Of a stretch of DNA of 64,000 nt, positions 1-64,000 are shown one piece after another. The translations under genes were made by a program, and so were the position numbers. The stretch is taken from assembly GCF_040500525.1 (NCBI RefSeq), contig NZ_CP159402.1, positions 1,859,501 to 1,923,500 on the forward strand. Direction: 5' to 3'. Under the pieces are notes generated by a model, which had not been told where the DNA came from, ran no database searches, and saw only the letters and a program-made list of their open reading frames with translations. Numbering within the stretch: position 1 is the first letter of the stretch; every line of letters begins with the position of its first letter. The DNA is from Azospirillum formosense. Lineage in GTDB: Bacteria > Pseudomonadota > Alphaproteobacteria > Azospirillales > Azospirillaceae.

Positions 1-742
1 CGGGATCGAGCAGATTGACCACAGCGGCCAGCGCGCGGGCCAGCGCATCGGCATGACGGTCCACCGTCGCCCGGGCCGACGCGTCGCCGGCGCTGGCGCG
101 GGCGGCGATCTCGGGCGGGGCCAGCGTCTCCCCCGTGCGCCAATGGTGCAGGCGGGCCAGCCCGGCGCCGCACAGCATCGTCTCGATGCAGCCCTCCCGC
201 CCGCAGCCGCAGAGCAGCGGCGGGCCGTCCTCCGCCGTCCGCCAGGGCAGCGGGTTGTGCCCCCACTCCCCGGCCAGGGCGTTGGCGCCGGCCAGGATGC
301 GGCGGTCCGCGACGATCCCGCCCCCGACCCCGGTGCCGAGGATGATGCCGAAGACCAGCGTCGCCCCCGCGGCCGCGCCGTCCACCGCCTCCGACAGGAC
401 GAAGGCGTTGGCGTCGTTGGCGATCCGCACCGGACGGTCCAGCGCCCGAGCCAAGTCCGCGGCGAAGGGCCGCCCGTCCAGCCAGGGCAGGTTGACCGCG
501 CGCACGGTTCCCGCGGCGGCGTCGACGATTCCGGGCAGGCACAGCCCGACCGTGGCGCCCCGGCACTCCGCCTGTTCCTCCAGCGCGGCCACGGTGCCGG
601 CCAGCGCCTGCAGCGTCTCCGCATAGCCGCGCGGCGTGTCGGCGCGGTGCCGCGCCCGCTCCGTCCCGTCGGGGGCCAGGAGGGTGGCGGCGATCTTGGT
701 GCCGCCCAGATCGACGCCGATTCGCATCGGACCCATGCCCAT
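1..742 (-). CDS. ROK-family sugar kinase (fructokinase/N-acetylglucosamine kinase type), C-terminus beyond the window edge
   Basis: The product begins MGMGPMRIGVDLGGTKIAAT, the ATP-binding phosphate-1 loop of ROK kinases, and continues with a sugar-binding block (residues near NDANAF), a second glycine-rich loop (GTGVGGG), the GEWGHNPLPW segment and the zinc-binding cluster CGCGREGCIE typical of ROK sugar kinases. ROK kinases phosphorylate free hexoses such as fructose, glucose or N-acetylglucosamine in the cytoplasm; no helix-turn-helix precedes the kinase, so this is an enzyme and not a ROK repressor. I place the start at 742 because GGGAG lies just upstream; ATGs at 736 and 727 are in frame and possible. 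About 247 codons are present and the gene runs off the left end. The exact sugar cannot be told. Confidence 0.9.
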   Translation of the reverse strand, partial: MGMGPMRIGVDLGGTKIAATLLAPDGTERARHRADTPRGYAETLQALAGTVAALEEQAECRGATVGLCLPGIVDAAAGTVRAVNLPWLDGRPFAADLARALDRPVRIANDANAFVLSEAVDGAAAGATLVFGIILGTGVGGGIVADRRILAGANALAGEWGHNPLPWRTAEDGPPLLCGCGREGCIETMLCGAGLARLHHWRTGETLAPPEIAARASAGDASARATVDRHADALARALAAVVNLLDP

Positions 743-946
743 GTCGGACTCCCAGCGCGGGTGGACAGTGAAGGGGGTGGAAAAGCAGTCCCCCCTATAG
801 CGCAGCGTTCCGCCCGAATCAGCCATCCCGACGCGCGCCTCCTCCATAAGAGGTGGCGGTCCCGTCCCTTTGCACCGTCGCAGGACGGCGGCGGACCACT
901 AGAGTCAGGAGTGTCACATCCCATCAATTGGATTGCGCGCGCCCCC

Positions 947-3406
947 ATGGACCGTTCCGCTCCGAAAGCCACGCCATCCTCGAATCGCTCTGCGGCGAAG
1001 GCGAAGCCCCAACCCCAGGCCACCGGCCTGCGCCCCGACCAGACGGAGGTCTTCGACGGCCTTCTGCTGGCCCTGCTGGCGCGCAAACGGTTGCTGGTGC
1101 TGGTCGGCGAGGCCGGGTCCGGACGGGCCGCGGTCTTCCACCAGCTCGTCGAGCAGGTCGGCTCCGATGGGGCGCTCGTGCTTCCGGTCGCCGCCAGCGC
1201 CGGGGCGCAGGTGGAGGATCTGGTGTCCGCCGCCGGTGACGCCGCCCTGCCCTCCGACAGCGACGACCGCGACTTCGACACGCTGATCGAGGAGCTTGAG
1301 GAGCGGCTGGACCTCGCCGGGACCGGCCTGCTGGCGGTGGAGAACGCCGGCGTGCTGGCCGCCCCGACGCTCGCCGACCTGATCGACCTCACCCGCTCCG
1401 AGACGCCGAGCGGGCGCTTCCTCCAGGTCCTGCTCTGCGGCACGCCGGAGATGGAACGGACCCTGGCGCGCCCCGGGCTGGCCGAAGCGGTGCGCGAGCT
1501 TGGCGTGATCTACCGCATGACGCCCGGCGCCGGCCCGTCCGTCACCCCCACCGTCGCCATTCCGTCCGCCGGCCCTTCCGCCGCGCCGTCCGTCGGACCC
1601 GCCGCCGGGCCGGCGATCGCTCCGCCGCGCGCCGCTCCCCCGCCGCCGCGCCGGGCGGCGGAACGCGACGCCAACGACTGGCCGGCCAACGACTGGGACG
1701 CGCCGGACGGCTGGACGATCCCCGAGGCCGGCGCCCCGGTCGCCGATCTGCCGGTCAAGCGCCCGCGCCGCCGCGCCGCGCTGGCCGGAGCGGCGATCAC
1801 CACCCTGATCCTGCTCGGCGCCGCCGGCGCCGGCGTGGCCCTGACCGTTCCCGGAGCCACCCCCGAACGGGCGCTCGACTACGCCCGGCAAGGCTGGCAC
1901 GACCTCCGCGGCTTCGTGACGGAGCGGGTGAACATTCCGTTCGGGCCGTTCGCGGACGAGCCCGGCCTGGGCAGCCGCGGCCCCGACACGCTGGCGGTCG
2001 CCCGGCCGCAGAACCCGTACCTCGCGTCCCTCCCCGCCGAGGCGGGCGTGCCGGTCGCCGGCCCGTCGCCGACTCCGGCGCAAGCTCCGACCAGGGCCGA
2101 CGCTCCGCCGCCCGCCGCTCGGACCGTGTCCACCCCGCCGGCCACGCCCCCTGTGTCGGCCACGCCCCCCACGCCGTCTCCGACCCCGGTCGTGGCGGCG
2201 AAGCCGGAGCAGCCGCCCGCCGCCCCGGCGGCCCAGGCGCCGAAGCCTCCGGCGGCCGATCCGCTGGCCGTGGAGAACACCGCGCCGCCCAAGCCGCGGG
2301 CGACGGAGTACCGCACGGAGCAGAGCGAAGGCCCCACCGGTTCCGCCACCCTGCCGCCGCTGGTCGACGAGCCGGCGCCGCAGATGGCCGCCCCGGCGAT
2401 GCCGCAGCCCGCCACCCCCACGGCGTCCACGCCCTTCTCGGCGAGCGACAACGGCCTGAACCCGCGCGTCCGCACCCTGGTCGATCAGGCCCGCCGGCAG
2501 ATCGCCGCCAAGCTGCTGACCACGCCGCCGAACAACAACGCCTATGAGACGGTGTCGCGGCTGCGCGAGATCGCCCCGGCGACGCCCGAGATCCAGGAAC
2601 TCCTGACGACCATGGAGGAGACCTACCGCCGCTGGGCGTCGCTGGCCGAGCGCGACGGCAATTGGGACGAGGCCCGGCGCTTCTACGAGCGGGCGCTGAT
2701 CGTCGCCCCCAACACCGGCGACCTGCGCGACCGCATCAAGGCGGCCGGCGAAGGGCGCGTGCTTCCCGCCGCAACCGCCTCCACGGGAGTCGCCGCGGCG
2801 TCCGGCACCCCGCCGGCCAAGGCGGAGGTCCGGCCCGGCCTGGACAGCCGCGACGGCGCCATCGCCCTGATGCAGCGCACCGACGAGCTGAAGCGCGCGC
2901 TGGACGGCGGCGCCGATCCGAACAAGCGGGTGGACAACGGCAAGACCCTGCTGATGCTGGCCTCCGAGCAGGGCCTGACCGACGCGGTGCGGCTGCTGAT
3001 CGACCGCCGGGCCAAGACCGAGCTGCGCACCGCCGACGGCGCCACCGCGGTGATGTACGCCGCCTGGGGCGGGCACGAGGCGGTGATCCACGCGCTGGCC
3101 GCCGCCGGGGCCGAACTCGACGCCACCAACGACGACGGCAAGACCGCCCTGATGGCCGCCGCGGCCCGCGGCCATGAAGGGGTGGTGAAGATCCTGGTCG
3201 ACCGCGGCGTGTCGGTGGACCGGGTGGCCAGCCACGGCTGGTCGGCCCTGATGTACGCGGCCAACAACGGCCACGACCGCGTGGCCCGGATGCTGGTGGA
3301 GCGCGGCGCCAACCCGTTCCGCATGGACACCGCCGGCAACTCCGCCCTCACGCTCGGCGCGCTGCAGGGCCACATGCAGGTGGTCGAGGCGCTGAAGCCG
3401 CACTGA
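947..3406 (+). CDS. Membrane protein with degenerate ExeA-like AAA domain and C-terminal ankyrin repeats
   Basis: The 819-residue product has four parts. Residues about 25-200 resemble an ExeA/MshM-type AAA ATPase, but the Walker A loop at 54-61 reads GEAGSGRA, with Arg and Ala where Lys and Thr/Ser should be, and the Walker B region reads LLAVENAG instead of a hydrophobic run ending in DE. Then come a Pro/Ala-rich stretch, one transmembrane helix at about 278-303, a long Pro/Ala linker, a TPR-like helical pair near 555-600, and about five ankyrin repeats from residue 636 to the end. The likely topology is a cytoplasmic N-terminus and periplasmic ankyrin domain, or the reverse. The start is uncertain: no strong ribosome site precedes 947, and an in-frame GTG at 911 is possible. 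The function is unknown; ATP hydrolysis looks unlikely. Confidence 0.8.
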   Translation: MDRSAPKATPSSNRSAAKAKPQPQATGLRPDQTEVFDGLLLALLARKRLLVLVGEAGSGRAAVFHQLVEQVGSDGALVLPVAASAGAQVEDLVSAAGDAALPSDSDDRDFDTLIEELEERLDLAGTGLLAVENAGVLAAPTLADLIDLTRSETPSGRFLQVLLCGTPEMERTLARPGLAEAVRELGVIYRMTPGAGPSVTPTVAIPSAGPSAAPSVGPAAGPAIAPPRAAPPPPRRAAERDANDWPANDWDAPDGWTIPEAGAPVADLPVKRPRRRAALAGAAITTLILLGAAGAGVALTVPGATPERALDYARQGWHDLRGFVTERVNIPFGPFADEPGLGSRGPDTLAVARPQNPYLASLPAEAGVPVAGPSPTPAQAPTRADAPPPAARTVSTPPATPPVSATPPTPSPTPVVAAKPEQPPAAPAAQAPKPPAADPLAVENTAPPKPRATEYRTEQSEGPTGSATLPPLVDEPAPQMAAPAMPQPATPTASTPFSASDNGLNPRVRTLVDQARRQIAAKLLTTPPNNNAYETVSRLREIAPATPEIQELLTTMEETYRRWASLAERDGNWDEARRFYERALIVAPNTGDLRDRIKAAGEGRVLPAATASTGVAAASGTPPAKAEVRPGLDSRDGAIALMQRTDELKRALDGGADPNKRVDNGKTLLMLASEQGLTDAVRLLIDRRAKTELRTADGATAVMYAAWGGHEAVIHALAAAGAELDATNDDGKTALMAAAARGHEGVVKILVDRGVSVDRVASHGWSALMYAANNGHDRVARMLVERGANPFRMDTAGNSALTLGALQGHMQVVEALKPH

Positions 3407-3421
3407 CCGGCGAGCCAAGCA

Positions 3422-3461
3422 CGAAAACGGCGGGCGCCCCCGGGGACGCCCGCCGTTTTCG
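3422..3461. terminator. Bidirectional intrinsic terminator
   Basis: A perfect 15-bp inverted repeat (3422-3436 with 3447-3461, ten-base spacer) lies between two convergent genes. The arms start and end in A4 and T4 tracts, so each strand gives a GC-rich stem followed by U residues. Confidence 0.85.
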
Positions 3462-3503
3462 CATGTCGATCCCGCCGAGCCGCTTCCCCGAAGCGCTGCA
3501 GCG

Positions 3504-5195
3504 TCAGGCGGCTTTGATCTCCGCCAGAAAGCTCTCGATCTCCTTGCGCAGCGTTTCCGACTGGCGGGCCAGTTCGCCCGACGCGCTCATCACCTGACCG
3601 GCCGCCGCCCCCGTCTCTCCGGCGGCCATGGTGACCTCCGTGATGCTGCCCGAGACCTGATGGGTGCCCGCCGCGGCCTCCTGGACGTTGCGGGAAATCT
3701 CGTTGGTCGCCGCCCCCTGCTCCTCGATGGCGGCGGCGATGGCCGTGGAGATGTCGTTGATCTGTCCGATGATGCCGCCGATGGCCGAGATGTCGCGCAC
3801 CGCGCCGTCGGTTGCGCTCTGGATGGCGGCGATCTGGGCGGCGATCTCGTCAGTGGCCTTGGCGGTCTGGGCGGCGAGATGCTTCACCTCGCCGGCCACG
3901 ACGGCGAAGCCCTTGCCGGCCTCGCCCGCCCGCGCCGCCTCGATCGTCGCGTTCAAGGCCAGCAGGTTGGTCTGGCTGGCGATGTTGGTGATGAGGCTGA
4001 CCACCTCGCCGATCTTCTGGGCGGCCTCGACCAGACCGCGCACGGTCTCGTTGGTGCGGGTCGCCTGCGCCACCGCCTCTCCGGCGATTTCCGAGGAGCG
4101 CGCCACCTGCGTCCCGATCTCGCGGATGGAGCTGGCCATCTCCTCGGTGGCGGAGGCGACGGTCTGGACGTTGGCGCTGGTCTGCTCCGCCGCCGCCTGG
4201 ACGGCGGTGGCCTGGACGTTGGTGCGCTCGGCCATGGAGGTCATGCTGTGGGCGGTCGCGTCCAGCTCCGACGCGGCGGCGGCCACCGTGCGCAGGGACG
4301 CCGCCGAGGAGTCCCCGAAGCGGTTCACCAGCCGGTCCACGGCTTCGGCCCGGCGCTGCTTGGTCGCCTGCTCCGCCGCCTGGGCGACGGCCAGCCGGTC
4401 CGCCTCGATCAACCCGTCCTTGAAGACCTGGACGGCGCGGGCCATGGCGCCCAGCTCGTCCTTGCGCTCCGCGCCGTTCACGGCGACCGTCAGTTCGCGC
4501 CCCGCCAGCCGGTTCATCACCCCGGTGAGCTGCTGGATCGGCTTGGAGACGCCGGCGATGATCGCCAGCCCCATCACGGCGCCGAGGAGGGTCACGACGG
4601 CGATCGCGACGATGAGCAGGGTCTTGCTCGATCCGTAGGTCGCCTCGCCCTGGTCGGCGGCGATCCGGCCGTTGCGGACGTTGAACTGGATGAGATCGCG
4701 CATGAGCGCCTGGGCCTTGCGGAACTCGACGCGCGATTCGCCCTTGTAGAGCGCGGTCGCCTCGTCGTTGCGATTTTCCCGGGACAGCGGAAGTATCTTC
4801 CGCTGGCTGATTTCCTGGTAACGCTCCCAATGGCCCATGAGCTTCTGGAACGTCTCGGTCTCATAGCCGGGCGTCAGCATGGATTGATATTTGCGGGCGG
4901 CGTCCCGGAAGTTTTCAAGAGCCACCGCCATGGTCTTCTCCTCCTCCGCCTGCTGGGCCTGCTCAATGGTTAGGATGTGCACGGACTCCAGAATGCGGTA
5001 GAACTCGAAATAGTCGGTGAGCCGGGCAATCTCGCCAACGCTCGGCAGCCAGTTGTCGCGGATGTCCTTCCCCGCGTCATTCACCGTCGAAATGCGGTCG
5101 ATGCTGAAAAGACCCAGGCCGATGATGAACAGGACAAGAATGGAAAACGAAGACACGATCTTCGTCTTTATCGTGATGTTCGACAGAAAAGACAT
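3504..5195 (-). CDS. Methyl-accepting chemotaxis protein
   Basis: This 563-residue protein has a first membrane helix at about 13-33, a periplasmic four-helix-bundle sensor region of about 155 residues, a second membrane helix at about 190-212, a HAMP domain (starting [10 protein letters not shown]) and a long cytoplasmic coiled-coil signalling domain. The conserved hairpin tip, including [20 protein letters not shown], binds CheA and CheW. The ligand is not evident. The start at 5195 is set by GGAGGGAAGG just upstream; the open frame runs further 5' but that part is not protein-like. No chemotaxis genes adjoin it, so it is an orphan receptor transcribed alone. Confidence 0.95.
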
Positions 5196-5634
5196 GCGAC
5201 CTTCCCTCCACGGATTCCAAAGCAATCCAGCGCGCCGCCTTGTGCAGCAGTTCTCTTTTCGTTGATTTTCCACGCGCCGCGGAGGGGCCGCCCGCGATGA
5301 CACGCGCAATCCTGGCAGGATCGCGGGCCATACAGGAATTGCCTCAACGCGCGAGCACACAGGCCACACGCTCGATCTCGATAACGGCTGAACAGCGCCC
5401 CTTTATCCAGGCCACCGGAATCCTGGACATTTGGCGCAGCCTTACCGGCGCCCATCAGCACTGCATTCAGCGCTTCTTTTGTCTCACGGTATAAGTAAAT
5501 CAGCCCTTAAAACTTAGGGAAAGCTACGATCTTTTTTATTTTTGTTTGTTATATTGGTGTTTTTGCAAAGTTGCTTATTTGAGAAATGTTTTTTCGCGGG
5601 AGGGTCGCAGATCTTCTGCCGGTGCCATGGGCAC
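5196..5634. other. Intergenic region with an AT-rich block
   Basis: This gap upstream of the chemoreceptor gene holds no credible coding frame. The part from about 5480 to 5600 is strikingly AT-rich for this DNA, with runs of T and a near-palindrome CCCTTAAAACTTAGGG at about 5504-5519. It probably carries the promoter of the chemoreceptor gene, but I could not assign -35 and -10 boxes with confidence. A good flagellar sigma-28 site was not found. Confidence 0.5.
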
Positions 5635-5668
5635 AAAAAAGCCGCGGCCGCGCAAAGCGCGGCCGCGG
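5635..5668 (-). terminator. Intrinsic terminator of the M20 peptidase gene
   Basis: On the minus strand a 12-bp GC stem (5657-5668 with 5642-5653, loop of three bases) is followed by a run of six T residues (5635-5640), directly downstream of the peptidase stop codon at 5702. Confidence 0.9.
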
Positions 5669-5701
5669 GCTGAACCACGAAGACGTGCGGATCGGAACGG
5701 C

Positions 5702-7102
5702 TCAGAGAGCCGCGAAGCGGGCCAGCATGGCGGCGTGGGAGCGGATGCCGTTGTGCAGGCACTTCACCTCGAACTTCTCGTTGGGCGAATGGATGCGGTC
5801 GTCTTCCAGCCCGAAGCCGACGAAGATCGAGTCGAAGCCCAGCGCCTGCCGGATGTAGCCGCCGACCGGGATCGAGCCGCCGCTGCCGACCAGCGCCGGC
5901 TTGTTGGCGAAGACGTCGCCCAGCCCCGCCATGGCGGCGCGCAGATAGGGGCTGTCGGTCGGCACCTGGACGCCCGGCGACTTGCCGAACACCTTGAACT
6001 CCCACCGCCCGTCCGCCGGCGTGCGCTCCTCCAGGAAGCTCTTGATCCCGGCCAGGATTTTCTGCGGGTCCTGGGCCGGCACGAGGCGGCAGGACAGCTT
6101 GGCCGAGGCCTTGGAGGCGATGACCGTCTTGGACCCCTCCCCGGTGTAGCCGCCCCAGATGCCGTTGATGTCGCAGGTCGGGCGCGACCACAGTCGTTCC
6201 AGCGCGCTGCGCCCGGCCTCCCCCGCCGGGGTCTTCAGCCCGACGCCGGCCAGGAAGGCGCTCTCGTCGAAGCCGAGGTCGCGCCACATCGCCTTCTCCT
6301 CGTCCGTGGGCTCGGCCACGTCGTCGTAGAAGCCGGGGAAGCGGACGCGCCCGTCCTCGTCGTGGATCTGGCCGAGGATGCGGGTCAGCGCGTTGATCGG
6401 GTTCAGCACCGCGCCGCCGAACATGCCGGAATGCAGGTCGTGGCTCGGCCCATGCAGCGTCGCCTCGACGTAGAGCAGGCCGCGCAGCCGGGTGGTGATG
6501 GCCGGGGTGTCGATGTTCCAGGCGTTGGTGTCGGTGATGACGCAGACGTCGGCCTTCAGCTCCTCCGCGTTGGCCTTCAGGAAGGGCAGCAGGTTGGGGC
6601 TGCCGGTCTCCTCCTCGCCCTCCAGCAGGACGGTCACGCGGATCGGCAAGGTGCCGTGCACGGCGTGCCAGGCGCGGAAGGCCTCGATGAAGGTCATCAC
6701 CTGGCCCTTGTCGTCCACCGCGCCGCGGGCGACGATGCGGCGGCCATGCTCGGCCTCGACGATGGCCGGCTCGAAGGGCGGGCTGTTCCACAGCTCCAGC
6801 GGCTCCGCCGGCTGCACGTCGTAATGGCCGTAATAGAGGATGTGCGGCACATCCTGACCGCCCGGCCCCGGATGGTGGGCGACGACCGCGGGATGGCCCG
6901 GCGTCTCGCGCACGGAGGCGTCGAAGCCCAGCCCGCTCAGCTCGCGCGCCAGCCAGTCCGCGGCGCGGCGCACGTCGCCCTTGTAGGCCGGATCGGTGCT
7001 GACGCTGGGGATGCGCAGCAGGTCGCAGAGGCGGCCAAGGGACTCTTCGAAACTGCGGTCAACCTGCTGGAGAACGGGGTCGGCTGACAGGACGCTCGAC
7101 AT
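5702..7102 (-). CDS. M20 family metallopeptidase (dipeptidase, ArgE/DapE/CNDP-like)
   Basis: The 466-residue product has the M20 layout: metal ligands in YYGHYDVQP near residue 90, the Asp of GAVDDKGQ, the catalytic Glu pair in LLEGEEETGS, and a dimerisation lid domain in the middle before the second catalytic half with the C-terminal ligand His. The closest family is the CNDP-type dipeptidases, which hydrolyse dipeptides or N-acylated amino acids in the cytoplasm with two zinc ions. The start at 7102 is the first Met before recognisable family sequence; the longer frame upstream is not conserved in character. It lies about 200 bases downstream of urtE on the same strand and has its own terminator, so read-through from the urea operon is possible but unproven. 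Its substrate is unknown. Confidence 0.9.
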   Translation of the reverse strand: MSSVLSADPVLQQVDRSFEESLGRLCDLLRIPSVSTDPAYKGDVRRAADWLARELSGLGFDASVRETPGHPAVVAHHPGPGGQDVPHILYYGHYDVQPAEPLELWNSPPFEPAIVEAEHGRRIVARGAVDDKGQVMTFIEAFRAWHAVHGTLPIRVTVLLEGEEETGSPNLLPFLKANAEELKADVCVITDTNAWNIDTPAITTRLRGLLYVEATLHGPSHDLHSGMFGGAVLNPINALTRILGQIHDEDGRVRFPGFYDDVAEPTDEEKAMWRDLGFDESAFLAGVGLKTPAGEAGRSALERLWSRPTCDINGIWGGYTGEGSKTVIASKASAKLSCRLVPAQDPQKILAGIKSFLEERTPADGRWEFKVFGKSPGVQVPTDSPYLRAAMAGLGDVFANKPALVGSGGSIPVGGYIRQALGFDSIFVGFGLEDDRIHSPNEKFEVKCLHNGIRSHAAMLARFAAL

Positions 7103-7298
7103 TCGGAACTGCCTTCGGTGTGAATGACTGGCACCGATGGTAGCGCATCGCGGTCCCGCGCCAAGCTCCACAAAGCGCAAGGGTGCCATCCTCGCGTGCC
7201 ATCTTCGCGACAGCGGCGTTCCCGGTGCCCGCCACGGGAAGCACAGGATGGCGGAACCGCGGCTCCGCCCTCGCGAGGATGCCCCGGACGCAGGCGGG

Positions 7299-7994
7299 TC
7301 AGACGGTGAGATACCGCCGGACCTCGCTCTCCTCCAGCCCGTCGCGGCTGCCCGCCAGCATGACCTCGCCGCGCTCCATCACCGCCCAGTCGTCGGCCAG
7401 ATCGCGGGCGAACTCGAAATACTGCTCGACCAGCAGGATCGCCATGGTGCCCTTGTCGCGCAGGTAGGAAATCGCCCGCCCGATGTCCTTGATGATGCTG
7501 GGCTGGATGCCCTCGGTCGGCTCGTCCAGCACCAGCAGCCGGGGCCGCGTCACTAGCGCCCGCCCGATGGCGAGCTGCTGCTGCTGCCCGCCCGACAGGT
7601 CGCCGCCACGGCGGTCCAGCATGGACTTCAGCACCGGGAACAGCTCGAACACCTCCTCGGGGATCGAGCGGTCGGCGCGCTTCAGCGGCGCGTAGCCGGT
7701 CAGCAGGTTCTCCCGCACCGTCAGCAGCGGGAAGATCTCGCGCCCCTGCGGGACATAGGCGATGCCGCGCCGCGCCCGCTCCGACGGGGCGAGCCTGGTG
7801 ATGTCGCCGCCGTCCCAGGCGATGGTGCCGCCGGTCACCGGCTTCAGCCCGACGATGGCGCGCAGCAGCGAGGATTTGCCGACGCCGTTGCGCCCCAGCA
7901 GGCAGGTGACCTTCCCCACCTCCGCCGTCAGCGACACGCCGCGCAGAGCCTGCGCCGCACCGTAATGGAGATCGACAGACCGTACGTCGAGCAT
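7299..7994 (-). CDS. urtE: Urea ABC transporter ATPase UrtE
   Basis: This 231-residue ATPase has Walker A (GRNGVGKS), the signature LSGGQQQQLAIG and Walker B (LLVLDEPTEG), and resembles LivF-type subunits. It is the last gene of the five-gene urea importer operon, whose order A-B-C-D-E is diagnostic of Urt rather than of branched-chain amino acid transporters. It pairs with UrtD to drive uptake of urea or short amides through UrtB/UrtC. The start at 7994 follows AGAGGAAG. A palindromic repeat element separates it from urtD, which could make its expression differ from the upstream genes. No clear terminator follows. Confidence 0.95.
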   Translation of the reverse strand: MLDVRSVDLHYGAAQALRGVSLTAEVGKVTCLLGRNGVGKSSLLRAIVGLKPVTGGTIAWDGGDITRLAPSERARRGIAYVPQGREIFPLLTVRENLLTGYAPLKRADRSIPEEVFELFPVLKSMLDRRGGDLSGGQQQQLAIGRALVTRPRLLVLDEPTEGIQPSIIKDIGRAISYLRDKGTMAILLVEQYFEFARDLADDWAVMERGEVMLAGSRDGLEESEVRRYLTV

Positions 7995-8015
7995 GCAACT
8001 TCCTCTGATACAAAA

Positions 8016-8154
8016 CCCCTCTCCCGCCCCGGGAGAGGGAGGGACCCATGCGCAGCATGGGAGGGTGAGGGTGCCGGCAAGAAACAGTGCCTTGATCCTT
8101 GCACGACCCTCACCCGCCCGCTGCGCGGGCACCCTCTCCCGGGACGGGAGAGGG
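8016..8154. repeat. Palindromic repeat element, type 1, between urtD and urtE
   Basis: This element of about 140 bases begins and ends with CCCTCTCCCG...CGGGAGAGGG hairpins and contains the inner inverted blocks GAGGGTGAGGGTG and ACCCTCACCCGCCCG. It shares this plan and much sequence with the copy at 14292-14431, suggesting a mobile or amplified palindromic element. It sits in the transcript of the urea operon, where it could form a strong RNA structure between two cistrons. Confidence 0.8.
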
Positions 8155-8168
8155 ATTGTCGTTGGCGG

Positions 8169-8915
8169 TCACCGGCCCAGATAGACGTCGATGACCTGCT
8201 TGTTGGCGCTCACCGTGTCGAGCGAGCCTTCGGCCAGCACCGAGCCCTCGTGCAGCACCGTGACCTTCACGCCCAGCTCGCGGACGAACACCATGTCGTG
8301 CTCCACGACGATCACCGAATGCTTGCCGGCGATGTCCTTCAGCAGATGGGCGGTCTGTTCGGTCTCGGCGTCGGTCATGCCGGCCACCGGCTCGTCGACC
8401 AGCAGCAGCTTCGGGTCCTGGGCCAGCAGCATGCCGATCTCCAGCCACTGCTTCTCGCCGTGCGACAGGCTGCCCGCCGGGCGGTCGCGGCGCGGCGACA
8501 AGCGGGTGATGTCGAGGATCTCCTCGATCCGCGCCCGGTCCTCCCGCGTCGCCGAATAGGTCAGCGTCTTCAGCGGGCGGCGCGGCGCCTTCAGCGACAG
8601 TTCCAGATTGTCCCAGACCGTGTGCATCTCGAACACCGTGGGGCGCTGGAACTTGCGGCCAATCCCCAGATTGGCGATGGCCGGCTCGCGCAGGCTGGTC
8701 AGGTCGGTGCGGCCCTCGAACAGGATGGTGCCGGTGTCAGGGCGGGTCTTGCCGGTGATGACGTCCATCATGGTCGTCTTGCCGGCGCCGTTCGGGCCGA
8801 TGATCGCCCGCATCTCGCCCGGCTCGATGACCAGCGACAGGCTGTTCAGCGCCCGGAACCCGTCGAAGCTGACCGACACGCCGTCCAGATACAGCAGGGT
8901 GTCTTCGGTGCTCAT
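8169..8915 (-). CDS. urtD: Urea ABC transporter ATPase UrtD
   Basis: The 248-residue product is a LivG-type ATPase with Walker A (GPNGAGKTT), the variant signature LSHGEKQWLEIG that is usual in UrtD, and Walker B (LLLVDEPVAG). It forms the ATPase pair with UrtE under the UrtB/UrtC permease. It starts six bases after the urtC stop codon, with GGGAG inside the end of urtC serving as ribosome site, so it is closely coupled with urtC. Confidence 0.96.
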   Translation of the reverse strand: MSTEDTLLYLDGVSVSFDGFRALNSLSLVIEPGEMRAIIGPNGAGKTTMMDVITGKTRPDTGTILFEGRTDLTSLREPAIANLGIGRKFQRPTVFEMHTVWDNLELSLKAPRRPLKTLTYSATREDRARIEEILDITRLSPRRDRPAGSLSHGEKQWLEIGMLLAQDPKLLLVDEPVAGMTDAETEQTAHLLKDIAGKHSVIVVEHDMVFVRELGVKVTVLHEGSVLAEGSLDTVSANKQVIDVYLGR

Positions 8916-8921
8916 GTCGTC

Positions 8922-10061
8922 TCAGACTCCCTTCTGGTCCGCCGGCTTGGCGGTGACCGTGGCGCGCGCCGGCAACCGGTCGCGGAGCTGCGCCGCCAGA
9001 CCGAGGATGCCCTTGGGCAGGAACAGGGTGACCAGGACGAACAGGCCGCCCAGAGCGAACAGCCACAGCTCCGGCAGCGCCGCCGTGAAGTAGCTCTTGC
9101 CGAAATTCACCAGCACCGCGCCCAGCACCGGCCCGGCCAGCGTGCCGCGCCCGCCGACGGCGACCCAGATCACCGCCTCGATGCTGCTGGCGGGGGAGAA
9201 CTCCGACGGGTTGATGATGCCCACCTGCGGCACGTAGAGCGCGCCCGCCACGCCGGCCATGCAGGCCGACAGCGTCCAGGCGAACAGCTTGTAGCGGTCG
9301 GTCTCGTAGCCCAGGAAGCGCACCCGGCTCTCGGCGTCGCGCACGGCGATCAGCACCTTGCCCAGCTTGGACGCCACCACCGCGGAGGCGAGAATGTAGC
9401 CCGCCGCCAGCGCCACCACCGTCGCCACGAACAGCCCGACGCGGGTCGAGGCGGCCTGGATGTCGAAGCCCAGGATCTCCTTGAAGTCGGTCAGGCCGTT
9501 GTTGCCGCCGAAGCCCATGTCGTTGCGGAAGAAGGCCAGCATCAGCGCGAAGGTCAGCGCCTGCGTGATGATCGACAGATAGACGCCGGTGACCCGCGAG
9601 CGGAAGGCGAACCAGCCGAAGGCGAAGGCCAGCAGGCCCGGCACCAGCATCACCATGATCGCGGCGAACCAGAACTGGTCGAAGCCGTGCCAGTACCAGG
9701 GCAGCTCCGTCCAGTTCAGGAAGACCATGAAGTCCGGCAGGTCGGCGTTGCCGTACATGCCGCGCGAGCCGATCTGCCGCATCAGGTACATGCCCATGGC
9801 GTAGCCGCCGAGCGTGAAGAAGGCGGCGTGCCCCAGCGACAGGATGCCGACGAAGCCCCAGACGAGGTCGAGCGACAGCGCCAGCAAGGCGAAGCACAGA
9901 TACTTGCCGAGCAGCGCCACCGTGTGGGTGGAGAGGTGCCAGGGCGAATCCGGGGCGGTGCCCAGCGCCATGACCGGCACCGCCACGGCCAGCACCGCCA
10001 GGACGGTCAGCAGAACGCCGGCCTTCTTGTCCAGGCCCATCAGGAAGAAACGGGTCAGCAT
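8922..10061 (-). CDS. urtC: Urea ABC transporter permease UrtC
   Basis: The 379-residue protein is a LivM-type inner-membrane permease with eight to ten hydrophobic segments and the family block LSLDLVWGFVGILSLGHAAF. The C-terminal loop includes the EAA-like segment around VAVGGRGTLAGPVLGA. It is separated from urtB by four bases, and its ribosome site lies within the end of urtB. With UrtB it forms the membrane channel for urea. Confidence 0.97.
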   Translation of the reverse strand: MLTRFFLMGLDKKAGVLLTVLAVLAVAVPVMALGTAPDSPWHLSTHTVALLGKYLCFALLALSLDLVWGFVGILSLGHAAFFTLGGYAMGMYLMRQIGSRGMYGNADLPDFMVFLNWTELPWYWHGFDQFWFAAIMVMLVPGLLAFAFGWFAFRSRVTGVYLSIITQALTFALMLAFFRNDMGFGGNNGLTDFKEILGFDIQAASTRVGLFVATVVALAAGYILASAVVASKLGKVLIAVRDAESRVRFLGYETDRYKLFAWTLSACMAGVAGALYVPQVGIINPSEFSPASSIEAVIWVAVGGRGTLAGPVLGAVLVNFGKSYFTAALPELWLFALGGLFVLVTLFLPKGILGLAAQLRDRLPARATVTAKPADQKGV

Positions 10062-10065
10062 CGGA

Positions 10066-11670
10066 TCAGGCCTCCACCGCCCGGCCCTTCAGCGCGAACA
10101 GGCCGCGCGGACGCCGTTGGATGAACAGGATGATGAAGATCAGCACGAGGATCTTTCCCAGCACCGCGCCCGCGTAGGGCTCCAGGAACTTGTTGACGCC
10201 GCCAAGCGCCAGCGCGCCGACCAGCGTTCCCCACAGGTTGCCCACGCCGCCGAACACCACGACCATGAAGCTGTCGATGATGTAGCCCTGGCCCAGGTTG
10301 GGGCTGACGTTGTCGATCTGGCTCAGCGCCACGCCGGCCAGCCCGGCGATGCCGGAGCCGAGCCCGAAGGTCAGCGCGTCCACCCGCGCCGTGCGGATGC
10401 CCATGGCGTTGGCCATGCTGCGGTTCTGGGTGACGGCGCGGATGCTCAGCCCGAACCACGTCTTGCGCAGCGCCACCAGCAGCGCGCCGAAGACGAGGAA
10501 GGCGAAGACGACGATCCACAGCCGCCCGTAGGTGATGGTCAGGCCGCCCAGCTCGAAGGCGCCGGACATCCAGGAGGGGGCGCCGACCTCGCGGTTCGTC
10601 GGCCCGAAGATGGAGCGCACCGCCTGCTGGAGCGCCAGCGACAGGCCCCAGGTCGCCAGCAGCGTTTCCAGCGGACGCCCGTAGAGCCAGCGGATCACGC
10701 TGCGCTCGATGGCGACGCCGACCGCGCCGGAGACGAGGAAGGCGACGGGCAGCGCCACCAGGATGGAGAAGTCGAACAGGCCCGGCGCCCACTGGCGGAA
10801 GGCCTCCTGCACCAGGAAGGTGGCGTAGGCGCCGATCATCACCATCTCGCCGTGCGCCATGTTGATGACGCCCATGACGCCGAAGGTGACGGCCAGCCCG
10901 ATCGCCGCCAGCAGCAGCACCGAGCCGAGCGACAGGCCGTACCACAGATTCTGGGCGGCCCCCCACAGGGCGAGCCGCTGCTCGACCGACGCGATGGCCT
11001 TCGTCGCGGCGTCCTTCACCGCGTCGCTTCCCGTGTTGGCGGCGCCGTTCAGCAGGGCCCGCGCGTCCTGGTCGCCGCGCTCCTGAAGCACCGCGACGGC
11101 CGCGATCTTGTCGGCGTCGGGCGCGTCCCCGGCCAGCAGGACGGAGGCCCGCGCCTGGGTCATCGCGCGGCGGACGCGCTCGTCGGTTTCCTTGGCCAGC
11201 GCCGTGTTCAGCGCGTCCAGCGCGTTGGCGTCGCGGCTCTTGAACACCGCCTCGGCGGCCTGCCGGCGCGTGTTGGCGTCGGGGCTCATCAGGGTGAGCG
11301 CGCCGAGCGTCGCGCTGATCGTGCGGCGCAGGGCGTTGTTGATGCGGATCTTCTCGACCGCGTTGCGGTCCGCCTCGCCCAGCGCGGCGCCGGTCAACGG
11401 GTCGGTCAGGGCGTAGCCGTTGCCGGCGCGCTTGGCGACGACCACGGCGCCGTCCGCCTTGCGGACGTGCAGGTCGCCGGCCTGGAGGGCCTCGATCACC
11501 GGCACGACGGCGGGATCGCCCGTCTCGGCCAGCCCGGCGATGGCCTTTTCGGTCTCGGCGTAGCTGCCGGCGCCCAGGCCGCGGACCAGCGGAGTCAGAT
11601 CGGCGGCGAAGGAGGCAGGAGCGGCCAGCGCCAGAAACGCGGCCAGCAGCCAGCAGAATGCGCGGTGCAT
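10066..11670 (-). CDS. urtB: Urea ABC transporter permease UrtB with N-terminal exported domain
   Basis: This 534-residue protein starts with a signal peptide (MHRAFCWLLAAFLALAAP, then ASFA) and a helical extracytoplasmic domain of about 220 residues containing HEAT-like repeats, followed by a LivH-type permease with the block VTFGVMGVINMAHGEM. The long exported N-terminal domain is normal for UrtB and helps separate it from LivH. The start at 11670 has AGGAACCGCG in front. A palindromic repeat lies in the 200-base gap to urtA. Confidence 0.97.
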   Translation of the reverse strand: MHRAFCWLLAAFLALAAPASFAADLTPLVRGLGAGSYAETEKAIAGLAETGDPAVVPVIEALQAGDLHVRKADGAVVVAKRAGNGYALTDPLTGAALGEADRNAVEKIRINNALRRTISATLGALTLMSPDANTRRQAAEAVFKSRDANALDALNTALAKETDERVRRAMTQARASVLLAGDAPDADKIAAVAVLQERGDQDARALLNGAANTGSDAVKDAATKAIASVEQRLALWGAAQNLWYGLSLGSVLLLAAIGLAVTFGVMGVINMAHGEMVMIGAYATFLVQEAFRQWAPGLFDFSILVALPVAFLVSGAVGVAIERSVIRWLYGRPLETLLATWGLSLALQQAVRSIFGPTNREVGAPSWMSGAFELGGLTITYGRLWIVVFAFLVFGALLVALRKTWFGLSIRAVTQNRSMANAMGIRTARVDALTFGLGSGIAGLAGVALSQIDNVSPNLGQGYIIDSFMVVVFGGVGNLWGTLVGALALGGVNKFLEPYAGAVLGKILVLIFIILFIQRRPRGLFALKGRAVEA

Positions 11671-11716
11671 CGCGGTTCCTGTGATGTGTCGGAAGTCGTT
11701 TTTGGAAAAGGGCGTT

Positions 11717-11823
11717 GCCCCCACCCTTCCCACGGCTACGCCGCGAGCCCCTTCCCTCCCCCGCTGTCGCAGGAGAGGGAGCAATCCCCTCCCCTGCGAA
11801 GCGGGGGAGGGTTAGGGAGGGGG
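11717..11823. repeat. Palindromic repeat element, type 2, between urtA and urtB
   Basis: The element reads as nested inverted repeats: outer GCCCCC...GGGGGC ends, an inner CCCTCCCCCGC...GAGGG hairpin and a second CCCCTCCCC...GGGGGAGGG hairpin. It belongs with the copies at 18156, 32724, 37991 and 55921. Placed between the abundant binding-protein gene and the permease genes, it could stabilise the urtA message or reduce read-through, as REP elements do in other operons; that is inference. Confidence 0.8.
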
Positions 11824-11870
11824 CATCACGCAGACAGTTACCAAGAGGCGTTCAGATGCTCAGGCGGTCC

Positions 11871-13190
11871 TCACGACCCCTTGCCGCCGCACTTGCCGGT
11901 CTTCACGTTGAAGTTGCCGCAGGACATCGGGGCGCGCCAATCGGAGATCAGGTCCTTGCTGTCCGGCAGGAAGTCCGACCACTCGTCGCCGGCCACGAGG
12001 CCCGGCGTCTTGGAGACGGTCTCGAACTGGCCGTTCTCCTGCACCTCGCCGATCAGCACCGGCTTGGTGATGTGGTGGTTCGGCAGCATGGCCGAATAGC
12101 CGCCGGTCAGGTTCGGCACGGCGACGCCGACGAGGCTGTCGATCACCGCGTTGCTGTCGATGGTGCCGGCCTTCTCGACCGCCTTCACCCACATATTGAA
12201 GCCGATGTAATGGGCCTCCATCGGGTCGTTGGTGACGCGCTTGTCGTTCTTGGTGAAGGCCTGCCACTTCTTGATAAAGTCGCTGTTCTCCGCCGTGTCC
12301 ACCGACATGAAGTAGTTCCAGGCGGCGAGATGGCCGACCAGCGGCTTGGTGTCGATGCCGGCCAACTCCTCCTCACCCACGGAGAAGGCGACCACCGGAA
12401 TGTCCTGCGCCTTGACGCCCTGGTTGCCCAGCTCCTTGTAGAAGGGGACGTTGGCGTCGCCGTTGATGGTCGAGACGACGGCGGTCTTCTTGCCGGCGGA
12501 GCCGAACTTCTTGATGTCGGCGACGATGTTCTGCCAGTCGGCGTGGCCGAACGGGGTGTAGTTGATCATGATGTCCTCGGACTTCACGCCCTTGGACTTC
12601 AGGTAGGTTTCCAGGATCTTGTTGGTCGTGCGCGGATAGACGTAGTCGGTGCCGGCCAGAACCCAGCGCTGCACGCCTTCCTTTTCCGCCAGATAGTCGA
12701 CGGCGGGGATCGCCTGCTGGTTCGGGGCGGCGCCGGTGTAGAAGACGTTGCGCGAGGACTCCTCGCCCTCATACTGCACCGGGTAGAACAGGATGCTGTT
12801 CAGCTCCTCGAAGACCGGCAGGACGGACTTGCGGCTGACCGAGGTCCAGCAGCCGAACACCGCGGCCACCTTGTCCTTGCTGATCAGCTCGCGCGCCTTC
12901 TCGGCGAACAGGGGCCAGTTGGAGGCGGGATCGACGACGACCGGCTCCAGCTTCTTGCCGAGAACGCCGCCCTTCTTGTTCTGCTCTTCGATGAGCATCA
13001 ACATGACGTCCTTCAGCGTGGTCTCGCTGATCGCCATGGTGCCCGACAGGGAATGGAGGATGCCGACCTTGATGGTGTCCTGGGCCGACGCCGGGGCGGC
13101 GAAGCCCGCCGCGAACGTGACGGCAAGGCCGGCGGCCGCCGCAAGGGTGCGACCGGTCTTGAAGCCCGACTGGAACCCCGTCTTGAACAT
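11871..13190 (-). CDS. urtA: Urea ABC transporter substrate-binding protein UrtA
   Basis: The 439-residue product has a signal peptide ending near ASAQD, then the type I periplasmic binding fold of urea/amide binding proteins (VGILHSLSGTMAISE, CWTSVSRKSVLPVFEE, FYPVQYEG). These blocks are characteristic of UrtA and its relative FmdD rather than of amino acid binding proteins. It captures urea in the periplasm for UrtBCDE. It is the first gene of the operon, preceded by a sigma-54-type promoter, which fits NtrC-controlled induction under nitrogen limitation. Confidence 0.97.
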   Translation of the reverse strand: MFKTGFQSGFKTGRTLAAAAGLAVTFAAGFAAPASAQDTIKVGILHSLSGTMAISETTLKDVMLMLIEEQNKKGGVLGKKLEPVVVDPASNWPLFAEKARELISKDKVAAVFGCWTSVSRKSVLPVFEELNSILFYPVQYEGEESSRNVFYTGAAPNQQAIPAVDYLAEKEGVQRWVLAGTDYVYPRTTNKILETYLKSKGVKSEDIMINYTPFGHADWQNIVADIKKFGSAGKKTAVVSTINGDANVPFYKELGNQGVKAQDIPVVAFSVGEEELAGIDTKPLVGHLAAWNYFMSVDTAENSDFIKKWQAFTKNDKRVTNDPMEAHYIGFNMWVKAVEKAGTIDSNAVIDSLVGVAVPNLTGGYSAMLPNHHITKPVLIGEVQENGQFETVSKTPGLVAGDEWSDFLPDSKDLISDWRAPMSCGNFNVKTGKCGGKGS

Positions 13191-13250
13191 TGTGAATACC
13201 CCCCGTTCTTTGGTCTGACGCCCGCCTCAGGCGTCACGGGGGTGTCCTTC

Positions 13251-13265
13251 GCAAATGTGATGCCA
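13251..13265 (-). promoter_or_regulatory. Candidate sigma-54 promoter of urtABCDE
   Basis: On the minus strand the sequence TGGCATCACATTTGC matches the -24/-12 consensus TGGCAC-N5-TTGC with one mismatch and the required ten bases between the GG and GC. It ends 60 bases upstream of the urtA start codon. Sigma-54 with NtrC is the usual control of urea uptake genes in proteobacteria. Confidence 0.75.
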
Positions 13266-13331
13266 CGACGTGCCGGCCAGCGGCCGGCTCAGGGATTCCG
13301 CGGCGCCTTGCGGCCCAGTATTCGCTTACGA

Positions 13332-13359
13332 ATTATGCATGGCTCCGTTTAATGATCAA
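13332..13359 (-). promoter_or_regulatory. Candidate upstream sigma-70 promoter and imperfect palindrome before urtA
   Basis: On the minus strand TTGATC and CATAAT are separated by 16 bases, a reasonable -35/-10 pair. The -35 box overlaps an imperfect 17-base palindrome (TGAgCA...TGaTCA, 13353-13369), possibly an activator or repressor site. Assigned by eye. Confidence 0.35.
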
Positions 13360-13403
13360 ATTTTGCTCACTTGCGCCGGATTGACTGATTTTTAGGCGGC
13401 ACT

Positions 13404-14267
13404 TCACACCGAAGACCGATGCCGTTCGGCACAGACACCCAGCACCTCATCCAAAGGTCGTGCCCACCACCGGCGCGAGAATATTTCGACCTCGGAATAG
13501 CCTTGGAATCCAGCGGCTTCCACCCAGCGGCGGATCATTGGTATGTCAATCATTCCATCGCCCATCATGCCGCGGTCCTCCAGCAAATCGGCGGTCGGCA
13601 CCAGCCAATCGCACACATGGAAGGCACACAGGCGATCCCGGCCGGCCCGGCGGATTTGCGCCTCCAGCTCGGGGTCCCACCAGACATGGTAGACGTCCAC
13701 CGCGACGCCCAGCGCGCCGGTGCCCTGCGGATCCAGCCGGTCGCAGAGGTCGAGCGCCTGGCCCATCGTGTTCACGCAGGCGCGGTCGGCGGCGTACATC
13801 GGGTGCAGCGGCTCGATGGCGAGCGGCATCCCCGCGCCGCGGGCGTGCTCCAGCAGTTCGGCGATGCCGTCCTCCACCTGGGCGCGGGCCAGCGCGATGT
13901 CCTTGGACGGCGGCGAGCCGGGGCGGGAGAACTGCGGCAGCCCGCCGACCACCAGCACGAGGCAGGGCGCGCCCAGCGCCACCGCCTCGTCCACCGCGCG
14001 GCGGTTGTCGTCGCGCACCTCGGCCCGGCGGTCGGGATCGGCGGGGAACATGCCGCCGCGGCAATAGCCGGACAGCTCCAGGCCCAGTTCCTTCACCACC
14101 CGCACGGCGCGGTCCAGCCCCACCGCGGCTACCTGATCCCGCCAGGGGGAGACGGCGCGGATGCCATGGCGGGCGCAGGCGTCGAGGATTTGCAGCAGGT
14201 CGCCCTGTTTGCGCACCGTGGCCGTGTTGATGGACAGCCAGCGATGATCGCCGGAGAAGTCGCGCAT
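13404..14267 (-). CDS. Sugar phosphate isomerase/epimerase family protein (xylose-isomerase-like TIM barrel)
   Basis: The 287-residue product fits the AP_endonuc_2/xylose-isomerase-like TIM barrel family: metal-ligand blocks are visible as LAIEPLHPMY (Glu and His), GVAVDVYHVWWDPE (Asp and His), AFHVCDW (His) and GYSEVEIFS (C-terminal Glu). Members isomerise or epimerise sugars or related polyols, or act as inosose dehydratase-like enzymes. It is the last gene of the catabolic operon that begins with the importer at 21067. The start at 14267 is preferred because AGGA lies nine bases upstream; the ATG at 14282 has no ribosome site. The substrate is unknown. Confidence 0.85.
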   Translation of the reverse strand: MRDFSGDHRWLSINTATVRKQGDLLQILDACARHGIRAVSPWRDQVAAVGLDRAVRVVKELGLELSGYCRGGMFPADPDRRAEVRDDNRRAVDEAVALGAPCLVLVVGGLPQFSRPGSPPSKDIALARAQVEDGIAELLEHARGAGMPLAIEPLHPMYAADRACVNTMGQALDLCDRLDPQGTGALGVAVDVYHVWWDPELEAQIRRAGRDRLCAFHVCDWLVPTADLLEDRGMMGDGMIDIPMIRRWVEAAGFQGYSEVEIFSRRWWARPLDEVLGVCAERHRSSV

Positions 14268-14291
14268 GATCGTGGTCCTCATTTCGAAATG

Positions 14292-14431
14292 CCCTCTCCC
14301 GCCCCGGGAGAGGGTGCCCGCGCAGCGGGCGGGTGAGGGTAGCGCGAGGATCGAGGCGCTGATCCTTGGCGGCACCCTCACCCTTCCCGCGCATCGCGCG
14401 GGCCCCTTCCCTCTCCCGAGACGGGAGAGGG
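14292..14431. repeat. Palindromic repeat element, type 1, inside the catabolic operon
   Basis: This is the second type 1 copy, bounded by CCCTCTCCCG...CGGGAGAGGG hairpins and close in sequence and length to the copy at 8016-8154. It fills the gap between the DUF993 gene and the isomerase gene, which are otherwise spaced as in an operon. Confidence 0.8.
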
Positions 14432-14444
14432 AATTACCCTTACC

Positions 14445-15617
14445 TCACACCGCCTCGATGCCGCGGACGGCCAGGACGTCGGCCATGCGCCACACCGCCT
14501 CCTCCGGGTCGCGCAGCAGTCCGGCCTTGTCGGCCAGCCGGAAGATCTCGGCCAGATGCAGGGTGGAGCGCGTGCCCTCCTGCCCGCCGATCATCGTGAA
14601 ATGGTCCTGGTGGCCGTTCAGGTAGGCCATGAAGACCACCCCGGTCTTGTAGAAGCGGGTCGGCGCCTTGAAGATGTGGCGGGACAGCGGGACGGTCGGC
14701 TCCAAAATCGCGTGGAAGCGCCCCTCCTCGCCCGCCGCCAGCTCGGCCAAGGCCGCCGCCGCCGCCGGGGCGATGGCGTCGAAGATGCCCAGAAGCGCGT
14801 CGGAATGGCCCTCCGCGTCGCCGGCGATCAGCTCCGCGTAGTTGAAGTCGTCGCCCGTGTACATGCGCACGCCGGGGGCCAGCCGGCGGCGCATGACGAT
14901 CTCCTTGTCCTTGTCGAGCAGGGAGATCTTCACCCCGTCGACCTTGGCCGCGAAGTCGTTGATGATGCCGACCGCCGTGTCGAGCGCCACCGGGAATTCG
15001 TTGGTTCCCCAGTAACCGGCCAGCGCCGGGTCGAACATGTCGCCCAGCCAGTGGAGGATCACCGGCTGACGCACCTGGGAGAGGATGCGGGTGTAGACGC
15101 GGACATAATCGTCCGGCCCCCTGGCCACGCGGGCGAGCGCGCGCGACGCCATCAGGATCACCCGCCCGCCAAGGTCCTCTACCGCGGCGACCTGCGTCTC
15201 GTAGGCGCGGATCACGTCGTCGAGCGAGCGGGCGTCCTCCGGCGCCAGATGGTCGGTGCCCGCCCCGCAGGCGATCAGCGCGTTGCCGCGCGCCTTCGCC
15301 GCGGTCAGGGAGCGCCGGATCAGCTCCAGCGAGGCGTTCCAGTCCAGCCCCATGCCGCGCTGCGCGGTGTCCATCGACTCGGCCACGCCGAAGCCGAGGT
15401 CCCACAGATGCTCGCGGAAGGCTATGCTGCGGTCCCAGTCGATGGCCGGGGTCAGCCACGGGTCGTTGTCGGCCAGCGGGTCGGCCACCATGTGCGCGGC
15501 GGCGTAGGCCACGCGGTTCAGGGGCCGGTCGGTGCGGGCGGGGAAGCCCCGCGCCGGGGCGACCTCGTAGGCCTCCAACGACCGGTCGGCGCGCGGCAGC
15601 TTGATGGTCAATGCCAT
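14445..15617 (-). CDS. DUF993 / dihydrodipicolinate-synthase-like protein
   Basis: This 390-residue protein matches my recollection of the DUF993 family, which is annotated as dihydrodipicolinate synthase-like and predicted to be a class I aldolase TIM barrel. Recognisable blocks are CGAGTDHL, VILHWLGDMFDP and GVKISLLDKDKE; the Lys in the last is a reasonable candidate Schiff-base residue. Family members occur in sugar catabolic operons beside Gfo/Idh/MocA dehydrogenases, as here: it begins 15 bases after the dehydrogenase stop. A retro-aldol cleavage of an oxidised sugar is a plausible role but is inferred from context. Confidence 0.8.
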   Translation of the reverse strand: MALTIKLPRADRSLEAYEVAPARGFPARTDRPLNRVAYAAAHMVADPLADNDPWLTPAIDWDRSIAFREHLWDLGFGVAESMDTAQRGMGLDWNASLELIRRSLTAAKARGNALIACGAGTDHLAPEDARSLDDVIRAYETQVAAVEDLGGRVILMASRALARVARGPDDYVRVYTRILSQVRQPVILHWLGDMFDPALAGYWGTNEFPVALDTAVGIINDFAAKVDGVKISLLDKDKEIVMRRRLAPGVRMYTGDDFNYAELIAGDAEGHSDALLGIFDAIAPAAAAALAELAAGEEGRFHAILEPTVPLSRHIFKAPTRFYKTGVVFMAYLNGHQDHFTMIGGQEGTRSTLHLAEIFRLADKAGLLRDPEEAVWRMADVLAVRGIEAV

Positions 15618-15632
15618 GGACGGAATCTCCGG

Positions 15633-16784
15633 TCAGGCGGTCAGGGAGGGAACGTCGACCCAGCGGCGCTCCTTCCAGCTCTTCAGCGCGGCCTCGACGA
15701 GCTGCACGCCCTTGGCGCCCTCGATCAGCCCGTGGTTGAAGGGGGCGTCCTCGACGACGTGGCGAATGAAGGATTCCCACTGCGTCTTGAAGCCGTTGTC
15801 GGTCGGCTGGTTGTCGGGCACCGGCTGCCACGTCGCGTAGAAGTCCATGGTCTGCTTCTGGTCCGGGTTCCACACCGGGCGCGGCGTGCCCTGGCGCGGC
15901 TGGATCACGCAGTCGCTCAGGCCCGCGACCGCCGAGCCGTGGGTGCCGTCCACCTGGAAGGTCACCAGATCGTCGCGGTACACCCGCGTCGCCCAGGAGG
16001 AGTTGATGTGGGCGATGACGCCGCCCTCCAGCTCGAAGGTGGCGTAGGCCGCGTCGTCGGCGGTGGCCTGATAGCGCTTGCCCTGCTCGTCCCAGCGTTC
16101 CGGGATGTGGATGGCGCCCAGGCAGGAGACGCTCTTCACCTGCCCGAACAGGTTGTCGAGCACGTAGCGCCAGTGGCAGACCATGTCGAGGATGATGCCG
16201 CCGCCGTCCTCCTCCCGGTAGTTCCAGGAGGGGCGCTGCGCCGGCTGCCAGTCGCCCTCGAACACCCAATAGCCGAACTCGCCGCGCACCGAGAGGATCT
16301 TCCCGAAGAAGCCGCTGTCGCGCAGCATCTTCAGCTTCTGCAGGCCGGGCAGGAACAGCTTGTCCTGCACGGTGCCGTTCTTCACCCCGGCTTCCTCGGC
16401 CAGCCGGACGACGCGCAGCGCCTCCTCCAGGTTGGTGGCGATGGGCTTCTCGCAATAGACGTGCTTGCCGGCGCGGATCGCCGCCTCCAGCAGCGTCGGG
16501 CGCATCTGCGTGGTGCCGGCGTCGAAGAAGATCGTGTCGTCGGGGTTCGCCAGGGCCGCGTCCAGATTGTCGGTCCAGCGCTCCACGCCGTGGCGCTGGG
16601 CCAGTTCGCGGATCTTCTCGGCGTTGCGCCCGACCAGGATGGGGTCCGGCATGACGCGGGACCCGTCGGACAGCGTGACGCCGCCTTGCGCCCGGATGGC
16701 GAGGATCGACCGGATCAGGTGCTGGTTCATGCCCATGCGGCCGGTCACGCCATGCATGATGATACCAAGGCGCTTCGTGCTCAT
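15633..16784 (-). CDS. Gfo/Idh/MocA family NAD(P)-dependent oxidoreductase
   Basis: The 383-residue product starts with a Rossmann-type region ([18 protein letters not shown]), has the family hallmark [13 protein letters not shown] near residue 115, and ends with the alpha/beta C-terminal domain that carries the active-site His. These enzymes oxidise or epimerise pyranoses, inositols and sugar acids. The unusual N-terminal glycine motif (GVTGRMG) resembles that of dihydrodipicolinate reductase. It lies 20 bases after the enolase-superfamily gene and 15 bases before the DUF993 gene, so the three are co-transcribed and probably act on one substrate in sequence. Confidence 0.9.
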
Positions 16785-16804
16785 GTCGGGGACTCCCTAG
16801 GGGA

Positions 16805-18277
16805 TTATTCGTTTTGCAGAGGGGACAGGCGGTCCCACAAGGGCTGCGCCGCGCTGGCGAAGCCGGGGACGGCCAGGGTTTCGGTCGGCAGGCTGCCGCC
16901 CGCCGTGGCGAGGCGGACGGTGCCGTCTTGCCGGGTGTAGAAGCCGGGATGCGCGTCGAGGAAGGCGTCGGCCTCCGGCGCTCCGTCGAAGCCGTTTCCG
17001 TACTGGTGACCGTTGCGCTCCGCGTCGGCGATGCCGAGCAGCGCGACCAGCGCCGTGTCCTGCTGCACCGCCAGCCCGGCCTGACAGGTCAGGTCCTCCG
17101 CGGCGATGAAGTGCGGCGCCCCCCAGGCGGCGCAGCGCGCCCGGTTCAGGACGGCCTTGTAGAGCCCCTTGCAGGACTTGGACGACACGCCGCTATAGCC
17201 GGCGGCGCGGGCGCGCGGGAAGGCGTCGTAGCCGTCGTCGGACTCGTCGATGATGAAGGGGATGCGTTCCGCCACGGCGCCCAGCGGCGCCTCCAGCGCG
17301 CGCTCCCGCGCCACCGGCTGCTCAATGTAGAGCAGGCGCCCGCGGAACCCGGCCAGCGCCGGCTCGCGCTCCAGCCCGTCCACGAAGGCGGCGAGGGCCG
17401 CGACGTCCGCGTATTGCTCGTTGCCGTCCAGCGTGGCGCGGTAGTCGCCCGCCGCCGCGTCCAGCACACCGGCGATCTCGGTCAGCCGCGCGAGGTCGGC
17501 GGACGGATCGCCGCCCAGCTTGATCTTGAAGCGGACCAGCCGCTCCCGCGCCAGCAGGGCGCGCAGGGCCTCCGGATCGTCAAGCAGCCCGACGGTGTGG
17601 CGGAGCGCCACGGAGGTTCGCGGCTCCAGCCCGGCGAGGAAGCCGTCCAGGTCGAAGCCCGCCAGATCCGGCGTCAGCCGCGCGTCGATCCCGGCGCGGT
17701 TCGCCCGCATGCCGGTGAAGAAATCCGTGTTCAGAACCCGCAGCAGCCCGTCCAGCACCGCCTTGTCGATCAGCGCCGGCCCGTAGGCGGCGGTCAGGTC
17801 GGGCAGCCCGGCGGCGCGGCAGGCCGTCCGCTGCGTCCCGTAGGCCGCCGCGTGATGGCCGAAGGCGCTGTCCGCCCGGTCCGTCCCGTAGGCGTCGCGG
17901 GCGAGGCGCAGGGAGCGGCGCAGGCCGTCCACCGTCTCGTCCGGGCTGCGGTCCGGGCGTTTGTCGAACCATTTCGGCATCATCATCTCGGCGGTACCGC
18001 CCCACGCCTCGCCGACGCCGTCCACATGGACCAAGGCGCGGACGAAGGCCTGGGGAGCCGCCTCCACCGTCACGCTGCCGAAGCGGAAGGGCTTCACGAA
18101 GCGGACGGGGCGTTCATAGAGGTCGATGGCACGGATGGTGATGAGGGGGGCGGGGCCCCCACCCTTCCCACGGCTTTGCCGCGGGCCCCTTCCCTCCCCC
18201 GCTTCGCGGGAGAGGGTGTCAATCCCCTCCCTCGCCAAAGGCGGGGGAGGGTCAGGGAGGGGGCAAGGCTCATCCAT
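16805..18277 (-). CDS. Mandelate racemase/enolase superfamily protein with repeat-derived N-terminus
   Basis: From residue 46 the protein is an enolase-superfamily enzyme: N-terminal cap domain, then a barrel with the catalytic KIK motif, metal ligands in DGNEQYAD, IEQP and IDESDD, and a Lys in SSKSCKG. Such enzymes abstract the alpha proton of a carboxylate, often as sugar-acid dehydratases. Residues 2-45 are encoded by a palindromic repeat element and are Pro/Gly/Arg-rich. The ATG at 18277 is chosen because AGGGGA stands nine bases upstream, overlapping the stop of the ATPase gene; no ATG or GTG lies between the repeat and the start of the conserved domain. Thus the native start seems to have been replaced by the element. 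In-frame GTG codons at 18283 and 18280 are alternatives. Confidence 0.85.
   Translation of the reverse strand: MDEPCPLPDPPPPLAREGIDTLSREAGEGRGPRQSRGKGGGPAPLITIRAIDLYERPVRFVKPFRFGSVTVEAAPQAFVRALVHVDGVGEAWGGTAEMMMPKWFDKRPDRSPDETVDGLRRSLRLARDAYGTDRADSAFGHHAAAYGTQRTACRAAGLPDLTAAYGPALIDKAVLDGLLRVLNTDFFTGMRANRAGIDARLTPDLAGFDLDGFLAGLEPRTSVALRHTVGLLDDPEALRALLARERLVRFKIKLGGDPSADLARLTEIAGVLDAAAGDYRATLDGNEQYADVAALAAFVDGLEREPALAGFRGRLLYIEQPVARERALEAPLGAVAERIPFIIDESDDGYDAFPRARAAGYSGVSSKSCKGLYKAVLNRARCAAWGAPHFIAAEDLTCQAGLAVQQDTALVALLGIADAERNGHQYGNGFDGAPEADAFLDAHPGFYTRQDGTVRLATAGGSLPTETLAVPGFASAAQPLWDRLSPLQNE
18156..18264. repeat. Palindromic repeat element, type 2, within the 5' end of the enolase-family gene
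   Basis: This copy has the same plan as those at 11717 and 37991: CCCCCACCCTTCCC outer arm, an inner CCCTCCCCCGCTTCGCGGGAG hairpin and a CCCTCCC...GGGGGAGGG hairpin. It lies between the ribosome site and the first conserved codons of the enolase-superfamily gene and is open in that frame. Confidence 0.8.
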
Positions 18278-18292
18278 CACCACACGTCCCCT

Positions 18293-19117
18293 TCAATCCA
18301 GATGCCCTTGGGCGTTGAAATGCGCCCGGATGCGCTGGGTCAACTCGATGAAGACCGGGTGCCCCATGACGTCCAGCGAGCGCGGGCGGGGCAGCGGCAC
18401 CTCATAGGTCGCGGCGATGGCGCCGGGACGCTCCGACATCACCATCACCCGGTCGGCCAGGAACACCGCCTCGGGGATCGAGTGGGTGATCAGCAGCACC
18501 GTCTTGCCCGTCTCGTGCTGGATGCGCTGCAGCTCGACGTTCATCTTCTCCCGCGTCATGGCGTCGAGCGCGCCGAACGGCTCGTCCATCAGCAGGATCT
18601 TCGGGTCGTGGACCAGCGCCCGGCACAGCGAGGCGCGCTGCTGCATGCCGCCGGAGAGCTGCCAGGGGTACTTGTTCTCGAACCCCTCCAGCCCGGTCAT
18701 GCGGATCAGCGCGCGGGCGCACTCCAGATATTTGTCGCGCGGCAGGCCGCGGACCTCCACCGGCATCATGATGTTGCGCAGCACCGTCCGCCAGGCGAGC
18801 AGCACCGGGCTCTGGAACACGATGCCCACGTCGTCGTGCGGCTCGGTCACCGTGGTGCCTTCGATGGTGATGGCGCCCTCGCTGACCGGCAGCAGGCCGG
18901 CGACCAGCTTCAGCAGCGTGGACTTGCCGCAGCCGGACGGGCCGACCACCACCAGGAACTCCCCGTCCCGCACGTCGAAGGTGATCGGGCGCAGGGACGG
19001 CACCTCCCCGTCGCGGGTGCGGTAGGTCTTGGTCACGCCGTCGATCTGGATCAGGGTCTTTTGCGACAGGCGGGCCGTTTCGGCCGAGCCGACGACTTTC
19101 AACTGGGGCTGAGCCAT
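18293..19117 (-). CDS. ABC transporter ATPase (SsuB/TauB/NrtD type)
   Basis: The 274-residue protein has Walker A (GPSGCGKSTLL), the signature LSGGMQQRASL and Walker B (ILLMDEPFGALD), as in nitrate/sulfonate/taurine-type importers. It powers the permease encoded at 20195-21067. The start at 19117 follows GGAGAGCAGGGAC; the frame could begin ten codons earlier but without a better site. It lies 26 bases after the binding-protein gene and overlaps the ribosome site of the following enolase-family gene. Confidence 0.93.
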   Translation of the reverse strand: MAQPQLKVVGSAETARLSQKTLIQIDGVTKTYRTRDGEVPSLRPITFDVRDGEFLVVVGPSGCGKSTLLKLVAGLLPVSEGAITIEGTTVTEPHDDVGIVFQSPVLLAWRTVLRNIMMPVEVRGLPRDKYLECARALIRMTGLEGFENKYPWQLSGGMQQRASLCRALVHDPKILLMDEPFGALDAMTREKMNVELQRIQHETGKTVLLITHSIPEAVFLADRVMVMSERPGAIAATYEVPLPRPRSLDVMGHPVFIELTQRIRAHFNAQGHLD

Positions 19118-19143
19118 GTCCCTGCTCTCCTGTCCGTCCGGCC

Positions 19144-20142
19144 TCACTGGCCCGCCGCGGCGGGATCGGGGAGGAAGTCGCGGGTGTAGAAGGCCTTCGG
19201 GTTCTTCTTCGCCGCGGCGTCCAGGCCGCCGTACTCGACCAGCAGGTCCACGGTCTCGGCCATGTTGGCGTCGGTGACGCGGAAGGGCCGCTGCCCCTTG
19301 GTCTCCGCCGTGCGGTAGAGCGGCGTGGTCAGCTCGAAGCCCTCCAGCAGGGTGGCTTCCTGGCCGCCCTTGGGGTTGGCCTTGAGGATGGCGGCCACGG
19401 CTTCCTTCGGGTTCTTCTCCGCCCCTTCGACCGCCTTGGTCGTGGCGGCCATGAAGCGCTTCACGAGGTCGGGCTTGTCCTTCAGCGTCTCGGTGTGGGC
19501 GATGATGCCGGAGGAGACCATGTTGACGCCGTAGTCGGCGAAGCGGATCGGCGTCACCGACTTGCCGGTGGCGTCCTTGATCTTCATGCTCTGGTCCATG
19601 ACGTAGCCCAGCAGCAGGTCGGCCTGCCCGTTGATGACGGCGTTCAGCTTGGTCTGGGCGTCGCCGGACACGACGCGGAAGTCGCTGTCCTTCAGGCCGG
19701 TCTTCTTCAGGAACAGCGGCCAGATCTGGGACATGCTGTCGCCCGGCGTCATGGCGACGGTCTTGCCCTTGATGTCCTCGGGCTTGCGGATGTTCTTGTC
19801 GGTGAAGCCCATGGCCGACATCGGGCTGGTCTGGAGCAGCACGCCGGGTGAGGTCACCGGGGCGCCCTTCACCGCCGCCTTCATCATGGTCGGCACGTCG
19901 ACGTAGCCGAAATCGACGGTCTTCGCGGCCACCGCTTGGGTCGTCACCGCCGACCCGCGGCCCTCCTGGATCTCCAGGTCGATGCCCTCGGCCTCGTACA
20001 GGCCCTTGTCCTTGCCGTAGTAGAAGGGGGCGTGCTCGCCATACACGTACCAGTTCAGCATCAGCACGACCTTGTCCGCGGCCTGGGCCGGAAGCGTCGT
20101 GGCGGTGAGGGCGCAGAGCGCCGCGAAGAGCGTCCGTTTCAT
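19144..20142 (-). CDS. ABC transporter substrate-binding protein (NMT1/THI5-like)
   Basis: The 332-residue product has a signal peptide cleaved after about residue 21 (ALTATTLPAQAA), then an NMT1/THI5-like type II binding fold (LNWYVYGEHAPFYYGKDKGL, with a following glycine-rich EGRGSAV). This family includes binding proteins for pyrimidine precursors, riboflavin, sulfonates and aromatic acids, so the ligand cannot be named. The start has GGGAGGAGACGAG in front. Its gene partners suggest the ligand is degraded by the downstream enolase-family, dehydrogenase and aldolase-like enzymes. Confidence 0.92.
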   Translation of the reverse strand: MKRTLFAALCALTATTLPAQAADKVVLMLNWYVYGEHAPFYYGKDKGLYEAEGIDLEIQEGRGSAVTTQAVAAKTVDFGYVDVPTMMKAAVKGAPVTSPGVLLQTSPMSAMGFTDKNIRKPEDIKGKTVAMTPGDSMSQIWPLFLKKTGLKDSDFRVVSGDAQTKLNAVINGQADLLLGYVMDQSMKIKDATGKSVTPIRFADYGVNMVSSGIIAHTETLKDKPDLVKRFMAATTKAVEGAEKNPKEAVAAILKANPKGGQEATLLEGFELTTPLYRTAETKGQRPFRVTDANMAETVDLLVEYGGLDAAAKKNPKAFYTRDFLPDPAAAGQ

Positions 20143-20194
20143 CTCGTCTCCTCCCGAAAGGTGTCCGGCGTCGCTGTTGGTTTTGTGGTCGGCG

Positions 20195-21067
20195 TTACGA
20201 CGTCGGGATGTAGTTGTGGCGTTGGCTCGCGTGCCAGGGGATGGCGAGCCGCTCGATCACGTCGATGACCCAGAAAAGCACCACCCCGATCAGCGCCAGC
20301 ACCACCAGGGCGGCGAACATCAGGGGAAGTTCGAAATTGCCGATCGAGCGCTGCAGGACGAAGCCGATGCCGGAATTCGCCCCGACGAACTCGCCCACCA
20401 CGGCGCCCACCACGGCCAGCGTGATCGACACCTTCAGGCCGGCGAAGATGGCCGGCAGGGCGTGCGGCAGGCTGACCATGCGGAAGGTCTGAAGGCGCGT
20501 CGCCTTCATGGATTTGGCGAGGTCCATCATGTCGCCGTCCACCGACTTGAAGCCCTGCACCGCCGACACGACGATGGGGAAGAAAGCCAGCAGGAAGGCG
20601 GAAATCACCTTGGGCAGCAGCCCGAAGCCGAACCACACCACGAACAGCGGCGCGATGGCGACCTTGGGGATCGACTGCGAGAAGACCAGCAGCGGGTAGA
20701 CGTAGGATTCCACCGTCTTCGACCCGGCGATCAGCATGGCGATGGGAATGCCGAACAGCACCGACAGGGCGAAGCCGCCCAAGGTCGCCAGCGTGGTCGG
20801 CACCGACGCCGCCAGAAGCTGGTCCCAGTCCGCGGCCAGCGCCAAGGCCACGTCGCCCGGTTTCGGTATCAGATAGGGCGGGATCGCGAAGATCCGCACC
20901 GACAGGTCCCACAGGACGGTCAGGACCACCAGGAACAGCACCGGCCGGAACCAGCCGGAATTGAGCAGACGCAGCAGCGTGGCACCCGCCCCGCCCCGTC
21001 GCGCCGCCGTTCCCGAAGCGGAACCGCCACGGGACGCAGTCCCGTGAGCCGCCGCATCGACAGCCAT
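20195..21067 (-). CDS. ABC transporter permease (SsuC/TauC type)
   Basis: This 290-residue protein has about six membrane helices and the BPD_transp_1 EAA loop (MKATRLQTFRMVSLPHALP) that docks on the ATPase. The first 30 residues are a Ala/Gly-rich cytoplasmic tail. It is the first gene of the catabolic operon; GGAGGAGGAGCG precedes the start at 21067, and a TetR-type operator lies about 45-64 bases upstream of the start. Confidence 0.93.
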   Translation of the reverse strand: MAVDAAAHGTASRGGSASGTAARRGGAGATLLRLLNSGWFRPVLFLVVLTVLWDLSVRIFAIPPYLIPKPGDVALALAADWDQLLAASVPTTLATLGGFALSVLFGIPIAMLIAGSKTVESYVYPLLVFSQSIPKVAIAPLFVVWFGFGLLPKVISAFLLAFFPIVVSAVQGFKSVDGDMMDLAKSMKATRLQTFRMVSLPHALPAIFAGLKVSITLAVVGAVVGEFVGANSGIGFVLQRSIGNFELPLMFAALVVLALIGVVLFWVIDVIERLAIPWHASQRHNYIPTS

Positions 21068-21111
21068 CGCTCCTCCTCCCCCGGTCGTTGCGGCGCCGAC
21101 GCGAGGCGCTC

Positions 21112-21131
21112 TTTTAACCGGCTGGTTAAAA
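21112..21131. promoter_or_regulatory. TetR-type operator upstream of the catabolic operon
   Basis: The sequence TTTTAACCGGCTGGTTAAAA is a near-perfect 20-base palindrome between the regulator gene and the permease gene. Its core TTAACC-N4-GGTTAA resembles the RutR box TTGACCA-NN-TGGTCAA in length and in the ACC/GGT half-sites. It is the obvious target of the adjacent TetR protein. Confidence 0.75.
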
Positions 21132-21253
21132 GTAAGCCCGGCACGGCAAAGCGGTCAACCCTGCCAAATGGGTAGGACGGATGGTCAGGTATGCGGATTA
21201 TTCATGATGAAACCACCGGCCCGGAACGGCCGGCATGGAAGCCGCCAGCGGGC

Positions 21254-21931
21254 TCACGCCCGAAGCGACGACAGGATCAGCTCCACCATATGGTCCAGCC
21301 GCTCCGCCTTGGCCTCCTCGGCCAGCAGGTCGCGGCCGAAGATGACCGACAGCGTGTGAACGTTGGACAGGTAGAAATAGGACTGCCCGGCGATGGAGAT
21401 GTAGAGCTGCACCGGGTCCACCCCCGCCCGGAAGATCCCGGTGGCGACACCGCGTTCCAGCACGTCGGCGATCATCTGCACGAAGGGCGAATGCATGGCG
21501 TGCACCTTGTCGGAGGTCTTCAGCAGCTCCGCCCGGTGCAGGTTCTCGATGTTCAGCAGCGCCATGAACTCGGGATGGTCGAGGAAATACTGCCAGGTGA
21601 AGTGGATCAGCCGGGCGATGGCGGCGGGCGGGTCCAGCGTCTCCAGGCTCAGCGTGCGTTCGGTGGCGCGGATGTGCTCGTAGGCGCCCTCCAGCACCGT
21701 CAGATACAGGCTCTCCTTGTTGCCGACATGGTAGTAGAGCATGCGCTTGTTGGTGCCGGCGACCTCGGCGATCCGCTCCACGCGGGCGCCGCCCAGCCCA
21801 TGGCGCGCGAACTCCTCCGTCGCGGCGGCAAGGATGCGCGCGCGGGTGCCCTCCGGGTCGCGGGTGACCTTCGCGGGCTTGGCCGGCTTGGAGGTGGAAA
21901 GGCTCTTCTTCGGGTCGGTCAGCGTGTCCAT
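21254..21931 (-). CDS. TetR family transcriptional regulator (RutR/YcdC-like)
   Basis: The 225-residue product has a TetR helix-turn-helix at about residues 28-75 (ILAAATEEFARHGLGGARVE, then IAEVAGTNKRMLYYHVGNKE) and a helical ligand-binding domain containing HPEFMALLNIENLHRA, which recalls the YcdC/RutR C-terminal domain. It is encoded just upstream of the importer operon on the same strand, with the palindromic operator in the 186-base gap, so it most likely represses that operon and responds to the imported compound or a product. The start at 21931 has AGGA upstream; an ATG at 21949 is an alternative. Confidence 0.88.
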   Translation of the reverse strand: MDTLTDPKKSLSTSKPAKPAKVTRDPEGTRARILAAATEEFARHGLGGARVERIAEVAGTNKRMLYYHVGNKESLYLTVLEGAYEHIRATERTLSLETLDPPAAIARLIHFTWQYFLDHPEFMALLNIENLHRAELLKTSDKVHAMHSPFVQMIADVLERGVATGIFRAGVDPVQLYISIAGQSYFYLSNVHTLSVIFGRDLLAEEAKAERLDHMVELILSSLRA

Positions 21932-22023
21932 CCAGGCCGGTCCTCGCATGGCGCGGCCGGAGGGCAAGCCGCAATCCGTTCCAATGTGGAGCATATCAGC
22001 CGAAACGGAAAGACGAAGCGGCG

Positions 22024-24306
22024 TTACCGGCTCAAGAGCGTCGCGCCGCGCCAGATGCCGGGCTGCATGGCACCGGCGGCGTCGATGGCCGCCCCCGGAC
22101 CGTCCTGGATGCCGCCGCGGAACTGCCCGACATGGCGGGTGCCGCCGCGCATCGACAGCTCGCCCGGCCCCGCCGGGAGCCGGTCCACCACCACGCCGTT
22201 GAACCGCTCGCCGTTGGTGAAGGCCAGCTCGCCATGGCCGTCCACCCGGCCCTGGCGGACCTCGCCCGTGTAGGAATCGCCGTTGGCGAAGCGGTAGACG
22301 CCCGGCCCGTTCGGCACGGCGTTCACGAAGGTCCCCTCGAAGCGGTCGCCGGACGGGAAGCCCAGGACGCCGTAGCCGGACATCTGGTCGTCCTTCCACT
22401 CCCCCTCATAGACCTGCCCGTTGGCGAAGCGGTAGACGCCGACGCCGTTGCGGCTGATCGTGCCCTGAAGGGAGAAGTTGCCCAGCCCGCGGTTCCAAGC
22501 CCCCTCGTAGACGTCGCCGTTGGGGAAGCGGTGCACCCCGTAGCCCGACTCCCCGCCGCGGGCCTGACCGGCGGCGCGGCGGGCGGCGGCCTGGGCCTCG
22601 CGCGCCTTCGCCTCCGCCCCGCGCCCGGCGGTGGCGGAGCGCGCGGCACGGGCGGCGGCGTTGCGGCCCGCCTGCACGGCATCGCGGTACGGTTCGGCCA
22701 GCCCGGCGACGACCGGGTCCGCGCCGGTCGTCGAGCGCCCGGCGGCGCTGTCCCCGCCACCATCGGGAAGGGCGGCCAGCCGCGTCGGGCCGGTCGTGCC
22801 GGACAGCGCGCCGGCCGCCGGGTCGACATCGTTGCGAACCACCGTGGGCGGCGGGTAGGCGTTGGGCGCCGCACCGCCCATGGACACCGCTTCGCCCGAC
22901 CGGCCCGCCAATGTCCCGGTGGTGACGTAGCCCTCCTGCCCCGACGAATCCCGCACCAGCACCCAGCCGGAGTCGGGCGCCGCCTGGAGCAGCGTCACCC
23001 GTTGCCCCTGCTCCAGGTCGCGCAGGCTGCGGGCGCCCAGCACCGGGCGGGCGAACAGGTTGGCGTCGCGCGCCACCGTGTAGACGCCGGGAGCCAGCAT
23101 CGCCGGCTGGGGCGGTTGCTGGGGCGTCGTGGGTTGGGCGGAGGCGACCGGCACCTCCTCCGGCCTGGCGAGGTTGCTGGAGAAGGCGAAGCCGGTCTTG
23201 CCGTCCTGCTCGACGCGCAGCCAGCCGCCGTTGCGCCGGGTCCGCCCGGTGACCGTGACCTCGCTGTCGTGGCGCAGCGTGCCGACGACCGCCGCCTTGG
23301 TGTCGGGACCGGCGCGCAGGTTGGTGTCGCGCGTCACCACCCGCTTCTCGTTCAGCGGGTCCACCTCGACCTCGGCGACTGCCGGGGCGGCGGGCTTTTC
23401 CTCCGCCTTCTGCGGCAGCGGCTTGGGTTCGATTGCCTTGGGTTCAGGAGTCGTCGCCGCCACGGCGGATGGCGCCTCCTCCGTCCGGGCGACGGCGGGG
23501 GCGGACGGCGCGCGCGGGCCGGGCACCAGCACGAGGTCCGCGCCCAGCCGGTCCTGGAGCCAGGGATGCTGCGTCCCCCGCGTGCGTCCGACGACGGTGC
23601 GGGCGACCTCGGCCAGCGCGTCGCGCAGCGGCACGCCCGGCTTGACCATCTCCTGCGCCAGGGCGGTTGAGAAGGCGTCCGCCCCCTTGCCGGCCGCCGT
23701 CGCGGGCGGCGTGCCGGGCCGGTGCGAGTAGACGACGAACAGGTTGTCGAGCGCCGCCGGGGCCGCCAGCGCCGGCTTGACCGACCGCCCCTCCTCGCCC
23801 ATCGCCGATGCCAGCCGGTCGGCCAGCGGGTGGGCGGGCACCGGGTCGAACACGGCGACGGCCTTGCGCCCGCTGCGCTGGATCTCCTTCAGCGCGTAAT
23901 CCAGCTCGATGGTGTCGAAGATCACGTCGTATTCGGAGCCGGGCTTGGCGTCCACCGGCACCAGGAAGCCCTTGGCCGACAGGCTCAGCGCCACGCCGGA
24001 GTAGTAGAGGAAGCCCAGGTCGGCCTGCCCCAGCGCGTCCTGGAACCGGCTCAGCGCCGCGACCATGCCGCGGTGGTCGAGGTTCTCGGCGGCGGTGACG
24101 GTGAAGCCGGCGCGGCGCAGCGCGTCGGCGACGACCGCGGCGTTGGCGCCCACCCCGGCGGCCGGGCCGCCCTCCTGGTACTGCGCGTTGCCGATCACCA
24201 GCGCCACGCGCTTGTCGTCGGCGAGCGCCTGGGGGGCAAAGGCGGTGTTCGCCGTCACCAGGACCAGCGCAACGGTCCAAACGGCGCTCCGGGGCCAGCG
24301 CAACAC
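22024..24306 (-). CDS. Exported caspase-fold protein without catalytic dyad, with SH3 and MORN repeats
   Basis: The 760-residue product has an N-terminal signal peptide and a peptidase C14 (caspase-like) domain at about 33-240. It aligns without gaps to the catalytic blocks of the neighbouring caspase-like protein, but the catalytic His is Val105 (FLYYSGVALS) and the catalytic Cys is Val156 (VFDPVPAHPLADR), so protease activity is not expected. Two bacterial SH3-like domains follow (about 320-380 and 412-468), then a low-complexity linker and about six MORN repeats (pattern GVYRFANGxxYEGEW) from about 585 to 745. The start is taken as GTG at 24306 because GGAGGG lies seven bases upstream; a GTG at 24321 is possible. 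It probably acts in the periplasm as a binding or scaffold protein, perhaps with the active paralogue encoded upstream. Confidence 0.85.
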   Translation of the reverse strand: MLRWPRSAVWTVALVLVTANTAFAPQALADDKRVALVIGNAQYQEGGPAAGVGANAAVVADALRRAGFTVTAAENLDHRGMVAALSRFQDALGQADLGFLYYSGVALSLSAKGFLVPVDAKPGSEYDVIFDTIELDYALKEIQRSGRKAVAVFDPVPAHPLADRLASAMGEEGRSVKPALAAPAALDNLFVVYSHRPGTPPATAAGKGADAFSTALAQEMVKPGVPLRDALAEVARTVVGRTRGTQHPWLQDRLGADLVLVPGPRAPSAPAVARTEEAPSAVAATTPEPKAIEPKPLPQKAEEKPAAPAVAEVEVDPLNEKRVVTRDTNLRAGPDTKAAVVGTLRHDSEVTVTGRTRRNGGWLRVEQDGKTGFAFSSNLARPEEVPVASAQPTTPQQPPQPAMLAPGVYTVARDANLFARPVLGARSLRDLEQGQRVTLLQAAPDSGWVLVRDSSGQEGYVTTGTLAGRSGEAVSMGGAAPNAYPPPTVVRNDVDPAAGALSGTTGPTRLAALPDGGGDSAAGRSTTGADPVVAGLAEPYRDAVQAGRNAAARAARSATAGRGAEAKAREAQAAARRAAGQARGGESGYGVHRFPNGDVYEGAWNRGLGNFSLQGTISRNGVGVYRFANGQVYEGEWKDDQMSGYGVLGFPSGDRFEGTFVNAVPNGPGVYRFANGDSYTGEVRQGRVDGHGELAFTNGERFNGVVVDRLPAGPGELSMRGGTRHVGQFRGGIQDGPGAAIDAAGAMQPGIWRGATLLSR

Positions 24307-24548
24307 GTCGATACCCTCCACTTCAAACCTTCTTTGACCACCCCTTTAGGGAGTCACGGGCCGCGGCGGCTGTAACGAATTTGGTCGAAGCCGCCAGCGG
24401 CCTCCTGTTTTCGGGCCGTCCGCTCCGCAGATCGCCATGCCTTGAACGGCCAAGTCTAGCGCATTGGCCCAACACCGATTTCTGCAATTTCGGGGGCGCC
24501 GGGGTCCCATCCGCAGACGGTGCGTCCCACCAACGAACGCGCGCGGAG

Positions 24549-27308
24549 TCAGTTGAGGTCGCGGGCCACCCGCAACCCGTCGGCGAAGTAGCGCACGTCG
24601 GCGTCGTAGCCGATGCGGGCGGTGACGGCGATGGCGTCCTGCCCGTCCCGCCAGGAGCCGCCGCGCAGCACCCGCTTGCGGCAATCCCCCTCCGTCCAGG
24701 CGCTGCCGTCCGTCGGGGCGCCCTTGTAGCCGGGGTTCCAGCAGTCGGCGACCCATTCCGCCACGCCGCCGCTGGTGTCGTAGAGGCCGAAGGCGTTGGG
24801 CTGGAAGCTGCCGACCGGCGCCGGCAGGGCGCGGTCGGCGGCCCCGCCGCAGTCGCGGCAGTTGGCCAGCCGCGCCCCCGGCGTCAGGCTGTCCCCCCAG
24901 GCGAAACGCGCGGCGCTGCCGCCGCGCGCCGCATACTCCCACTCGGCCTCGCTGGGCAGGCGGTAGCGCTGCCCGGTCTTGCGGCTGAGCCACTCGGTGT
25001 AGGCCAGCGCGTCCTCGACGTGGATGTTGTGGACCGGCGTGTCGTCGGAGGGGTTGCGCATCCGCGGCATGGCGGCGCAGCCACCGCCCTCCACGCAGGC
25101 CCGCCAGTTGGCGACCGTCACCTCGTAGACCCCGATGGCGAAGGGACGGGCGAAGGTGACGCGGTGGGGCGGGCGCTGGCTGGCGTCGCCGCGCTCGCTG
25201 CCCATGACGAAGCTGCCGGCGGGGATGCGCATCATCGGCGGGCAGGCGGGGCAGTCCTGGAAGCTGCTGCCGTTGCCCTGCGCCCGCCCCTGCGACCCTC
25301 CCGGCTGGGCCGGCGCGGCGAGCGCGAGCCGCTGGCGGTCCTCCGGCCCGGCGGGGCGCAGCGCGGGGCCGCGGACGAAGCCCTGCACGCCGCCCTGGGT
25401 GCCGTCATCCAGGGCCACCCGGTACCAGTCGGCGTCGGCCACCCGGCCCAGCACCCGCACCGCGCCGTCCTTGGCGAGGGCGCCGACCCGCTCCGACCGC
25501 GCGTCCGGCCCGGCGCGCAGCTCCGCGTCGGCGACGGCCACGTACACCCCCTCCCCGGTGGTGTCGAGCTGGAGTTCCGGCGGCGGCGTGGCCTTGCCGC
25601 CGGGCGCCCCGCTGCCCGCGCCGTTGCCGGCACCATTGCCGGAGGGCCCGCTGCTCCCCGCCCCGCCCGCCGCGGTGGCTGCGGCGACCTTGGCCGATTC
25701 GGCGCGCAGCCGGTTCAGCCGGTCCCGCGCCGGGGCGGCGAAGGGGCCGGTGCCGAAGAGCCGCAGGAAGGCGTCCAGCGCGTCGGCGTCGCGGCTGTCG
25801 CGCACGCGGCGCCACAGCGACTCCTCCAGATCGGCCTGCGGCGGCGCGGCGCCGGCCTCCTCCACCTCCAGCAGTGCGCTCATCGTCGTGCGCCCGCCGC
25901 GCCCGTCCTCGACCAGCACGCTGAACACCCCGGCGCGGCCCGCCGGCGCCCGTTCCGGGTCGAAGGTCAGGGCGGTCAGCCGCTCCGGCGCCAGCTTGTC
26001 GCCGGGCTTCAGCGTTGTGGTGCCGTCGTGGACCTTGCCGCGCTCCGGCACGGCGCTGACGGTGAAGGTCAGCGGATCGCCGTCCGGGTCGGTCGGCACC
26101 TCCAGCCGCAGGCTGTTGACGACGGCGCGCACGCTGCGCTCGGCGACGGCGACCGGCGGGCGGTTGCTCGGTTTGATGAGGATCGGCACGGCGCCCCGCG
26201 CCACCCCGCCGCGCCCGTCCATCACCGCGAACTCGAAGCTGCCGGCGTCGCCGAGGTGGGTGGCGTCGGCCCGGAAGGTCGCGGCGGTGAGCTGGTCCAG
26301 CGTCAGGTAGTCGCCGATCAGCACCACCCGGTCGCCGATGCGCACCCCGCCGCCGCGCGGCAGGCCGGTGACCTGGGCGAAGAGCTGGTCGTTGTCGGGA
26401 TCGCTGGGCCGCGCGATGCCGAGCCCCTCCGTCCCGCCGCGGTCGAACACCTCCAGCGTCTTGAAGGCGGCGAGCTGCGGCGGCCGGTTCTCGGGCAGCG
26501 GGTTGAAGTAGAAGGGGGCGGCGCCGAGCGAGCCATAGAGGAAGGGCTCCTGCCGGCCCTGGGTGATCTGCATGACGTCGTCGCGCACGCGGCGGAAGAA
26601 CAGGCTCAGCTCCAGCCCCGGCACGTCGAAGTTCTTCAACAGCGACGCGGTGTAGGGGCTGTGGTCGCCCTGCCCGTCCTCGGCCACCGCGTCGGCGCGG
26701 GTGGCCATGGCGACCAGCGTGTCGGTCGGCGTGTCGTCGACGCGGGCGAAGCCGGAATGCACCTCCGTCTTCTTGGTGCCGGACCGCACCAGACGGTCGG
26801 CGAAGGGGTTGTTGCGGCAGGCGTCCAGGATCAAGATGCCCAGCTTGCGCGCCTGGGCCAGCTCGCCCATCGGCAGGTTCAGCGGCAGCGCCTCGTAGAC
26901 CAGATCGCGCTCGCGCTCCAGCCGGGCGTCGGCGGGGATCAGGAAATTGGTGCCGCCCACCTGCATGCCGTGGCCGGCGAAATAGAGCAGCGCCACGTCG
27001 GCCTGGGCCGCCTGGATGCCGAAGCCGCGCAACGCCTCGGCCATGCCGCGGTTGTCGAGGTCGTAGCGCTCCTCCACCGCGAAGCCCAGCTTGCGCAAGG
27101 CCGCCGCCATGGCGCGGGCGTCGTTGCGCGGGTTGGGCAGTTCGGTGGCGTGACGGTAGGCGCCGACACCGATGACCAGGGCGATGCGCTGCTCCGGCGC
27201 GGTGGCCGCCGGAGCGGGCACGGTCCACGCCGCCACGGCCAGCAGAAGGCCGGCGGTCAGCGCCAGCAGGAGGCGGCACGAGACGAAACGGTGAAGGCGC
27301 GCAGCCAT
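24549..27308 (-). CDS. Exported caspase-like protease (peptidase C14) with SH3 and FGE-sulfatase-like domains
   Basis: The 919-residue product has a signal peptide (about 1-37), a caspase-like domain at about 40-310 with catalytic His113 (LLYFAGHGMQ) and Cys164 (ILILDACRNNPF), a cadherin-like beta region at about 330-490, a linker, an SH3-like domain (about 583-650) and a C-terminal formylglycine-generating-enzyme fold (about 694-919, RIPAGSFVMGSERG to RGGSWRDG). The FGE fold lacks the paired cysteines of true FGE near its end, so it is probably a C-type-lectin-like binding module. The family comprises bacterial orthocaspases, which usually cut after Arg or Lys. The start at 27308 has GGGGTG upstream. 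The inactive paralogue follows 242 bases downstream on the same strand. Substrate and role are unknown. Confidence 0.88.
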   Translation of the reverse strand: MAARLHRFVSCRLLLALTAGLLLAVAAWTVPAPAATAPEQRIALVIGVGAYRHATELPNPRNDARAMAAALRKLGFAVEERYDLDNRGMAEALRGFGIQAAQADVALLYFAGHGMQVGGTNFLIPADARLERERDLVYEALPLNLPMGELAQARKLGILILDACRNNPFADRLVRSGTKKTEVHSGFARVDDTPTDTLVAMATRADAVAEDGQGDHSPYTASLLKNFDVPGLELSLFFRRVRDDVMQITQGRQEPFLYGSLGAAPFYFNPLPENRPPQLAAFKTLEVFDRGGTEGLGIARPSDPDNDQLFAQVTGLPRGGGVRIGDRVVLIGDYLTLDQLTAATFRADATHLGDAGSFEFAVMDGRGGVARGAVPILIKPSNRPPVAVAERSVRAVVNSLRLEVPTDPDGDPLTFTVSAVPERGKVHDGTTTLKPGDKLAPERLTALTFDPERAPAGRAGVFSVLVEDGRGGRTTMSALLEVEEAGAAPPQADLEESLWRRVRDSRDADALDAFLRLFGTGPFAAPARDRLNRLRAESAKVAAATAAGGAGSSGPSGNGAGNGAGSGAPGGKATPPPELQLDTTGEGVYVAVADAELRAGPDARSERVGALAKDGAVRVLGRVADADWYRVALDDGTQGGVQGFVRGPALRPAGPEDRQRLALAAPAQPGGSQGRAQGNGSSFQDCPACPPMMRIPAGSFVMGSERGDASQRPPHRVTFARPFAIGVYEVTVANWRACVEGGGCAAMPRMRNPSDDTPVHNIHVEDALAYTEWLSRKTGQRYRLPSEAEWEYAARGGSAARFAWGDSLTPGARLANCRDCGGAADRALPAPVGSFQPNAFGLYDTSGGVAEWVADCWNPGYKGAPTDGSAWTEGDCRKRVLRGGSWRDGQDAIAVTARIGYDADVRYFADGLRVARDLN

Positions 27309-27588
27309 GGTCACCCCATGCCATGGGTCACCGGACGGTGGGGCGGCAACGCCCCGCGTTCCGATCCATCCAGTATTCGACCGCACCCCGCGGAACCAGA
27401 GCACAAAACCGGCGAAGGCCTCTCCACAGGCGGGGGCATGGCCACCCGCAAGAAAGACGGGGGCCGGCGGCGGACGGCGCGGCGAATGCGCGGTCCGCCG
27501 CATTCCGGGGCGATCCAGGGCGAGGTTGTGCTTTCCCTTTGCCCGAAAGGTTTCTATATGACCCCTTCGACAACACAGGGATCATGCC

Positions 27589-27849
27589 ATGCCGCCCGCC
27601 AAGCCGACGGTCGCCAAGATGACCGAAACCGAAATCGCCCGTGTGCAGACCTATCTGCGCAAGACTCTCGGCAACGACAAGATCATCATCCAGCCGCCCG
27701 AGAAGGCCGGCCAGTCCGCGGAGGTCATGCTGGGCGACGAGTTCGTCGGCACCCTGCACCGCGACGTGGACGAGGGTGAGGTCTCCTACGCCCTGCACGT
27801 CGTCATTCTGGAAGAAGACCTGCCGGCCGCCCCGACAACCCGTCGCTGA
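27589..27849 (+). CDS. DUF3126 family protein
   Basis: This 86-residue acidic protein (EIARVQTYLRKTLGNDKIII, GEVSYALHVVIL) matches DUF3126, a small alphaproteobacterial family of unknown function and cytoplasmic location. The Met at codon 11 is an alternative start closer to the conserved part. It is a single-gene unit divergent from the caspase gene. Confidence 0.85.
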   Translation: MPPAKPTVAKMTETEIARVQTYLRKTLGNDKIIIQPPEKAGQSAEVMLGDEFVGTLHRDVDEGEVSYALHVVILEEDLPAAPTTRR

Positions 27850-27947
27850 GCCTGCCTTTTCCAGCGCGGTCCTCTCCCGCCGCCCGGCGGGAGGGGCGCT
27901 TGCCCGCGGGCCAATCAAACCCGGGCCATATAGACTCTGGGCGCATA

Positions 27948-27979
27948 AAATTCAGGCCCGATGAAACTCGGGCCCGATG
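27948..27979. repeat. Tandem 16-base repeat
   Basis: Two adjacent copies, aaattcaggcccgatg and aaactcgggcccgatg, differ at two positions, and a partial third (aaacccgggcc) lies upstream near 27918. They abut the stop codon of the next gene. The meaning is unknown. Confidence 0.6.
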
Positions 27980-28591
27980 TCAGCTTGGCCGGCTGTGGCG
28001 GCGCAGTTCGGCGGCCAGCCCGGCCATCAGCGTCTCACCGCCCGACAGAGTAAGGCCGCGCACCAGGATAAGCGCCGGCAGATGGTTCCGGCGCAGAAGA
28101 AGCAGCCGGTAGCCGGCACGCGGACGCCGTCCCCTTCCCGGCTTCTCCTCCTCCATGTCCACGTCGCCGCCGGCCAGCGCCAGCTCCCGTTCGTGCTGCT
28201 GCGGGGTCATCGTCTGGATGCGCGCCACGAACAGCGGGCGCTTGCCCTGCGGCGGGTAGAGCGCCACGCCGCGGATGGTGTTGTGCGGGATCAGCTGCCC
28301 ATGGGCGGTCAGCCCATCCGGCGCCACCACGAGCCGCACGGCGCTGCGCCTTGCCGCCCGCAGCAGCGTGATCACCCACATCAGCAGAAGCGGGATCGCG
28401 CACAGGATGCCCAGCCAGCGCAGCATCGAGGCTGTCGGCTCCAGCGTCAGTTCGGCGACCACGACGAAGCCGGCGAGCAACAGGGCGGCGTAGAGCAGAT
28501 GGGCGTAGCGCTGGGGCGGCACGCTGGACGGCGACGCCTCGAACACCGCCGCCTGCCCCGTGTCCTCGCGGGAGATCTCGACCTCGGGCAT
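27980..28591 (-). CDS. Hypothetical membrane protein with two transmembrane helices
   Basis: The 203-residue product has a polar N-terminus, two closely spaced hydrophobic helices at about 30-50 and 58-78, and a cytoplasmic C-terminal domain of about 120 residues with a PH-like look (LVVAPDGLTAHGQLIPHNTI, a beta-rich start). That resembles bPH-type proteins, but I do not recognise a family. GGACGGG precedes the start. A 20-base palindrome lies 94 bases upstream. Confidence 0.65.
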   Translation of the reverse strand: MPEVEISREDTGQAAVFEASPSSVPPQRYAHLLYAALLLAGFVVVAELTLEPTASMLRWLGILCAIPLLLMWVITLLRAARRSAVRLVVAPDGLTAHGQLIPHNTIRGVALYPPQGKRPLFVARIQTMTPQQHERELALAGGDVDMEEEKPGRGRRPRAGYRLLLLRRNHLPALILVRGLTLSGGETLMAGLAAELRRHSRPS

Positions 28592-28921
28592 CCCGTCCGC
28601 ATCCTCATCACGCCGCCGTACGCCGTCCTAATACCTCCGGCGCGCGCAACTTGCCAGCGGGGCGGCGTCCGGCATTCCAGGCACCTGTCCGGACATCCGG
28701 ACAGCCGGGGCGCGGGGAGGCTCCGCAAAACCGCGGAAATCCGCCGCTCCGCGCCCCGGCCAAGCTCTGGCACGGGCATTGCTTTCCTTTGCAACGAAGC
28801 GTCCCGTGGCCGCGTCGTTCCCTGTGGCCATGGCGGCGATTCCTCCAAAGCATCTGGCCGGCCGCACCGTCGCTTTCCGCGTCGGGTGCGACCGGCACTT
28901 TTTTCGGAGGAAACGGGGATG
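28592..28921. other. Intergenic region with a 20-base palindrome
   Basis: No gene is apparent. At 28685-28704 the sequence CTGTCCGGACATCCGGACAG is a perfect inverted repeat with 9-base arms around CA. It could be an operator for the membrane-protein gene to its left; it has no T-run, so it does not look like a terminator of the cupin gene to its right. Confidence 0.5.
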
Positions 28922-29341
28922 TCAGTTCCCGGCGGGGGGCTCGGCCCCTTCGGTCGGGAAATCGGCGGGAAGCGTGATCTCCAGCATCTCCAGATCGTCG
29001 GAATGCGCGATCTCGACGTGCCGGATGCCCGGCGGCTGGTGCACGCAGGACCCGGCCTGCAGGTGCACCTCCCCCACGCCTTCGTAGGCGAACTTCACCC
29101 AGCCCTTCAGCACATAGACCATCTGGAAATCCAGCGCGTGGCGGTGCCAGCCACCGTGCGACGCCTCGCCGGGGCGGGCGCGGATGACGTGGGCGTTCGC
29201 CTTGCCCGCCGTGGCGGCGCGGATGCCCAGGTCCCGGTACTCGAAGAAGGGCCGCAGACCGTCGCGTTTGAAATCCGCCGGATCGGCATGGCTGACCGCG
29301 AAGGTCACCGAATCGTTCGCAGGCGCGTCGTTCTGGGACAT
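28922..29341 (-). CDS. Cupin domain protein
   Basis: This 139-residue protein carries a single cupin barrel with metal-ligand candidates in ASHGGWHRHALDFQMVYVL (His residues and Gln) and GIRHVEIAH near the end. Small single-domain cupins act as isomerases, dioxygenases or ligand sensors. GGAGGAAACGGC precedes the start at 29341. It is divergent from the propionyl-CoA synthase-like gene with a shared 175-base control region, which suggests related regulation. Confidence 0.85.
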   Translation of the reverse strand: MSQNDAPANDSVTFAVSHADPADFKRDGLRPFFEYRDLGIRAATAGKANAHVIRARPGEASHGGWHRHALDFQMVYVLKGWVKFAYEGVGEVHLQAGSCVHQPPGIRHVEIAHSDDLEMLEITLPADFPTEGAEPPAGN

Positions 29342-29386
29342 GCCGTTTCCTCCCGTCGTCATTGATTGCACCGAGTATGACCGAAA

Positions 29387-29400
29387 GCCGCGTATACGGC
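29387..29400. promoter_or_regulatory. Candidate operator in the cupin/propionyl-CoA synthase divergent region
   Basis: GCCGCGTATACGGC contains the 8-base palindrome CGTATACG. GTATAC-centred sites are typical of FadR-type GntR regulators, although no such regulator is encoded in the window. A weak promoter (TTGCGG, 19 bases, TATAGT at 29450) follows for the rightward gene. Confidence 0.3.
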
Positions 29401-29516
29401 ATACCCCCGCCGCGCACGGCGCCATTGCGGCGGATGCAGCGCGCCGCGCTATAGTGATGCCCGCCGCGCAGAACACGCGGCCACCAATGAAAAAGAGCCC
29501 GACCGGGAGGAAACCC

Positions 29517-32500
29517 ATGGACCACGCCGTCGCGGAGTCCGCCGGACAGCCGCCGCTGCCGCAGGACGTCGCCGTCAATCCCATCCGCTCCGCCGCGGAT
29601 TGGCAGAGCCAACGCGCCGCCTGCGCGGCCGATCCCGGCGCCTTCCACGGCGCCATCGCCGCGGAGACGATCCACTGGTTCGACGGCGCGCACTGGCTGA
29701 TGCGCGACGCCGACGGTGTGTGGCGCGGTTGGAACGCCGCCACGGGCGAACCGGCGGACCAGGCCACGGCACGCGCGGACTGGACGCCCTGGACGCAGGC
29801 CTTCGACGGATCGGAGGCGCCCTTCTACCGCTGGTTCGCGGGCGGGCTGACCAACGCCGCCTTCAACGAGGTGGACCGCCACGTCCTGTCCGGCCATGGC
29901 TCGGAGCCGGCCTACTGGTACGAGGGCGACCGCTGGGACGCCGCGGCCAACGGCGGGCGCGGCGGCCCGGTCCATCACGTCACGCTGACCCGGCGCGAGC
30001 TGCTGATCCGCTCGGCGCTCGCCGCGCTGGCGCTGCGCGGGCTGGGGTTGAGACAAGGCGACCGCATCGCGCTGAACATGCCCAACATCCTCGACCAGAT
30101 CGTCTGGACGGAGGGGGCGAAGCGCCTCGGCATCATCTACACCGCCGTCTTCGGCGGCTTCTCCGACAAGACCCTGTCCGACCGCATCGAGAACGCCGGC
30201 GCCCGCGTCGTCATCACCGCCGACGGCGCCAGCCGCAACGCCGAGATGGCTCCCTTCAAGGAAGCCTACAGCGACCCGGCGCTCGACCGCTTCGTCGCCC
30301 TGCCCACGGCGCTGCGCATCACCGAGGAGGTCCTGCGCGCCAAGCTGGGCGACACCGCCCTGATGGAGCCGGTGCGCCGCGGGCTGGAGGGCGAGATCAC
30401 CGTCGCCCCCGCCGACGTGATGCGCGAACTGGGCCGGGCGCTGGACCGCGCCGGGACGCTCGACGCCGCCACCGTGGCCGACCTGCGCGCCAGCGTCGCC
30501 GAGGCGCTGACCGCTGCCCCGCCGCGCGTCGAGGCGGTGATCGTCGTCCGCCACGCCGGTCTGCCCGACATCCCCTGGACCGAGGGCCGCGACGTCTGGG
30601 CGCACGACCTGCTGGCGAAGGCCGAGGCGGAGCTGTGCGCCGCCGCTGGTTTGGCCGGCATGGAGGCGTTGCGCGCGCTGGACGACCGGGCGCTCTACGC
30701 CGCCGTGGCGAAGGCGGTTCCCTGCGTTCCGGTGGACGCGGAGTATCCGCTGTTCATCATCTACACCTCCGGCTCCACCGGAAAGCCGAAGGGGGTGGTG
30801 CATGTCCATGGCGGCTACGTCGCCGGGCTCGCCCACACCATGAAGGTCAGCTTCGACGCCCTGCCGGGCCGCGACGTCATCTACGTCGTCGCCGATCCCG
30901 GCTGGATCACCGGGCAGAGCTACCTTATCACCGCCAGCCTCGCCGCCCGCATCCCCGGCATCGTGACGGAGGGAGCGCCGGTCTTCCCCAACGCCGGCCG
31001 CTTCGCCTCCATCATCGAGCGGCACAAGGTGACCATCTTCAAGGCGGGCGTAACCTTCCTGAAGACGGTCATGACCCATCCGGAGAACCGCGCCGACGTC
31101 GAGCGCTACGACCGCGGCAGCCTGCGCGTCGCCACCTTCTGCGCCGAGCCGACCAGCCCCGCCGTCCAGGCCTTCGGGATGGCGGTGATGACTCCGCAAT
31201 ACATCAACAGCTATTGGGCGACGGAGCATGGCGGCATCGTCTGGACTCATCCCTACGGCAACCCCGACCAGCCGCTGCGCGCCGACGCCCACACCTATCC
31301 CCTGCCCTGGGTTCTCGGCGACGTCTGGGTCCCCGAGAGCGAGCCGGACGCCGCCGGCCGCGTCGCCTTCCGCCCCGCCGAACCGGAGGAGAAGGGCGAG
31401 ATCGTCGTCACCGCCCCCTATCCCTATCTGACCCGCACCATCTGGGGCGACGCGGAGAATGTCGGGAAGCCGGGCTGGAAGGGCGACTTCGACCGTTTCG
31501 TGACGACCTATTTCGGGCGCTTCCGCGACGCCGACGGCAAGCCGGTCTGGGCCTACCTGCAGGGCGACTTCGCGCGGCGCTACGAGGACGGCAGCTTCAG
31601 CCTGCACGGGAGGTCCGACGACGTCATCAACGTGTCCGGCCACCGCATGGGGACGGAGGAGATCGAGGGGGCGATCCTGCGCGACAAGCAGATCAACCCC
31701 GACAGCCCGGTCGGCAACGTCATCGTGGTCGGCGCCCCCCACCGCGAGAAGGGCCTGACCCCCGTCGCCTTCGTCCTGCCCGCCAAGGGCCGCGACATCA
31801 CCGCCGACGACGAGCGCCGGCTGAAGGATCTGGTGCGGCAGGAGAAGGGCGCGGTCGCCGTCCCCTCCGACATCCTCGCCGTCCCGGCCTTTCCCGAGAC
31901 GCGCTCCGGCAAGTACATGCGCCGCTTCCTGACGGCGATGATGAACGGGGAGCCGCTGGGCGACACCTCCACCCTGCGCAACCCGGAATGCCTGACCGAC
32001 CTTGAGGCGCGCATCGCCGCCTGGAAACGCGGCCAGCAGCGGGCGGAGGAACAGACCCTCATCGAACGGCAGCGCTTCCTGTCCGTCCAGTACGACCGTC
32101 TGGCCGACGGCGTGCGCCTGGCGACGGTGACCATCGACAACCCGCCGGTCAACGCGCTCTCCGACCGCCTGCTCGACGAGCTGGACACGCTGGTCGCCCA
32201 TCTCGCCCGGCGGGCGGACGTGCGGGCCGTGGTGATCACCGGCACGGGCCGGACCTTCGTGGCCGGCGCCGACATCCGCCAGCTTCTCGACGAGGTGCGG
32301 GACGAGGGCGAGGCCCGCGCCCTGCCCGCCAAGGCCCACGCCGTCTTCCGCGCCATCGCGGCGCTGGACAAGCCGGTGTTCGCCGCGATCCGCGGCGTGG
32401 CGCTGGGCGGCGGCTGCGAGCTGGCGATGGCCTGCCATGTCCGGGTGGCCGATCCCCGCGCCCGATTGGGCCAGCCGGAGATCAACCTGTTCCTGCCGCC

Positions 32501-34937
32501 GGGCTATGGCGGCACGCAGCGCCTGCCGCGCCTGCTGCTTCGGAAAGACCCGGAGCGGGGGTACGGGCGAGCGCTGGAGATCCTGCTGTCCGGGCGCCAG
32601 ATCGACGCCGGGACGGCGCTGGAGTATGGGCTGGTGGATGTGGTGGCGCGGGGGGCGGACGATGCGCTGACGCTGGCGAAGACAATGGCGCGGGAGGCCG
32701 CACTTGCCCCCTCCACTTCTCATGCCCCCTCCCCAGCCCTCCCCCGCTTCGCGGGAGAGGGGGCCTGTTCCCCTCCACCGCCAAAGGCGGGGGAGGGTGC
32801 CCGCGAAGCGGGCGGGAGGGGGCCGGAGGTGATGCGCCTCCTCCGCCAAGCCCACAGCGTCGGCCGCGGTCCGGTCGCCGACACCATCGTCCAGCTCGTC
32901 GACACCGGCCTGCGCGACGGCTTCGAGGCCGGCTCAGCCGCCGAGATCGATGCCTTCGCCCGCTTCCTCCTCGACGCCGAGAACGGCGCCAAGAAGGGCA
33001 TCGCCCTGTTCCTGGAGAAGAAATCGCCGCCCCTGCCCGCCCGTCCGCGGCGCGGCAGCCGCGACGGCGTGCTGCCCATCGGGAGCCCCTTCATCCCCGG
33101 CGCCACGCCCCTGCCCCGCTGGCAGCTCGCCCAGGCCGTCGTGCGCGACCTGGAAACGGGAGCGGCCGTCCATGGCGACCCGGCGCGGGCCGAGACGGAG
33201 GTCGTCATCCCCGTCCCCGAGCCCGGCCCCAACCAGGCGCTCGTCTACGTCCTCGCCTCCGAGGTCAACTACAACGACGTCTGGGCGCTGACCGGCATCC
33301 CCATCTCGCTGTTCGACGAGCATGACGAAGACGTGCACGTCACCGGCTCCGGCGGCGTCGGCATGGTCGTGCGGATGGGCGAGGCGTTGCAGGCGCAGGG
33401 GCGCCTGGCCGTCGGCGATCTGGTCGCCGTCTATTCCGGAGTCTCCGACCTGCTGGACCCGGAGGCCGGGGCCGACCCGATGTTCACCGACTTCCACATC
33501 CAGGGCTACCAGTCGCCGGACGGCAGCCACCAGCAATTCATGCTGGCCGACGGGCCGCAGCTCTTCCCCCTGCCGCCCGGCCTCGCGCTGGAGGAGGCGG
33601 GGAGCTACATGCTCGCCGCCGGCACCGGCTACCGCGCGCTGTTCACGGCCCTCGACGTCCAGCCCGGCAAGCGCCTGCTGGTGGAAGGCGCGGCGGGCGG
33701 CACCGGCGCCTGGACGGTCGAACTGGCGCTGGCCCGGCGCATGAGGGTGACCGGCATGGTGTCGTCGGAACGCCGCGCCGCCGCGATCCGCGCCCGCGGG
33801 GCGGAGGCGGTGGACCGCTCCGTCGCCGAGGCCGCCTTCACCCGCATCCCCGCCGACCCGGCACGGTGGGCCGCGTGGGAGGAGGCCGGACGCCCCTACC
33901 TCGACGCACTGCGCGCCGCCAACGGCGGCCAGCTCGTCGACTACGCGGTCAGCCACGCCGGCGAGACGACCTTCCCGCGCACCTTCCAATCGCTGGCCGA
34001 GGGCGGCGCGCTGACCTTCTTCGGCGCGTCCAGCGGCTACCACATGACCTTCCTCGGCAAGCCCGGCGCCGCCGAGCCGGCCACGATGCTGCGCCGCGCC
34101 CGCCTGCGCCCCGGCGAGGCCGTGCTGGTCTTCTACGGCGCCGGGGCGGTGGGTCTGCGCGACGACATGGCGCTGTCGGCCATCGAGGCGGCGCGCGAGT
34201 CCGGCGCCCGCGTCTGCGTCGTCACCGACCGGGATTCCGAGCGCGACTTCGTGCTGTCGCTGGGCTATGGCGAGGCGCTGGCCGGCGCCGTATCGCTGGC
34301 CGAGATCAAGCGCCGCGTGCCGCATTTCGACTGGCCCGACACCATGCCGGACCTGCCCGACCCGCAGCGCGAGACGGCCGCCTTCAAGGAGGCCGTGCGC
34401 CTGTTCACCGAGGACACCTTCAAGCCGCTGGGCCAAGCGGTGGGCCGCATCCTGCGCGCCGCCGACAACCCGCGCGGCATGCCGGACGTGGTGGTGGAGC
34501 GGGCGCGGCGCGACACGCTGGCCGTCTCCACCATGCTGGTGAAGCCGCACACGGGGCGCGTCGTCTATTGCGGCGACATGGCCCCCGACGGTAGTGGTCG
34601 GCGCTACAGCTTTTACGCGCCCCAGGTGTGGATGCGCCAGCGCCGCATCCTGATGCCATCCGCGACCATCGTCGGCACGCATCTTTCGAACGCTGCGGAA
34701 ATCGCAGGGCTGAACCGCGTCATTGCGTCGGGGGCGGTCCGTGTGCCAACGACATACCTCGGTAACTGGGACGAGCTGCCCACGCTCCATCAGGCCATGT
34801 GGGAGAACCGCCTGCCGGAAGCGACCGGCGGCGCCGCCAAGGCCGTCGTGAACCACGCGCTGCCGGAAGCGGGCCTGACCTCGCGGGACGAACTGCTGAT
34901 CGCCTGGGCGGGGTCGGCAACAGGAAAGGGACAATGA
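29517..34937 (+). CDS. pcs: Trifunctional propionyl-CoA synthase-like enzyme (acyl-CoA synthetase, enoyl-CoA hydratase, enoyl-CoA reductase)
   Basis: The 1806-residue product has three enzymes in a row. Residues about 1-830 are an acetyl-CoA-synthetase-type ligase with the P-loop YTSGSTGKPKG near 414, the hinge block RSDDVINVSGHRMG near 698 and the catalytic Lys in RSGKYMRR near 796. Residues about 850-1130 are a crotonase with both catalytic Glu residues (GGGCELAMA, GQPEINLFLPPGYGG). Residues about 1185-1800 are a crotonyl-CoA-reductase-type dehydrogenase with a nucleotide-binding GAAGGTG near 1390. Order and length match propionyl-CoA synthase, which turns 3-hydroxypropionate into propionyl-CoA. 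A palindromic repeat adds about 33 residues near 1069-1102. GGGAGGAAACCC precedes the start. The stop overlaps the next gene's ATG. Activity on 3-hydroxypropionate is inferred; acrylate or related acids are alternatives. Confidence 0.85.
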   Translation: MDHAVAESAGQPPLPQDVAVNPIRSAADWQSQRAACAADPGAFHGAIAAETIHWFDGAHWLMRDADGVWRGWNAATGEPADQATARADWTPWTQAFDGSEAPFYRWFAGGLTNAAFNEVDRHVLSGHGSEPAYWYEGDRWDAAANGGRGGPVHHVTLTRRELLIRSALAALALRGLGLRQGDRIALNMPNILDQIVWTEGAKRLGIIYTAVFGGFSDKTLSDRIENAGARVVITADGASRNAEMAPFKEAYSDPALDRFVALPTALRITEEVLRAKLGDTALMEPVRRGLEGEITVAPADVMRELGRALDRAGTLDAATVADLRASVAEALTAAPPRVEAVIVVRHAGLPDIPWTEGRDVWAHDLLAKAEAELCAAAGLAGMEALRALDDRALYAAVAKAVPCVPVDAEYPLFIIYTSGSTGKPKGVVHVHGGYVAGLAHTMKVSFDALPGRDVIYVVADPGWITGQSYLITASLAARIPGIVTEGAPVFPNAGRFASIIERHKVTIFKAGVTFLKTVMTHPENRADVERYDRGSLRVATFCAEPTSPAVQAFGMAVMTPQYINSYWATEHGGIVWTHPYGNPDQPLRADAHTYPLPWVLGDVWVPESEPDAAGRVAFRPAEPEEKGEIVVTAPYPYLTRTIWGDAENVGKPGWKGDFDRFVTTYFGRFRDADGKPVWAYLQGDFARRYEDGSFSLHGRSDDVINVSGHRMGTEEIEGAILRDKQINPDSPVGNVIVVGAPHREKGLTPVAFVLPAKGRDITADDERRLKDLVRQEKGAVAVPSDILAVPAFPETRSGKYMRRFLTAMMNGEPLGDTSTLRNPECLTDLEARIAAWKRGQQRAEEQTLIERQRFLSVQYDRLADGVRLATVTIDNPPVNALSDRLLDELDTLVAHLARRADVRAVVITGTGRTFVAGADIRQLLDEVRDEGEARALPAKAHAVFRAIAALDKPVFAAIRGVALGGGCELAMACHVRVADPRARLGQPEINLFLPPGYGGTQRLPRLLLRKDPERGYGRALEILLSGRQIDAGTALEYGLVDVVARGADDALTLAKTMAREAALAPSTSHAPSPALPRFAGEGACSPPPPKAGEGAREAGGRGPEVMRLLRQAHSVGRGPVADTIVQLVDTGLRDGFEAGSAAEIDAFARFLLDAENGAKKGIALFLEKKSPPLPARPRRGSRDGVLPIGSPFIPGATPLPRWQLAQAVVRDLETGAAVHGDPARAETEVVIPVPEPGPNQALVYVLASEVNYNDVWALTGIPISLFDEHDEDVHVTGSGGVGMVVRMGEALQAQGRLAVGDLVAVYSGVSDLLDPEAGADPMFTDFHIQGYQSPDGSHQQFMLADGPQLFPLPPGLALEEAGSYMLAAGTGYRALFTALDVQPGKRLLVEGAAGGTGAWTVELALARRMRVTGMVSSERRAAAIRARGAEAVDRSVAEAAFTRIPADPARWAAWEEAGRPYLDALRAANGGQLVDYAVSHAGETTFPRTFQSLAEGGALTFFGASSGYHMTFLGKPGAAEPATMLRRARLRPGEAVLVFYGAGAVGLRDDMALSAIEAARESGARVCVVTDRDSERDFVLSLGYGEALAGAVSLAEIKRRVPHFDWPDTMPDLPDPQRETAAFKEAVRLFTEDTFKPLGQAVGRILRAADNPRGMPDVVVERARRDTLAVSTMLVKPHTGRVVYCGDMAPDGSGRRYSFYAPQVWMRQRRILMPSATIVGTHLSNAAEIAGLNRVIASGAVRVPTTYLGNWDELPTLHQAMWENRLPEATGGAAKAVVNHALPEAGLTSRDELLIAWAGSATGKGQ
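32724..32822. repeat. Palindromic repeat element, type 2, inside the propionyl-CoA synthase-like gene
   Basis: The element shows the same nested arms as the intergenic copies (GCCCCCTCCCC, CCCTCCCCCGCTTCGCGGGAG, GGCGGGGGAGGG, then GGGAGGGGG). It is translated in frame into a Pro/Gly/Ala-rich peptide (with FAGEGACSPPPPKAGEGARE) in the C-terminal part of the hydratase domain. Confidence 0.8.
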
Positions 34938-35707
34938 GGCTTATCATCAAGGACCTGTGCCACCGCTACGACGACCTCGTCGTGCTGGACGGCATCGACC
35001 TGACGGTGCAGGAGGGCGAGGTTCTGGCCGTCATCGGCCCGTCGGGCTGCGGCAAGTCCACCCTGCTCGGCATCGCCGGCGGCATCGTGGCCCCCACCTC
35101 CGGCACCATCGCGGTGGCGGGCGAGGTGCCGGACGGCTGCCTGAACCCGATCACCTTCATCTTCCAGGACTTCGCCCTGCTGCCCTGGCGCAGCGTCGAG
35201 GACAACCTGTCGCTCGTTCTCGAACACCATCCGCTGTCGGCGGCGGAGCGGCGGGAGCGCATCGAGTCCGGCCTGCGCCGCATGGGGCTGTGGGACTTCC
35301 GCCAGGCGCTGCCCAAGCAATTGTCGGGCGGCATGCGCCAGCGCGTCGGCATCGCCCGCGCGCTGGCGGTGCGCCCGGCCATGCTGCTGCTGGACGAGCC
35401 GCTGTCGGCGCTCGACGCCCAGACGCGCGAGCTGCTGATGGAGGACTTCCTGTCGCTCTGGCAGCGCGAGCGGACGACCGCCCTCTACGTCACCCACAAT
35501 CTGGACGAGGCGCTGCGGCTGGCCGACCGGGTCGTCGTGCTCAGCCGCCGTCCGGGCCGGCTGCGCGAGATCGTGACCATCGAGGAGCCGCGCGACCAGC
35601 GGCTGGAGCCCTCCGCCCAGGCCCATCTGGCGGAGGTGCGCAACCGGCTGTGGCACCTGATCCGGGCCGAGGCCCAACTGGCCGACCGTGAGATCGCCGA
35701 TGCCTGA
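34934..35707 (+). CDS. ABC transporter ATPase (nitrate/sulfonate/taurine type)
   Basis: The 257-residue product carries Walker A (GPSGCGKSTLL), the Q-loop FQDFALLPWR, the signature LSGGMRQRVGI and Walker B (LLLDEPLSALD). Its ATG overlaps the stop of the trifunctional enzyme gene (ATGA), so translation is coupled and the importer is likely to supply that enzyme with its acid. It energises the permease encoded next. Confidence 0.94.
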   Translation: MRLIIKDLCHRYDDLVVLDGIDLTVQEGEVLAVIGPSGCGKSTLLGIAGGIVAPTSGTIAVAGEVPDGCLNPITFIFQDFALLPWRSVEDNLSLVLEHHPLSAAERRERIESGLRRMGLWDFRQALPKQLSGGMRQRVGIARALAVRPAMLLLDEPLSALDAQTRELLMEDFLSLWQRERTTALYVTHNLDEALRLADRVVVLSRRPGRLREIVTIEEPRDQRLEPSAQAHLAEVRNRLWHLIRAEAQLADREIADA

Positions 35708-36539
35708 CACCCCTTTGACCAGCAACAGTCTCCCCATCACCGAACGCTCCGCCGCTCCGTCGCAACCCGTCCGCTTCCGCGGCGGCGGCTTCACGGTCAA
35801 GGCGCACCGCTGGGCGGCGCTGCTCGCCTTCGTGGTCCTGATCGCGGTGTGGGAGTCCACCAACCGCTTCGGCCTCGTCAGCGAGCTGTTCCTGCCGCCG
35901 CCGAGCGCGGTCGCCTCGGCGCTGGCCGCCATGGCGCAGGACGGGTCGCTGTGGCAGCACCTGAAGGCGTCGCTGATGCGCATCGGCGTCGGCTGGGTCA
36001 TGGGCACGGTGGCCGGCATGGCCGTGGGCTTCGCCATGGGCATCGGCTCGGTCGCGCGGGCGGTCGGCGTGCCGCTGGTCTCGGCCTTCTTCCCGATCCC
36101 GAAGATCGCGCTGCTGCCGCTGTTCATCCTGTGGTTCGGCATCGGCGAACCGTCGAAGTTCGCCACCATCGGCTTCGGCGTCTTCTTCCCCACCGTGATC
36201 GCCACCTACAGCGCCATCGATTCGGTGCCGCGCAACCTGATCCGCATGGCGCAGAGCTTCGGCCTGCCCTGGGCGTCGATCCTGCGCAAGATCGTGCTTC
36301 CCGGCGCCCTGCCCGGCATCCTCGCCGGTTTCCGCATCACCGCCTCCATCGCGCTGATCCTGGTGGTCGCTGCGGAGATGATCGGGGCGGAATACGGCAT
36401 CGGCGCCTTCGTCCTGACCGCCGGCAACCTGATGCTGACCGACCAGCTCCTGGCCGGCGTGCTGGTTCTGTCGCTGCTCGGCCTGAGCATCGGGACCGTG
36501 CTGTCCATCCTGGAACGCCGCCTGCTGAAATGGCGGTGA
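35700..36539 (+). CDS. ABC transporter permease (SsuC/TauC type)
   Basis: The 279-residue protein has about six membrane helices and the EAA loop (MAQSFGLPWASILRKIVLPG). It begins with ATG at 35700, eight bases inside the end of the ATPase gene; a GTG at 35688 is a less likely start. It forms the channel of the importer linked to the propionyl-CoA synthase-like gene. Confidence 0.92.
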   Translation: MPDTPLTSNSLPITERSAAPSQPVRFRGGGFTVKAHRWAALLAFVVLIAVWESTNRFGLVSELFLPPPSAVASALAAMAQDGSLWQHLKASLMRIGVGWVMGTVAGMAVGFAMGIGSVARAVGVPLVSAFFPIPKIALLPLFILWFGIGEPSKFATIGFGVFFPTVIATYSAIDSVPRNLIRMAQSFGLPWASILRKIVLPGALPGILAGFRITASIALILVVAAEMIGAEYGIGAFVLTAGNLMLTDQLLAGVLVLSLLGLSIGTVLSILERRLLKWR

Positions 36540-36570
36540 GACAATGAATATCGAGAAAGGGAGACTGAGA

Positions 36571-37593
36571 ATGACCGTCGTGCGTTGGAGCCGCCGTTTG
36601 GTTCTGGGTGCAATGGGTGCTGCGGCCCTGGCGCTGGCCGGGACGCCCGCCGCCGAGGCGCAGGGATTGGAGAAGACCTCCATCGGCGTGCTGGCGCTGG
36701 CCTCCTCCGGCCCGATCTTCATCGCCAAGTCCAAGGGCTATTTCGAGAAGGAGGGGCTGGACGTCGATCTGAAGATGTTCACCTCGGCCCAGCAGGTGCC
36801 GGTGGCGGTGGCCTCCGGCGACGTGGATTTCGGCGTCACGGGCCTGACCGCGGGCTTCTACAACCTCGCCGCCAAGGGCGCCGTCACCATGATCGCGGCG
36901 CAGAGCCGCGACGAGCCGGGATTCCAGCTCAGCGCCTATGTGGCGACCAAGGCGGCGCATGACGCCGGGCTGACCAAGCCGGCCGACCTCAAGGGCAAGC
37001 GCATCGCCATCACCACGGTCGGCTCGACCTTCCATTACATGGTCGGCCTGCTCGGCCAGAAGCACGGCTTCACGGTCAAGGACGTGACCATGGTGGCGAT
37101 GCAGGACGTGCCGAAGATGGTCGCCGCCTTCAAGGGCGGTCAGGTGGACGCGGTGATCGCCCCGGTGACGGTCGCCCGCCAGCTCGCCGCCGAAGGCTCC
37201 GGCACCATCCTGGGCTGGGTCGGCGACGAGACGCCGTGGCAGCTCGGCGCCCTGTTCACCAGCCCGAAGACCGTCGCCCAGCGCCGCCCGCTGGCCGAGA
37301 AGTTCGTCAGCGCCTACCTGACCGCGCTGGCCGAGTACCACGCCGCCTTCAACGCCAAGGACGCGTCGGGCGCCGTGGTCAAGGGTCCGGGCTACGACGA
37401 GCTTCTGGCGATCATCGCCGAGGCGACCAAGCAGAAGCCCGAGGTCGTCGCCGCCGGCCTGCCCTATGTCGAGCCGAAGGGCAAGCTGCTGGTCGACGAC
37501 GTGGTCAATCAGGTAAAGTTCTGGCAGTCCGAAGGCCAAGTGGACAAGGCGCTGGACGCCAAGTCCGTCATGGACCTGACCTTCGTGAAGTAA
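36571..37593 (+). CDS. ABC transporter substrate-binding protein (NMT1/SsuA-like)
   Basis: The 340-residue product has a twin-arginine-like N-terminus (WSRRLVLGAMGAAALALAG) with cleavage near AEAQG, then an NMT1/SsuA-type fold (LASSGPIFIAKSKGYFEKEG). It captures the ligand of the importer in the periplasm. The start at 36571 is preferred over the ATG at 36544 because GGGAG lies seven bases upstream and the signal peptide then has normal length. The ligand is unknown; genetic coupling suggests a small hydroxy- or unsaturated acid. Confidence 0.9.
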   Translation: MTVVRWSRRLVLGAMGAAALALAGTPAAEAQGLEKTSIGVLALASSGPIFIAKSKGYFEKEGLDVDLKMFTSAQQVPVAVASGDVDFGVTGLTAGFYNLAAKGAVTMIAAQSRDEPGFQLSAYVATKAAHDAGLTKPADLKGKRIAITTVGSTFHYMVGLLGQKHGFTVKDVTMVAMQDVPKMVAAFKGGQVDAVIAPVTVARQLAAEGSGTILGWVGDETPWQLGALFTSPKTVAQRRPLAEKFVSAYLTALAEYHAAFNAKDASGAVVKGPGYDELLAIIAEATKQKPEVVAAGLPYVEPKGKLLVDDVVNQVKFWQSEGQVDKALDAKSVMDLTFVK

Positions 37594-37602
37594 AGGCGGA
37601 TT

Positions 37603-37911
37603 TTACCGCTTGCCCGGCCCGTAGACCTTCGGCTGGGAGAAGTTGATGTGGTCGAGAAGCTCCTGCGTCGGACAGCCGTCCACCGGGAGCTTCGCGGCCT
37701 TCTGGTAGGCGCGGATGGCGGAGCGGGTGTTGGGACCGATCTTCCCGTCGATCACGCCGGGACGGAAGCCCTGCTCGGTCAGGGTCTTCTGGATGCCTTC
37801 CACATAGGCGAAGTACATGTCCGGCGTCATGCTGTCCGTCGGACAGGCGGCGTAGGCCGGGGACGCGAAGGCCGTGGCGGCCAGGAAGGCGGCGAACAGG
37901 CTGCGGTTCAT
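37603..37911 (-). CDS. Exported peptidoglycan-binding domain protein
   Basis: The 102-residue product has a signal peptide (to about residue 21, SPAYAA) and a single PG_binding_1 domain (VEGIQKTLTEQGFRPGVIDG, then KIGPNTRSAIRAYQ). It has no catalytic domain, so it likely anchors to cell wall glycans in the periplasm. It is transcribed towards the binding-protein gene with only nine bases between their ends. Confidence 0.88.
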   Translation of the reverse strand: MNRSLFAAFLAATAFASPAYAACPTDSMTPDMYFAYVEGIQKTLTEQGFRPGVIDGKIGPNTRSAIRAYQKAAKLPVDGCPTQELLDHINFSQPKVYGPGKR

Positions 37912-37990
37912 GGTCTCTCTCCGTTTCTTGTTGCGGAGATCAACAACGCAGAGGCCGCGTTTCTTCCCAAGGGATAAAAATGGGAGGACA

Positions 37991-38087
37991 CCTTGCCCCC
38001 TCCCCGGCCCTCCCCCGCTGTCGCGGGGGAGGGAGGATCCAGTCCCCTCCCCTGCGCCAGCGGGGGAGGGTTAGGGTGGGGGCAAGG
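37991..38087. repeat. Palindromic repeat element, type 2, downstream of prfB
   Basis: This compact copy has clean terminal inverted ends (CCTTGCCCCC and GGGGGCAAGG) enclosing the CCCTCCCCCGC...GGGGGAGGG hairpins. It lies 15 bases after the prfB stop and could also act in RNA 3' end formation. Confidence 0.8.
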
Positions 38088-38102
38088 ATCTACCCCCCGC
38101 AC

Positions 38103-39225
38103 TCACGCAGCCGCGTCGTCGCTCTGCCCCTTGAGCCGCGCGGCCAGAGCGGCTTCCAGGAACATGTCCAGGTCGCCGTCCAGCACCGCCTGGCTCTGCG
38201 AGGTCTCCACCTCGGTCCGCAGGTCCTTCACCATCTGGTAGGGGTGCAGGACGTAGGAGCGGATTTGGTGGCCCCAGCCGATGTCGCTCTTGGTGGCCTC
38301 GAGCGCGGCGGCGGCGTCCTCGCGGATCTTCAACTCCCGCTCGTACAGGCGGGCGCGCAGCATGTCCCACGCCTTGGCGCGGTTCTTGTGCTGCGAGCGC
38401 TCCTGCTGGCAGGCCACCACGATGCCCGTGGGCAGGTGGGTGATGCGGATCGCCGAGTCCGTCTTGTTGACGTGCTGGCCACCGGCGCCCGACGCCCGGA
38501 AGGTGTCGATGCGGCAGTCCTTCTCGTTGATCTCGATGTTGATCTTGTCGTCGATCACCGGAGACACCGAGACGGCGGCGAAGCTGGTCTGGCGGCGCGC
38601 CTGGCTGTCGAACGGGCTGATGCGCACCAGACGGTGCACGCCGGCCTCGGTCTTCAGCCAGCCATAGGCGTTGTGGCCGCTGATCTGCGCGGTGGCGGAT
38701 TTGATGCCGGCCTCTTCGCCGGGGCTTTCCTCAAGCCACTGCGTCTTGTAGCCGTGCTGTTCCGCCCAGCGGAGGTACATGCGCATCAGCATCAGCGCCC
38801 AGTCCTGGGCCTCCGTGCCGCCGGCGCCGGCGTTCACCTCGATGAAGCAGTCGTTGGCGTCCGCCTCGCCCGAGAGCAGGCTCTCGATCTGGAGCTTGGC
38901 GGCGCGGTCGCGCAGGGCGTAGAGCTGGGCCTCGGCATCGGCGACCACGGTCGCGTCGCCCTCGGCCTCGCCCATCTCGATCAGTTCCAGGCTGTCGGAC
39001 AGGTCGCGCTCAAGGGCGCGGTAGCCGTTCACCGAGGTTTCGAGCTGGGTGCGCTCGCGCATGATGGTCTGCGCGCGGGACGGGTCGTCCCACAGCTTGG
39101 GGTCTTCGGCGTGGGCGTTCAGTTCGTCGAGACGACGCAGCGCGTTATCCCAGTCAAAGATGCCTCCTCAGCAGCGCCAGCGATTCTCTAATCTCGCCGG
39201 CGGCCGCTTCGATCTCGGCCCGCAT
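38103..39225 (-). CDS. prfB: Peptide chain release factor 2, made by programmed +1 frameshift
   Basis: Release factor 2 ends translation at UGA and UAA. Twenty-three codons from the ATG at 39225 lead to an in-frame TGA at 39156-39154; a +1 shift at CTT-TGAC then gives a further 350 codons, for 373 residues in all. The SPF anticodon-mimic motif (RISPFDSQ) and the catalytic GGQ ([14 protein letters not shown]) are present, as in functional RF2. The ribosome site GAGGAGG precedes the start. The frameshift is the known autoregulatory device and not a sequencing error: low RF2 slows termination at the TGA and favours the shift. The gene is monocistronic. Confidence 0.96.
39153..39168 (-). promoter_or_regulatory. 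Programmed +1 frameshift site of prfB
   Basis: On the minus strand AGGAGG-CAT-CTT-TGA-C matches the classical RF2 shift site: an internal Shine-Dalgarno-like AGGAGG, three-base spacer, slippery CTT and a poorly terminating TGAC. Confidence 0.95.
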
Positions 39226-39555
39226 CGCAGTGCCTCCTCGTCAGCCAGAGTTGAACCAGTGTCTTGGCCCTTATGTAGCGGGTTGGGAGCGGCGTTGCAC
39301 CCTCTTATTCCACAGCCCCACCGGCTTCCGCGACGCTGGACCAGACCGGAACGGTAACCCGCCGGAGCGTCGCCCCGTCACCGGGGAAACCGGACAACCC
39401 ACTCGGATGAAACCGTTTTTGCACCGCAAAACCACTTTCGCGGCGCGAATAGGTGGCAGTTCCCCATGATAGCGTCACCAACGATCGTGCCCGTCGTCCG
39501 GCGGGCGCGGGCTGTCGGCGCCCCCGTTTTCCAACAACAAGAGCGTGGCCCCCCG
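39226..39555. other. Divergent intergenic region between prfB and the MBOAT gene
   Basis: This 330-base gap holds the promoters of two divergent genes. A small frame inside it shows no protein-like features. I found no box pair good enough to report and no strong palindrome. Confidence 0.4.
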
Positions 39556-40995
39556 ATGAACTTCACCAGCCTGGGGTTCCTGCTGTTCATCACGGCCTTC
39601 ACGGCGGGCTTCATGATGCTCGCCAGGACGCGGCTGTTCACGCCGCTGCTGCTGGTGTCCAGCTACATCTTCTACGGCTTCTGGGATTACCGCTTCTGTC
39701 TGCTGCTCGCCGGCACGACGCTGCTCGACTTCTATTGCGGCCTGCGCATCGCCGACGCGCCGAACCGGGCCACCGCGCGCATCTTCATGCAGCTCAGCCT
39801 CGCCACCAACCTGGCGATCCTGTTCTTTTTCAAATACTTCAACTTCTTCATCGACAGCGCGCAGGTGGCGCTGGCCTCGCTCGGCCTCGACGTCGGGCAC
39901 CGCACGCTGTCCATCATCCTGCCGGTCGGCATTTCCTTCTACACCTTCCAGAATCTCAGCTACACGCTGGACCTCTATCTCGGCCATCTGGAGAAGCCGG
40001 AACGGTCCCTGCTGCGCTACGCGACCTTCGTCGCCTTCTTCCCGCAGCTCGTCGCCGGGCCGATCGTCCGGGCGCGCGACCTGCTGCCCCAGATCCAGAA
40101 CGGCCCGCGCCACGACGTCAGCTTCGCCGTCCGCTTCGCCGGGCTGGAGAAGATCATCTGGGGCTATTTCCTCAAGCTCGGTCTGGCCGACAACGCCGCC
40201 GCCGTGGTCGACGCGCGCTTCGCCCAGCCGGAGTTCTTCAACGCGCTGAACCACGTCATCGGGCTGATCTGCTTCTCGCTCCAGATCTATGGCGACTTCG
40301 CCGGCTACTCGCTGATCGCCATCGGTCTGGCGCAGATCTTCGGCTACACGCTTTGCCAGAACTTCGCCCGCCCCTACTTCGCGATGGGCATGAAGGACTT
40401 CTGGCGGCGCTGGCACATCTCGCTGTCCACATGGTTCCGCGACTACGTCTACATCCCGATGGGCGGGGGGCGCACCCACTGGCTGCGCATCCGCAACCTG
40501 ACCATCGTGATGCTGGTGTCCGGCCTGTGGCACGGCGCCGCCTGGACCTTCGTCCTGTGGGGCGCCATGCACGCCACCCTGATGGCGGCGGAGGATGGCG
40601 TGCGCTGGCTGGCCAGGCGCAGCCCGCTGCGGCTGAGCGGCGCGCCGCTGGTCGTGGGCAAGCTGCTGACGGTCGGGCTGGTCTTCCTTCTGATCACCCT
40701 GACCTGGCTGCCCTTCCGCGCCGACGACATGCACACGGTGCGGACCATCCTGGGCATCATCGCCGAGGGCGACTTCAGCCTGCCGCGCGGGATGCAGCAG
40801 ATGAGCTACCTGGTCCGCGTCGCCCTGTTCGGCCTCGTGGTCCTGATGATCGACGCGATGATCGAGTTCGGGGCCGGGCGCCGCTACGCCGGGGTCAACG
40901 TCGTGGTCCGCTCCGCCGGCTGCGCCACGCTGATCCTGATGCTGCTGCTCTTCGGCAACTTCGCCAACCGATCCTTCATCTATTTCCAGTTCTGA
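39556..40995 (+). CDS. MBOAT family O-acyltransferase (AlgI-like)
   Basis: The 479-residue protein has about ten membrane helices and MBOAT blocks: FFKYFNFFI, PVGISFYTFQNLSY, MKDFWRRWHISLSTWFRDYV with the family Arg/Trp/His, and the active-site His in SGLWHGAAWTF. AlgI-type MBOATs carry acetyl groups across the inner membrane to acetylate exopolysaccharide or cell wall sugars. It is followed 13 bases later by an SGNH-like exported protein, the usual AlgJ/AlgX- or DltD-like partner, so the two form an acylation unit. The start lacks a strong ribosome site. The target glycan is unknown. Confidence 0.92.
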   Translation: MNFTSLGFLLFITAFTAGFMMLARTRLFTPLLLVSSYIFYGFWDYRFCLLLAGTTLLDFYCGLRIADAPNRATARIFMQLSLATNLAILFFFKYFNFFIDSAQVALASLGLDVGHRTLSIILPVGISFYTFQNLSYTLDLYLGHLEKPERSLLRYATFVAFFPQLVAGPIVRARDLLPQIQNGPRHDVSFAVRFAGLEKIIWGYFLKLGLADNAAAVVDARFAQPEFFNALNHVIGLICFSLQIYGDFAGYSLIAIGLAQIFGYTLCQNFARPYFAMGMKDFWRRWHISLSTWFRDYVYIPMGGGRTHWLRIRNLTIVMLVSGLWHGAAWTFVLWGAMHATLMAAEDGVRWLARRSPLRLSGAPLVVGKLLTVGLVFLLITLTWLPFRADDMHTVRTILGIIAEGDFSLPRGMQQMSYLVRVALFGLVVLMIDAMIEFGAGRRYAGVNVVVRSAGCATLILMLLLFGNFANRSFIYFQF

Positions 40996-41008
40996 GGGAG
41001 CCCGAACC

Positions 41009-41965
41009 ATGATCCGCCTTTTGGCCGCCGTCGGACTGATCCTGGGCATGGTGGTCGCCATGGACCGCGCGGTGGCGTCCTGGATGGGCGACACGCTCCT
41101 CCAGTCGTCGGACCGCTTCATGACCGTCTACCGCAAGGGACCGCCCGCCGACGTGGTGATCCTGGGCAACTCCCGCGCCGACAACCACTTCCCGGTGGAG
41201 GAGGTGCAGGCGCTGACCTGCGGCCGGGTGCTGAACCTGGGCATGGGCGGCGCCCCCACCACGGTCGGCGACCTGCTGTGGGAGGATTATCTGGACCGGC
41301 ACGGCGCCCCCCGCCTGCTGCTGGTCGAGCCGACGAGCGTGGTCGACGATCCCAAGGCGCTCGCCGACCTGCCGCTGCTGGCCTACTACTCGGAGCGGGT
41401 GGACGGCTTCATCCGGCAGGTCGACGCCACCATGTGGGCCTCCAACAAGCTGTTCAACACGCTGATCTTCAACAACAACCAGACGATCCGGCTGGCCTTC
41501 GACGGGCTGCACCCGACCGGCGACCGGACGCTGAGCGGCACCATGTCGCCCTTCCTCAAGGCCCAGCTCGAAAAGGCCCCGGCGGAGCGGATGGAGGGCT
41601 TCCAGCCGAACTGGGACGCGCTGGACCGCATCATCGGAACGGCGCGCGAGAAGGGCACGCGGGTCGCCGTGGTCATCACGCCCTTCTTCCCCGGCTACAT
41701 CGAGAAGGTGACCAACTTCGACGCCTTCTTCGAGGATCTGAAGGCCCGCCTGCCGCCCGACGTGCCGGTGATCGACACCCGCCGCGAGGTCGAGGACGAG
41801 GCCCATTTCGTGGACGCCCTGCACATCAACCAGGACGGCGTCCGCGTGATGCTGGCGCGGATGGAGGACCGGCTGCGCCCGCTCGCCGACTGCCCCGCCG
41901 ACACGGCCCCGGCCGAGGCCATCGCCCAGATCCGCACGGACACCCACACCGCCGCGCGGCCCTGA
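41009..41965 (+). CDS. SGNH-hydrolase-like membrane-anchored partner of the MBOAT protein
   Basis: The 318-residue product has an N-terminal hydrophobic anchor (IRLLAAVGLILGMVVAM), then an SGNH-type fold: VILGNSRADNHF fits block I with Ser in GNS, and DALHINQDG fits the C-terminal Asp-x-x-His dyad. Placement right after an MBOAT gene suggests that it transfers the acyl group to an exported polymer, like AlgJ/AlgX or DltD. GGGAG is the ribosome site within the short gap. A terminator follows, so the two genes form a complete operon. Confidence 0.8.
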   Translation: MIRLLAAVGLILGMVVAMDRAVASWMGDTLLQSSDRFMTVYRKGPPADVVILGNSRADNHFPVEEVQALTCGRVLNLGMGGAPTTVGDLLWEDYLDRHGAPRLLLVEPTSVVDDPKALADLPLLAYYSERVDGFIRQVDATMWASNKLFNTLIFNNNQTIRLAFDGLHPTGDRTLSGTMSPFLKAQLEKAPAERMEGFQPNWDALDRIIGTAREKGTRVAVVITPFFPGYIEKVTNFDAFFEDLKARLPPDVPVIDTRREVEDEAHFVDALHINQDGVRVMLARMEDRLRPLADCPADTAPAEAIAQIRTDTHTAARP

Positions 41966-41979
41966 AACCCCGCATAAAG

Positions 41980-42016
41980 AAAAGCCCCGCCTCCCGAACC
42001 GGGAAGCGGGGCTTTT
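41980..42016. terminator. Bidirectional intrinsic terminator
   Basis: An 11-bp stem (AAAAGCCCCGC with GCGGGGCTTTT) with a 15-base loop, flanked by A- and T-runs, lies between the convergent SGNH gene and the PBP1A gene and should serve both. Confidence 0.9.
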
Positions 42017-42034
42017 TCTTGGTCGAAGGCCCGG

Positions 42035-44542
42035 TCAGTAGAGGCCGCCGGTGCCCACCGTCGCCGCCGAGGGCGGTGCCGCCGGGGCGCCCCAGCCGCC
42101 CGGCTGCTGGGCCGCCGGATCGCCGCCGGGCACTCCGCCGGTCCAGCCGCCGTCCGCGGCGTGGGCCGAGCCGTCCAGCACCATCTGCGGCTGGTCGGGG
42201 TTCGGCTCGGTGCCGGGGATGAAGGCCTCCCAGATCGCCTTGCGCTCGCCGGGCTGGGCAAGGCGCCCGTTCTCCGGGTTGACGCGGACGAGGCGCAGGC
42301 CGCGCGGCACGCGGAACGGCGTGGCCGGCTGGTCCTTCAGCGCCACCTCCATCACGTCCTTGAACACCGGCACCGCCGCCGAGCCGCCGGTCTCGCGGGC
42401 GCCCAGCGAGCGCGGCTGGTCGAAGCCGATGTAGGTGCCGACGACGAGGTCGGGCGAGAAGCCCATGAACCACGCGTCGTGGCTGTCGTTGGTCGTGCCG
42501 GTCTTGCCGGCCAGCGGCTTGCCCAGCGACAGCAGCTTCGTCGCCGTGCCGCGCTGCACGACGCCCTCCAGCATGGAGACCATCTGGTAGACCGTGCGCG
42601 GGTCGTTCACCTGCTCCCGCGTGTCGGCGACGGCGGGAACGGCCAGCCCGTCGCTCCAGGCCACCTGGTTGCAGGAAGCGCAGGGGCGCGTGTCGTGGCG
42701 GAAGATGGTCTTGCCGTTGCGGTCCTGCACCCGGTCGATGAAGGTCGGGCCGACCCGCTTGCCGCCGTTGGCCAGCATGGCGTAGGCGGTGGCGAGGCGC
42801 AGCACCGTCGTCTCGCCCGCGCCGAGCGACATCGGCAGATAGGGCTGGAGGTTGTCGGTGATGCCAAAATTCTCGGCCACCGCCTTCACCTTGTCCATGC
42901 CGACGGCCTGGGCCAGACGGACGGTCATGACGTTCCGCGACTTCTCGATGCCGGCGCGCAGCGGCGTCGGGCCATAGAACTCGTGGCTGTAGTTCTCCGG
43001 CCGCCAGATCGGCTGGCCATGGCCGGGGTCGTATTCGAACGGCGCGTCCATCACCAGCGAGGACGGGGTGAAGCCCTGGTTCAGCGCCGCCAGATAGACG
43101 AAGGGCTTGAAGGAGGAGCCCGGCTGCCGCATCGCCTGGGTGGCGCGGTTGAAGGAACTCATGTGCGGGGAGAATCCGCCGACCATGGCGAGCACGCGGC
43201 CGGTGTGCGGGTCGAGCGCGACCAGACCGCCCTGCACCGCCGGGACCTGCCGCAGCGCGTAGGTGCCGGCGGGCGGCTCCTTGCCCTTCTCGTCCTTGCC
43301 GGCGGCCTCGACCAGGATCAGGTCGCCCAGCTTGGCGACGTCGGAGGGGCGGCGGATCTCCGGGCCCAGCCGGTTGTCGTCGCGCTGCGCCCGCGCCCAG
43401 CGCAGCTCGGCCAGCGGCACCCGGCCGCGCGAGCCGTCTGGCAGGCCGATGTCGAGCGCCCCCGCCTCGTCGTCCTTCAGCACGACCGCCAGATGCCAGC
43501 CCTCGGAACCGGGAGGCGGCGCCATGGAGGCGAGCTTCTTCGCCCAGTTGTCGAAATTCTCCATCTTGCCGACCGGACCGCGGTAGCCGTGGCGGCGGTC
43601 GTACTGGATCAGCCCGGTGCGCAGCGCCTTGGTCGCCGCCTGCTGGAGCACCGGGTCCATGGAGGCGCGGACCGACAGGCCGCCCTCATAGAGCGCCTGC
43701 TCGCCATAGAGTTTCACCAGCTCGCGCCGGACCTCCTCGGCGAAATACTCCGACGTCACATACTCCTGCTCGTCGCGCTTGCGCACGACCAGGGGCTTGG
43801 ACTGGGCGATCTTGGCTTCCTCGGGGGTGATGTGCCCGTCCTCGGCCATGCGCCCGATCACCCAGTTGCGCCGCGCCATGGCGGCGTCGCGCTGGCGCTC
43901 CGGGTGGTAGTTGCTGGGCGCCTTGGGCAGGGCCGCCAGATAGGCCGCCTCCTCGATGTCCAGCTCGTCCAGCGCCTTGTTGAAGTAGTTCAGCGCCGCC
44001 GCCGCCACGCCGTAGGAGCGGTAGCCCAGGAAGATCTCGTTCAGGTACAGCTCAAGGATGCGGTCCTTGCTGAAGGCCCGCTCGATGCGGACCGCCAGGA
44101 TCGCCTCCTTGATCTTGCGCGAGAAGGACACCTCGTTGGTCAGCAGCATGTTCTTGGCGACTTGCTGCGTGATCGTCGAGGCGCCCATCGGCCGGCGGTC
44201 GCGGCCGAGATTCTCCACGTTGGTCAGGATGGCGCGGGCGATGCCGACGGGATCGATGCCCTTGTGGTCGTAGAAGTTCTTGTCCTCGGCGGACAGGAAG
44301 GCGTTGGTCACGCGCTTCGGCATGGCGTCGATGGGGACGAACACGCGCTTTTCCGACGCGAACTCCGCCAGCAGGCGTCCGTCGCCCGCATGGACGCGGG
44401 TGGTCACCGGCGGTTCGTAGTTGGCGAGCTTGGTGTAGTCCGGCAGTTCGTGATCGTAATGGTCCAGCATGTAGACCAGCCCTCCCGCCCCGGCCAGGGC
44501 GAGGATCACGACGGCCATCAGGGCGGACAGAATAAAGCGCAT
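42035..44542 (-). CDS. mrcA: Penicillin-binding protein 1A (bifunctional glycosyltransferase/transpeptidase)
   Basis: The 835-residue class A PBP polymerises and cross-links peptidoglycan at the outer face of the inner membrane. After one N-terminal membrane helix, the GT51 domain shows SAEDKNFYDHKG and GASTITQQVAKN. An OB-like insert follows, then the transpeptidase domain with the SxxK motif (GSSFKPF), SRN and KTG (GKTGTTND). A Pro/Gly-rich tail of about 50 residues ends the protein. The start at 44542 follows GGGAACC. It lies 240 bases downstream of an amidase gene on the same strand, a common pairing in alphaproteobacteria. Confidence 0.96.
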   Translation of the reverse strand: MRFILSALMAVVILALAGAGGLVYMLDHYDHELPDYTKLANYEPPVTTRVHAGDGRLLAEFASEKRVFVPIDAMPKRVTNAFLSAEDKNFYDHKGIDPVGIARAILTNVENLGRDRRPMGASTITQQVAKNMLLTNEVSFSRKIKEAILAVRIERAFSKDRILELYLNEIFLGYRSYGVAAAALNYFNKALDELDIEEAAYLAALPKAPSNYHPERQRDAAMARRNWVIGRMAEDGHITPEEAKIAQSKPLVVRKRDEQEYVTSEYFAEEVRRELVKLYGEQALYEGGLSVRASMDPVLQQAATKALRTGLIQYDRRHGYRGPVGKMENFDNWAKKLASMAPPPGSEGWHLAVVLKDDEAGALDIGLPDGSRGRVPLAELRWARAQRDDNRLGPEIRRPSDVAKLGDLILVEAAGKDEKGKEPPAGTYALRQVPAVQGGLVALDPHTGRVLAMVGGFSPHMSSFNRATQAMRQPGSSFKPFVYLAALNQGFTPSSLVMDAPFEYDPGHGQPIWRPENYSHEFYGPTPLRAGIEKSRNVMTVRLAQAVGMDKVKAVAENFGITDNLQPYLPMSLGAGETTVLRLATAYAMLANGGKRVGPTFIDRVQDRNGKTIFRHDTRPCASCNQVAWSDGLAVPAVADTREQVNDPRTVYQMVSMLEGVVQRGTATKLLSLGKPLAGKTGTTNDSHDAWFMGFSPDLVVGTYIGFDQPRSLGARETGGSAAVPVFKDVMEVALKDQPATPFRVPRGLRLVRVNPENGRLAQPGERKAIWEAFIPGTEPNPDQPQMVLDGSAHAADGGWTGGVPGGDPAAQQPGGWGAPAAPPSAATVGTGGLY

Positions 44543-44782
44543 GACGGTTCCCAGACAGGCATGGCGGCGGTCCCGCCGACTTCGTCCGGGACAGAGACCG
44601 GGAAGACGCGGAACCATCCGATGGGCGGCATCCTACACCGCGAGGGGCGGCAGTCCGACTCCCTCGCAGCCATGTCAGGAAAATGTGACGGCCACAAGGC
44701 GCATGCAAGAAAGTGGTGAACGGGTAAGGCGTATGCCCGCCCGCCTCCGGCCGCATGGCTGCGGTTTAGATTCGACCGGGTC

Positions 44783-46090
44783 TCAGCTCTTCTGCGCGCC
44801 GGTCAGCCATTTGAAATAGGCGTCGATGGTGCGGACCATGCCGCGGCCCAGCTTCTCGCGGTGCGCCGACTTGCTCAGCAGGCTGACGTCCTGGGGGCTC
44901 GACAGATAGCCCATCTCGACCAGCGCGGACGGCATGTCCGGCGCGGTCAGCACGGCGAAGCCGGCCTGACGGTGCGGCTTGTTGGGGATCAGCTTGACCT
45001 CGCGGCCAAGATGCTCCAGCGCCATGTTGGCGAACCGCTTGGAGTGGTTCATCGTGTCGCGCTGGGCGAGGTCGATCAGGATCGAGGCCACCAGATCGTT
45101 CTCGGAGGACAGGTCCATGCCGGCCAGGGCGTCGGCCCGGTTCTCCTTGGCGGCCAGCATCTCCGCCTCGCGGTCGGACGCCCGGTCGGACAGGGTGTAG
45201 ATGGACAGGCCGCGCATGTTGGCGGACCCGATGCTGTCGGCGTGCAGCGACAGGAACAGGTCGGCGTTGGACTCCCGCGCGATGGCGACGCGGTCGCGCA
45301 GGCGGATGAACACGTCCTTGTCGCGGGTCAGCCGCACCCGGTAGCGGCCGCTTCCTTCGAGCTGGCGCTTCAGCTCGCGCGCCATCGCCAGCGTGATGTC
45401 CTTCTCGTACACCCCGCCGACGCCGACCGCGCCGGGATCGACGCCGCCATGGCCGGGATCGACGACGATCATCGGCTTCTCCGGCACCGGCGCCGCCCGC
45501 GGCGGGACCGGCGGCGGCAGGGCCGCGGCAACCGGCACGATGGGGTCCCGCTTGGCCGGCGGGCGCGCCGCCTCGCGGCTCACCGACGCGGTGCTGGTGG
45601 TGGCGGCGACCGGGGCGGAGGCGGCGAACTGCGCCGGGGTGGTGCGGGCGATGTCGAGGACGAAGCGCGGCTTGAAGCCGTCGCGCGGCGGGATGAGGTA
45701 GGACTCGACCACCCGCGCCGGCCCGTCGGTCTCCACCACGAGGCGGGAGGCGCCGCCGTCGCGCCCCTCGAAGCGGTAGCGGGCGACCAGCCCCTTGCCC
45801 GCCATCACCGTGTTGCCGCCCGGCCAGCTCACGTCGGGCAGATCGACCACGACGCGGTAGGGCGAGCCGTGCACCGACACGGTGAAGGGCACCGAGTCGG
45901 TGAGTTCCAGAACCAGCCGCGTCTTGTCGGGATGCAGGCCCAGCCGCGCGTTCAGTACGGACACCCGCTCCTGCACCGGCGGCGGAAAGGGCAGCGCCGC
46001 GGTGGTCTGGGCCCGCGCCGGAGCGCACGGCAGGGCGACCGCCCCCAGAAGGGCGCCCAGCGCAGCGACAATCGCGAGCAATCGGGGCAT
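44783..46090 (-). CDS. N-acetylmuramoyl-L-alanine amidase with AMIN domain (AmiC-like)
   Basis: The 435-residue product has a signal peptide (to about ARAQ), an AMIN domain (about 40-150) that targets the septal wall, a Pro-rich linker and a zinc-dependent Amidase_3 domain with ligands in VVDPGHGGVDPG, YEKDITL (Glu) and SLHAD, and the catalytic Glu in ALVEMGYLSS. It cuts the amide between muramic acid and the stem peptide during daughter-cell separation. Start at 46090 because GGTGGAA precedes it. Activity is probably controlled by an EnvC- or NlpD-like partner not seen here. It is divergent from rne. Confidence 0.94.
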   Translation of the reverse strand: MPRLLAIVAALGALLGAVALPCAPARAQTTAALPFPPPVQERVSVLNARLGLHPDKTRLVLELTDSVPFTVSVHGSPYRVVVDLPDVSWPGGNTVMAGKGLVARYRFEGRDGGASRLVVETDGPARVVESYLIPPRDGFKPRFVLDIARTTPAQFAASAPVAATTSTASVSREAARPPAKRDPIVPVAAALPPPVPPRAAPVPEKPMIVVDPGHGGVDPGAVGVGGVYEKDITLAMARELKRQLEGSGRYRVRLTRDKDVFIRLRDRVAIARESNADLFLSLHADSIGSANMRGLSIYTLSDRASDREAEMLAAKENRADALAGMDLSSENDLVASILIDLAQRDTMNHSKRFANMALEHLGREVKLIPNKPHRQAGFAVLTAPDMPSALVEMGYLSSPQDVSLLSKSAHREKLGRGMVRTIDAYFKWLTGAQKS

Positions 46091-46664
46091 CCGTTCCACC
46101 AAAAACCACAAACCGGCAAAGCCAGCGCCCAGCTATAGCGCAGCGAAATCAAGGCGCTCAACCGTGGTGTCCGGGCGCGTGGCGGAATTGTCGGCGAGGG
46201 TGCCGTTCGTGCAACAGTGCCCCGCTCCGCCCCCACCCCGGCGGAATGCCGCCGAACCGGATGCGGCGGACCGCAACTTTCGCCGAATTCCACGTTGTGC
46301 ATGGTTTCGTGCTTGTCTATGGTAGCTCTGCGACATACCGCGACCCACCAGCCCACTCTTCCGAGAGGTTTCTCTTTGGAGTGGCTGTGGGCGTCGCCCG
46401 CGGACCCCCACGGCCGAAATTTACATCATCGGGCGCGGTCCGGGGCGTGACGCTTATGGGTTGCCGGTGGATTGGGACGAAACCTCGAAGCTGGTGCCGG
46501 CCGCAAGGCCGTAACCCGGAGGCCGAAGCCCGACCCGTCCTGGCTGCTTCGTCAGCGCCGTTCGACGGGTTAGGGGCCGGTTCCGCAGGCTTCGCTCACA
46601 ACGATGACGCGCCCTGGCGGCTTGTCCGTCGCGCGGGCGGCCTGGGGCGTCATGGGGATCTTGT
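46091..46664. other. Long leader region of rne and divergent promoter region
   Basis: This 574-base gap contains no convincing gene. A plausible promoter for rne (TTGTGC, 17 bases, TATGGT at 46295-46323) would give a leader of about 330 bases. A long structured leader is the feature through which RNase E controls its own message in other bacteria. Confidence 0.5.
46295..46323 (+). promoter_or_regulatory. Candidate sigma-70 promoter of rne
   Basis: TTGTGC and TATGGT are separated by 17 bases, upstream of rne on the plus strand. Match by eye, with half the -35 positions fitting. Confidence 0.4.
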
Positions 46665-49600
46665 ATGGCCAAGCGCATGCTGGTGGACGCCACGCACCCG
46701 GAGGAAACCCGGGTCGCCGTGGTCAATGGGAACAGACTCGAAGACCTCGACTTCGAAATCGCCACCCGGAAGCAACTCAAGGGCAACATCTACCTTGCCA
46801 AGGTGACCCGGGTCGAGCCGTCGCTGCAGGCGGCCTTCGTGGAATATGGCGGGAACCGCCACGGCTTCCTCGCCTTCTCGGAAATCCATCCCGACTATTA
46901 CCGCATCCCGATCGCCGACCGTGAGGCCCTGCTGGCCGAGGAGCGCCGGCTGGAGGAGCAGGCCGAGGCCCGCGCCGAGGCCGCCGCCGACGGCGCCGTG
47001 ATGGCCGAGCCGATCCGCCCGGACGTGGTGGTCGAGGAAAACTCCCCGATGCCCGGCTCCTACGCCGAGGCCGAGGGCGACGGCTTCGAGGGCGATGTCC
47101 CGGCCTTCGCCACGGACGCCGGTTCGGACGGTGGTTCGGACGAGGCCGCGGACTCGGACGAGGCTCCGGAAGGCGCCGCTCCGGCCGAAAGCCCGGACGT
47201 CATCGGCGGGGACGAGGTCGAGGAGGCCCACCGCCGCCGCGCCCGCCCGCTGCGCAGCTACAAGATCCAGGAGGTCATCAAGCGCCGGCAGGTCATGCTG
47301 GTCCAGGTGACCAAGGAGGAGCGCGGCAACAAGGGCGCGGCTCTGACCACCTACCTGTCGCTGCCCGGCCGCTACTGCGTGCTGATGCCCAACACGGGCC
47401 GCGGCGGCGGGATTTCCCGCAAGATCACCAACCCGGCCGACCGCAAGCGCCTGAAGGAGATCCTGTCCGATCTCGACATTCCGGAAGGCATGGCGGTCAT
47501 CCTGCGCACCGCGGGGCTGGAGCGCTCCAAGCAGGAAATCAAGCGCGATCTCGAATATCTGCTGCGCCTGTGGGACGACATCCGCGTCCAGACGCTGAAG
47601 TCCTCCGCGCCCTGCCTCATCTATGAGGAGGCGAACCTCATCAAGCGCTCGATCCGCGATCTCTACACCGACGACATCGACGAGATCTGGGTGGAGGGCA
47701 GCGCCGGCTTCAACACCGCGCGCGACTTCATGCGCATGATGATGCCGAGCCACAGCAAGCGCGTCATGCAGTACCAGGACGACACGATCCCGCTGTTCCA
47801 CCGCTATCAGGTGGAAACGCAGATCGACGCGATCCACAGCCCGGTCGTGCAGCTCCGCTCCGGCGGCTACATCGTCATCAACCCGACCGAGGCGCTGGTC
47901 TCCATCGACGTCAACTCGGGCAAGTCGACGCGCGAGCGCAACATCGAGGAAACGGCCTACAAGACCAACCTCGAAGCCGCCGACGAGGTGGCGCGCCAGC
48001 TCCGCCTGCGCGACCTCGCGGGCCTCATCGTGATCGATTTCATCGACATGGAGGAGCCCCGCAACAACGCCGCGGTGGAGCGCCGCCTGAAGGAGGCGAT
48101 GAAGAACGACCGGGCGCGCATCCAGCTCGGCCGCATCTCCGCCTTCGGCCTGCTCGAGCTGTCGCGCCAGCGCCTGCGCCCGTCGCTGCTGGAGACCAAC
48201 TTCGAACGCTGCCCGCACTGCTCCGGCACCGGCGTCATCCGCTCGGTGGAGTCCGCCTCGCTGCACGTTCTGCGCGCCATCGAGGAGGAGGGCATCCGCA
48301 AGCGGTCGTCGGAGATCACCGTCTTCGTGCCGACCCGCATCGCGCTCTACATCCTCAACCAGAAGCGCGGCGAGCTGACCAAGATCGAGGACCGCTACCG
48401 GTTCCGCGTCATGGTCCAGGCCGACGACACGCTAATCGCGCCGGACCTGCGGCTTGAGCGCGTCAAGGCCCGCACGCCGGAAGACGACGTGCCGCTGGTC
48501 AGCGCCGAGCGCGTCCTGGCCGAGACCGACCGCTTCCTGGCCGCCGAGGCCGAGGAGGCCGAGGAGGAGGCGTCCGTCGCCGAGGCCGTCGAGGCCGCCG
48601 GCGCCGCCGGGGCCGAGGTTGCGGACCGCGCCGACGCCGCCGGGGAGAGCGAGGGCGACCGCCGCCGCCGCCGCCGCCGCCGCCGTGGCCGCGGGCGCGA
48701 CCGCGAGGATGGCCGCGCGCCGTTCGGCGAGTCCGCCGAAGCCTCCGACGAGGCGACCGAGGGTGACGAGATCGAAGCCGAGGCCGCCGCCGACGCCGAC
48801 ATCGATGAGACGGCGGTCGACGAGGAAGCGATCGAGCGCGCCCAGATCGACGCGCCGGAATTCGTCATCAACGACGTCGATGTCGGTCCCGCCCACCTCG
48901 AGGACGACGAGGACGAGGACACCGATCTGGCCGCCTCCGAGGCGGAAGACGGCGCCGATGCCTTCGAGGCCAACGGTGACGGGAATGGCGAGCGCAAGAA
49001 GCGCCGCCGCGGCAAGCGCGGTGGTCGCCGGCGGTCCCGCCAGCGCGAGGGCCTGGAGGCCGGCGAGGGTCTGCCCGCCGACGGCGCCGAAGGCGAGGCG
49101 GAAGGCGAGTCCTTCCCGACCGCCGTCGAGGCCGGCCGCGCCGTCAATCCGCCGGAACTGCCGGCGGACATGGAGCCGGTCGAGTTCGACTGGGTGCTGA
49201 CCAGCGCGGTGGCCGCCGAGGACGCTCCGGAAACCACGGCGGACACCGCCGCGGAACCGGCCGTCGAGGAGGCCGTCCCGGTGGCGGAGGAGGCTCCGGC
49301 CCGCAAGCCGCGCCGTGGCCGCGCCAAGGCGACCGCCGCCGAGGCTGCCGAAGCGGTGACGGCGGAGCCGGAAGCGGCCCCCGCCAAGCCGAAGCGCGCC
49401 GCGAAGGGCGCCGCCAAGGGTGGCAAGGCCGCTCCCAAGGCCGCCGCTCCGGAGGAAACCGCTCCGCCGCCGGCCAAGCCGTCGCGCAGCCGCAAGGCGA
49501 AGACCGTGGCCGCCGAGGCCGCCCCTGCCCCGGCGCCGGTTGCGGCCCCGGTCGCCGAGGAGGCGAAGAAGCGCCCGGCGCGCAAGCGCAAGACCGCGGC

Positions 49601-49820
49601 GGACGCTCCCGCCGAGGCCGCGCCCGCTCCGGCCCCGGTTGCGGCTCCGGTCGCCGAGGAGGCGAAGAAGCGTCCGGCGCGCAAGCGCAAGACCGCGGCG
49701 GACGCTCCCGCCGAGGCCGCGCCCGCTCCGGCGGTCAGCGAGACGCCGGCGACCCCGGCCGACGAGCCGGCCGGCGCCGCTCCGGAGGCCAAGCCGCGCC
49801 GGGGTTGGTGGAGCCGCTAA
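46665..49820 (+). CDS. rne: Ribonuclease E
   Basis: This 1051-residue endonuclease starts mRNA decay and processes rRNA and tRNA. The N-terminal half has an S1 domain interrupted by an acidic insert of about 100 residues (about 86-190), the RNase H-like and 5'-sensor regions, catalytic Asp in SIDVNSG (about 415) and IDFIDM (about 458), and the zinc-link CPHCSGTG (about 516). The C-terminal half is disordered: acidic blocks alternate with Arg-rich blocks (RRRRRRRRGRGR, KKRRRGKRGG), then Ala/Pro/Lys repeats and a final RRGWWSR. These segments probably bind RNA and degradosome partners. An S1 insert is usual in alphaproteobacteria. A strong terminator follows. Confidence 0.96.
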   Translation: MAKRMLVDATHPEETRVAVVNGNRLEDLDFEIATRKQLKGNIYLAKVTRVEPSLQAAFVEYGGNRHGFLAFSEIHPDYYRIPIADREALLAEERRLEEQAEARAEAAADGAVMAEPIRPDVVVEENSPMPGSYAEAEGDGFEGDVPAFATDAGSDGGSDEAADSDEAPEGAAPAESPDVIGGDEVEEAHRRRARPLRSYKIQEVIKRRQVMLVQVTKEERGNKGAALTTYLSLPGRYCVLMPNTGRGGGISRKITNPADRKRLKEILSDLDIPEGMAVILRTAGLERSKQEIKRDLEYLLRLWDDIRVQTLKSSAPCLIYEEANLIKRSIRDLYTDDIDEIWVEGSAGFNTARDFMRMMMPSHSKRVMQYQDDTIPLFHRYQVETQIDAIHSPVVQLRSGGYIVINPTEALVSIDVNSGKSTRERNIEETAYKTNLEAADEVARQLRLRDLAGLIVIDFIDMEEPRNNAAVERRLKEAMKNDRARIQLGRISAFGLLELSRQRLRPSLLETNFERCPHCSGTGVIRSVESASLHVLRAIEEEGIRKRSSEITVFVPTRIALYILNQKRGELTKIEDRYRFRVMVQADDTLIAPDLRLERVKARTPEDDVPLVSAERVLAETDRFLAAEAEEAEEEASVAEAVEAAGAAGAEVADRADAAGESEGDRRRRRRRRRGRGRDREDGRAPFGESAEASDEATEGDEIEAEAAADADIDETAVDEEAIERAQIDAPEFVINDVDVGPAHLEDDEDEDTDLAASEAEDGADAFEANGDGNGERKKRRRGKRGGRRRSRQREGLEAGEGLPADGAEGEAEGESFPTAVEAGRAVNPPELPADMEPVEFDWVLTSAVAAEDAPETTADTAAEPAVEEAVPVAEEAPARKPRRGRAKATAAEAAEAVTAEPEAAPAKPKRAAKGAAKGGKAAPKAAAPEETAPPPAKPSRSRKAKTVAAEAAPAPAPVAAPVAEEAKKRPARKRKTAADAPAEAAPAPAPVAAPVAEEAKKRPARKRKTAADAPAEAAPAPAVSETPATPADEPAGAAPEAKPRRGWWSR
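49512..49733 (+). repeat. 99-base tandem repeat in the rne tail
   Basis: Two nearly identical 99-base units (49512-49610, 49611-49709) and a partial third encode 33-residue repeats containing VAEEAKKRPARKRKTAADAP. The copies differ by a few synonymous changes, indicating a recent duplication. Confidence 0.9.
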
Positions 49821-49846
49821 AAGCGCGCTTCATCACCGTAAAGACT

Positions 49847-49874
49847 GGAAAAGGCGCCTCGCGGCGCCTTTTCC
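49847..49874 (+). terminator. Intrinsic terminator of rne
   Basis: A perfect 12-bp stem (GGAAAAGGCGCC with GGCGCCTTTTCC, loop TCGC) followed by CTTTT lies 26 bases after the rne stop. Confidence 0.85.
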
Positions 49875-49904
49875 TTTTCCTGAGAACCGCGAAGGGTCCC
49901 GACC

Positions 49905-50468
49905 ATGAGCAAGGCCTTCACCCGGGAGAACGACTCCGCCGGCGACGACGACGAGGCCGACGATCCCAAACCCTTGCCCAAGGGTGTGAAGAACTACATG
50001 ACGCCCGAAGGCTTCCAGCGCATGCAGGAGGAGCTGCGCTCGCTGCTGCGCGTCGAACGCCCGAAGGTGGTCGAGGTGGTGTCCTGGGCGGCCGGCAACG
50101 GCGACCGCTCGGAAAACGGCGACTACATCTACGGCAAGAAGCGCCTGCGCGAGATCGACCGGCGCATCCGCTTCCTGACCAAGCGTCTGGAATCGGCGGA
50201 GGTGGTCGATCCCACCCTCCAGAAGAACCGCGACCGCGTGTTCTTCGGCGCCACCGTCACCTACGCGCGGGAGGACGGGACGGAGAACACCATCACCATC
50301 GTCGGCGCCGACGAGGTGGACATGGACCGCGCCCATGTGAGCTGGATTTCGCCCATCGCCCGCGCCCTGCTGAAGGCGCAGGAGGGCGACGTGGTGGATC
50401 TGCGCACCCCCGCCGGGCTGGAGCAGATCGAGGTCATCGCCATCCGCTATCCGGGCGACGGGGAGTAA
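49905..50468 (+). CDS. greB: Transcription elongation factor GreB-like
   Basis: The 187-residue product has the Gre layout: an N-terminal coiled coil whose acidic tip (NGDRSENGDYIYGKKRL) enters the polymerase channel to stimulate RNA cleavage, and a C-terminal FKBP-like domain (ALLKAQEGDVVDLRTPAG). The YIYGKKRLREID sequence favours GreB over GreA. About 30 extra acidic residues precede the usual start. It rescues backtracked RNA polymerase. It lies just after the rne terminator. Confidence 0.92.
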   Translation: MSKAFTRENDSAGDDDEADDPKPLPKGVKNYMTPEGFQRMQEELRSLLRVERPKVVEVVSWAAGNGDRSENGDYIYGKKRLREIDRRIRFLTKRLESAEVVDPTLQKNRDRVFFGATVTYAREDGTENTITIVGADEVDMDRAHVSWISPIARALLKAQEGDVVDLRTPAGLEQIEVIAIRYPGDGE

Positions 50469-50496
50469 AAAAGCTGGGGCTAGAGAAGCCCCAGCT
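50467..50496 (-). terminator. Terminator overlapping the stop codon of the HAD gene
   Basis: On the minus strand the 9-bp stem AGCTGGGGC/GCCCCAGCT (loop of seven) is followed by a T-run. The stem begins inside the last codons of the HAD gene, whose stop lies at the loop edge, and also abuts the greB stop. Confidence 0.85.
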
Positions 50497-51091
50497 CCTC
50501 CAGTTCGGCGCGCAGTCCGGCGGCGCCGGAGAAACGGTGCGCCGTCATGCCGATGGTGCGGGCAGCCTCGACGTTGGCGGGGCTGTCGTCGATGAAGACG
50601 CAGTCCGCGGCCCGCAGGCCGTAGCGATCCAGCAGGAGCTGGAAGATCGCCGGGTCCGGCTTCACCAGCCGCTCGTCGCCGGACACGACGATCCCGTCGA
50701 AGACGTTCAGGAAATCGAAGCGCCTGCGGGTCAGCGCCAGCTTCTCCGACGAGAAGTTGGTGATGGAGTAGAGCGGCGTCCCGCGCTGCTTCAGCTCCAT
50801 CAGGATCTCCGGAGTCCCGGCCATCGGGCCGGGCACCATCTCCTCCCACCGCTCGTGATAGGCGCGGATCAGCTCGCGGCAGTCGGGAAACTCGGCGGTC
50901 AGGAGGGCGACCGCCTCGTCCCACGGGCGGCCGCGATCCTGTTCCAGGTTCCAGGCGGGGGTGCAGACATTGTCGAGGAAGTCCTCCATCAGGTCCTCGT
51001 ACCCGTCGAACAGCTCGCGGTAGAGATGCCGCGGGTCCCATTCGATGAGCACCTGACCGATGTCGAAGACGACGGTGGTCGGCTTGGTCAT
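50480..51091 (-). CDS. HAD-superfamily hydrolase (subfamily IA, YihX-like)
   Basis: The 203-residue product shows HAD motifs: nucleophile Asp in VVFDIGQVLIEWDP, Thr/Ser motif II in YSITNFSSE, Lys in RLVKPDPAIF and the acidic motif IV in FIDDSPANVEAA. It is probably a small-molecule phosphatase. The start at 51091 is 20 bases after the dsbA-like gene, so the two are co-transcribed. The open frame extends further 5' but that part is antisense-like and not protein-like. Confidence 0.9.
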   Translation of the reverse strand: MTKPTTVVFDIGQVLIEWDPRHLYRELFDGYEDLMEDFLDNVCTPAWNLEQDRGRPWDEAVALLTAEFPDCRELIRAYHERWEEMVPGPMAGTPEILMELKQRGTPLYSITNFSSEKLALTRRRFDFLNVFDGIVVSGDERLVKPDPAIFQLLLDRYGLRAADCVFIDDSPANVEAARTIGMTAHRFSGAAGLRAELEELGLL

Positions 51092-51111
51092 CGTCAATTC
51101 CCGTCCCGGCC

Positions 51112-51867
51112 TCAGCCCTTGCGGGCCGCGGCGACAAGGTCCTTCATCTGGTCCAGCTTGATGGCGCCGGGGACCAGCTCGTCGCCGATGATGAAGGCCG
51201 GGGTGCCGCGTATGCCCAGCTCCTCGGCCAGCGCCTGGTTGGCAGCGATGACCTTCAGCACCTCGGGGCTGTTCATGTCCTTCTTCAGCCTGTCGGTGTC
51301 CAGCCCGACCGACTTGGCCAGCCGCTGGATCACGTCGTCGTCGAGCTGGCCGCGGTGGGCCATCAGCGCGTTGTGGAATTCCAGATACTTGCCCTGCCCG
51401 CGCGACGCCAGGGCCGCCTTGGCCGCGGTCAGCGAGGCCGGGCTGAGGATCGGGAACTCCTTGAAGACGAAGCGCAGCTTGCCGTCGTCCTTGATCAGGC
51501 GCTCGGTGTCGGCCTGCACGGCCTTGCAATAGCCGCACTGGTAGTCGAAGAACTCGACCACCGTCACGTCGCCCTTGGGGTTGCCGGCGACCGGATCGGC
51601 GGGGTTCTGGAACAGCGCCGCCTTGTTCTCGGCCAGCGCCGTCTTGGCCTTCTGCTCCTCGGCCATCTTCTGGCGCTTCTGGAGCGAATCCACGGCCTCC
51701 AGGATGATCTCGGGGTTCTTCAGGATGTAATCGCGCACGACCTCCTCGACGGCCTTGCGCTGCGCGTCGTCCATCGGGCTCTGGGCCTGGAGGGCGGGGG
51801 CCAGCAGACCCGTCGGAAGGGCCAGCGCGGCGGCGAGCGCCAGGGCGGCGGGGCGGAAGCGGGTCAT
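51112..51867 (-). CDS. DsbA family thiol-disulfide oxidoreductase
   Basis: The 251-residue product has a signal peptide (ending ALQAQ), an alpha-helical N-terminal extension and a DsbA-like thioredoxin fold with the CGYC active site (FFDYQCGYCKAV) and cis-Pro in GIRGTPAFIIGD. It resembles the ScsC/Com1/BdbD branch, which forms or isomerises disulfides in exported proteins. GAGAGAG precedes the start. It sits between the M48 protease gene and the HAD gene on the same strand. Confidence 0.93.
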   Translation of the reverse strand: MTRFRPAALALAAALALPTGLLAPALQAQSPMDDAQRKAVEEVVRDYILKNPEIILEAVDSLQKRQKMAEEQKAKTALAENKAALFQNPADPVAGNPKGDVTVVEFFDYQCGYCKAVQADTERLIKDDGKLRFVFKEFPILSPASLTAAKAALASRGQGKYLEFHNALMAHRGQLDDDVIQRLAKSVGLDTDRLKKDMNSPEVLKVIAANQALAEELGIRGTPAFIIGDELVPGAIKLDQMKDLVAAARKG

Positions 51868-51974
51868 GTCGAACTCTCTCGTGGGGAGCCAATACGGCGC
51901 GAATCGGGGCGATACTGTGGACCGGGACGGCGGGGTCAGGCAAGACGGCTGTGCGCCGCCCAAAGGGAGGAGCC

Positions 51975-53327
51975 TCACTTGCCGCCCGCCTGGCCGCGGA
52001 TGTCCTGGGCGCGCAGCCAGCCGGGGGAGCCGGCGGGCAGCAGCTTCTCCGCCCGCTCCGCCTGGAAGCGGGCCATCGGCTTGTCGCCGCGGGCGAAGGC
52101 CTCCTCGGCGGTGGCGTAGGCGACCATGCCGGCGTTGCCCTTCATGCTCCAGGCCTGGGCCATCAGCCGCCACAGGAAGGCGGACTGCGCCTGCGTCTTG
52201 GAGGCCACCTGAAGGTTGCGCAGCGCCTCGTCGGCCAGCCGGCTGTCGTTCTGCTCCATCAGCGAATGGGCCAGCGAGACGCGGATGCTGCCGGCGTCCG
52301 GCTCCAGCTCGATCGCCTTGCGGTAGGGGGCGGCGGCGTCCACCGCCCGCCCGTTCTGAAGCATCAGGTCGCCCTTCATCTCGTAGAGGAAGGCGTTCTT
52401 CGGCTCCTGGGCGATCAGACCGTCGACCAACGGCAGGGCCTGCCGGACCTCGCCGCGCCGGAAATAGGCGTAGGCCCGGCCGTAGCGCGCGACGAAGGAC
52501 GGATCGTCCGCCTTGTAGCGGCGCAGCGCCCCGTTGGGGTCCAGATAGGCGTAGAGCTTGGCCTGGATGCGGTGGAACTCCTCGTTCCACTGCGCCGGAA
52601 CCGGCTTCTTGCCGGCGCGCGACCGCTCCACGAAATTGCGCACCGTCTCGATGCGCTCGCGGGTCAGCGGGTGGGTGCGGCGGTAGCCGGCGTCGCGGTC
52701 CACCAGCAGCGGATCGTCGGCGGCGCCCAGCTTCTCCAGGAAGGTGACCAGACCCTCCGCCGAGATGCCGGACTGCTCCATGTAGGACAGGCCGGCCTGG
52801 TCGGCCGAGGATTCCTGGCTGCGCGAGAAGGACAGGAAGTTACGCTCCGCCAGATGCTGACCCAGCATGACGCCCGCCGCACCGGCCCCGGCGTTGCCCG
52901 CGGCGATGCCGCCGACGATGCCGATGCCCATGCCGATCAGCGAGGAGAGGAAGGCGTTCTCCATCGCCTCCGACCCGCGGACCAGATGGCCGCCGGCGAT
53001 GTGGCCGGTTTCGTGGGCGATCACGCCGATGAGCTGCCCGGCGTCCTCCAGCCCCAGCAGCAGGCCGGTGTGCAGGAAGATGTTCTGCCCGCCGGCGACG
53101 AAGGCGTTCATGGTGTTGTCGTTGACCAGGACGATGTTCACCGCGTCCGGATCGATGCCGGCGGCCTGGAAGATTGGCCGCGCCATGTCGCGGATGATAT
53201 GTTCCGTCTCGGCGTCGCTCAGGAATTGCATCTCCTGGCGCCGCTGCGCGCCCGCGGGCGGCGACCACGACAGAACCATCACGGCAACCATGGCGATGAC
53301 CGAAACCAGCCTGCTGGGCTTGCGCAC
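51975..53327 (-). CDS. M48 family metalloprotease with TPR domain (BepA/YfgC-like)
   Basis: The 450-residue product has a signal peptide (to about GAQ), an M48 zinc protease domain with His105-Glu-x-x-His109 (IAHETGH) and the third ligand in SQESSADQAG, and a C-terminal TPR array of about 180 residues. BepA-type enzymes assist assembly or removal of outer-membrane beta-barrel proteins. Start is GTG at 53327, set by GGAGGAAG seven bases before it; upstream ATG codons in the frame lack sites and overlap the divergent gene. It is the first gene of the protease, DsbA-like and HAD cluster, an envelope quality-control grouping. Confidence 0.92.
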   Translation of the reverse strand: MRKPSRLVSVIAMVAVMVLSWSPPAGAQRRQEMQFLSDAETEHIIRDMARPIFQAAGIDPDAVNIVLVNDNTMNAFVAGGQNIFLHTGLLLGLEDAGQLIGVIAHETGHIAGGHLVRGSEAMENAFLSSLIGMGIGIVGGIAAGNAGAGAAGVMLGQHLAERNFLSFSRSQESSADQAGLSYMEQSGISAEGLVTFLEKLGAADDPLLVDRDAGYRRTHPLTRERIETVRNFVERSRAGKKPVPAQWNEEFHRIQAKLYAYLDPNGALRRYKADDPSFVARYGRAYAYFRRGEVRQALPLVDGLIAQEPKNAFLYEMKGDLMLQNGRAVDAAAPYRKAIELEPDAGSIRVSLAHSLMEQNDSRLADEALRNLQVASKTQAQSAFLWRLMAQAWSMKGNAGMVAYATAEEAFARGDKPMARFQAERAEKLLPAGSPGWLRAQDIRGQAGGK

Positions 53328-53370
53328 CGTTTCTTCCTCCGCACACCGGGGCACCGGGCAGCCGGTCAAG

Positions 53371-54717
53371 ATGCCGGTCCGGGCGCCCCATTCCACCCGC
53401 CGAATCTGGCAAGGGTTGGGCGCGATTGCCATAGCCGCATCGCTGGTGGGCGGCTGCGTCAACACGAAATACCGCACCGGGGCCCCCGCCCAGAACTACA
53501 TCGCGGCGGACGAGCCGCGCGCGGCGGAGATCGGGCGCGACATCATCGCCCAGGGCGGCAAGGCCGGCGACGCCGCCGCCGCCATGGCGATGGCGATGAC
53601 GGTCACCCTGCCGTCGCGCGTCGGGATGACCGGCGGCGGGGTCTGCGTGGTGTTCGACGCCGCGAAGAAGGAAACCCGCACGCTCGACTTCCTGCCCCGC
53701 CCGGCAAACTCCACCGCCGGCGCCGGCGGGGCCGCCCTGCCCGGCTTCCTGCGCGGCGTCTACGCGCTCCAGGCCTCCACCGGGGCGATGCGCTGGGAGC
53801 AGGCGGTGGTCCCGGCCGAACAGCTCGCCCGCTCCACCCCGGTCAGCCGGGCGCTGGCCCGCGACCTCGCCGACTCCGCGTCCCGCCTGTCCGCGGATCC
53901 GGAGGCGCGCCGCGTCTTCCTGCCCACCGGCGCGCCGCTGGCCGAAGGCGCGCCGCTGAGCCAGCCGGAGCTGGCTGCCAGCCTGTCGCAGGTGCGGCGC
54001 AGCGGCATCGCCGCCATGTATGGCGGGCCGCTGGGTGGCGCGGTGGCACAGGCCGCCGCCATCGACCCCGCCGCGGTCCGCGGGTTCCAGCCGCGCTGGA
54101 CCGGCACCGCGGCGATTCCGCTTGGCATCGTCTCCATGCATTTCGCCCAGCTTCCCGAGACCGGCAACGGCGCGGCCCTGACCGCCGCCTGGAACGACGC
54201 CGCCGACCTGCCGTCCGACCAGCGCGCCGCCCGCGTGGCCCAGGCGCTGGGCGCCACGGGCAGCGGCGCTTCCGCTCCCGGCGCCGGCCTCGTCGTGATC
54301 GACCATGAGGAGAACGGGGTCGCCTGCTCCTTCACCATGGGCGCGCCCTTCGGCAGCGGCCGCATGGTGCCGGGCACCGGCCTGCTGGCCGCCCGCGCGG
54401 TGGACGGCGCCGGCTTCGGCGCGCCCGCCCTGCTGACCAACGCCATCGTCGGGCGCACCCAGTTCGCCGGGGCGGCCAGCGCCGCCGGCAACGACGGCCC
54501 CGCCGCCGCGCCCGCCGCCCTGCTGACCGCCGCCCTGCCCGCCGCGCTCGACAAAGAGCCGGGAGCCGCCATCCGCGTCAGCCGCGCCGCGAACGGCCCG
54601 GGCCGCGCCACCTTCGTCACCTGCCAGACCTCCATGGAGAGCGGCTGGAAGGAATGCCAGATCGCCGCCGACCCGCGCGCCCACGCCCTGGGCATGCTGG
54701 TCGAAACCGAGCGTTGA
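53371..54717 (+). CDS. Gamma-glutamyltransferase-like lipoprotein lacking the nucleophile
   Basis: The 448-residue product has a lipoprotein signal (ASLVGGC) and a gamma-glutamyltranspeptidase-like fold: IIAQGGKAGDAAAAMAMAMT and GMTGGGVCVVFD in the large half, VVIDHEENGVACSFTMGAPF and GSGRMVPGTGLLA in the small half. In active enzymes the small subunit starts with Thr-Thr-His before the VVD block; here the same place reads Gly-Ala-Gly, so self-cleavage and catalysis are unlikely. It is also shorter than usual (about 550-580). Start at 53371 is uncertain, with no strong ribosome site. It is divergent from the M48 gene with 43 bases between starts and is followed 19 bases later by an aminotransferase. 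Confidence 0.8.
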   Translation: MPVRAPHSTRRIWQGLGAIAIAASLVGGCVNTKYRTGAPAQNYIAADEPRAAEIGRDIIAQGGKAGDAAAAMAMAMTVTLPSRVGMTGGGVCVVFDAAKKETRTLDFLPRPANSTAGAGGAALPGFLRGVYALQASTGAMRWEQAVVPAEQLARSTPVSRALARDLADSASRLSADPEARRVFLPTGAPLAEGAPLSQPELAASLSQVRRSGIAAMYGGPLGGAVAQAAAIDPAAVRGFQPRWTGTAAIPLGIVSMHFAQLPETGNGAALTAAWNDAADLPSDQRAARVAQALGATGSGASAPGAGLVVIDHEENGVACSFTMGAPFGSGRMVPGTGLLAARAVDGAGFGAPALLTNAIVGRTQFAGAASAAGNDGPAAAPAALLTAALPAALDKEPGAAIRVSRAANGPGRATFVTCQTSMESGWKECQIAADPRAHALGMLVETER

Positions 54718-54736
54718 TGTTCAAAAGTCTGGAATC

Positions 54737-55891
54737 ATGAGCAAAGCACCCAAAGTCTCCAAACGGGGCGCCATCCCGCCCTTCTTCGTCATGGAAGTGA
54801 TGCGCGCCGCCGCCGAGCGCGAAGCCGCCGGCCTGGAAGTCCTGCACATGGAGGTTGGGCAGCCCTCGACCGGCGCGCCGAAGGGCGTGCTGGAGGCCGC
54901 CCACCGCATGCTCGACGCCGACGTGCTGGGCTACACCGGGGCGCTGGGCATCCCGGCGCTGCGCGCGGCCATCGCCGGCTGGTACCGCGACCGCTACGGG
55001 ATCGACGTGCCGGAGCGGCGCGTGGTGGTCACCACCGGCTCCTCGGGCGCCTTCCAGCTCGGCTTCCTGGCGGCCTTCGATCCGGGCGACCGGGTGGCCA
55101 TGGCCTCGCCCAGCTACCCGGCCTACCGCCACACGCTGACCGCCATCGGGGTCGAGCCGGTGGAGCTGCCGACCGGGCCGGAGCACCGCTTCCAGCCGAC
55201 CATCGAGCTTCTGGAACAGCTTGACCCGCCCATCCAGGGGTTGATCGTCGCCAGCCCGGCCAACCCGACCGGCACGATGCTGAGCCGCGAGGAGCTGACC
55301 GCGCTCGCCGCCTGGTGCGACGCCAAGGGCGTGCGCCTTGTCTCCGACGAGATCTACCACGGCCTGACCTACGGGCCGGAGGCCGTCACCGCCGCCGAGG
55401 TCAGCGAGAGCGCGCTGGTGGTGAACAGCTTCTCCAAGTACTTCTCGATGACCGGCTGGCGACTCGGCTGGATGATCGTTCCGGACGACCTGATCCGCTC
55501 GGTCGAATGCCTCGCTCAGAACCTGTTCATCTCGGCCCCCAGCCTGTCGCAGGCCGCCGCGGTCGCCGCCTTCAGCTGCACCGAGGAGCTGGACGGCCAT
55601 GTCGCCCGCTACGCCCACAACCGCGAGCTTCTGCTGAGGGAGCTGCCGAAGGCCGGGTTCGACAAGCTGGCTCCGGCGGACGGCGCCTTCTACATCTACG
55701 CCGACGTGACGGAGATGACCGACGACAGCGAAGCCTTCTGCAAGCGCATCCTGGCCGAGACGGGCATCGCCTGCACCCCCGGCGTCGACTTCGATCCGGC
55801 CCGCGGCCACCGCTTCGTGCGCTTCAGCTTCGCGGGCTCGGAGGCGACCATCGCCGAGGCGGCGCGGCGGCTGATCGCCTGGAAGAGGTAG
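54737..55891 (+). CDS. Class I/II pyridoxal-phosphate aminotransferase
   Basis: The 384-residue product follows the fold type I plan: HMEVGQPSTGAP near the N-terminus, GSSGAFQLGF for phosphate binding, NPTG (SPANPTGTML), DEIYHGL, the PLP-binding Lys in NSFSKYFSMTGWRLGW and the substrate-carboxylate Arg in RFVRFSFAG. It is an aspartate/aromatic-type aminotransferase; the exact amino donor cannot be read from sequence. It lies 19 bases after the gamma-glutamyltransferase-like gene on the same strand. Confidence 0.93.
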   Translation: MSKAPKVSKRGAIPPFFVMEVMRAAAEREAAGLEVLHMEVGQPSTGAPKGVLEAAHRMLDADVLGYTGALGIPALRAAIAGWYRDRYGIDVPERRVVVTTGSSGAFQLGFLAAFDPGDRVAMASPSYPAYRHTLTAIGVEPVELPTGPEHRFQPTIELLEQLDPPIQGLIVASPANPTGTMLSREELTALAAWCDAKGVRLVSDEIYHGLTYGPEAVTAAEVSESALVVNSFSKYFSMTGWRLGWMIVPDDLIRSVECLAQNLFISAPSLSQAAAVAAFSCTEELDGHVARYAHNRELLLRELPKAGFDKLAPADGAFYIYADVTEMTDDSEAFCKRILAETGIACTPGVDFDPARGHRFVRFSFAGSEATIAEAARRLIAWKR

Positions 55892-55920
55892 GATAGCCCT
55901 TCGGCTCTCGCGCCGACCGC

Positions 55921-56016
55921 CACCCCGACCCTCCCCCGCTGCGCAAGGGAGGGCGCCTTCTGCGATGCGGCGTCCGTCCCCTCCCCTGCGAAAGCGGGGG
56001 AGGGTTAGGTGGGGGG
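55921..56016. repeat. Palindromic repeat element, type 2, between convergent genes
   Basis: This shorter copy has the CCCTCCCCCGCTGCGC...GGGAGGG and CCCCTCCCCTGCGAAAGCGGGG hairpins. It fills the gap between the aminotransferase gene and gshA, which face each other. Confidence 0.8.
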
Positions 56017-56057
56017 CTCTACGCGACCACTTTGTTAAGCAGCCACCAGGGCGGAAC

Positions 56058-57422
56058 TCAGTAGGCGTATTCCTTGAACACCGGATCGACGCTGCCGCCC
56101 CAGGCACCGTTGAACTTCGCCAGAAGCTCGTCGGCGGGCGTCTGGCCGGACTCGGCGATGTCGAGGAGGGTGTTCAGGAAATGCGCCTCGTCGTCGCCCC
56201 AGTTGTCGTTGCGGGCGCGGCGGGCCAGACCGCCGCGGGCGATCTCCAGCACCTCAAGCGCGACCTCCCGCACCGTGCGGCCGCGGAAGGAGGTGCGCAG
56301 TGCGTGGCGCGGCACCTCGGCGCGCAGGTGGGCGCGTTCCTCCGTCGTCCAGCCCTTCACGAGGTCCCAGGCGGCGTCGAGCGCCTGGGTGTCGTAGAGC
56401 AGCCCGACCCACAGGGCCGGCAGGGCGCACAGGCGGCGCCACGGGCCGCCGTCGGCGCCGCGCATCTCCAGATACTTCTTCAGACGCACCTCGGGGAAGG
56501 AGGTGGTCATGTGGTCGGCCCAGTCGGTGATCAGCGGGACCTCGCCCGGCAACGCCGGCAGGCGGCCCTGCATGAAGTCGCGGAAGGACTGGCCGGAAGC
56601 GTCGATGTAGGTGCCGTCGCGGTAGACGAAGTACATCGGCACGTCGAGCAGATAGTCCACGTACCGCTCGAACCCGAAGCCGTCCTCGAACACGAAGGGC
56701 AGGTCGCCGGTGCGGTCGGGATCGGTGTCGGTCCAGATGTGGCTGCGGAAGCTCTGGAAGCCGTTCGGCTTGCCCTCGGTGAAGGGCGAGTTGGCGAACA
56801 GCGCCGTGGCGATGGGCTGAAGCGCCAGGCTGACCCGGAACTTCTTCACCATGTCGGCTTCCGACGCGAAGTCCAGGTTCACCTGCACGGTGCAGGTGCG
56901 CGTCATCATGTCGACGCCGAGGTTGCCGCGCTTGGGCATGTAGTCGCCCATGATCTTGTAGCGGCCCTTGGGCATCCAGGGGATCTCGTCGCGCCGCCAT
57001 TTCGGCTGGAAGCCCAGGCCCATCATGGCGATGCCCAGCTCGCCCCCGATCTCCTTCACCTGATCGAGGTGGCGGTGCACCTCGGCGCAGGTCTGGTGCA
57101 GGGTCTCCAGCGGGGCGCCGGACAGCTCCACCTGCCCGCCCGGCTCCAGCGTGATGTTCGCCATGCCCTGGGTCAGGGCGATCAGGTTGCCCTTCTCCTC
57201 CACCGGCTCCCAGCCGAAGCGCTGCAGGCGGGTCAGCAGTTCGCCGATCCCGTCCGGCCCCTCGTAGGGCAGCGGCCGGTGGTCGGAGACGCGGTAGGCG
57301 AATTTCTCGTGTTCGGTCCCGATGCGCCACTGGTCGGCCGGCTTGTTGCCGGATTCCAGATAGGCCGCCAGTTGGCGGCGGTCGGTGATCGGTTCACCAC
57401 GCGTCTGCGGAGGTGCGGACAT
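56058..57422 (-). CDS. gshA: Glutamate-cysteine ligase (plant/alphaproteobacterial type)
   Basis: This 454-residue enzyme makes gamma-glutamylcysteine, the first step of glutathione synthesis, in the cytoplasm. Diagnostic blocks include [36 protein letters not shown] and [20 protein letters not shown], matching the GCS2 class shared by alphaproteobacteria and plants rather than the Escherichia coli class. The start at 57422 follows GGGAG. In plants this class is redox-controlled by disulfides; that is not assumed here. It is co-directional with rsmE, 81 bases downstream of it. Confidence 0.95.
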
Positions 57423-57503
57423 GGAAGCTCCCGCTTTCAAAAAGTCTAAACTGGCCAACGAGTCAAACGGCCCGCCTCGGAACAGCGGCGCGTCGAGCGG
57501 CCC

Positions 57504-58298
57504 TTACTCCCCGACGGTGGGGTCGGCCGGCGCGCGGAAGGGCGGTCGGGTGTCGCCGCCGTCCGCCGTCCAGTCCCCCGCAAGGGCCTGCCAGCAGGCG
57601 AGCGCTGCGACCACCGCCGTGTCGGCCCGGAGAATGCGGGGCCCCAGACCGACGGGAACAACAAAGGGGAGTTTGCAAATTTCGTCAAGTTCGGACTGCG
57701 CAAAGCCGCCCTCCGGTCCGATCAGGAAGGCGGCGGGGCCGCGCGGACGGTCGCGGACGGCCTCCGCGATGGGGCGTACGTTCCCGGCTTCGGCGCACAG
57801 GTACAGCGTACGTTCCACCGGCCAGCCGGCCAGCGCCTTGTCCAGCGGCAGCGGGTCGGCCATCTCCGGCACGGTCAGCCGCTCCGACTGCTCGGCGGCC
57901 TCGATGGCGTTGGCGCGCAGCCGGTCGGTGTTGACTCGGTTGGGGTCGGTGCGGCGGGTGAAGACCGGCCACAGGCGCGACACGCCCAGCTCGCTGGCCT
58001 TCTCCGCGACGAAGTCGATGCGCCCGCGCTTGATCGGGGCGAACAGCAGCCAGAGGTCCGGCCCGGCCGCCTGGAGACGCCGCTGCGCCGTCACGGTGAG
58101 CGAGCACCAGCCCTTGCCGAAGCCGTCGATGGCGGCCAACCATTCGCCGTCCCGCCCGTTGAAGACGGCCACGACGTCGCCCTTGTCGAGCCGCAGGACA
58201 TGGCGCAGGAAATGCGCCCGCTCGGGGTCGAGCCCCACCGCCTGCCCCTCGCCGAGGGGGCTGTCCACATAGAGGCGGGTCTTCGGTTGGTTTGCCAT
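57504..58298 (-). CDS. rsmE: 16S rRNA (uracil-1498-N3)-methyltransferase
   Basis: The 264-residue product has an N-terminal PUA-like RNA-binding domain (RAHFLRHVLRLDKGDVVAVF) and a SPOUT methyltransferase domain with the knot motifs FLIGPEGGFAQSE and LGPRILRADTAVVAAL, the hallmark of RsmE. It methylates U1498 in 16S rRNA. It is divergent from ubiA and upstream of gshA. No strong ribosome site precedes the ATG at 58298. Confidence 0.95.
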   Translation of the reverse strand: MANQPKTRLYVDSPLGEGQAVGLDPERAHFLRHVLRLDKGDVVAVFNGRDGEWLAAIDGFGKGWCSLTVTAQRRLQAAGPDLWLLFAPIKRGRIDFVAEKASELGVSRLWPVFTRRTDPNRVNTDRLRANAIEAAEQSERLTVPEMADPLPLDKALAGWPVERTLYLCAEAGNVRPIAEAVRDRPRGPAAFLIGPEGGFAQSELDEICKLPFVVPVGLGPRILRADTAVVAALACWQALAGDWTADGGDTRPPFRAPADPTVGE

Positions 58299-58432
58299 GG
58301 CGCGAGGTCTCCGGTGTGCGGCGCCGACTATAGCGATAACGCTCGGGGGCGGAAACGGCCCAGCCTTGCGGGGACCCACCCCCGCCGCTACCTTGCCCCC
58401 GGCTTCCTCCACTTCCTTTCCCCGAGTCCGCC

Positions 58433-59359
58433 ATGACCAGCCCCGCCTCCCCCGCCCCCGGCGACTTCACCGACATCCGGCGCGGCGACTGGATCGACCG
58501 CTTCGCCCCGGCGGCGGTCCGTCCCTATCTGCGGCTGGCGCGTCTGGACCGGCCCATCGGCACTTGGCTGCTGCTGTTCCCCGGCTGGTGGAGCATCGCG
58601 CTGGCCGGCTCCGGGCCGCTGCCCGACCTCTGGCTGATGGCTTTGTTCGCGGTCGGCGCCGTGGTGATGCGCGGGGCCGGCTGCACGGTGAACGACATCC
58701 TCGACCGCGACTTCGACGCGATGGTCGAGCGCACGCGGACGCGCCCGATCCCCTCCGGGCAGGTGTCGGTCAAACAGGCGCTGGCCTTCCTCGTCCTCCA
58801 GCTTCTGGTCGGGCTGGCGGTGCTGGTGCAGTTCAATCCGCTGACCATCGGGCTGGGGGTTCTGTCGCTGGTCCTGGTCTTCACCTACCCGCTGATGAAG
58901 CGCATCACCTGGTGGCCGCAGGCCTTCCTGGGGCTGACCTTCAACTGGGGCGCCCTGATGGGCTGGACCGCGGTGCGCGGCGAGCTGGAATGGCCGGCGC
59001 TGGCGCTGTACGCCGCGGGCATCGTCTGGACGCTGGGCTACGACACCATCTACGCCCACCAGGACAAGGAGGATGACGCGCGAATCGGCGTGAAGTCCAC
59101 CGCCCTGCGGCTGGGCGACCAGAGCAAGATCTGGATCTACGGCTTCTACACGCTGACCTTCGTGGGGATCGGCATCGCCGGGCGTCTGGCCGGATTGGGT
59201 GGGCTGTTCCTGCCGCTGCTCTCGCTGGCCGCGCTGCAGCTGTCCTGGCAGGTCGCGACCTGGAACCCCGACGATCAGACGGACTGCCTGAAGACGTTCA
59301 AGTCGAACCGCTGGTTCGGCTGGCTGGTGCTGGTGGCCTTCCTGGCCGGGAAGATCTGA
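58433..59359 (+). CDS. ubiA: 4-hydroxybenzoate polyprenyltransferase UbiA
   Basis: The 308-residue inner-membrane enzyme attaches the polyprenyl chain to 4-hydroxybenzoate in ubiquinone synthesis. It has about eight membrane helices and the two Asp-rich motifs: NDILDRDFDAMVERTRTRP and DTIYAHQDKEDD, which bind the prenyl diphosphate through magnesium. ubiD, for the next step, lies about 2.6 kb further on the same strand. Confidence 0.96.
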   Translation: MTSPASPAPGDFTDIRRGDWIDRFAPAAVRPYLRLARLDRPIGTWLLLFPGWWSIALAGSGPLPDLWLMALFAVGAVVMRGAGCTVNDILDRDFDAMVERTRTRPIPSGQVSVKQALAFLVLQLLVGLAVLVQFNPLTIGLGVLSLVLVFTYPLMKRITWWPQAFLGLTFNWGALMGWTAVRGELEWPALALYAAGIVWTLGYDTIYAHQDKEDDARIGVKSTALRLGDQSKIWIYGFYTLTFVGIGIAGRLAGLGGLFLPLLSLAALQLSWQVATWNPDDQTDCLKTFKSNRWFGWLVLVAFLAGKI

Positions 59360-59395
59360 GGCGGCCGAGGGGCTTGGAGGGGACTTGCAGGGGGC

Positions 59396-60232
59396 TTAGC
59401 GCGTCAGCTCGGCGACGGTGCTGTCGCCGGAGCCCGGCTTGCGCGCCGGCAGGACCGCGCGGACGCCCTCGGTGGAGGCCACCATCTCGACGCCGTTCCG
59501 GGAGGCCGGCAGGGTCGGCTTGCGCGCCGGCAGCACGGCGACCGTCATCACCGGCTGCGCCGTCTTCGCGGCCGTTCCCTTCCCGGAGAGGGTGAGCGAG
59601 GCGGTCAGCACCTGCGGCTTGCGCCCCGGAACGGCGACGGCGTGGCCCTTCACGGAGGCTTCCATCAGGCGCGGCCCGGCGGCCGGCTTGGGCGTGGAGC
59701 GGCCCTGCGGGGCGACGGCGAAGGTGCTGCCGATGCCGGCGCCGCGGGAATCGGCCTGACGGACATCCGCCTCCTCGCCCTCCGGCAGGATGAAGCCGTA
59801 GGTGGTGTAGACGCGCAGGCCGAGCTGGTCCGACGGCTCGTGCCAGACGCGGACGGCCGACCAGTCGTTGCGCGGCGAGACGTCGACCACGCGCATGTTG
59901 CGGCGCAGGCCGCGGCCGTCGAGCCAGGAGTGGTCCACCTCGATGGTGCGGCGGTCGATGATGTGGCTGACCAGGGAGACGTGGCCGCGGCCCAGCCGCT
60001 GCGACCGCTTGAAGACGAGGACGGAGCCGAGCGCCGGGCGCTGGTCGCGCTCATATTGGCTGGCGGCGGTGTTCCACCACGTCCAGGCGTCGCCCCGGAT
60101 CTCGAAATCCGATATGGAACGCAGCGTGCGGACGCAATCCCCGTCCTGGGCCTGGGCTTGGGATATGGTGAACGGGCAGAGAGTGATGAACGCCGCGAAC
60201 GATGCGCAGAGTGCAATCCCTTTCGACCTCAT
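59396..60232 (-). CDS. Exported CHAP-domain amidase-like protein
   Basis: The 278-residue product has a signal peptide (to about QAQAQ), then a CHAP-like (NlpC/P60 type) domain: Cys in DGDCVRTLRS and His in GRGHVSLVSH as the likely dyad, with the usual AWTWWNTAASQY helix between them. The C-terminal 110 residues are low-complexity with recurring VLPARKP motifs. CHAP enzymes cut peptidoglycan peptides. It is convergent with ubiA. Activity is inferred from the dyad. Confidence 0.82.
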   Translation of the reverse strand: MRSKGIALCASFAAFITLCPFTISQAQAQDGDCVRTLRSISDFEIRGDAWTWWNTAASQYERDQRPALGSVLVFKRSQRLGRGHVSLVSHIIDRRTIEVDHSWLDGRGLRRNMRVVDVSPRNDWSAVRVWHEPSDQLGLRVYTTYGFILPEGEEADVRQADSRGAGIGSTFAVAPQGRSTPKPAAGPRLMEASVKGHAVAVPGRKPQVLTASLTLSGKGTAAKTAQPVMTVAVLPARKPTLPASRNGVEMVASTEGVRAVLPARKPGSGDSTVAELTR

Positions 60233-60374
60233 ATCAGCCCCATGCCCTTTGTTTTTCTCCTTTCGAACGGGTAACACGGGACAGCAGGTGTGTCTACTCC
60301 GTTTGAATTATGTAACCAAAACCGGTTGTGGATAGATCATCCACGCCCGCGCAGCCCCCGCCGGGAGTCCAGTT

Positions 60375-61034
60375 ATGAGCAACTTTACTCAAATCGACTT
60401 CATCCGCGCCAACACGGTCGTAACTCGGACTCCTTTGCTGCCTGAGATTGCCTTGCATCTGGCGACGGAAATCACGCCGCTGTGGGAAGCCACCGAGGAT
60501 TCTTTGAAGGAGTCCAATGTACCGCCGCCCTATTGGGCCTTTGCTTGGCCGGGCGGTCAGGCGGTGGCGCGGCTCGTCCTCGACCGGCCGGAGCTGGTGG
60601 CGGGCAAGTCGGTGCTGGATTTCGCCGCCGGCACCGGGCTGGTCGGCATCGCCGCGATGATGGCCGGGGCGGCGCGCGTGCAGTCCTGCGACATCGACCG
60701 CTTCGCCCTGGCCGCCATCGCCCTGAACGCCGAATCCAACGGGGTCGACGTGAAGGCGGTCAGCGCCGATCTGGTGGACCGTCCCCTGCCCGGCATCGAC
60801 GTCGTTCTGGCGGGCGACGTCTGCTACGAGAAGCCGATGGCCGACCGGGTGACCGCCTGGCTGCGCGCAATCGCCGCAACCGGCACGCTGGTCCTGCTGG
60901 GCGATCCGGGCCGCGCCTATGTCCCGCTCAGCGGAATCGAGCGGGTCGCGCAGTACAGCGTCCCGACCTCCCTGGAGCTGGAGGACCGCGAGATGCGCGA
61001 AACGACGATCTGGCGCCTGCTGCCGGAGGCCTGA
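60375..61034 (+). CDS. Class I SAM-dependent methyltransferase (ETFB lysine methyltransferase-like)
   Basis: The 219-residue protein has the SAM-binding motif VLDFAAGTGLVGIAAMMAGA, the acidic loop CDIDRFA and the motif LAGDVCYEKPMADRV. The PPPYWAFAWPGGQAVAR segment and GDPGRAYVP are typical of the METTL20/ETFBKMT group, which methylates lysines of the electron transfer flavoprotein beta subunit in alphaproteobacteria and mitochondria. It is often annotated as nicotinamide N-methyltransferase-like. GGGAG precedes the ATG. The next gene begins three bases after its stop. Confidence 0.85.
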   Translation: MSNFTQIDFIRANTVVTRTPLLPEIALHLATEITPLWEATEDSLKESNVPPPYWAFAWPGGQAVARLVLDRPELVAGKSVLDFAAGTGLVGIAAMMAGAARVQSCDIDRFALAAIALNAESNGVDVKAVSADLVDRPLPGIDVVLAGDVCYEKPMADRVTAWLRAIAATGTLVLLGDPGRAYVPLSGIERVAQYSVPTSLELEDREMRETTIWRLLPEA

Positions 61035-61037
61035 GCC

Positions 61038-61820
61038 ATGACCGTCGCGACGACCGCCCCGCGCAAGGGCGCGACCCGGATGGCCGACATCCCGCCGGAG
61101 GTGCTGGCCGACCTGAACGCGGGCCGGCGCGAGACCGCCACTCTGGCCGAATCGCTCGCCATCGACTTCGCCGCGCTGCTGGCCGCCGCCGTTCCGGAGG
61201 CCGCGGGCGCCGTGTCTTTCGACCCGAAGGAGGGCGTCACCCGGCGCATGGCGGCGGCGGGACGCGCGGTGGTCGAGCGCCTCGGTCCGGGTGCCGTGGA
61301 GCGGCTGGCCGCCCACCCCTCGGACACGGTGCGCGGCTGGGCCTGCTACGCGTTGGCGGCGGCCCCCGGCCTGACTCTGGCGGAACGGCTGGAGCGCGTC
61401 CGCCCGCTGGCCGACGATCCGCATTTCGGCGTGCGCGAATGGGCGTGGCTGGCGCTGCGCCCCCACATCGCCGCCGCCATCGACGAGGCGCTGATGCTCC
61501 TCACGCCCTGGACCGCCGAGCCGTCGGAGCGGCTGCGCCGCTTCGCCAGCGAGGCCACCCGCCCCCGCGGCGTCTGGTGCGGCCACATCGGCGCGCTGAA
61601 GACCGACCCGGCCCGCGGCTTGCCGGTGCTCGACCCGCTGCGGGCGGACGGCGCGCGCTACGTCCAGGATTCGGTCGCCAACTGGCTGAACGACGCGGCG
61701 AAGAGCCGGCCCGGCTGGGTGCAGGCCCTCTGCGCCCGCTGGGAGGTTGACAGCCCCGACCCGGACGCCACCCGCCGCATCGTCCGCCGCGCCCTGCGCA
61801 GCGTGCCCTGCGCAGTGTGA
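61038..61820 (+). CDS. AlkC-like DNA alkylation repair HEAT-repeat protein
   Basis: The 260-residue all-helical product has the look of the AlkC/AlkD HEAT-like repeat group: LAESLAIDFAALLAAAVPEA near the N-terminus and RPRGVWCGHIGALKTDPARG plus YVQDSVANWLNDAAKSRPGW near the C-terminus. Members excise 3-methyladenine or bind alkylated DNA. Whether this one is an active glycosylase is not known. It is tightly linked to the preceding methyltransferase gene. Confidence 0.78.
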   Translation: MTVATTAPRKGATRMADIPPEVLADLNAGRRETATLAESLAIDFAALLAAAVPEAAGAVSFDPKEGVTRRMAAAGRAVVERLGPGAVERLAAHPSDTVRGWACYALAAAPGLTLAERLERVRPLADDPHFGVREWAWLALRPHIAAAIDEALMLLTPWTAEPSERLRRFASEATRPRGVWCGHIGALKTDPARGLPVLDPLRADGARYVQDSVANWLNDAAKSRPGWVQALCARWEVDSPDPDATRRIVRRALRSVPCAV

Positions 61821-61928
61821 AGGAACCCGCGTGAGGCGGCACCTCACCCCTTGACGCGGCGCCCTCCAGGCCGATGCTAAGCGCCCTCTCCTGACCCGAC
61901 CCCATCGCACCCGAACGGACCTTCGACC

Positions 61929-63440
61929 ATGCCCTACACCTCGTTGCGCGACTTCATCGACCGGCTGGAGAAGGCCGGACGGCTGGTGGTGGTCCGGGAG
62001 CCGGTGTCCACGGCGCTGGAGATGACCGAGATCCAGACCCGCCTGCTTGCCGAAGGCGGCCCGGCGGTGCTGTTCGAGAACGTCATCAAGGCCGACGGCA
62101 CGCGCTCGGAGATGCCGGTGCTGGTCAACCTGTTCGGCACGGTGGAGCGCGTCGCCTGGGGCATGGACCGCGAGCCGCACGAGCTGCGCGGCGTCGGCGA
62201 GACGCTGGCCTTCCTCAAGCAGCCGGAGCCGCCGGGCGGCTTCCGCGAGGCGATGGAACTGATCCCGCTGGCCAAGACCGTGCTGTCGATGAAGCCGAAG
62301 ACGGTCGGTTCCGCCCCCTGCCAGGAGGTGGTTCTGACCGGCGACCAGATCGACCTCGGCCGCCTGCCGGTGCAGAGCTGCTGGCCGGGCGAGCCGGCGC
62401 CGCTGATCACCTGGCCGCTGGTCGTCACCAAGGGACCGACCGGCAAGCGCGAGGACGACTTCAACCTCGGCATCTACCGGATGCAGGTGCTGGGGAAGAA
62501 CAAGACGATCATGCGCTGGCTGAAGCACCGCGGCGGCGCGCAGCACCATCACCGCTGGGCCTCCAGCGGCAAGCGCGAGCCGCTGCCCTGCGCGGTGGTC
62601 CTCGGCGCCGATCCCGGCACCATCCTGGCCGCCGTCACGCCGGTGCCGGACACGCTGTCGGAATACCAGTTCGCCGGGCTGCTGCGGGGCAAGAAGGTCG
62701 AGCTGGTGGACTGCAAGACCGTGCCGCTGAAGGTGCCCGCCCAGGCCGAGATCATCCTGGAAGGCCATGTCAGCCTGGACGAATACGCCGACGAGGGCCC
62801 CTACGGCGACCACACCGGCTATTACAACTCGGTCGAGCCCTTCCCGGTCTTCACCGTCACGGCGATGACCATGCGGCGCAACCCGATCTATCTGTCCACC
62901 TTCACCGGCCGCCCGCCTGACGAGCCGTCGGTGCTGGGCGAGGCGCTGAACGAGGTCTTCATCCCCCTGCTGATCCAGCAGTTCCCGGAGATCGTCGATT
63001 TCTGGCTGCCGCCGGAAGGCTGCTCCTACCGGATCGCCGTGGTCAGCATGAAGAAGGCCTATCCCGGCCACGCCAAGCGCGTGATGATGGGCGTCTGGTC
63101 CTTCCTGCGCCAGTTCATGTACACGAAATGGGTGATCGTCGTGGACGACGACATCGACGCGCGGAACTGGAAGGACGTGATGTGGGCGATGAGCACCCGC
63201 ATGGACCCGGCCCGCGACATCACGGTGATCGAGGGCACCCCCATCGACTATCTGGACTTCGCCAGCCCCGAGTCGGGACTGGGCGGCAAGGTCGGGCTGG
63301 ACGCCACCAACAAGTGGCCGCCGGAGACCAAGCGCGAGTGGGGCCAGAAGATCCGCATGGACCAGGGCGTGGTCGACGAGGTGTCGCGCAAATGGGCGTC
63401 CTACGGACTTCCGGGCAGCGGGACCCCGATCTGGAAGTGA
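61929..63440 (+). CDS. ubiD: UbiD family decarboxylase (3-polyprenyl-4-hydroxybenzoate decarboxylase)
   Basis: The 503-residue product matches UbiD in length and blocks: [20 protein letters not shown] at the start, [20 protein letters not shown], the [12 protein letters not shown] segment, and [16 protein letters not shown], which contains the catalytic acidic residues that work with prenylated FMN. It decarboxylates the prenylated ring in ubiquinone synthesis. ubiA in the same region supports that role over a degradative UbiD homologue. Prenyl-FMN supply (UbiX) is not encoded here. Confidence 0.93.
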
Positions 63441-63479
63441 GGCGTTAAGGGACGTCCCGCCTCTGCCAAGGAGTCCGTC

Positions 63480-64000
63480 ATGCCCAACGACATCGCCCAT
63501 CCAATCGCCACCGTCCCCCTGCACTTCCGCGACGGCGGCGAGACCGCCGGAGACCTCTCGGTGGCGGAGCGGTCGGGAGACACCCTGTTCGTGGCGTCGG
63601 ACGAGGGGGCGCGGGTCGTCCGCATGATGGCCGGGGAGGGCGGCACCCTCTACCGGCAGGACGCCGTCTTTCCCCTGGCGGACTTCTTCACCCTGCCGGT
63701 GACGGAACCGGGCGAGGACGAGGCGGACATCGAGGGCATGGCCATCGCCGGCGGCTGGCTGTGGGTCACCGGCTCGCACGCGCTGGCCCGCAAGAAGCCG
63801 GAGCGCGAGGAGAACGGCACCGAGACGGCGCTGGAACGGCTGACCGAGGTGCGCTGCGATCCCAACCGCTTCCTGCTCGGCCGCATCCCGCTGGTTACCG
63901 AGGCGGACGGGCGCCTGACCCCGGTCCGCCGCGACGGGGCGCGGGCGGCCGCCTGCCTGAAGTTCCGCAAGGGCGGCAACGCGCTGACCAGGGCGCTGGC
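63480..64000 (+). CDS. DUF3616 domain protein, C-terminus beyond the window edge
   Basis: The 173 codons present begin after AAGGAG and encode a beta-rich start (VASDEGARVVRM, DIEGMAIAGGWLWVTGSHAL, DPNRFLLGRIPL) that resembles DUF3616, a beta-propeller-like family of unknown function in which a glycine/aspartate-rich WVTGSHS-like block is conserved. The reading frame runs off the right end without a stop. Confidence 0.75.
   Translation, partial: MPNDIAHPIATVPLHFRDGGETAGDLSVAERSGDTLFVASDEGARVVRMMAGEGGTLYRQDAVFPLADFFTLPVTEPGEDEADIEGMAIAGGWLWVTGSHALARKKPEREENGTETALERLTEVRCDPNRFLLGRIPLVTEADGRLTPVRRDGARAAACLKFRKGGNALTRAL

Follow-up and report, generated by a model that had tools for sequence, protein, structure and literature searches.

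Inactive relatives of the bacterial orthocaspases have already been described as a class, the pseudo-orthocaspases (Klemencic et al. 2019, PMC6426788; SyOC, PMC7889975). As set out in PMC6426788, they are tied to phototrophs. The same account mentions cFLIP and holds that prokaryotic pseudo-variants are most likely not regulators of the true enzymes; two of the 582 alphaproteobacterial cases it reports come from Rhodospirillales. In the literature searched, no description was found of an active/dead caspase-fold pair of the kind considered here, and a search combining orthocaspase with Azospirillum turned up no paper. A sequence-only reading of the locus had supposed such an envelope pair to be undescribed. 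For the pair this stands within the literature searched, but its dead member joins a class known in bacteria (PMC6426788).

The window, 64,000 nucleotides of Azospirillum formosense DNA, comes from a genome of 6.1 Mb in six contigs. Three Peptidase_C14 proteins were found in that genome: the neighbors A and B (Table 1) and A2, a paralogue of A located elsewhere in the genome and present in 26 genomes. Copies of A at this site are called A1. By a rough estimate that assumes 5500 genes, two of three caspase-fold genes would be adjacent by chance with a probability of about 0.001. Over the caspase domain, identity between B of the window and its counterparts in named Azospirillum brasilense strains reaches 99%, and 'Roseomonas genomospecies 6' has the same locus.

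Table 1. Features of the locus and of the loci compared with it (positions in the window, unless a locus is named).
Feature	Position	Strand	Remark
Gene A (A1), orthocaspase, 919 aa: signal-like N-terminus, caspase, Big_9, SH3_3, FGE/PvdO-like	24549..27308	-	
A, putative signal peptide (residues 1-35)	27204..27308	-	by eye
A, caspase domain (41-259) with Asp63, His113, Asp162, Cys164	26532..27188	-	
A, Big_9 Ig-like domain (382-476)	25881..26165	-	
A, SH3_3 domain (595-640)	25389..25526	-	
A, FGE-sulfatase-fold domain (689-916)	24561..25244	-	best PDB match PvdO
A-B intergenic region, 227 nt	24322..24548	-	block TTGCAGAAAT..TGCGCTAGAC conserved among near relatives
Gene B, pseudo-orthocaspase, 765 aa: signal-like N-terminus, dead caspase, two SH3, MORN	22024..24321	-	GTG start
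B, putative signal peptide (residues 1-35)	24217..24321	-	by eye
B, dead caspase domain (37-260): Asn for Asp63, Val110, Val161	23542..24213	-	Asp two before dead Cys site kept
B, first SH3_3 (333-384)	23170..23325	-	
B, second SH3	about 22888-23085	-	limits by eye
B, MORN repeat region (about residues 591-750)	22072..22551	-	
DUF3126 gene	27589..27849	+	divergent from A
Conserved neighbor, 203 aa	27980..28591	-	
TetR/RutR-like regulator	21254..21931	-	downstream of B
ABC transporter (ATPase, binding protein, permease)	18293-21067	-	by reading; downstream of the RutR-like TetR regulator
Bradyrhizobium active/dead loci	L107 4917-8383, L147 4982-8365, L152 2-3474		
Neighboring His-Cys orthocaspase loci	L073 2520-8228 (same place as L148), L143, L134		

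Domain search and alignment give gene A a caspase p20 fold with a His-Cys dyad (Peptidase_C14 at residues 41-259, E 1.1e-36). The dyad that had been read from the sequence, His113 and Cys164, is there, and together with Asp63 and Asp162 it is present in all 15 A1 copies. The two aspartates would form an acidic S1 pocket, an assignment made by analogy with TbMC2 as given in PMC6426788, with the correspondence judged by eye. A1 is an active-type orthocaspase, of predicted Arg/Lys specificity, that evolved separately from B.

The C-terminus of A (FGE-sulfatase at 689-916, E 8.3e-54) is harder to place. Residues 672-918 match PvdO (NCBIfam E 1.4e-54) with 185 bits, below the NCBIfam PvdO cut-off of 500 bits, and there are matches to FGE structures as well. 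FGE carries two active-site cysteines after RGGS[YW]; by reading, no Cys follows RGGSW in A, and the FGE alignments end just before that site. Since the FGE fold figures in PMC8195603 as a lectin-like sensor, we read this end of A as lectin-like. That it might be a hypervariable FGE/lectin receptor diversified by a DGR is not supported by the last 60 alignment columns, in which the commonest residue has a mean share of 0.944 (15 A1 copies). The earlier assignment of FGE-like and SH3 modules to A, and of SH3 and MORN to B, was borne out by domain search; the Big_9 Ig-like domain of A had been absent from it. SH3 was found in 12 of 12 A1 copies compared and in 12 of 23 copies of A2, with no match in the eight A2 copies (8/8) from the brasilense clade. 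(A-type frames were picked for this comparison by motif, with intact His and Cys, so it does not bear on the A2 dyads.) The difference fits, without proving, the idea that A1 is the envelope-tethered copy in that clade.

Gene B matches Peptidase_C14 over residues 37-260 (E 1.5e-17). Its caspase domain and that of A share 28% identity across 243 columns; the single gap in the alignment comes after the two catalytic blocks. The alignment is thus gapless over the blocks, as the sequence-only reading had it, with His113 and Cys164 of A opposite Val110 and Val161 of B. Among the matches listed, the best to B yielded 34 caspase domains of the B family, spread over 32 of the 37 genomes of the genus (G000-G036), with two each from G020 and G028; both catalytic residues are absent from all 34. 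The His site holds L (19 copies), V (13), M (1) or G (1), and the Cys site V (17), G (7), A (4), I (2), S (2), M (1) or T (1). The change to valine is therefore no sequencing accident. The dead site is itself conserved, reading mostly Y-Y-[ST]-G-[LV]-A and D-P-x, with Gly114 replaced by Ala in 31 of the 34. With a caspase fold by prediction and the dyad replaced in every copy fetched, B answers to the definition of a pseudo-orthocaspase and is presumably catalytically inactive.

Both window proteins begin with signal-peptide-like N-termini with a site of the A-x-A type, in agreement with the earlier proposal that they are exported. The N-terminus of B was recovered at 29 of 30 loci, in 28 of these above our own hydrophobicity cut-off.

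In the pocket of B, the equivalent of Asp162 is kept in 34 of the 34 copies fetched (among the matches listed), and Asp63 is Asn in 33 and Ser in one, so that the acidic S1 pocket would be half neutralized. Perhaps basic peptides can still bind to the kept Asp, which would make B a decoy or substrate trap, competing with orthocaspases for substrate or presenting it to them; known pseudo-orthocaspases likewise keep their pocket aspartates (PMC6426788). We think this very improbable, because the known class keeps both residues and B does not, and because all 54 aligned sequences, active and dead, have this Asp, which may be structural.

Purifying selection maintains the dead domain. Median dN/dS (NG86, pairwise, pairs with dS under 1.5) for the caspase domain of B is 0.124 in genomes with the pair (brasilense clade) and 0.164 in genomes with B only (lipoferum clade; 55 pairs each), values low enough to show that the domain is not decaying. 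The caspase domain of A gives 0.070 (55 pairs), and the MORN region of B gives 0.052 (36 pairs, pair genomes) and 0.105 (55 pairs, B-only genomes). By prediction, the caspase fold survives in this domain: an AlphaFold2 model (pLDDT 91.3) has MALT1 (3uo8) as its best PDB match (E 2.9e-13, TM 0.73 by query length), and the other best matches are caspases. The call leans on active relatives, since the input alignment contained them.

B did not arise by tandem duplication of A. In the caspase-domain tree, B sequences form one clade (100/100) and A-type sequences another (100/100), and the two are not sisters, although the program warns of long branches. When genome contigs were scanned with a B profile, 26 of the best 80 loci were B-family, all of them dead and all from Azospirillum-type records; in the other 54 the matching domain was His-Cys. 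Outside the genus, 22 of 22 caspase domains were His-Cys with Asp63 (20 regions, mostly the top-scoring ones when 385 genomes of the class were searched). Within the material examined, then, the B family looks confined to Azospirillum. The reported link to phototrophs fits poorly here, because the family occurs in 32 of 37 Azospirillum genomes (among the matches listed) and the genus is mostly non-phototrophic.

Other adjacent caspase-fold genes came into view. Three Bradyrhizobium loci have, in an independent neighborhood, an HA-type dead gene divergent from an HC orthocaspase gene. As a general rule, these active/dead neighbors of Bradyrhizobium were given up: a near full-length relative (82%) of the dead gene was found in one of 60 genomes of the genus of G396, the other matches being partial. 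Adjacent same-strand His-Cys orthocaspase genes were seen in Azospirillum agricola (three), Ruegeria arenilitoris (three) and Salaquimonas (two).

A1 is present in sixteen Azospirillum genomes, and in 15 of them B lies directly next to it. The order DUF3126 (divergent), A1, B holds in the window and 14 further genomes, B running off the contig in G005 and G017. In the sixteenth, G022, A1 and B stand at two contig ends (the starts of L157 and L158), where the contigs break near the two genes at 30 exact shared bases of repeat-like sequence. Fifteen other genomes lack A1 but have B at this site, DUF3126 being followed directly by B. G002 is counted here although its B gene (L070 / L159) lies in two reading frames, through a frameshift or an assembly error. 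In G029, G031 and G036 the site holds an SH3-MORN protein (open frame 291-333 aa) without a caspase domain. Another three copies of B, one from G020 and two from G028, showed neither A1 nor DUF3126, although the sequence covered their upstream sides.

A2 is present in 11 of the 15 B-only genomes. In the others (G003, G004, G011 and G015), and in G028, which also has B, no A-type gene was detected at E 1e-50. In a Peptidase_C14 scan of 13 chosen genomes, G004, G011 and G015 gave 3, 6 and 4 matches, B included, and the single PF00656 match of G003 was its B. One genome, then, keeps B without any detected active orthocaspase, so that an active caspase partner, as cFLIP would lead one to expect, does not accompany B in every organism. 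G003 is a single genome of 9 contigs, 99% complete; its rpoB match is in pieces with an internal stop, so assembly errors and missed genes are possible. The reverse case is G383, from a related genus, whose only Peptidase_C14 match is a gene of the A type (72% in the caspase domain) that also has FGE; no B was found there.

The sequence-only reading had likened A and B to caspase-8 and cFLIP and had named rare co-occurrence as what would tell against it. For A1 co-occurrence is not rare: A1 was not seen without an adjacent B, apart from the genome in which both fall at contig ends. Any dependence is one-way, however, and the pair is not obligate, since related species keep B without A1. On the stronger claim, the dead domain of B would heterodimerize with A1 (elsewhere with A2) at the cell wall and switch or restrain the protease. 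The adjacency is consistent with this, as are an A1 tree that tracks the species tree in outline, the presence of B in all 27 genomes of the genus with an A-type gene, SH3 domains in every A1 copy compared and in B of the window, and the predicted survival of the fold. We nevertheless consider it rather unlikely. Fifteen genomes keep B while lacking A1, G003 keeps it with no other caspase homologue detected, and G383 has an A-type gene without B; the A and B domains are not sisters; the rise in dN/dS where A1 is missing is not specific to the caspase domain of B, the MORN region rising too; and PMC6426788 argues against such a role for known pseudo-orthocaspases. It is possible to explain B without any partnership.

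How the present distribution arose may be judged from the species tree. With rpoB and rpoC together, G022 and G027 fall outside a group made of the pair clade and the B-only clade; support is moderate (83/83 and 81/81 at these forks for all codon positions, 92/82 and 77/82 for positions 1+2, where G022 joins G010); rpoB alone gives bootstraps of 54-55. Strong support places G031 and G036 within the B-only clade (G029 has no rpoB match, so the placement covers these two), and the caspase-less SH3-MORN protein is accordingly not the ancestral state. Nor did the B-only genomes move A1 to another place: their A-type gene falls among the A2 copies, which form a clade of their own (94/95). The simplest history has A1 and B together early, followed by a single loss of A1 and, later and in one branch, by that of the dead domain. 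This direction of losses is the probable one, and the polarity of the A1 loss leans on moderate tree support.

On balance, and with modest confidence, we favor the view that B is a genus-specific pseudo-orthocaspase, maintained by selection as a non-catalytic SH3-MORN module of the envelope, whose core function does not depend on A. B would be exported, probably to the periplasm, where its SH3 domains may bind the cell wall. Its N-terminal caspase fold, having lost catalysis and half of the S1 pocket for basic residues, would now act as a non-catalytic binding module independent of the neighboring protease. For A1, the Ig-like, SH3 and lectin-like (FGE-fold) domains would serve in targeting. 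Its place between DUF3126 and B would date from early in the genus, and its loss would most simply have happened once, in the lipoferum/oryzae lineage. Where both proteins exist, their SH3 domains may bring about co-localization, and B may be a binding partner of A1.

Some observations sit awkwardly with an independent B. Every one of the 27 genomes of the genus with an A-type gene has the B caspase domain, compared with 5 of the 10 that lack such a gene (one-sided Fisher test, p 5.8e-4, without correction for relatedness), and caspase-less forms occur at the site only where no A-type gene was detected. Together these hint at a link to A-type enzymes, and the association is only a hint because independent events are few. 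Furthermore, an orthocaspase could bind at the new, conserved signature of the dead site, and G003 is one genome in which genes may have been missed. One might imagine an envelope complex in which a dead-caspase SH3-MORN scaffold holds the exported orthocaspase at the cell wall by heterodimerization of caspase folds, the lectin-like FGE domain acting as sensor. After A1 was lost, B would have turned to A2 or taken on a role free of any protease; once the last A-type enzyme was gone, the dead domain would have been deleted in one branch. We hold this whole sequence to be improbable.

The surroundings bear on a plainer alternative, that A1 and B are functionally unrelated and adjacent by descent in one genus. 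A and B are about 220-330 nt apart in 12 loci (in two the B start is approximate). No terminator-like site was found in the gap and no sigma-70-like site in 21000-28100; the conserved block in the gap could be a candidate promoter of B. Of the 37 other places mapped, 32 have DUF3126 next to [A1]-B or next to the SH3-MORN protein. The 203-aa protein, found in 32 of 61 genomes, all 32 Azospirillum, had seemed constant enough to be a partner of B. That idea was weakened by a terminator-like site just after its gene, by the divergent DUF3126 gene between it and A, and by its absence from G027, G022 and G028. Because of the terminator-like site and DUF3126, it is a neighbor and unlikely to share an operon with A. 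Its predicted structure has two long helices and strands, with weak similarity to DUF3093 (E 0.012); the model (pLDDT 72) had no PDB match at E 0.001. On the other side of B, the ABC transporter and the RutR-like regulator are kept in most brasilense-clade loci. Farther off, at 29346-34934 (+), a stretch of 1863 aa in one frame carries AMP-binding, enoyl-CoA hydratase and zinc-dehydrogenase domains, a combination resembling propionyl-CoA synthase.

That all pair genomes are congeneric, that DUF3126 and in most cases the 203-aa gene are also kept in order, and that the A-B gap measures about 220-330 nt all suit mere shared neighborhood. Against it, two caspase-fold genes lie side by side in a genome with three, and G027, which falls outside the main clades and has no 203-aa gene, retains the pair. 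We regard it as unlikely. It is a stricter form of the independent envelope module that we favor and overlaps with it, so the likelihoods given to the several readings do not add up to certainty.

Whatever its role, B offers natural variants. Azospirillum has, at one site, both genes, the dead gene alone, or no dead domain, and these states occur in related plant-associated bacteria, including a genome whose dead protein is the only caspase homologue found. Whether B is a protease's partner or an independent scaffold is thus directly testable.

Compared with known systems, A shares the combination of caspase and FGE-sulfatase with 33 metacaspase-like sequences in Asplund-Samuelsson et al. 2012 (PMC3501461) and goes beyond it with a signal-like N-terminus, Big_9 and SH3, the last not occurring in the main text of that paper. 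The likeness of its C-terminus to the PvdO/FGE fold is one of fold, short of the PvdO cut-off. Caspase-8/cFLIP-L and TbMC3/TbMC4 (as cited in PMC6426788) resemble A and B in that active and inactive caspase-fold proteins occur in one organism; unlike them, B is kept without A. Pseudo-orthocaspases are the closest known counterpart of B: they, too, are bacterial, have a caspase fold, lack the His-Cys dyad and form conserved clades, and some carry export signals (PMC6426788, PMC7889975). Like B in G003, those reported from small unicellular cyanobacteria can be the sole caspase homologue in the genome. Their dyads, however, are mainly YS, YA, FS, QC and HA (Rhizobiales) or YS and YN (cyanobacteria), and both pocket aspartates are conserved (PMC6426788), where B has lost one; SH3 and MORN, both found in B, do not occur in the main text of that account. 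Among known pseudo-orthocaspases, B is a new type, with V/L at the His site, V/G/A at the Cys site, and an SH3-MORN architecture.
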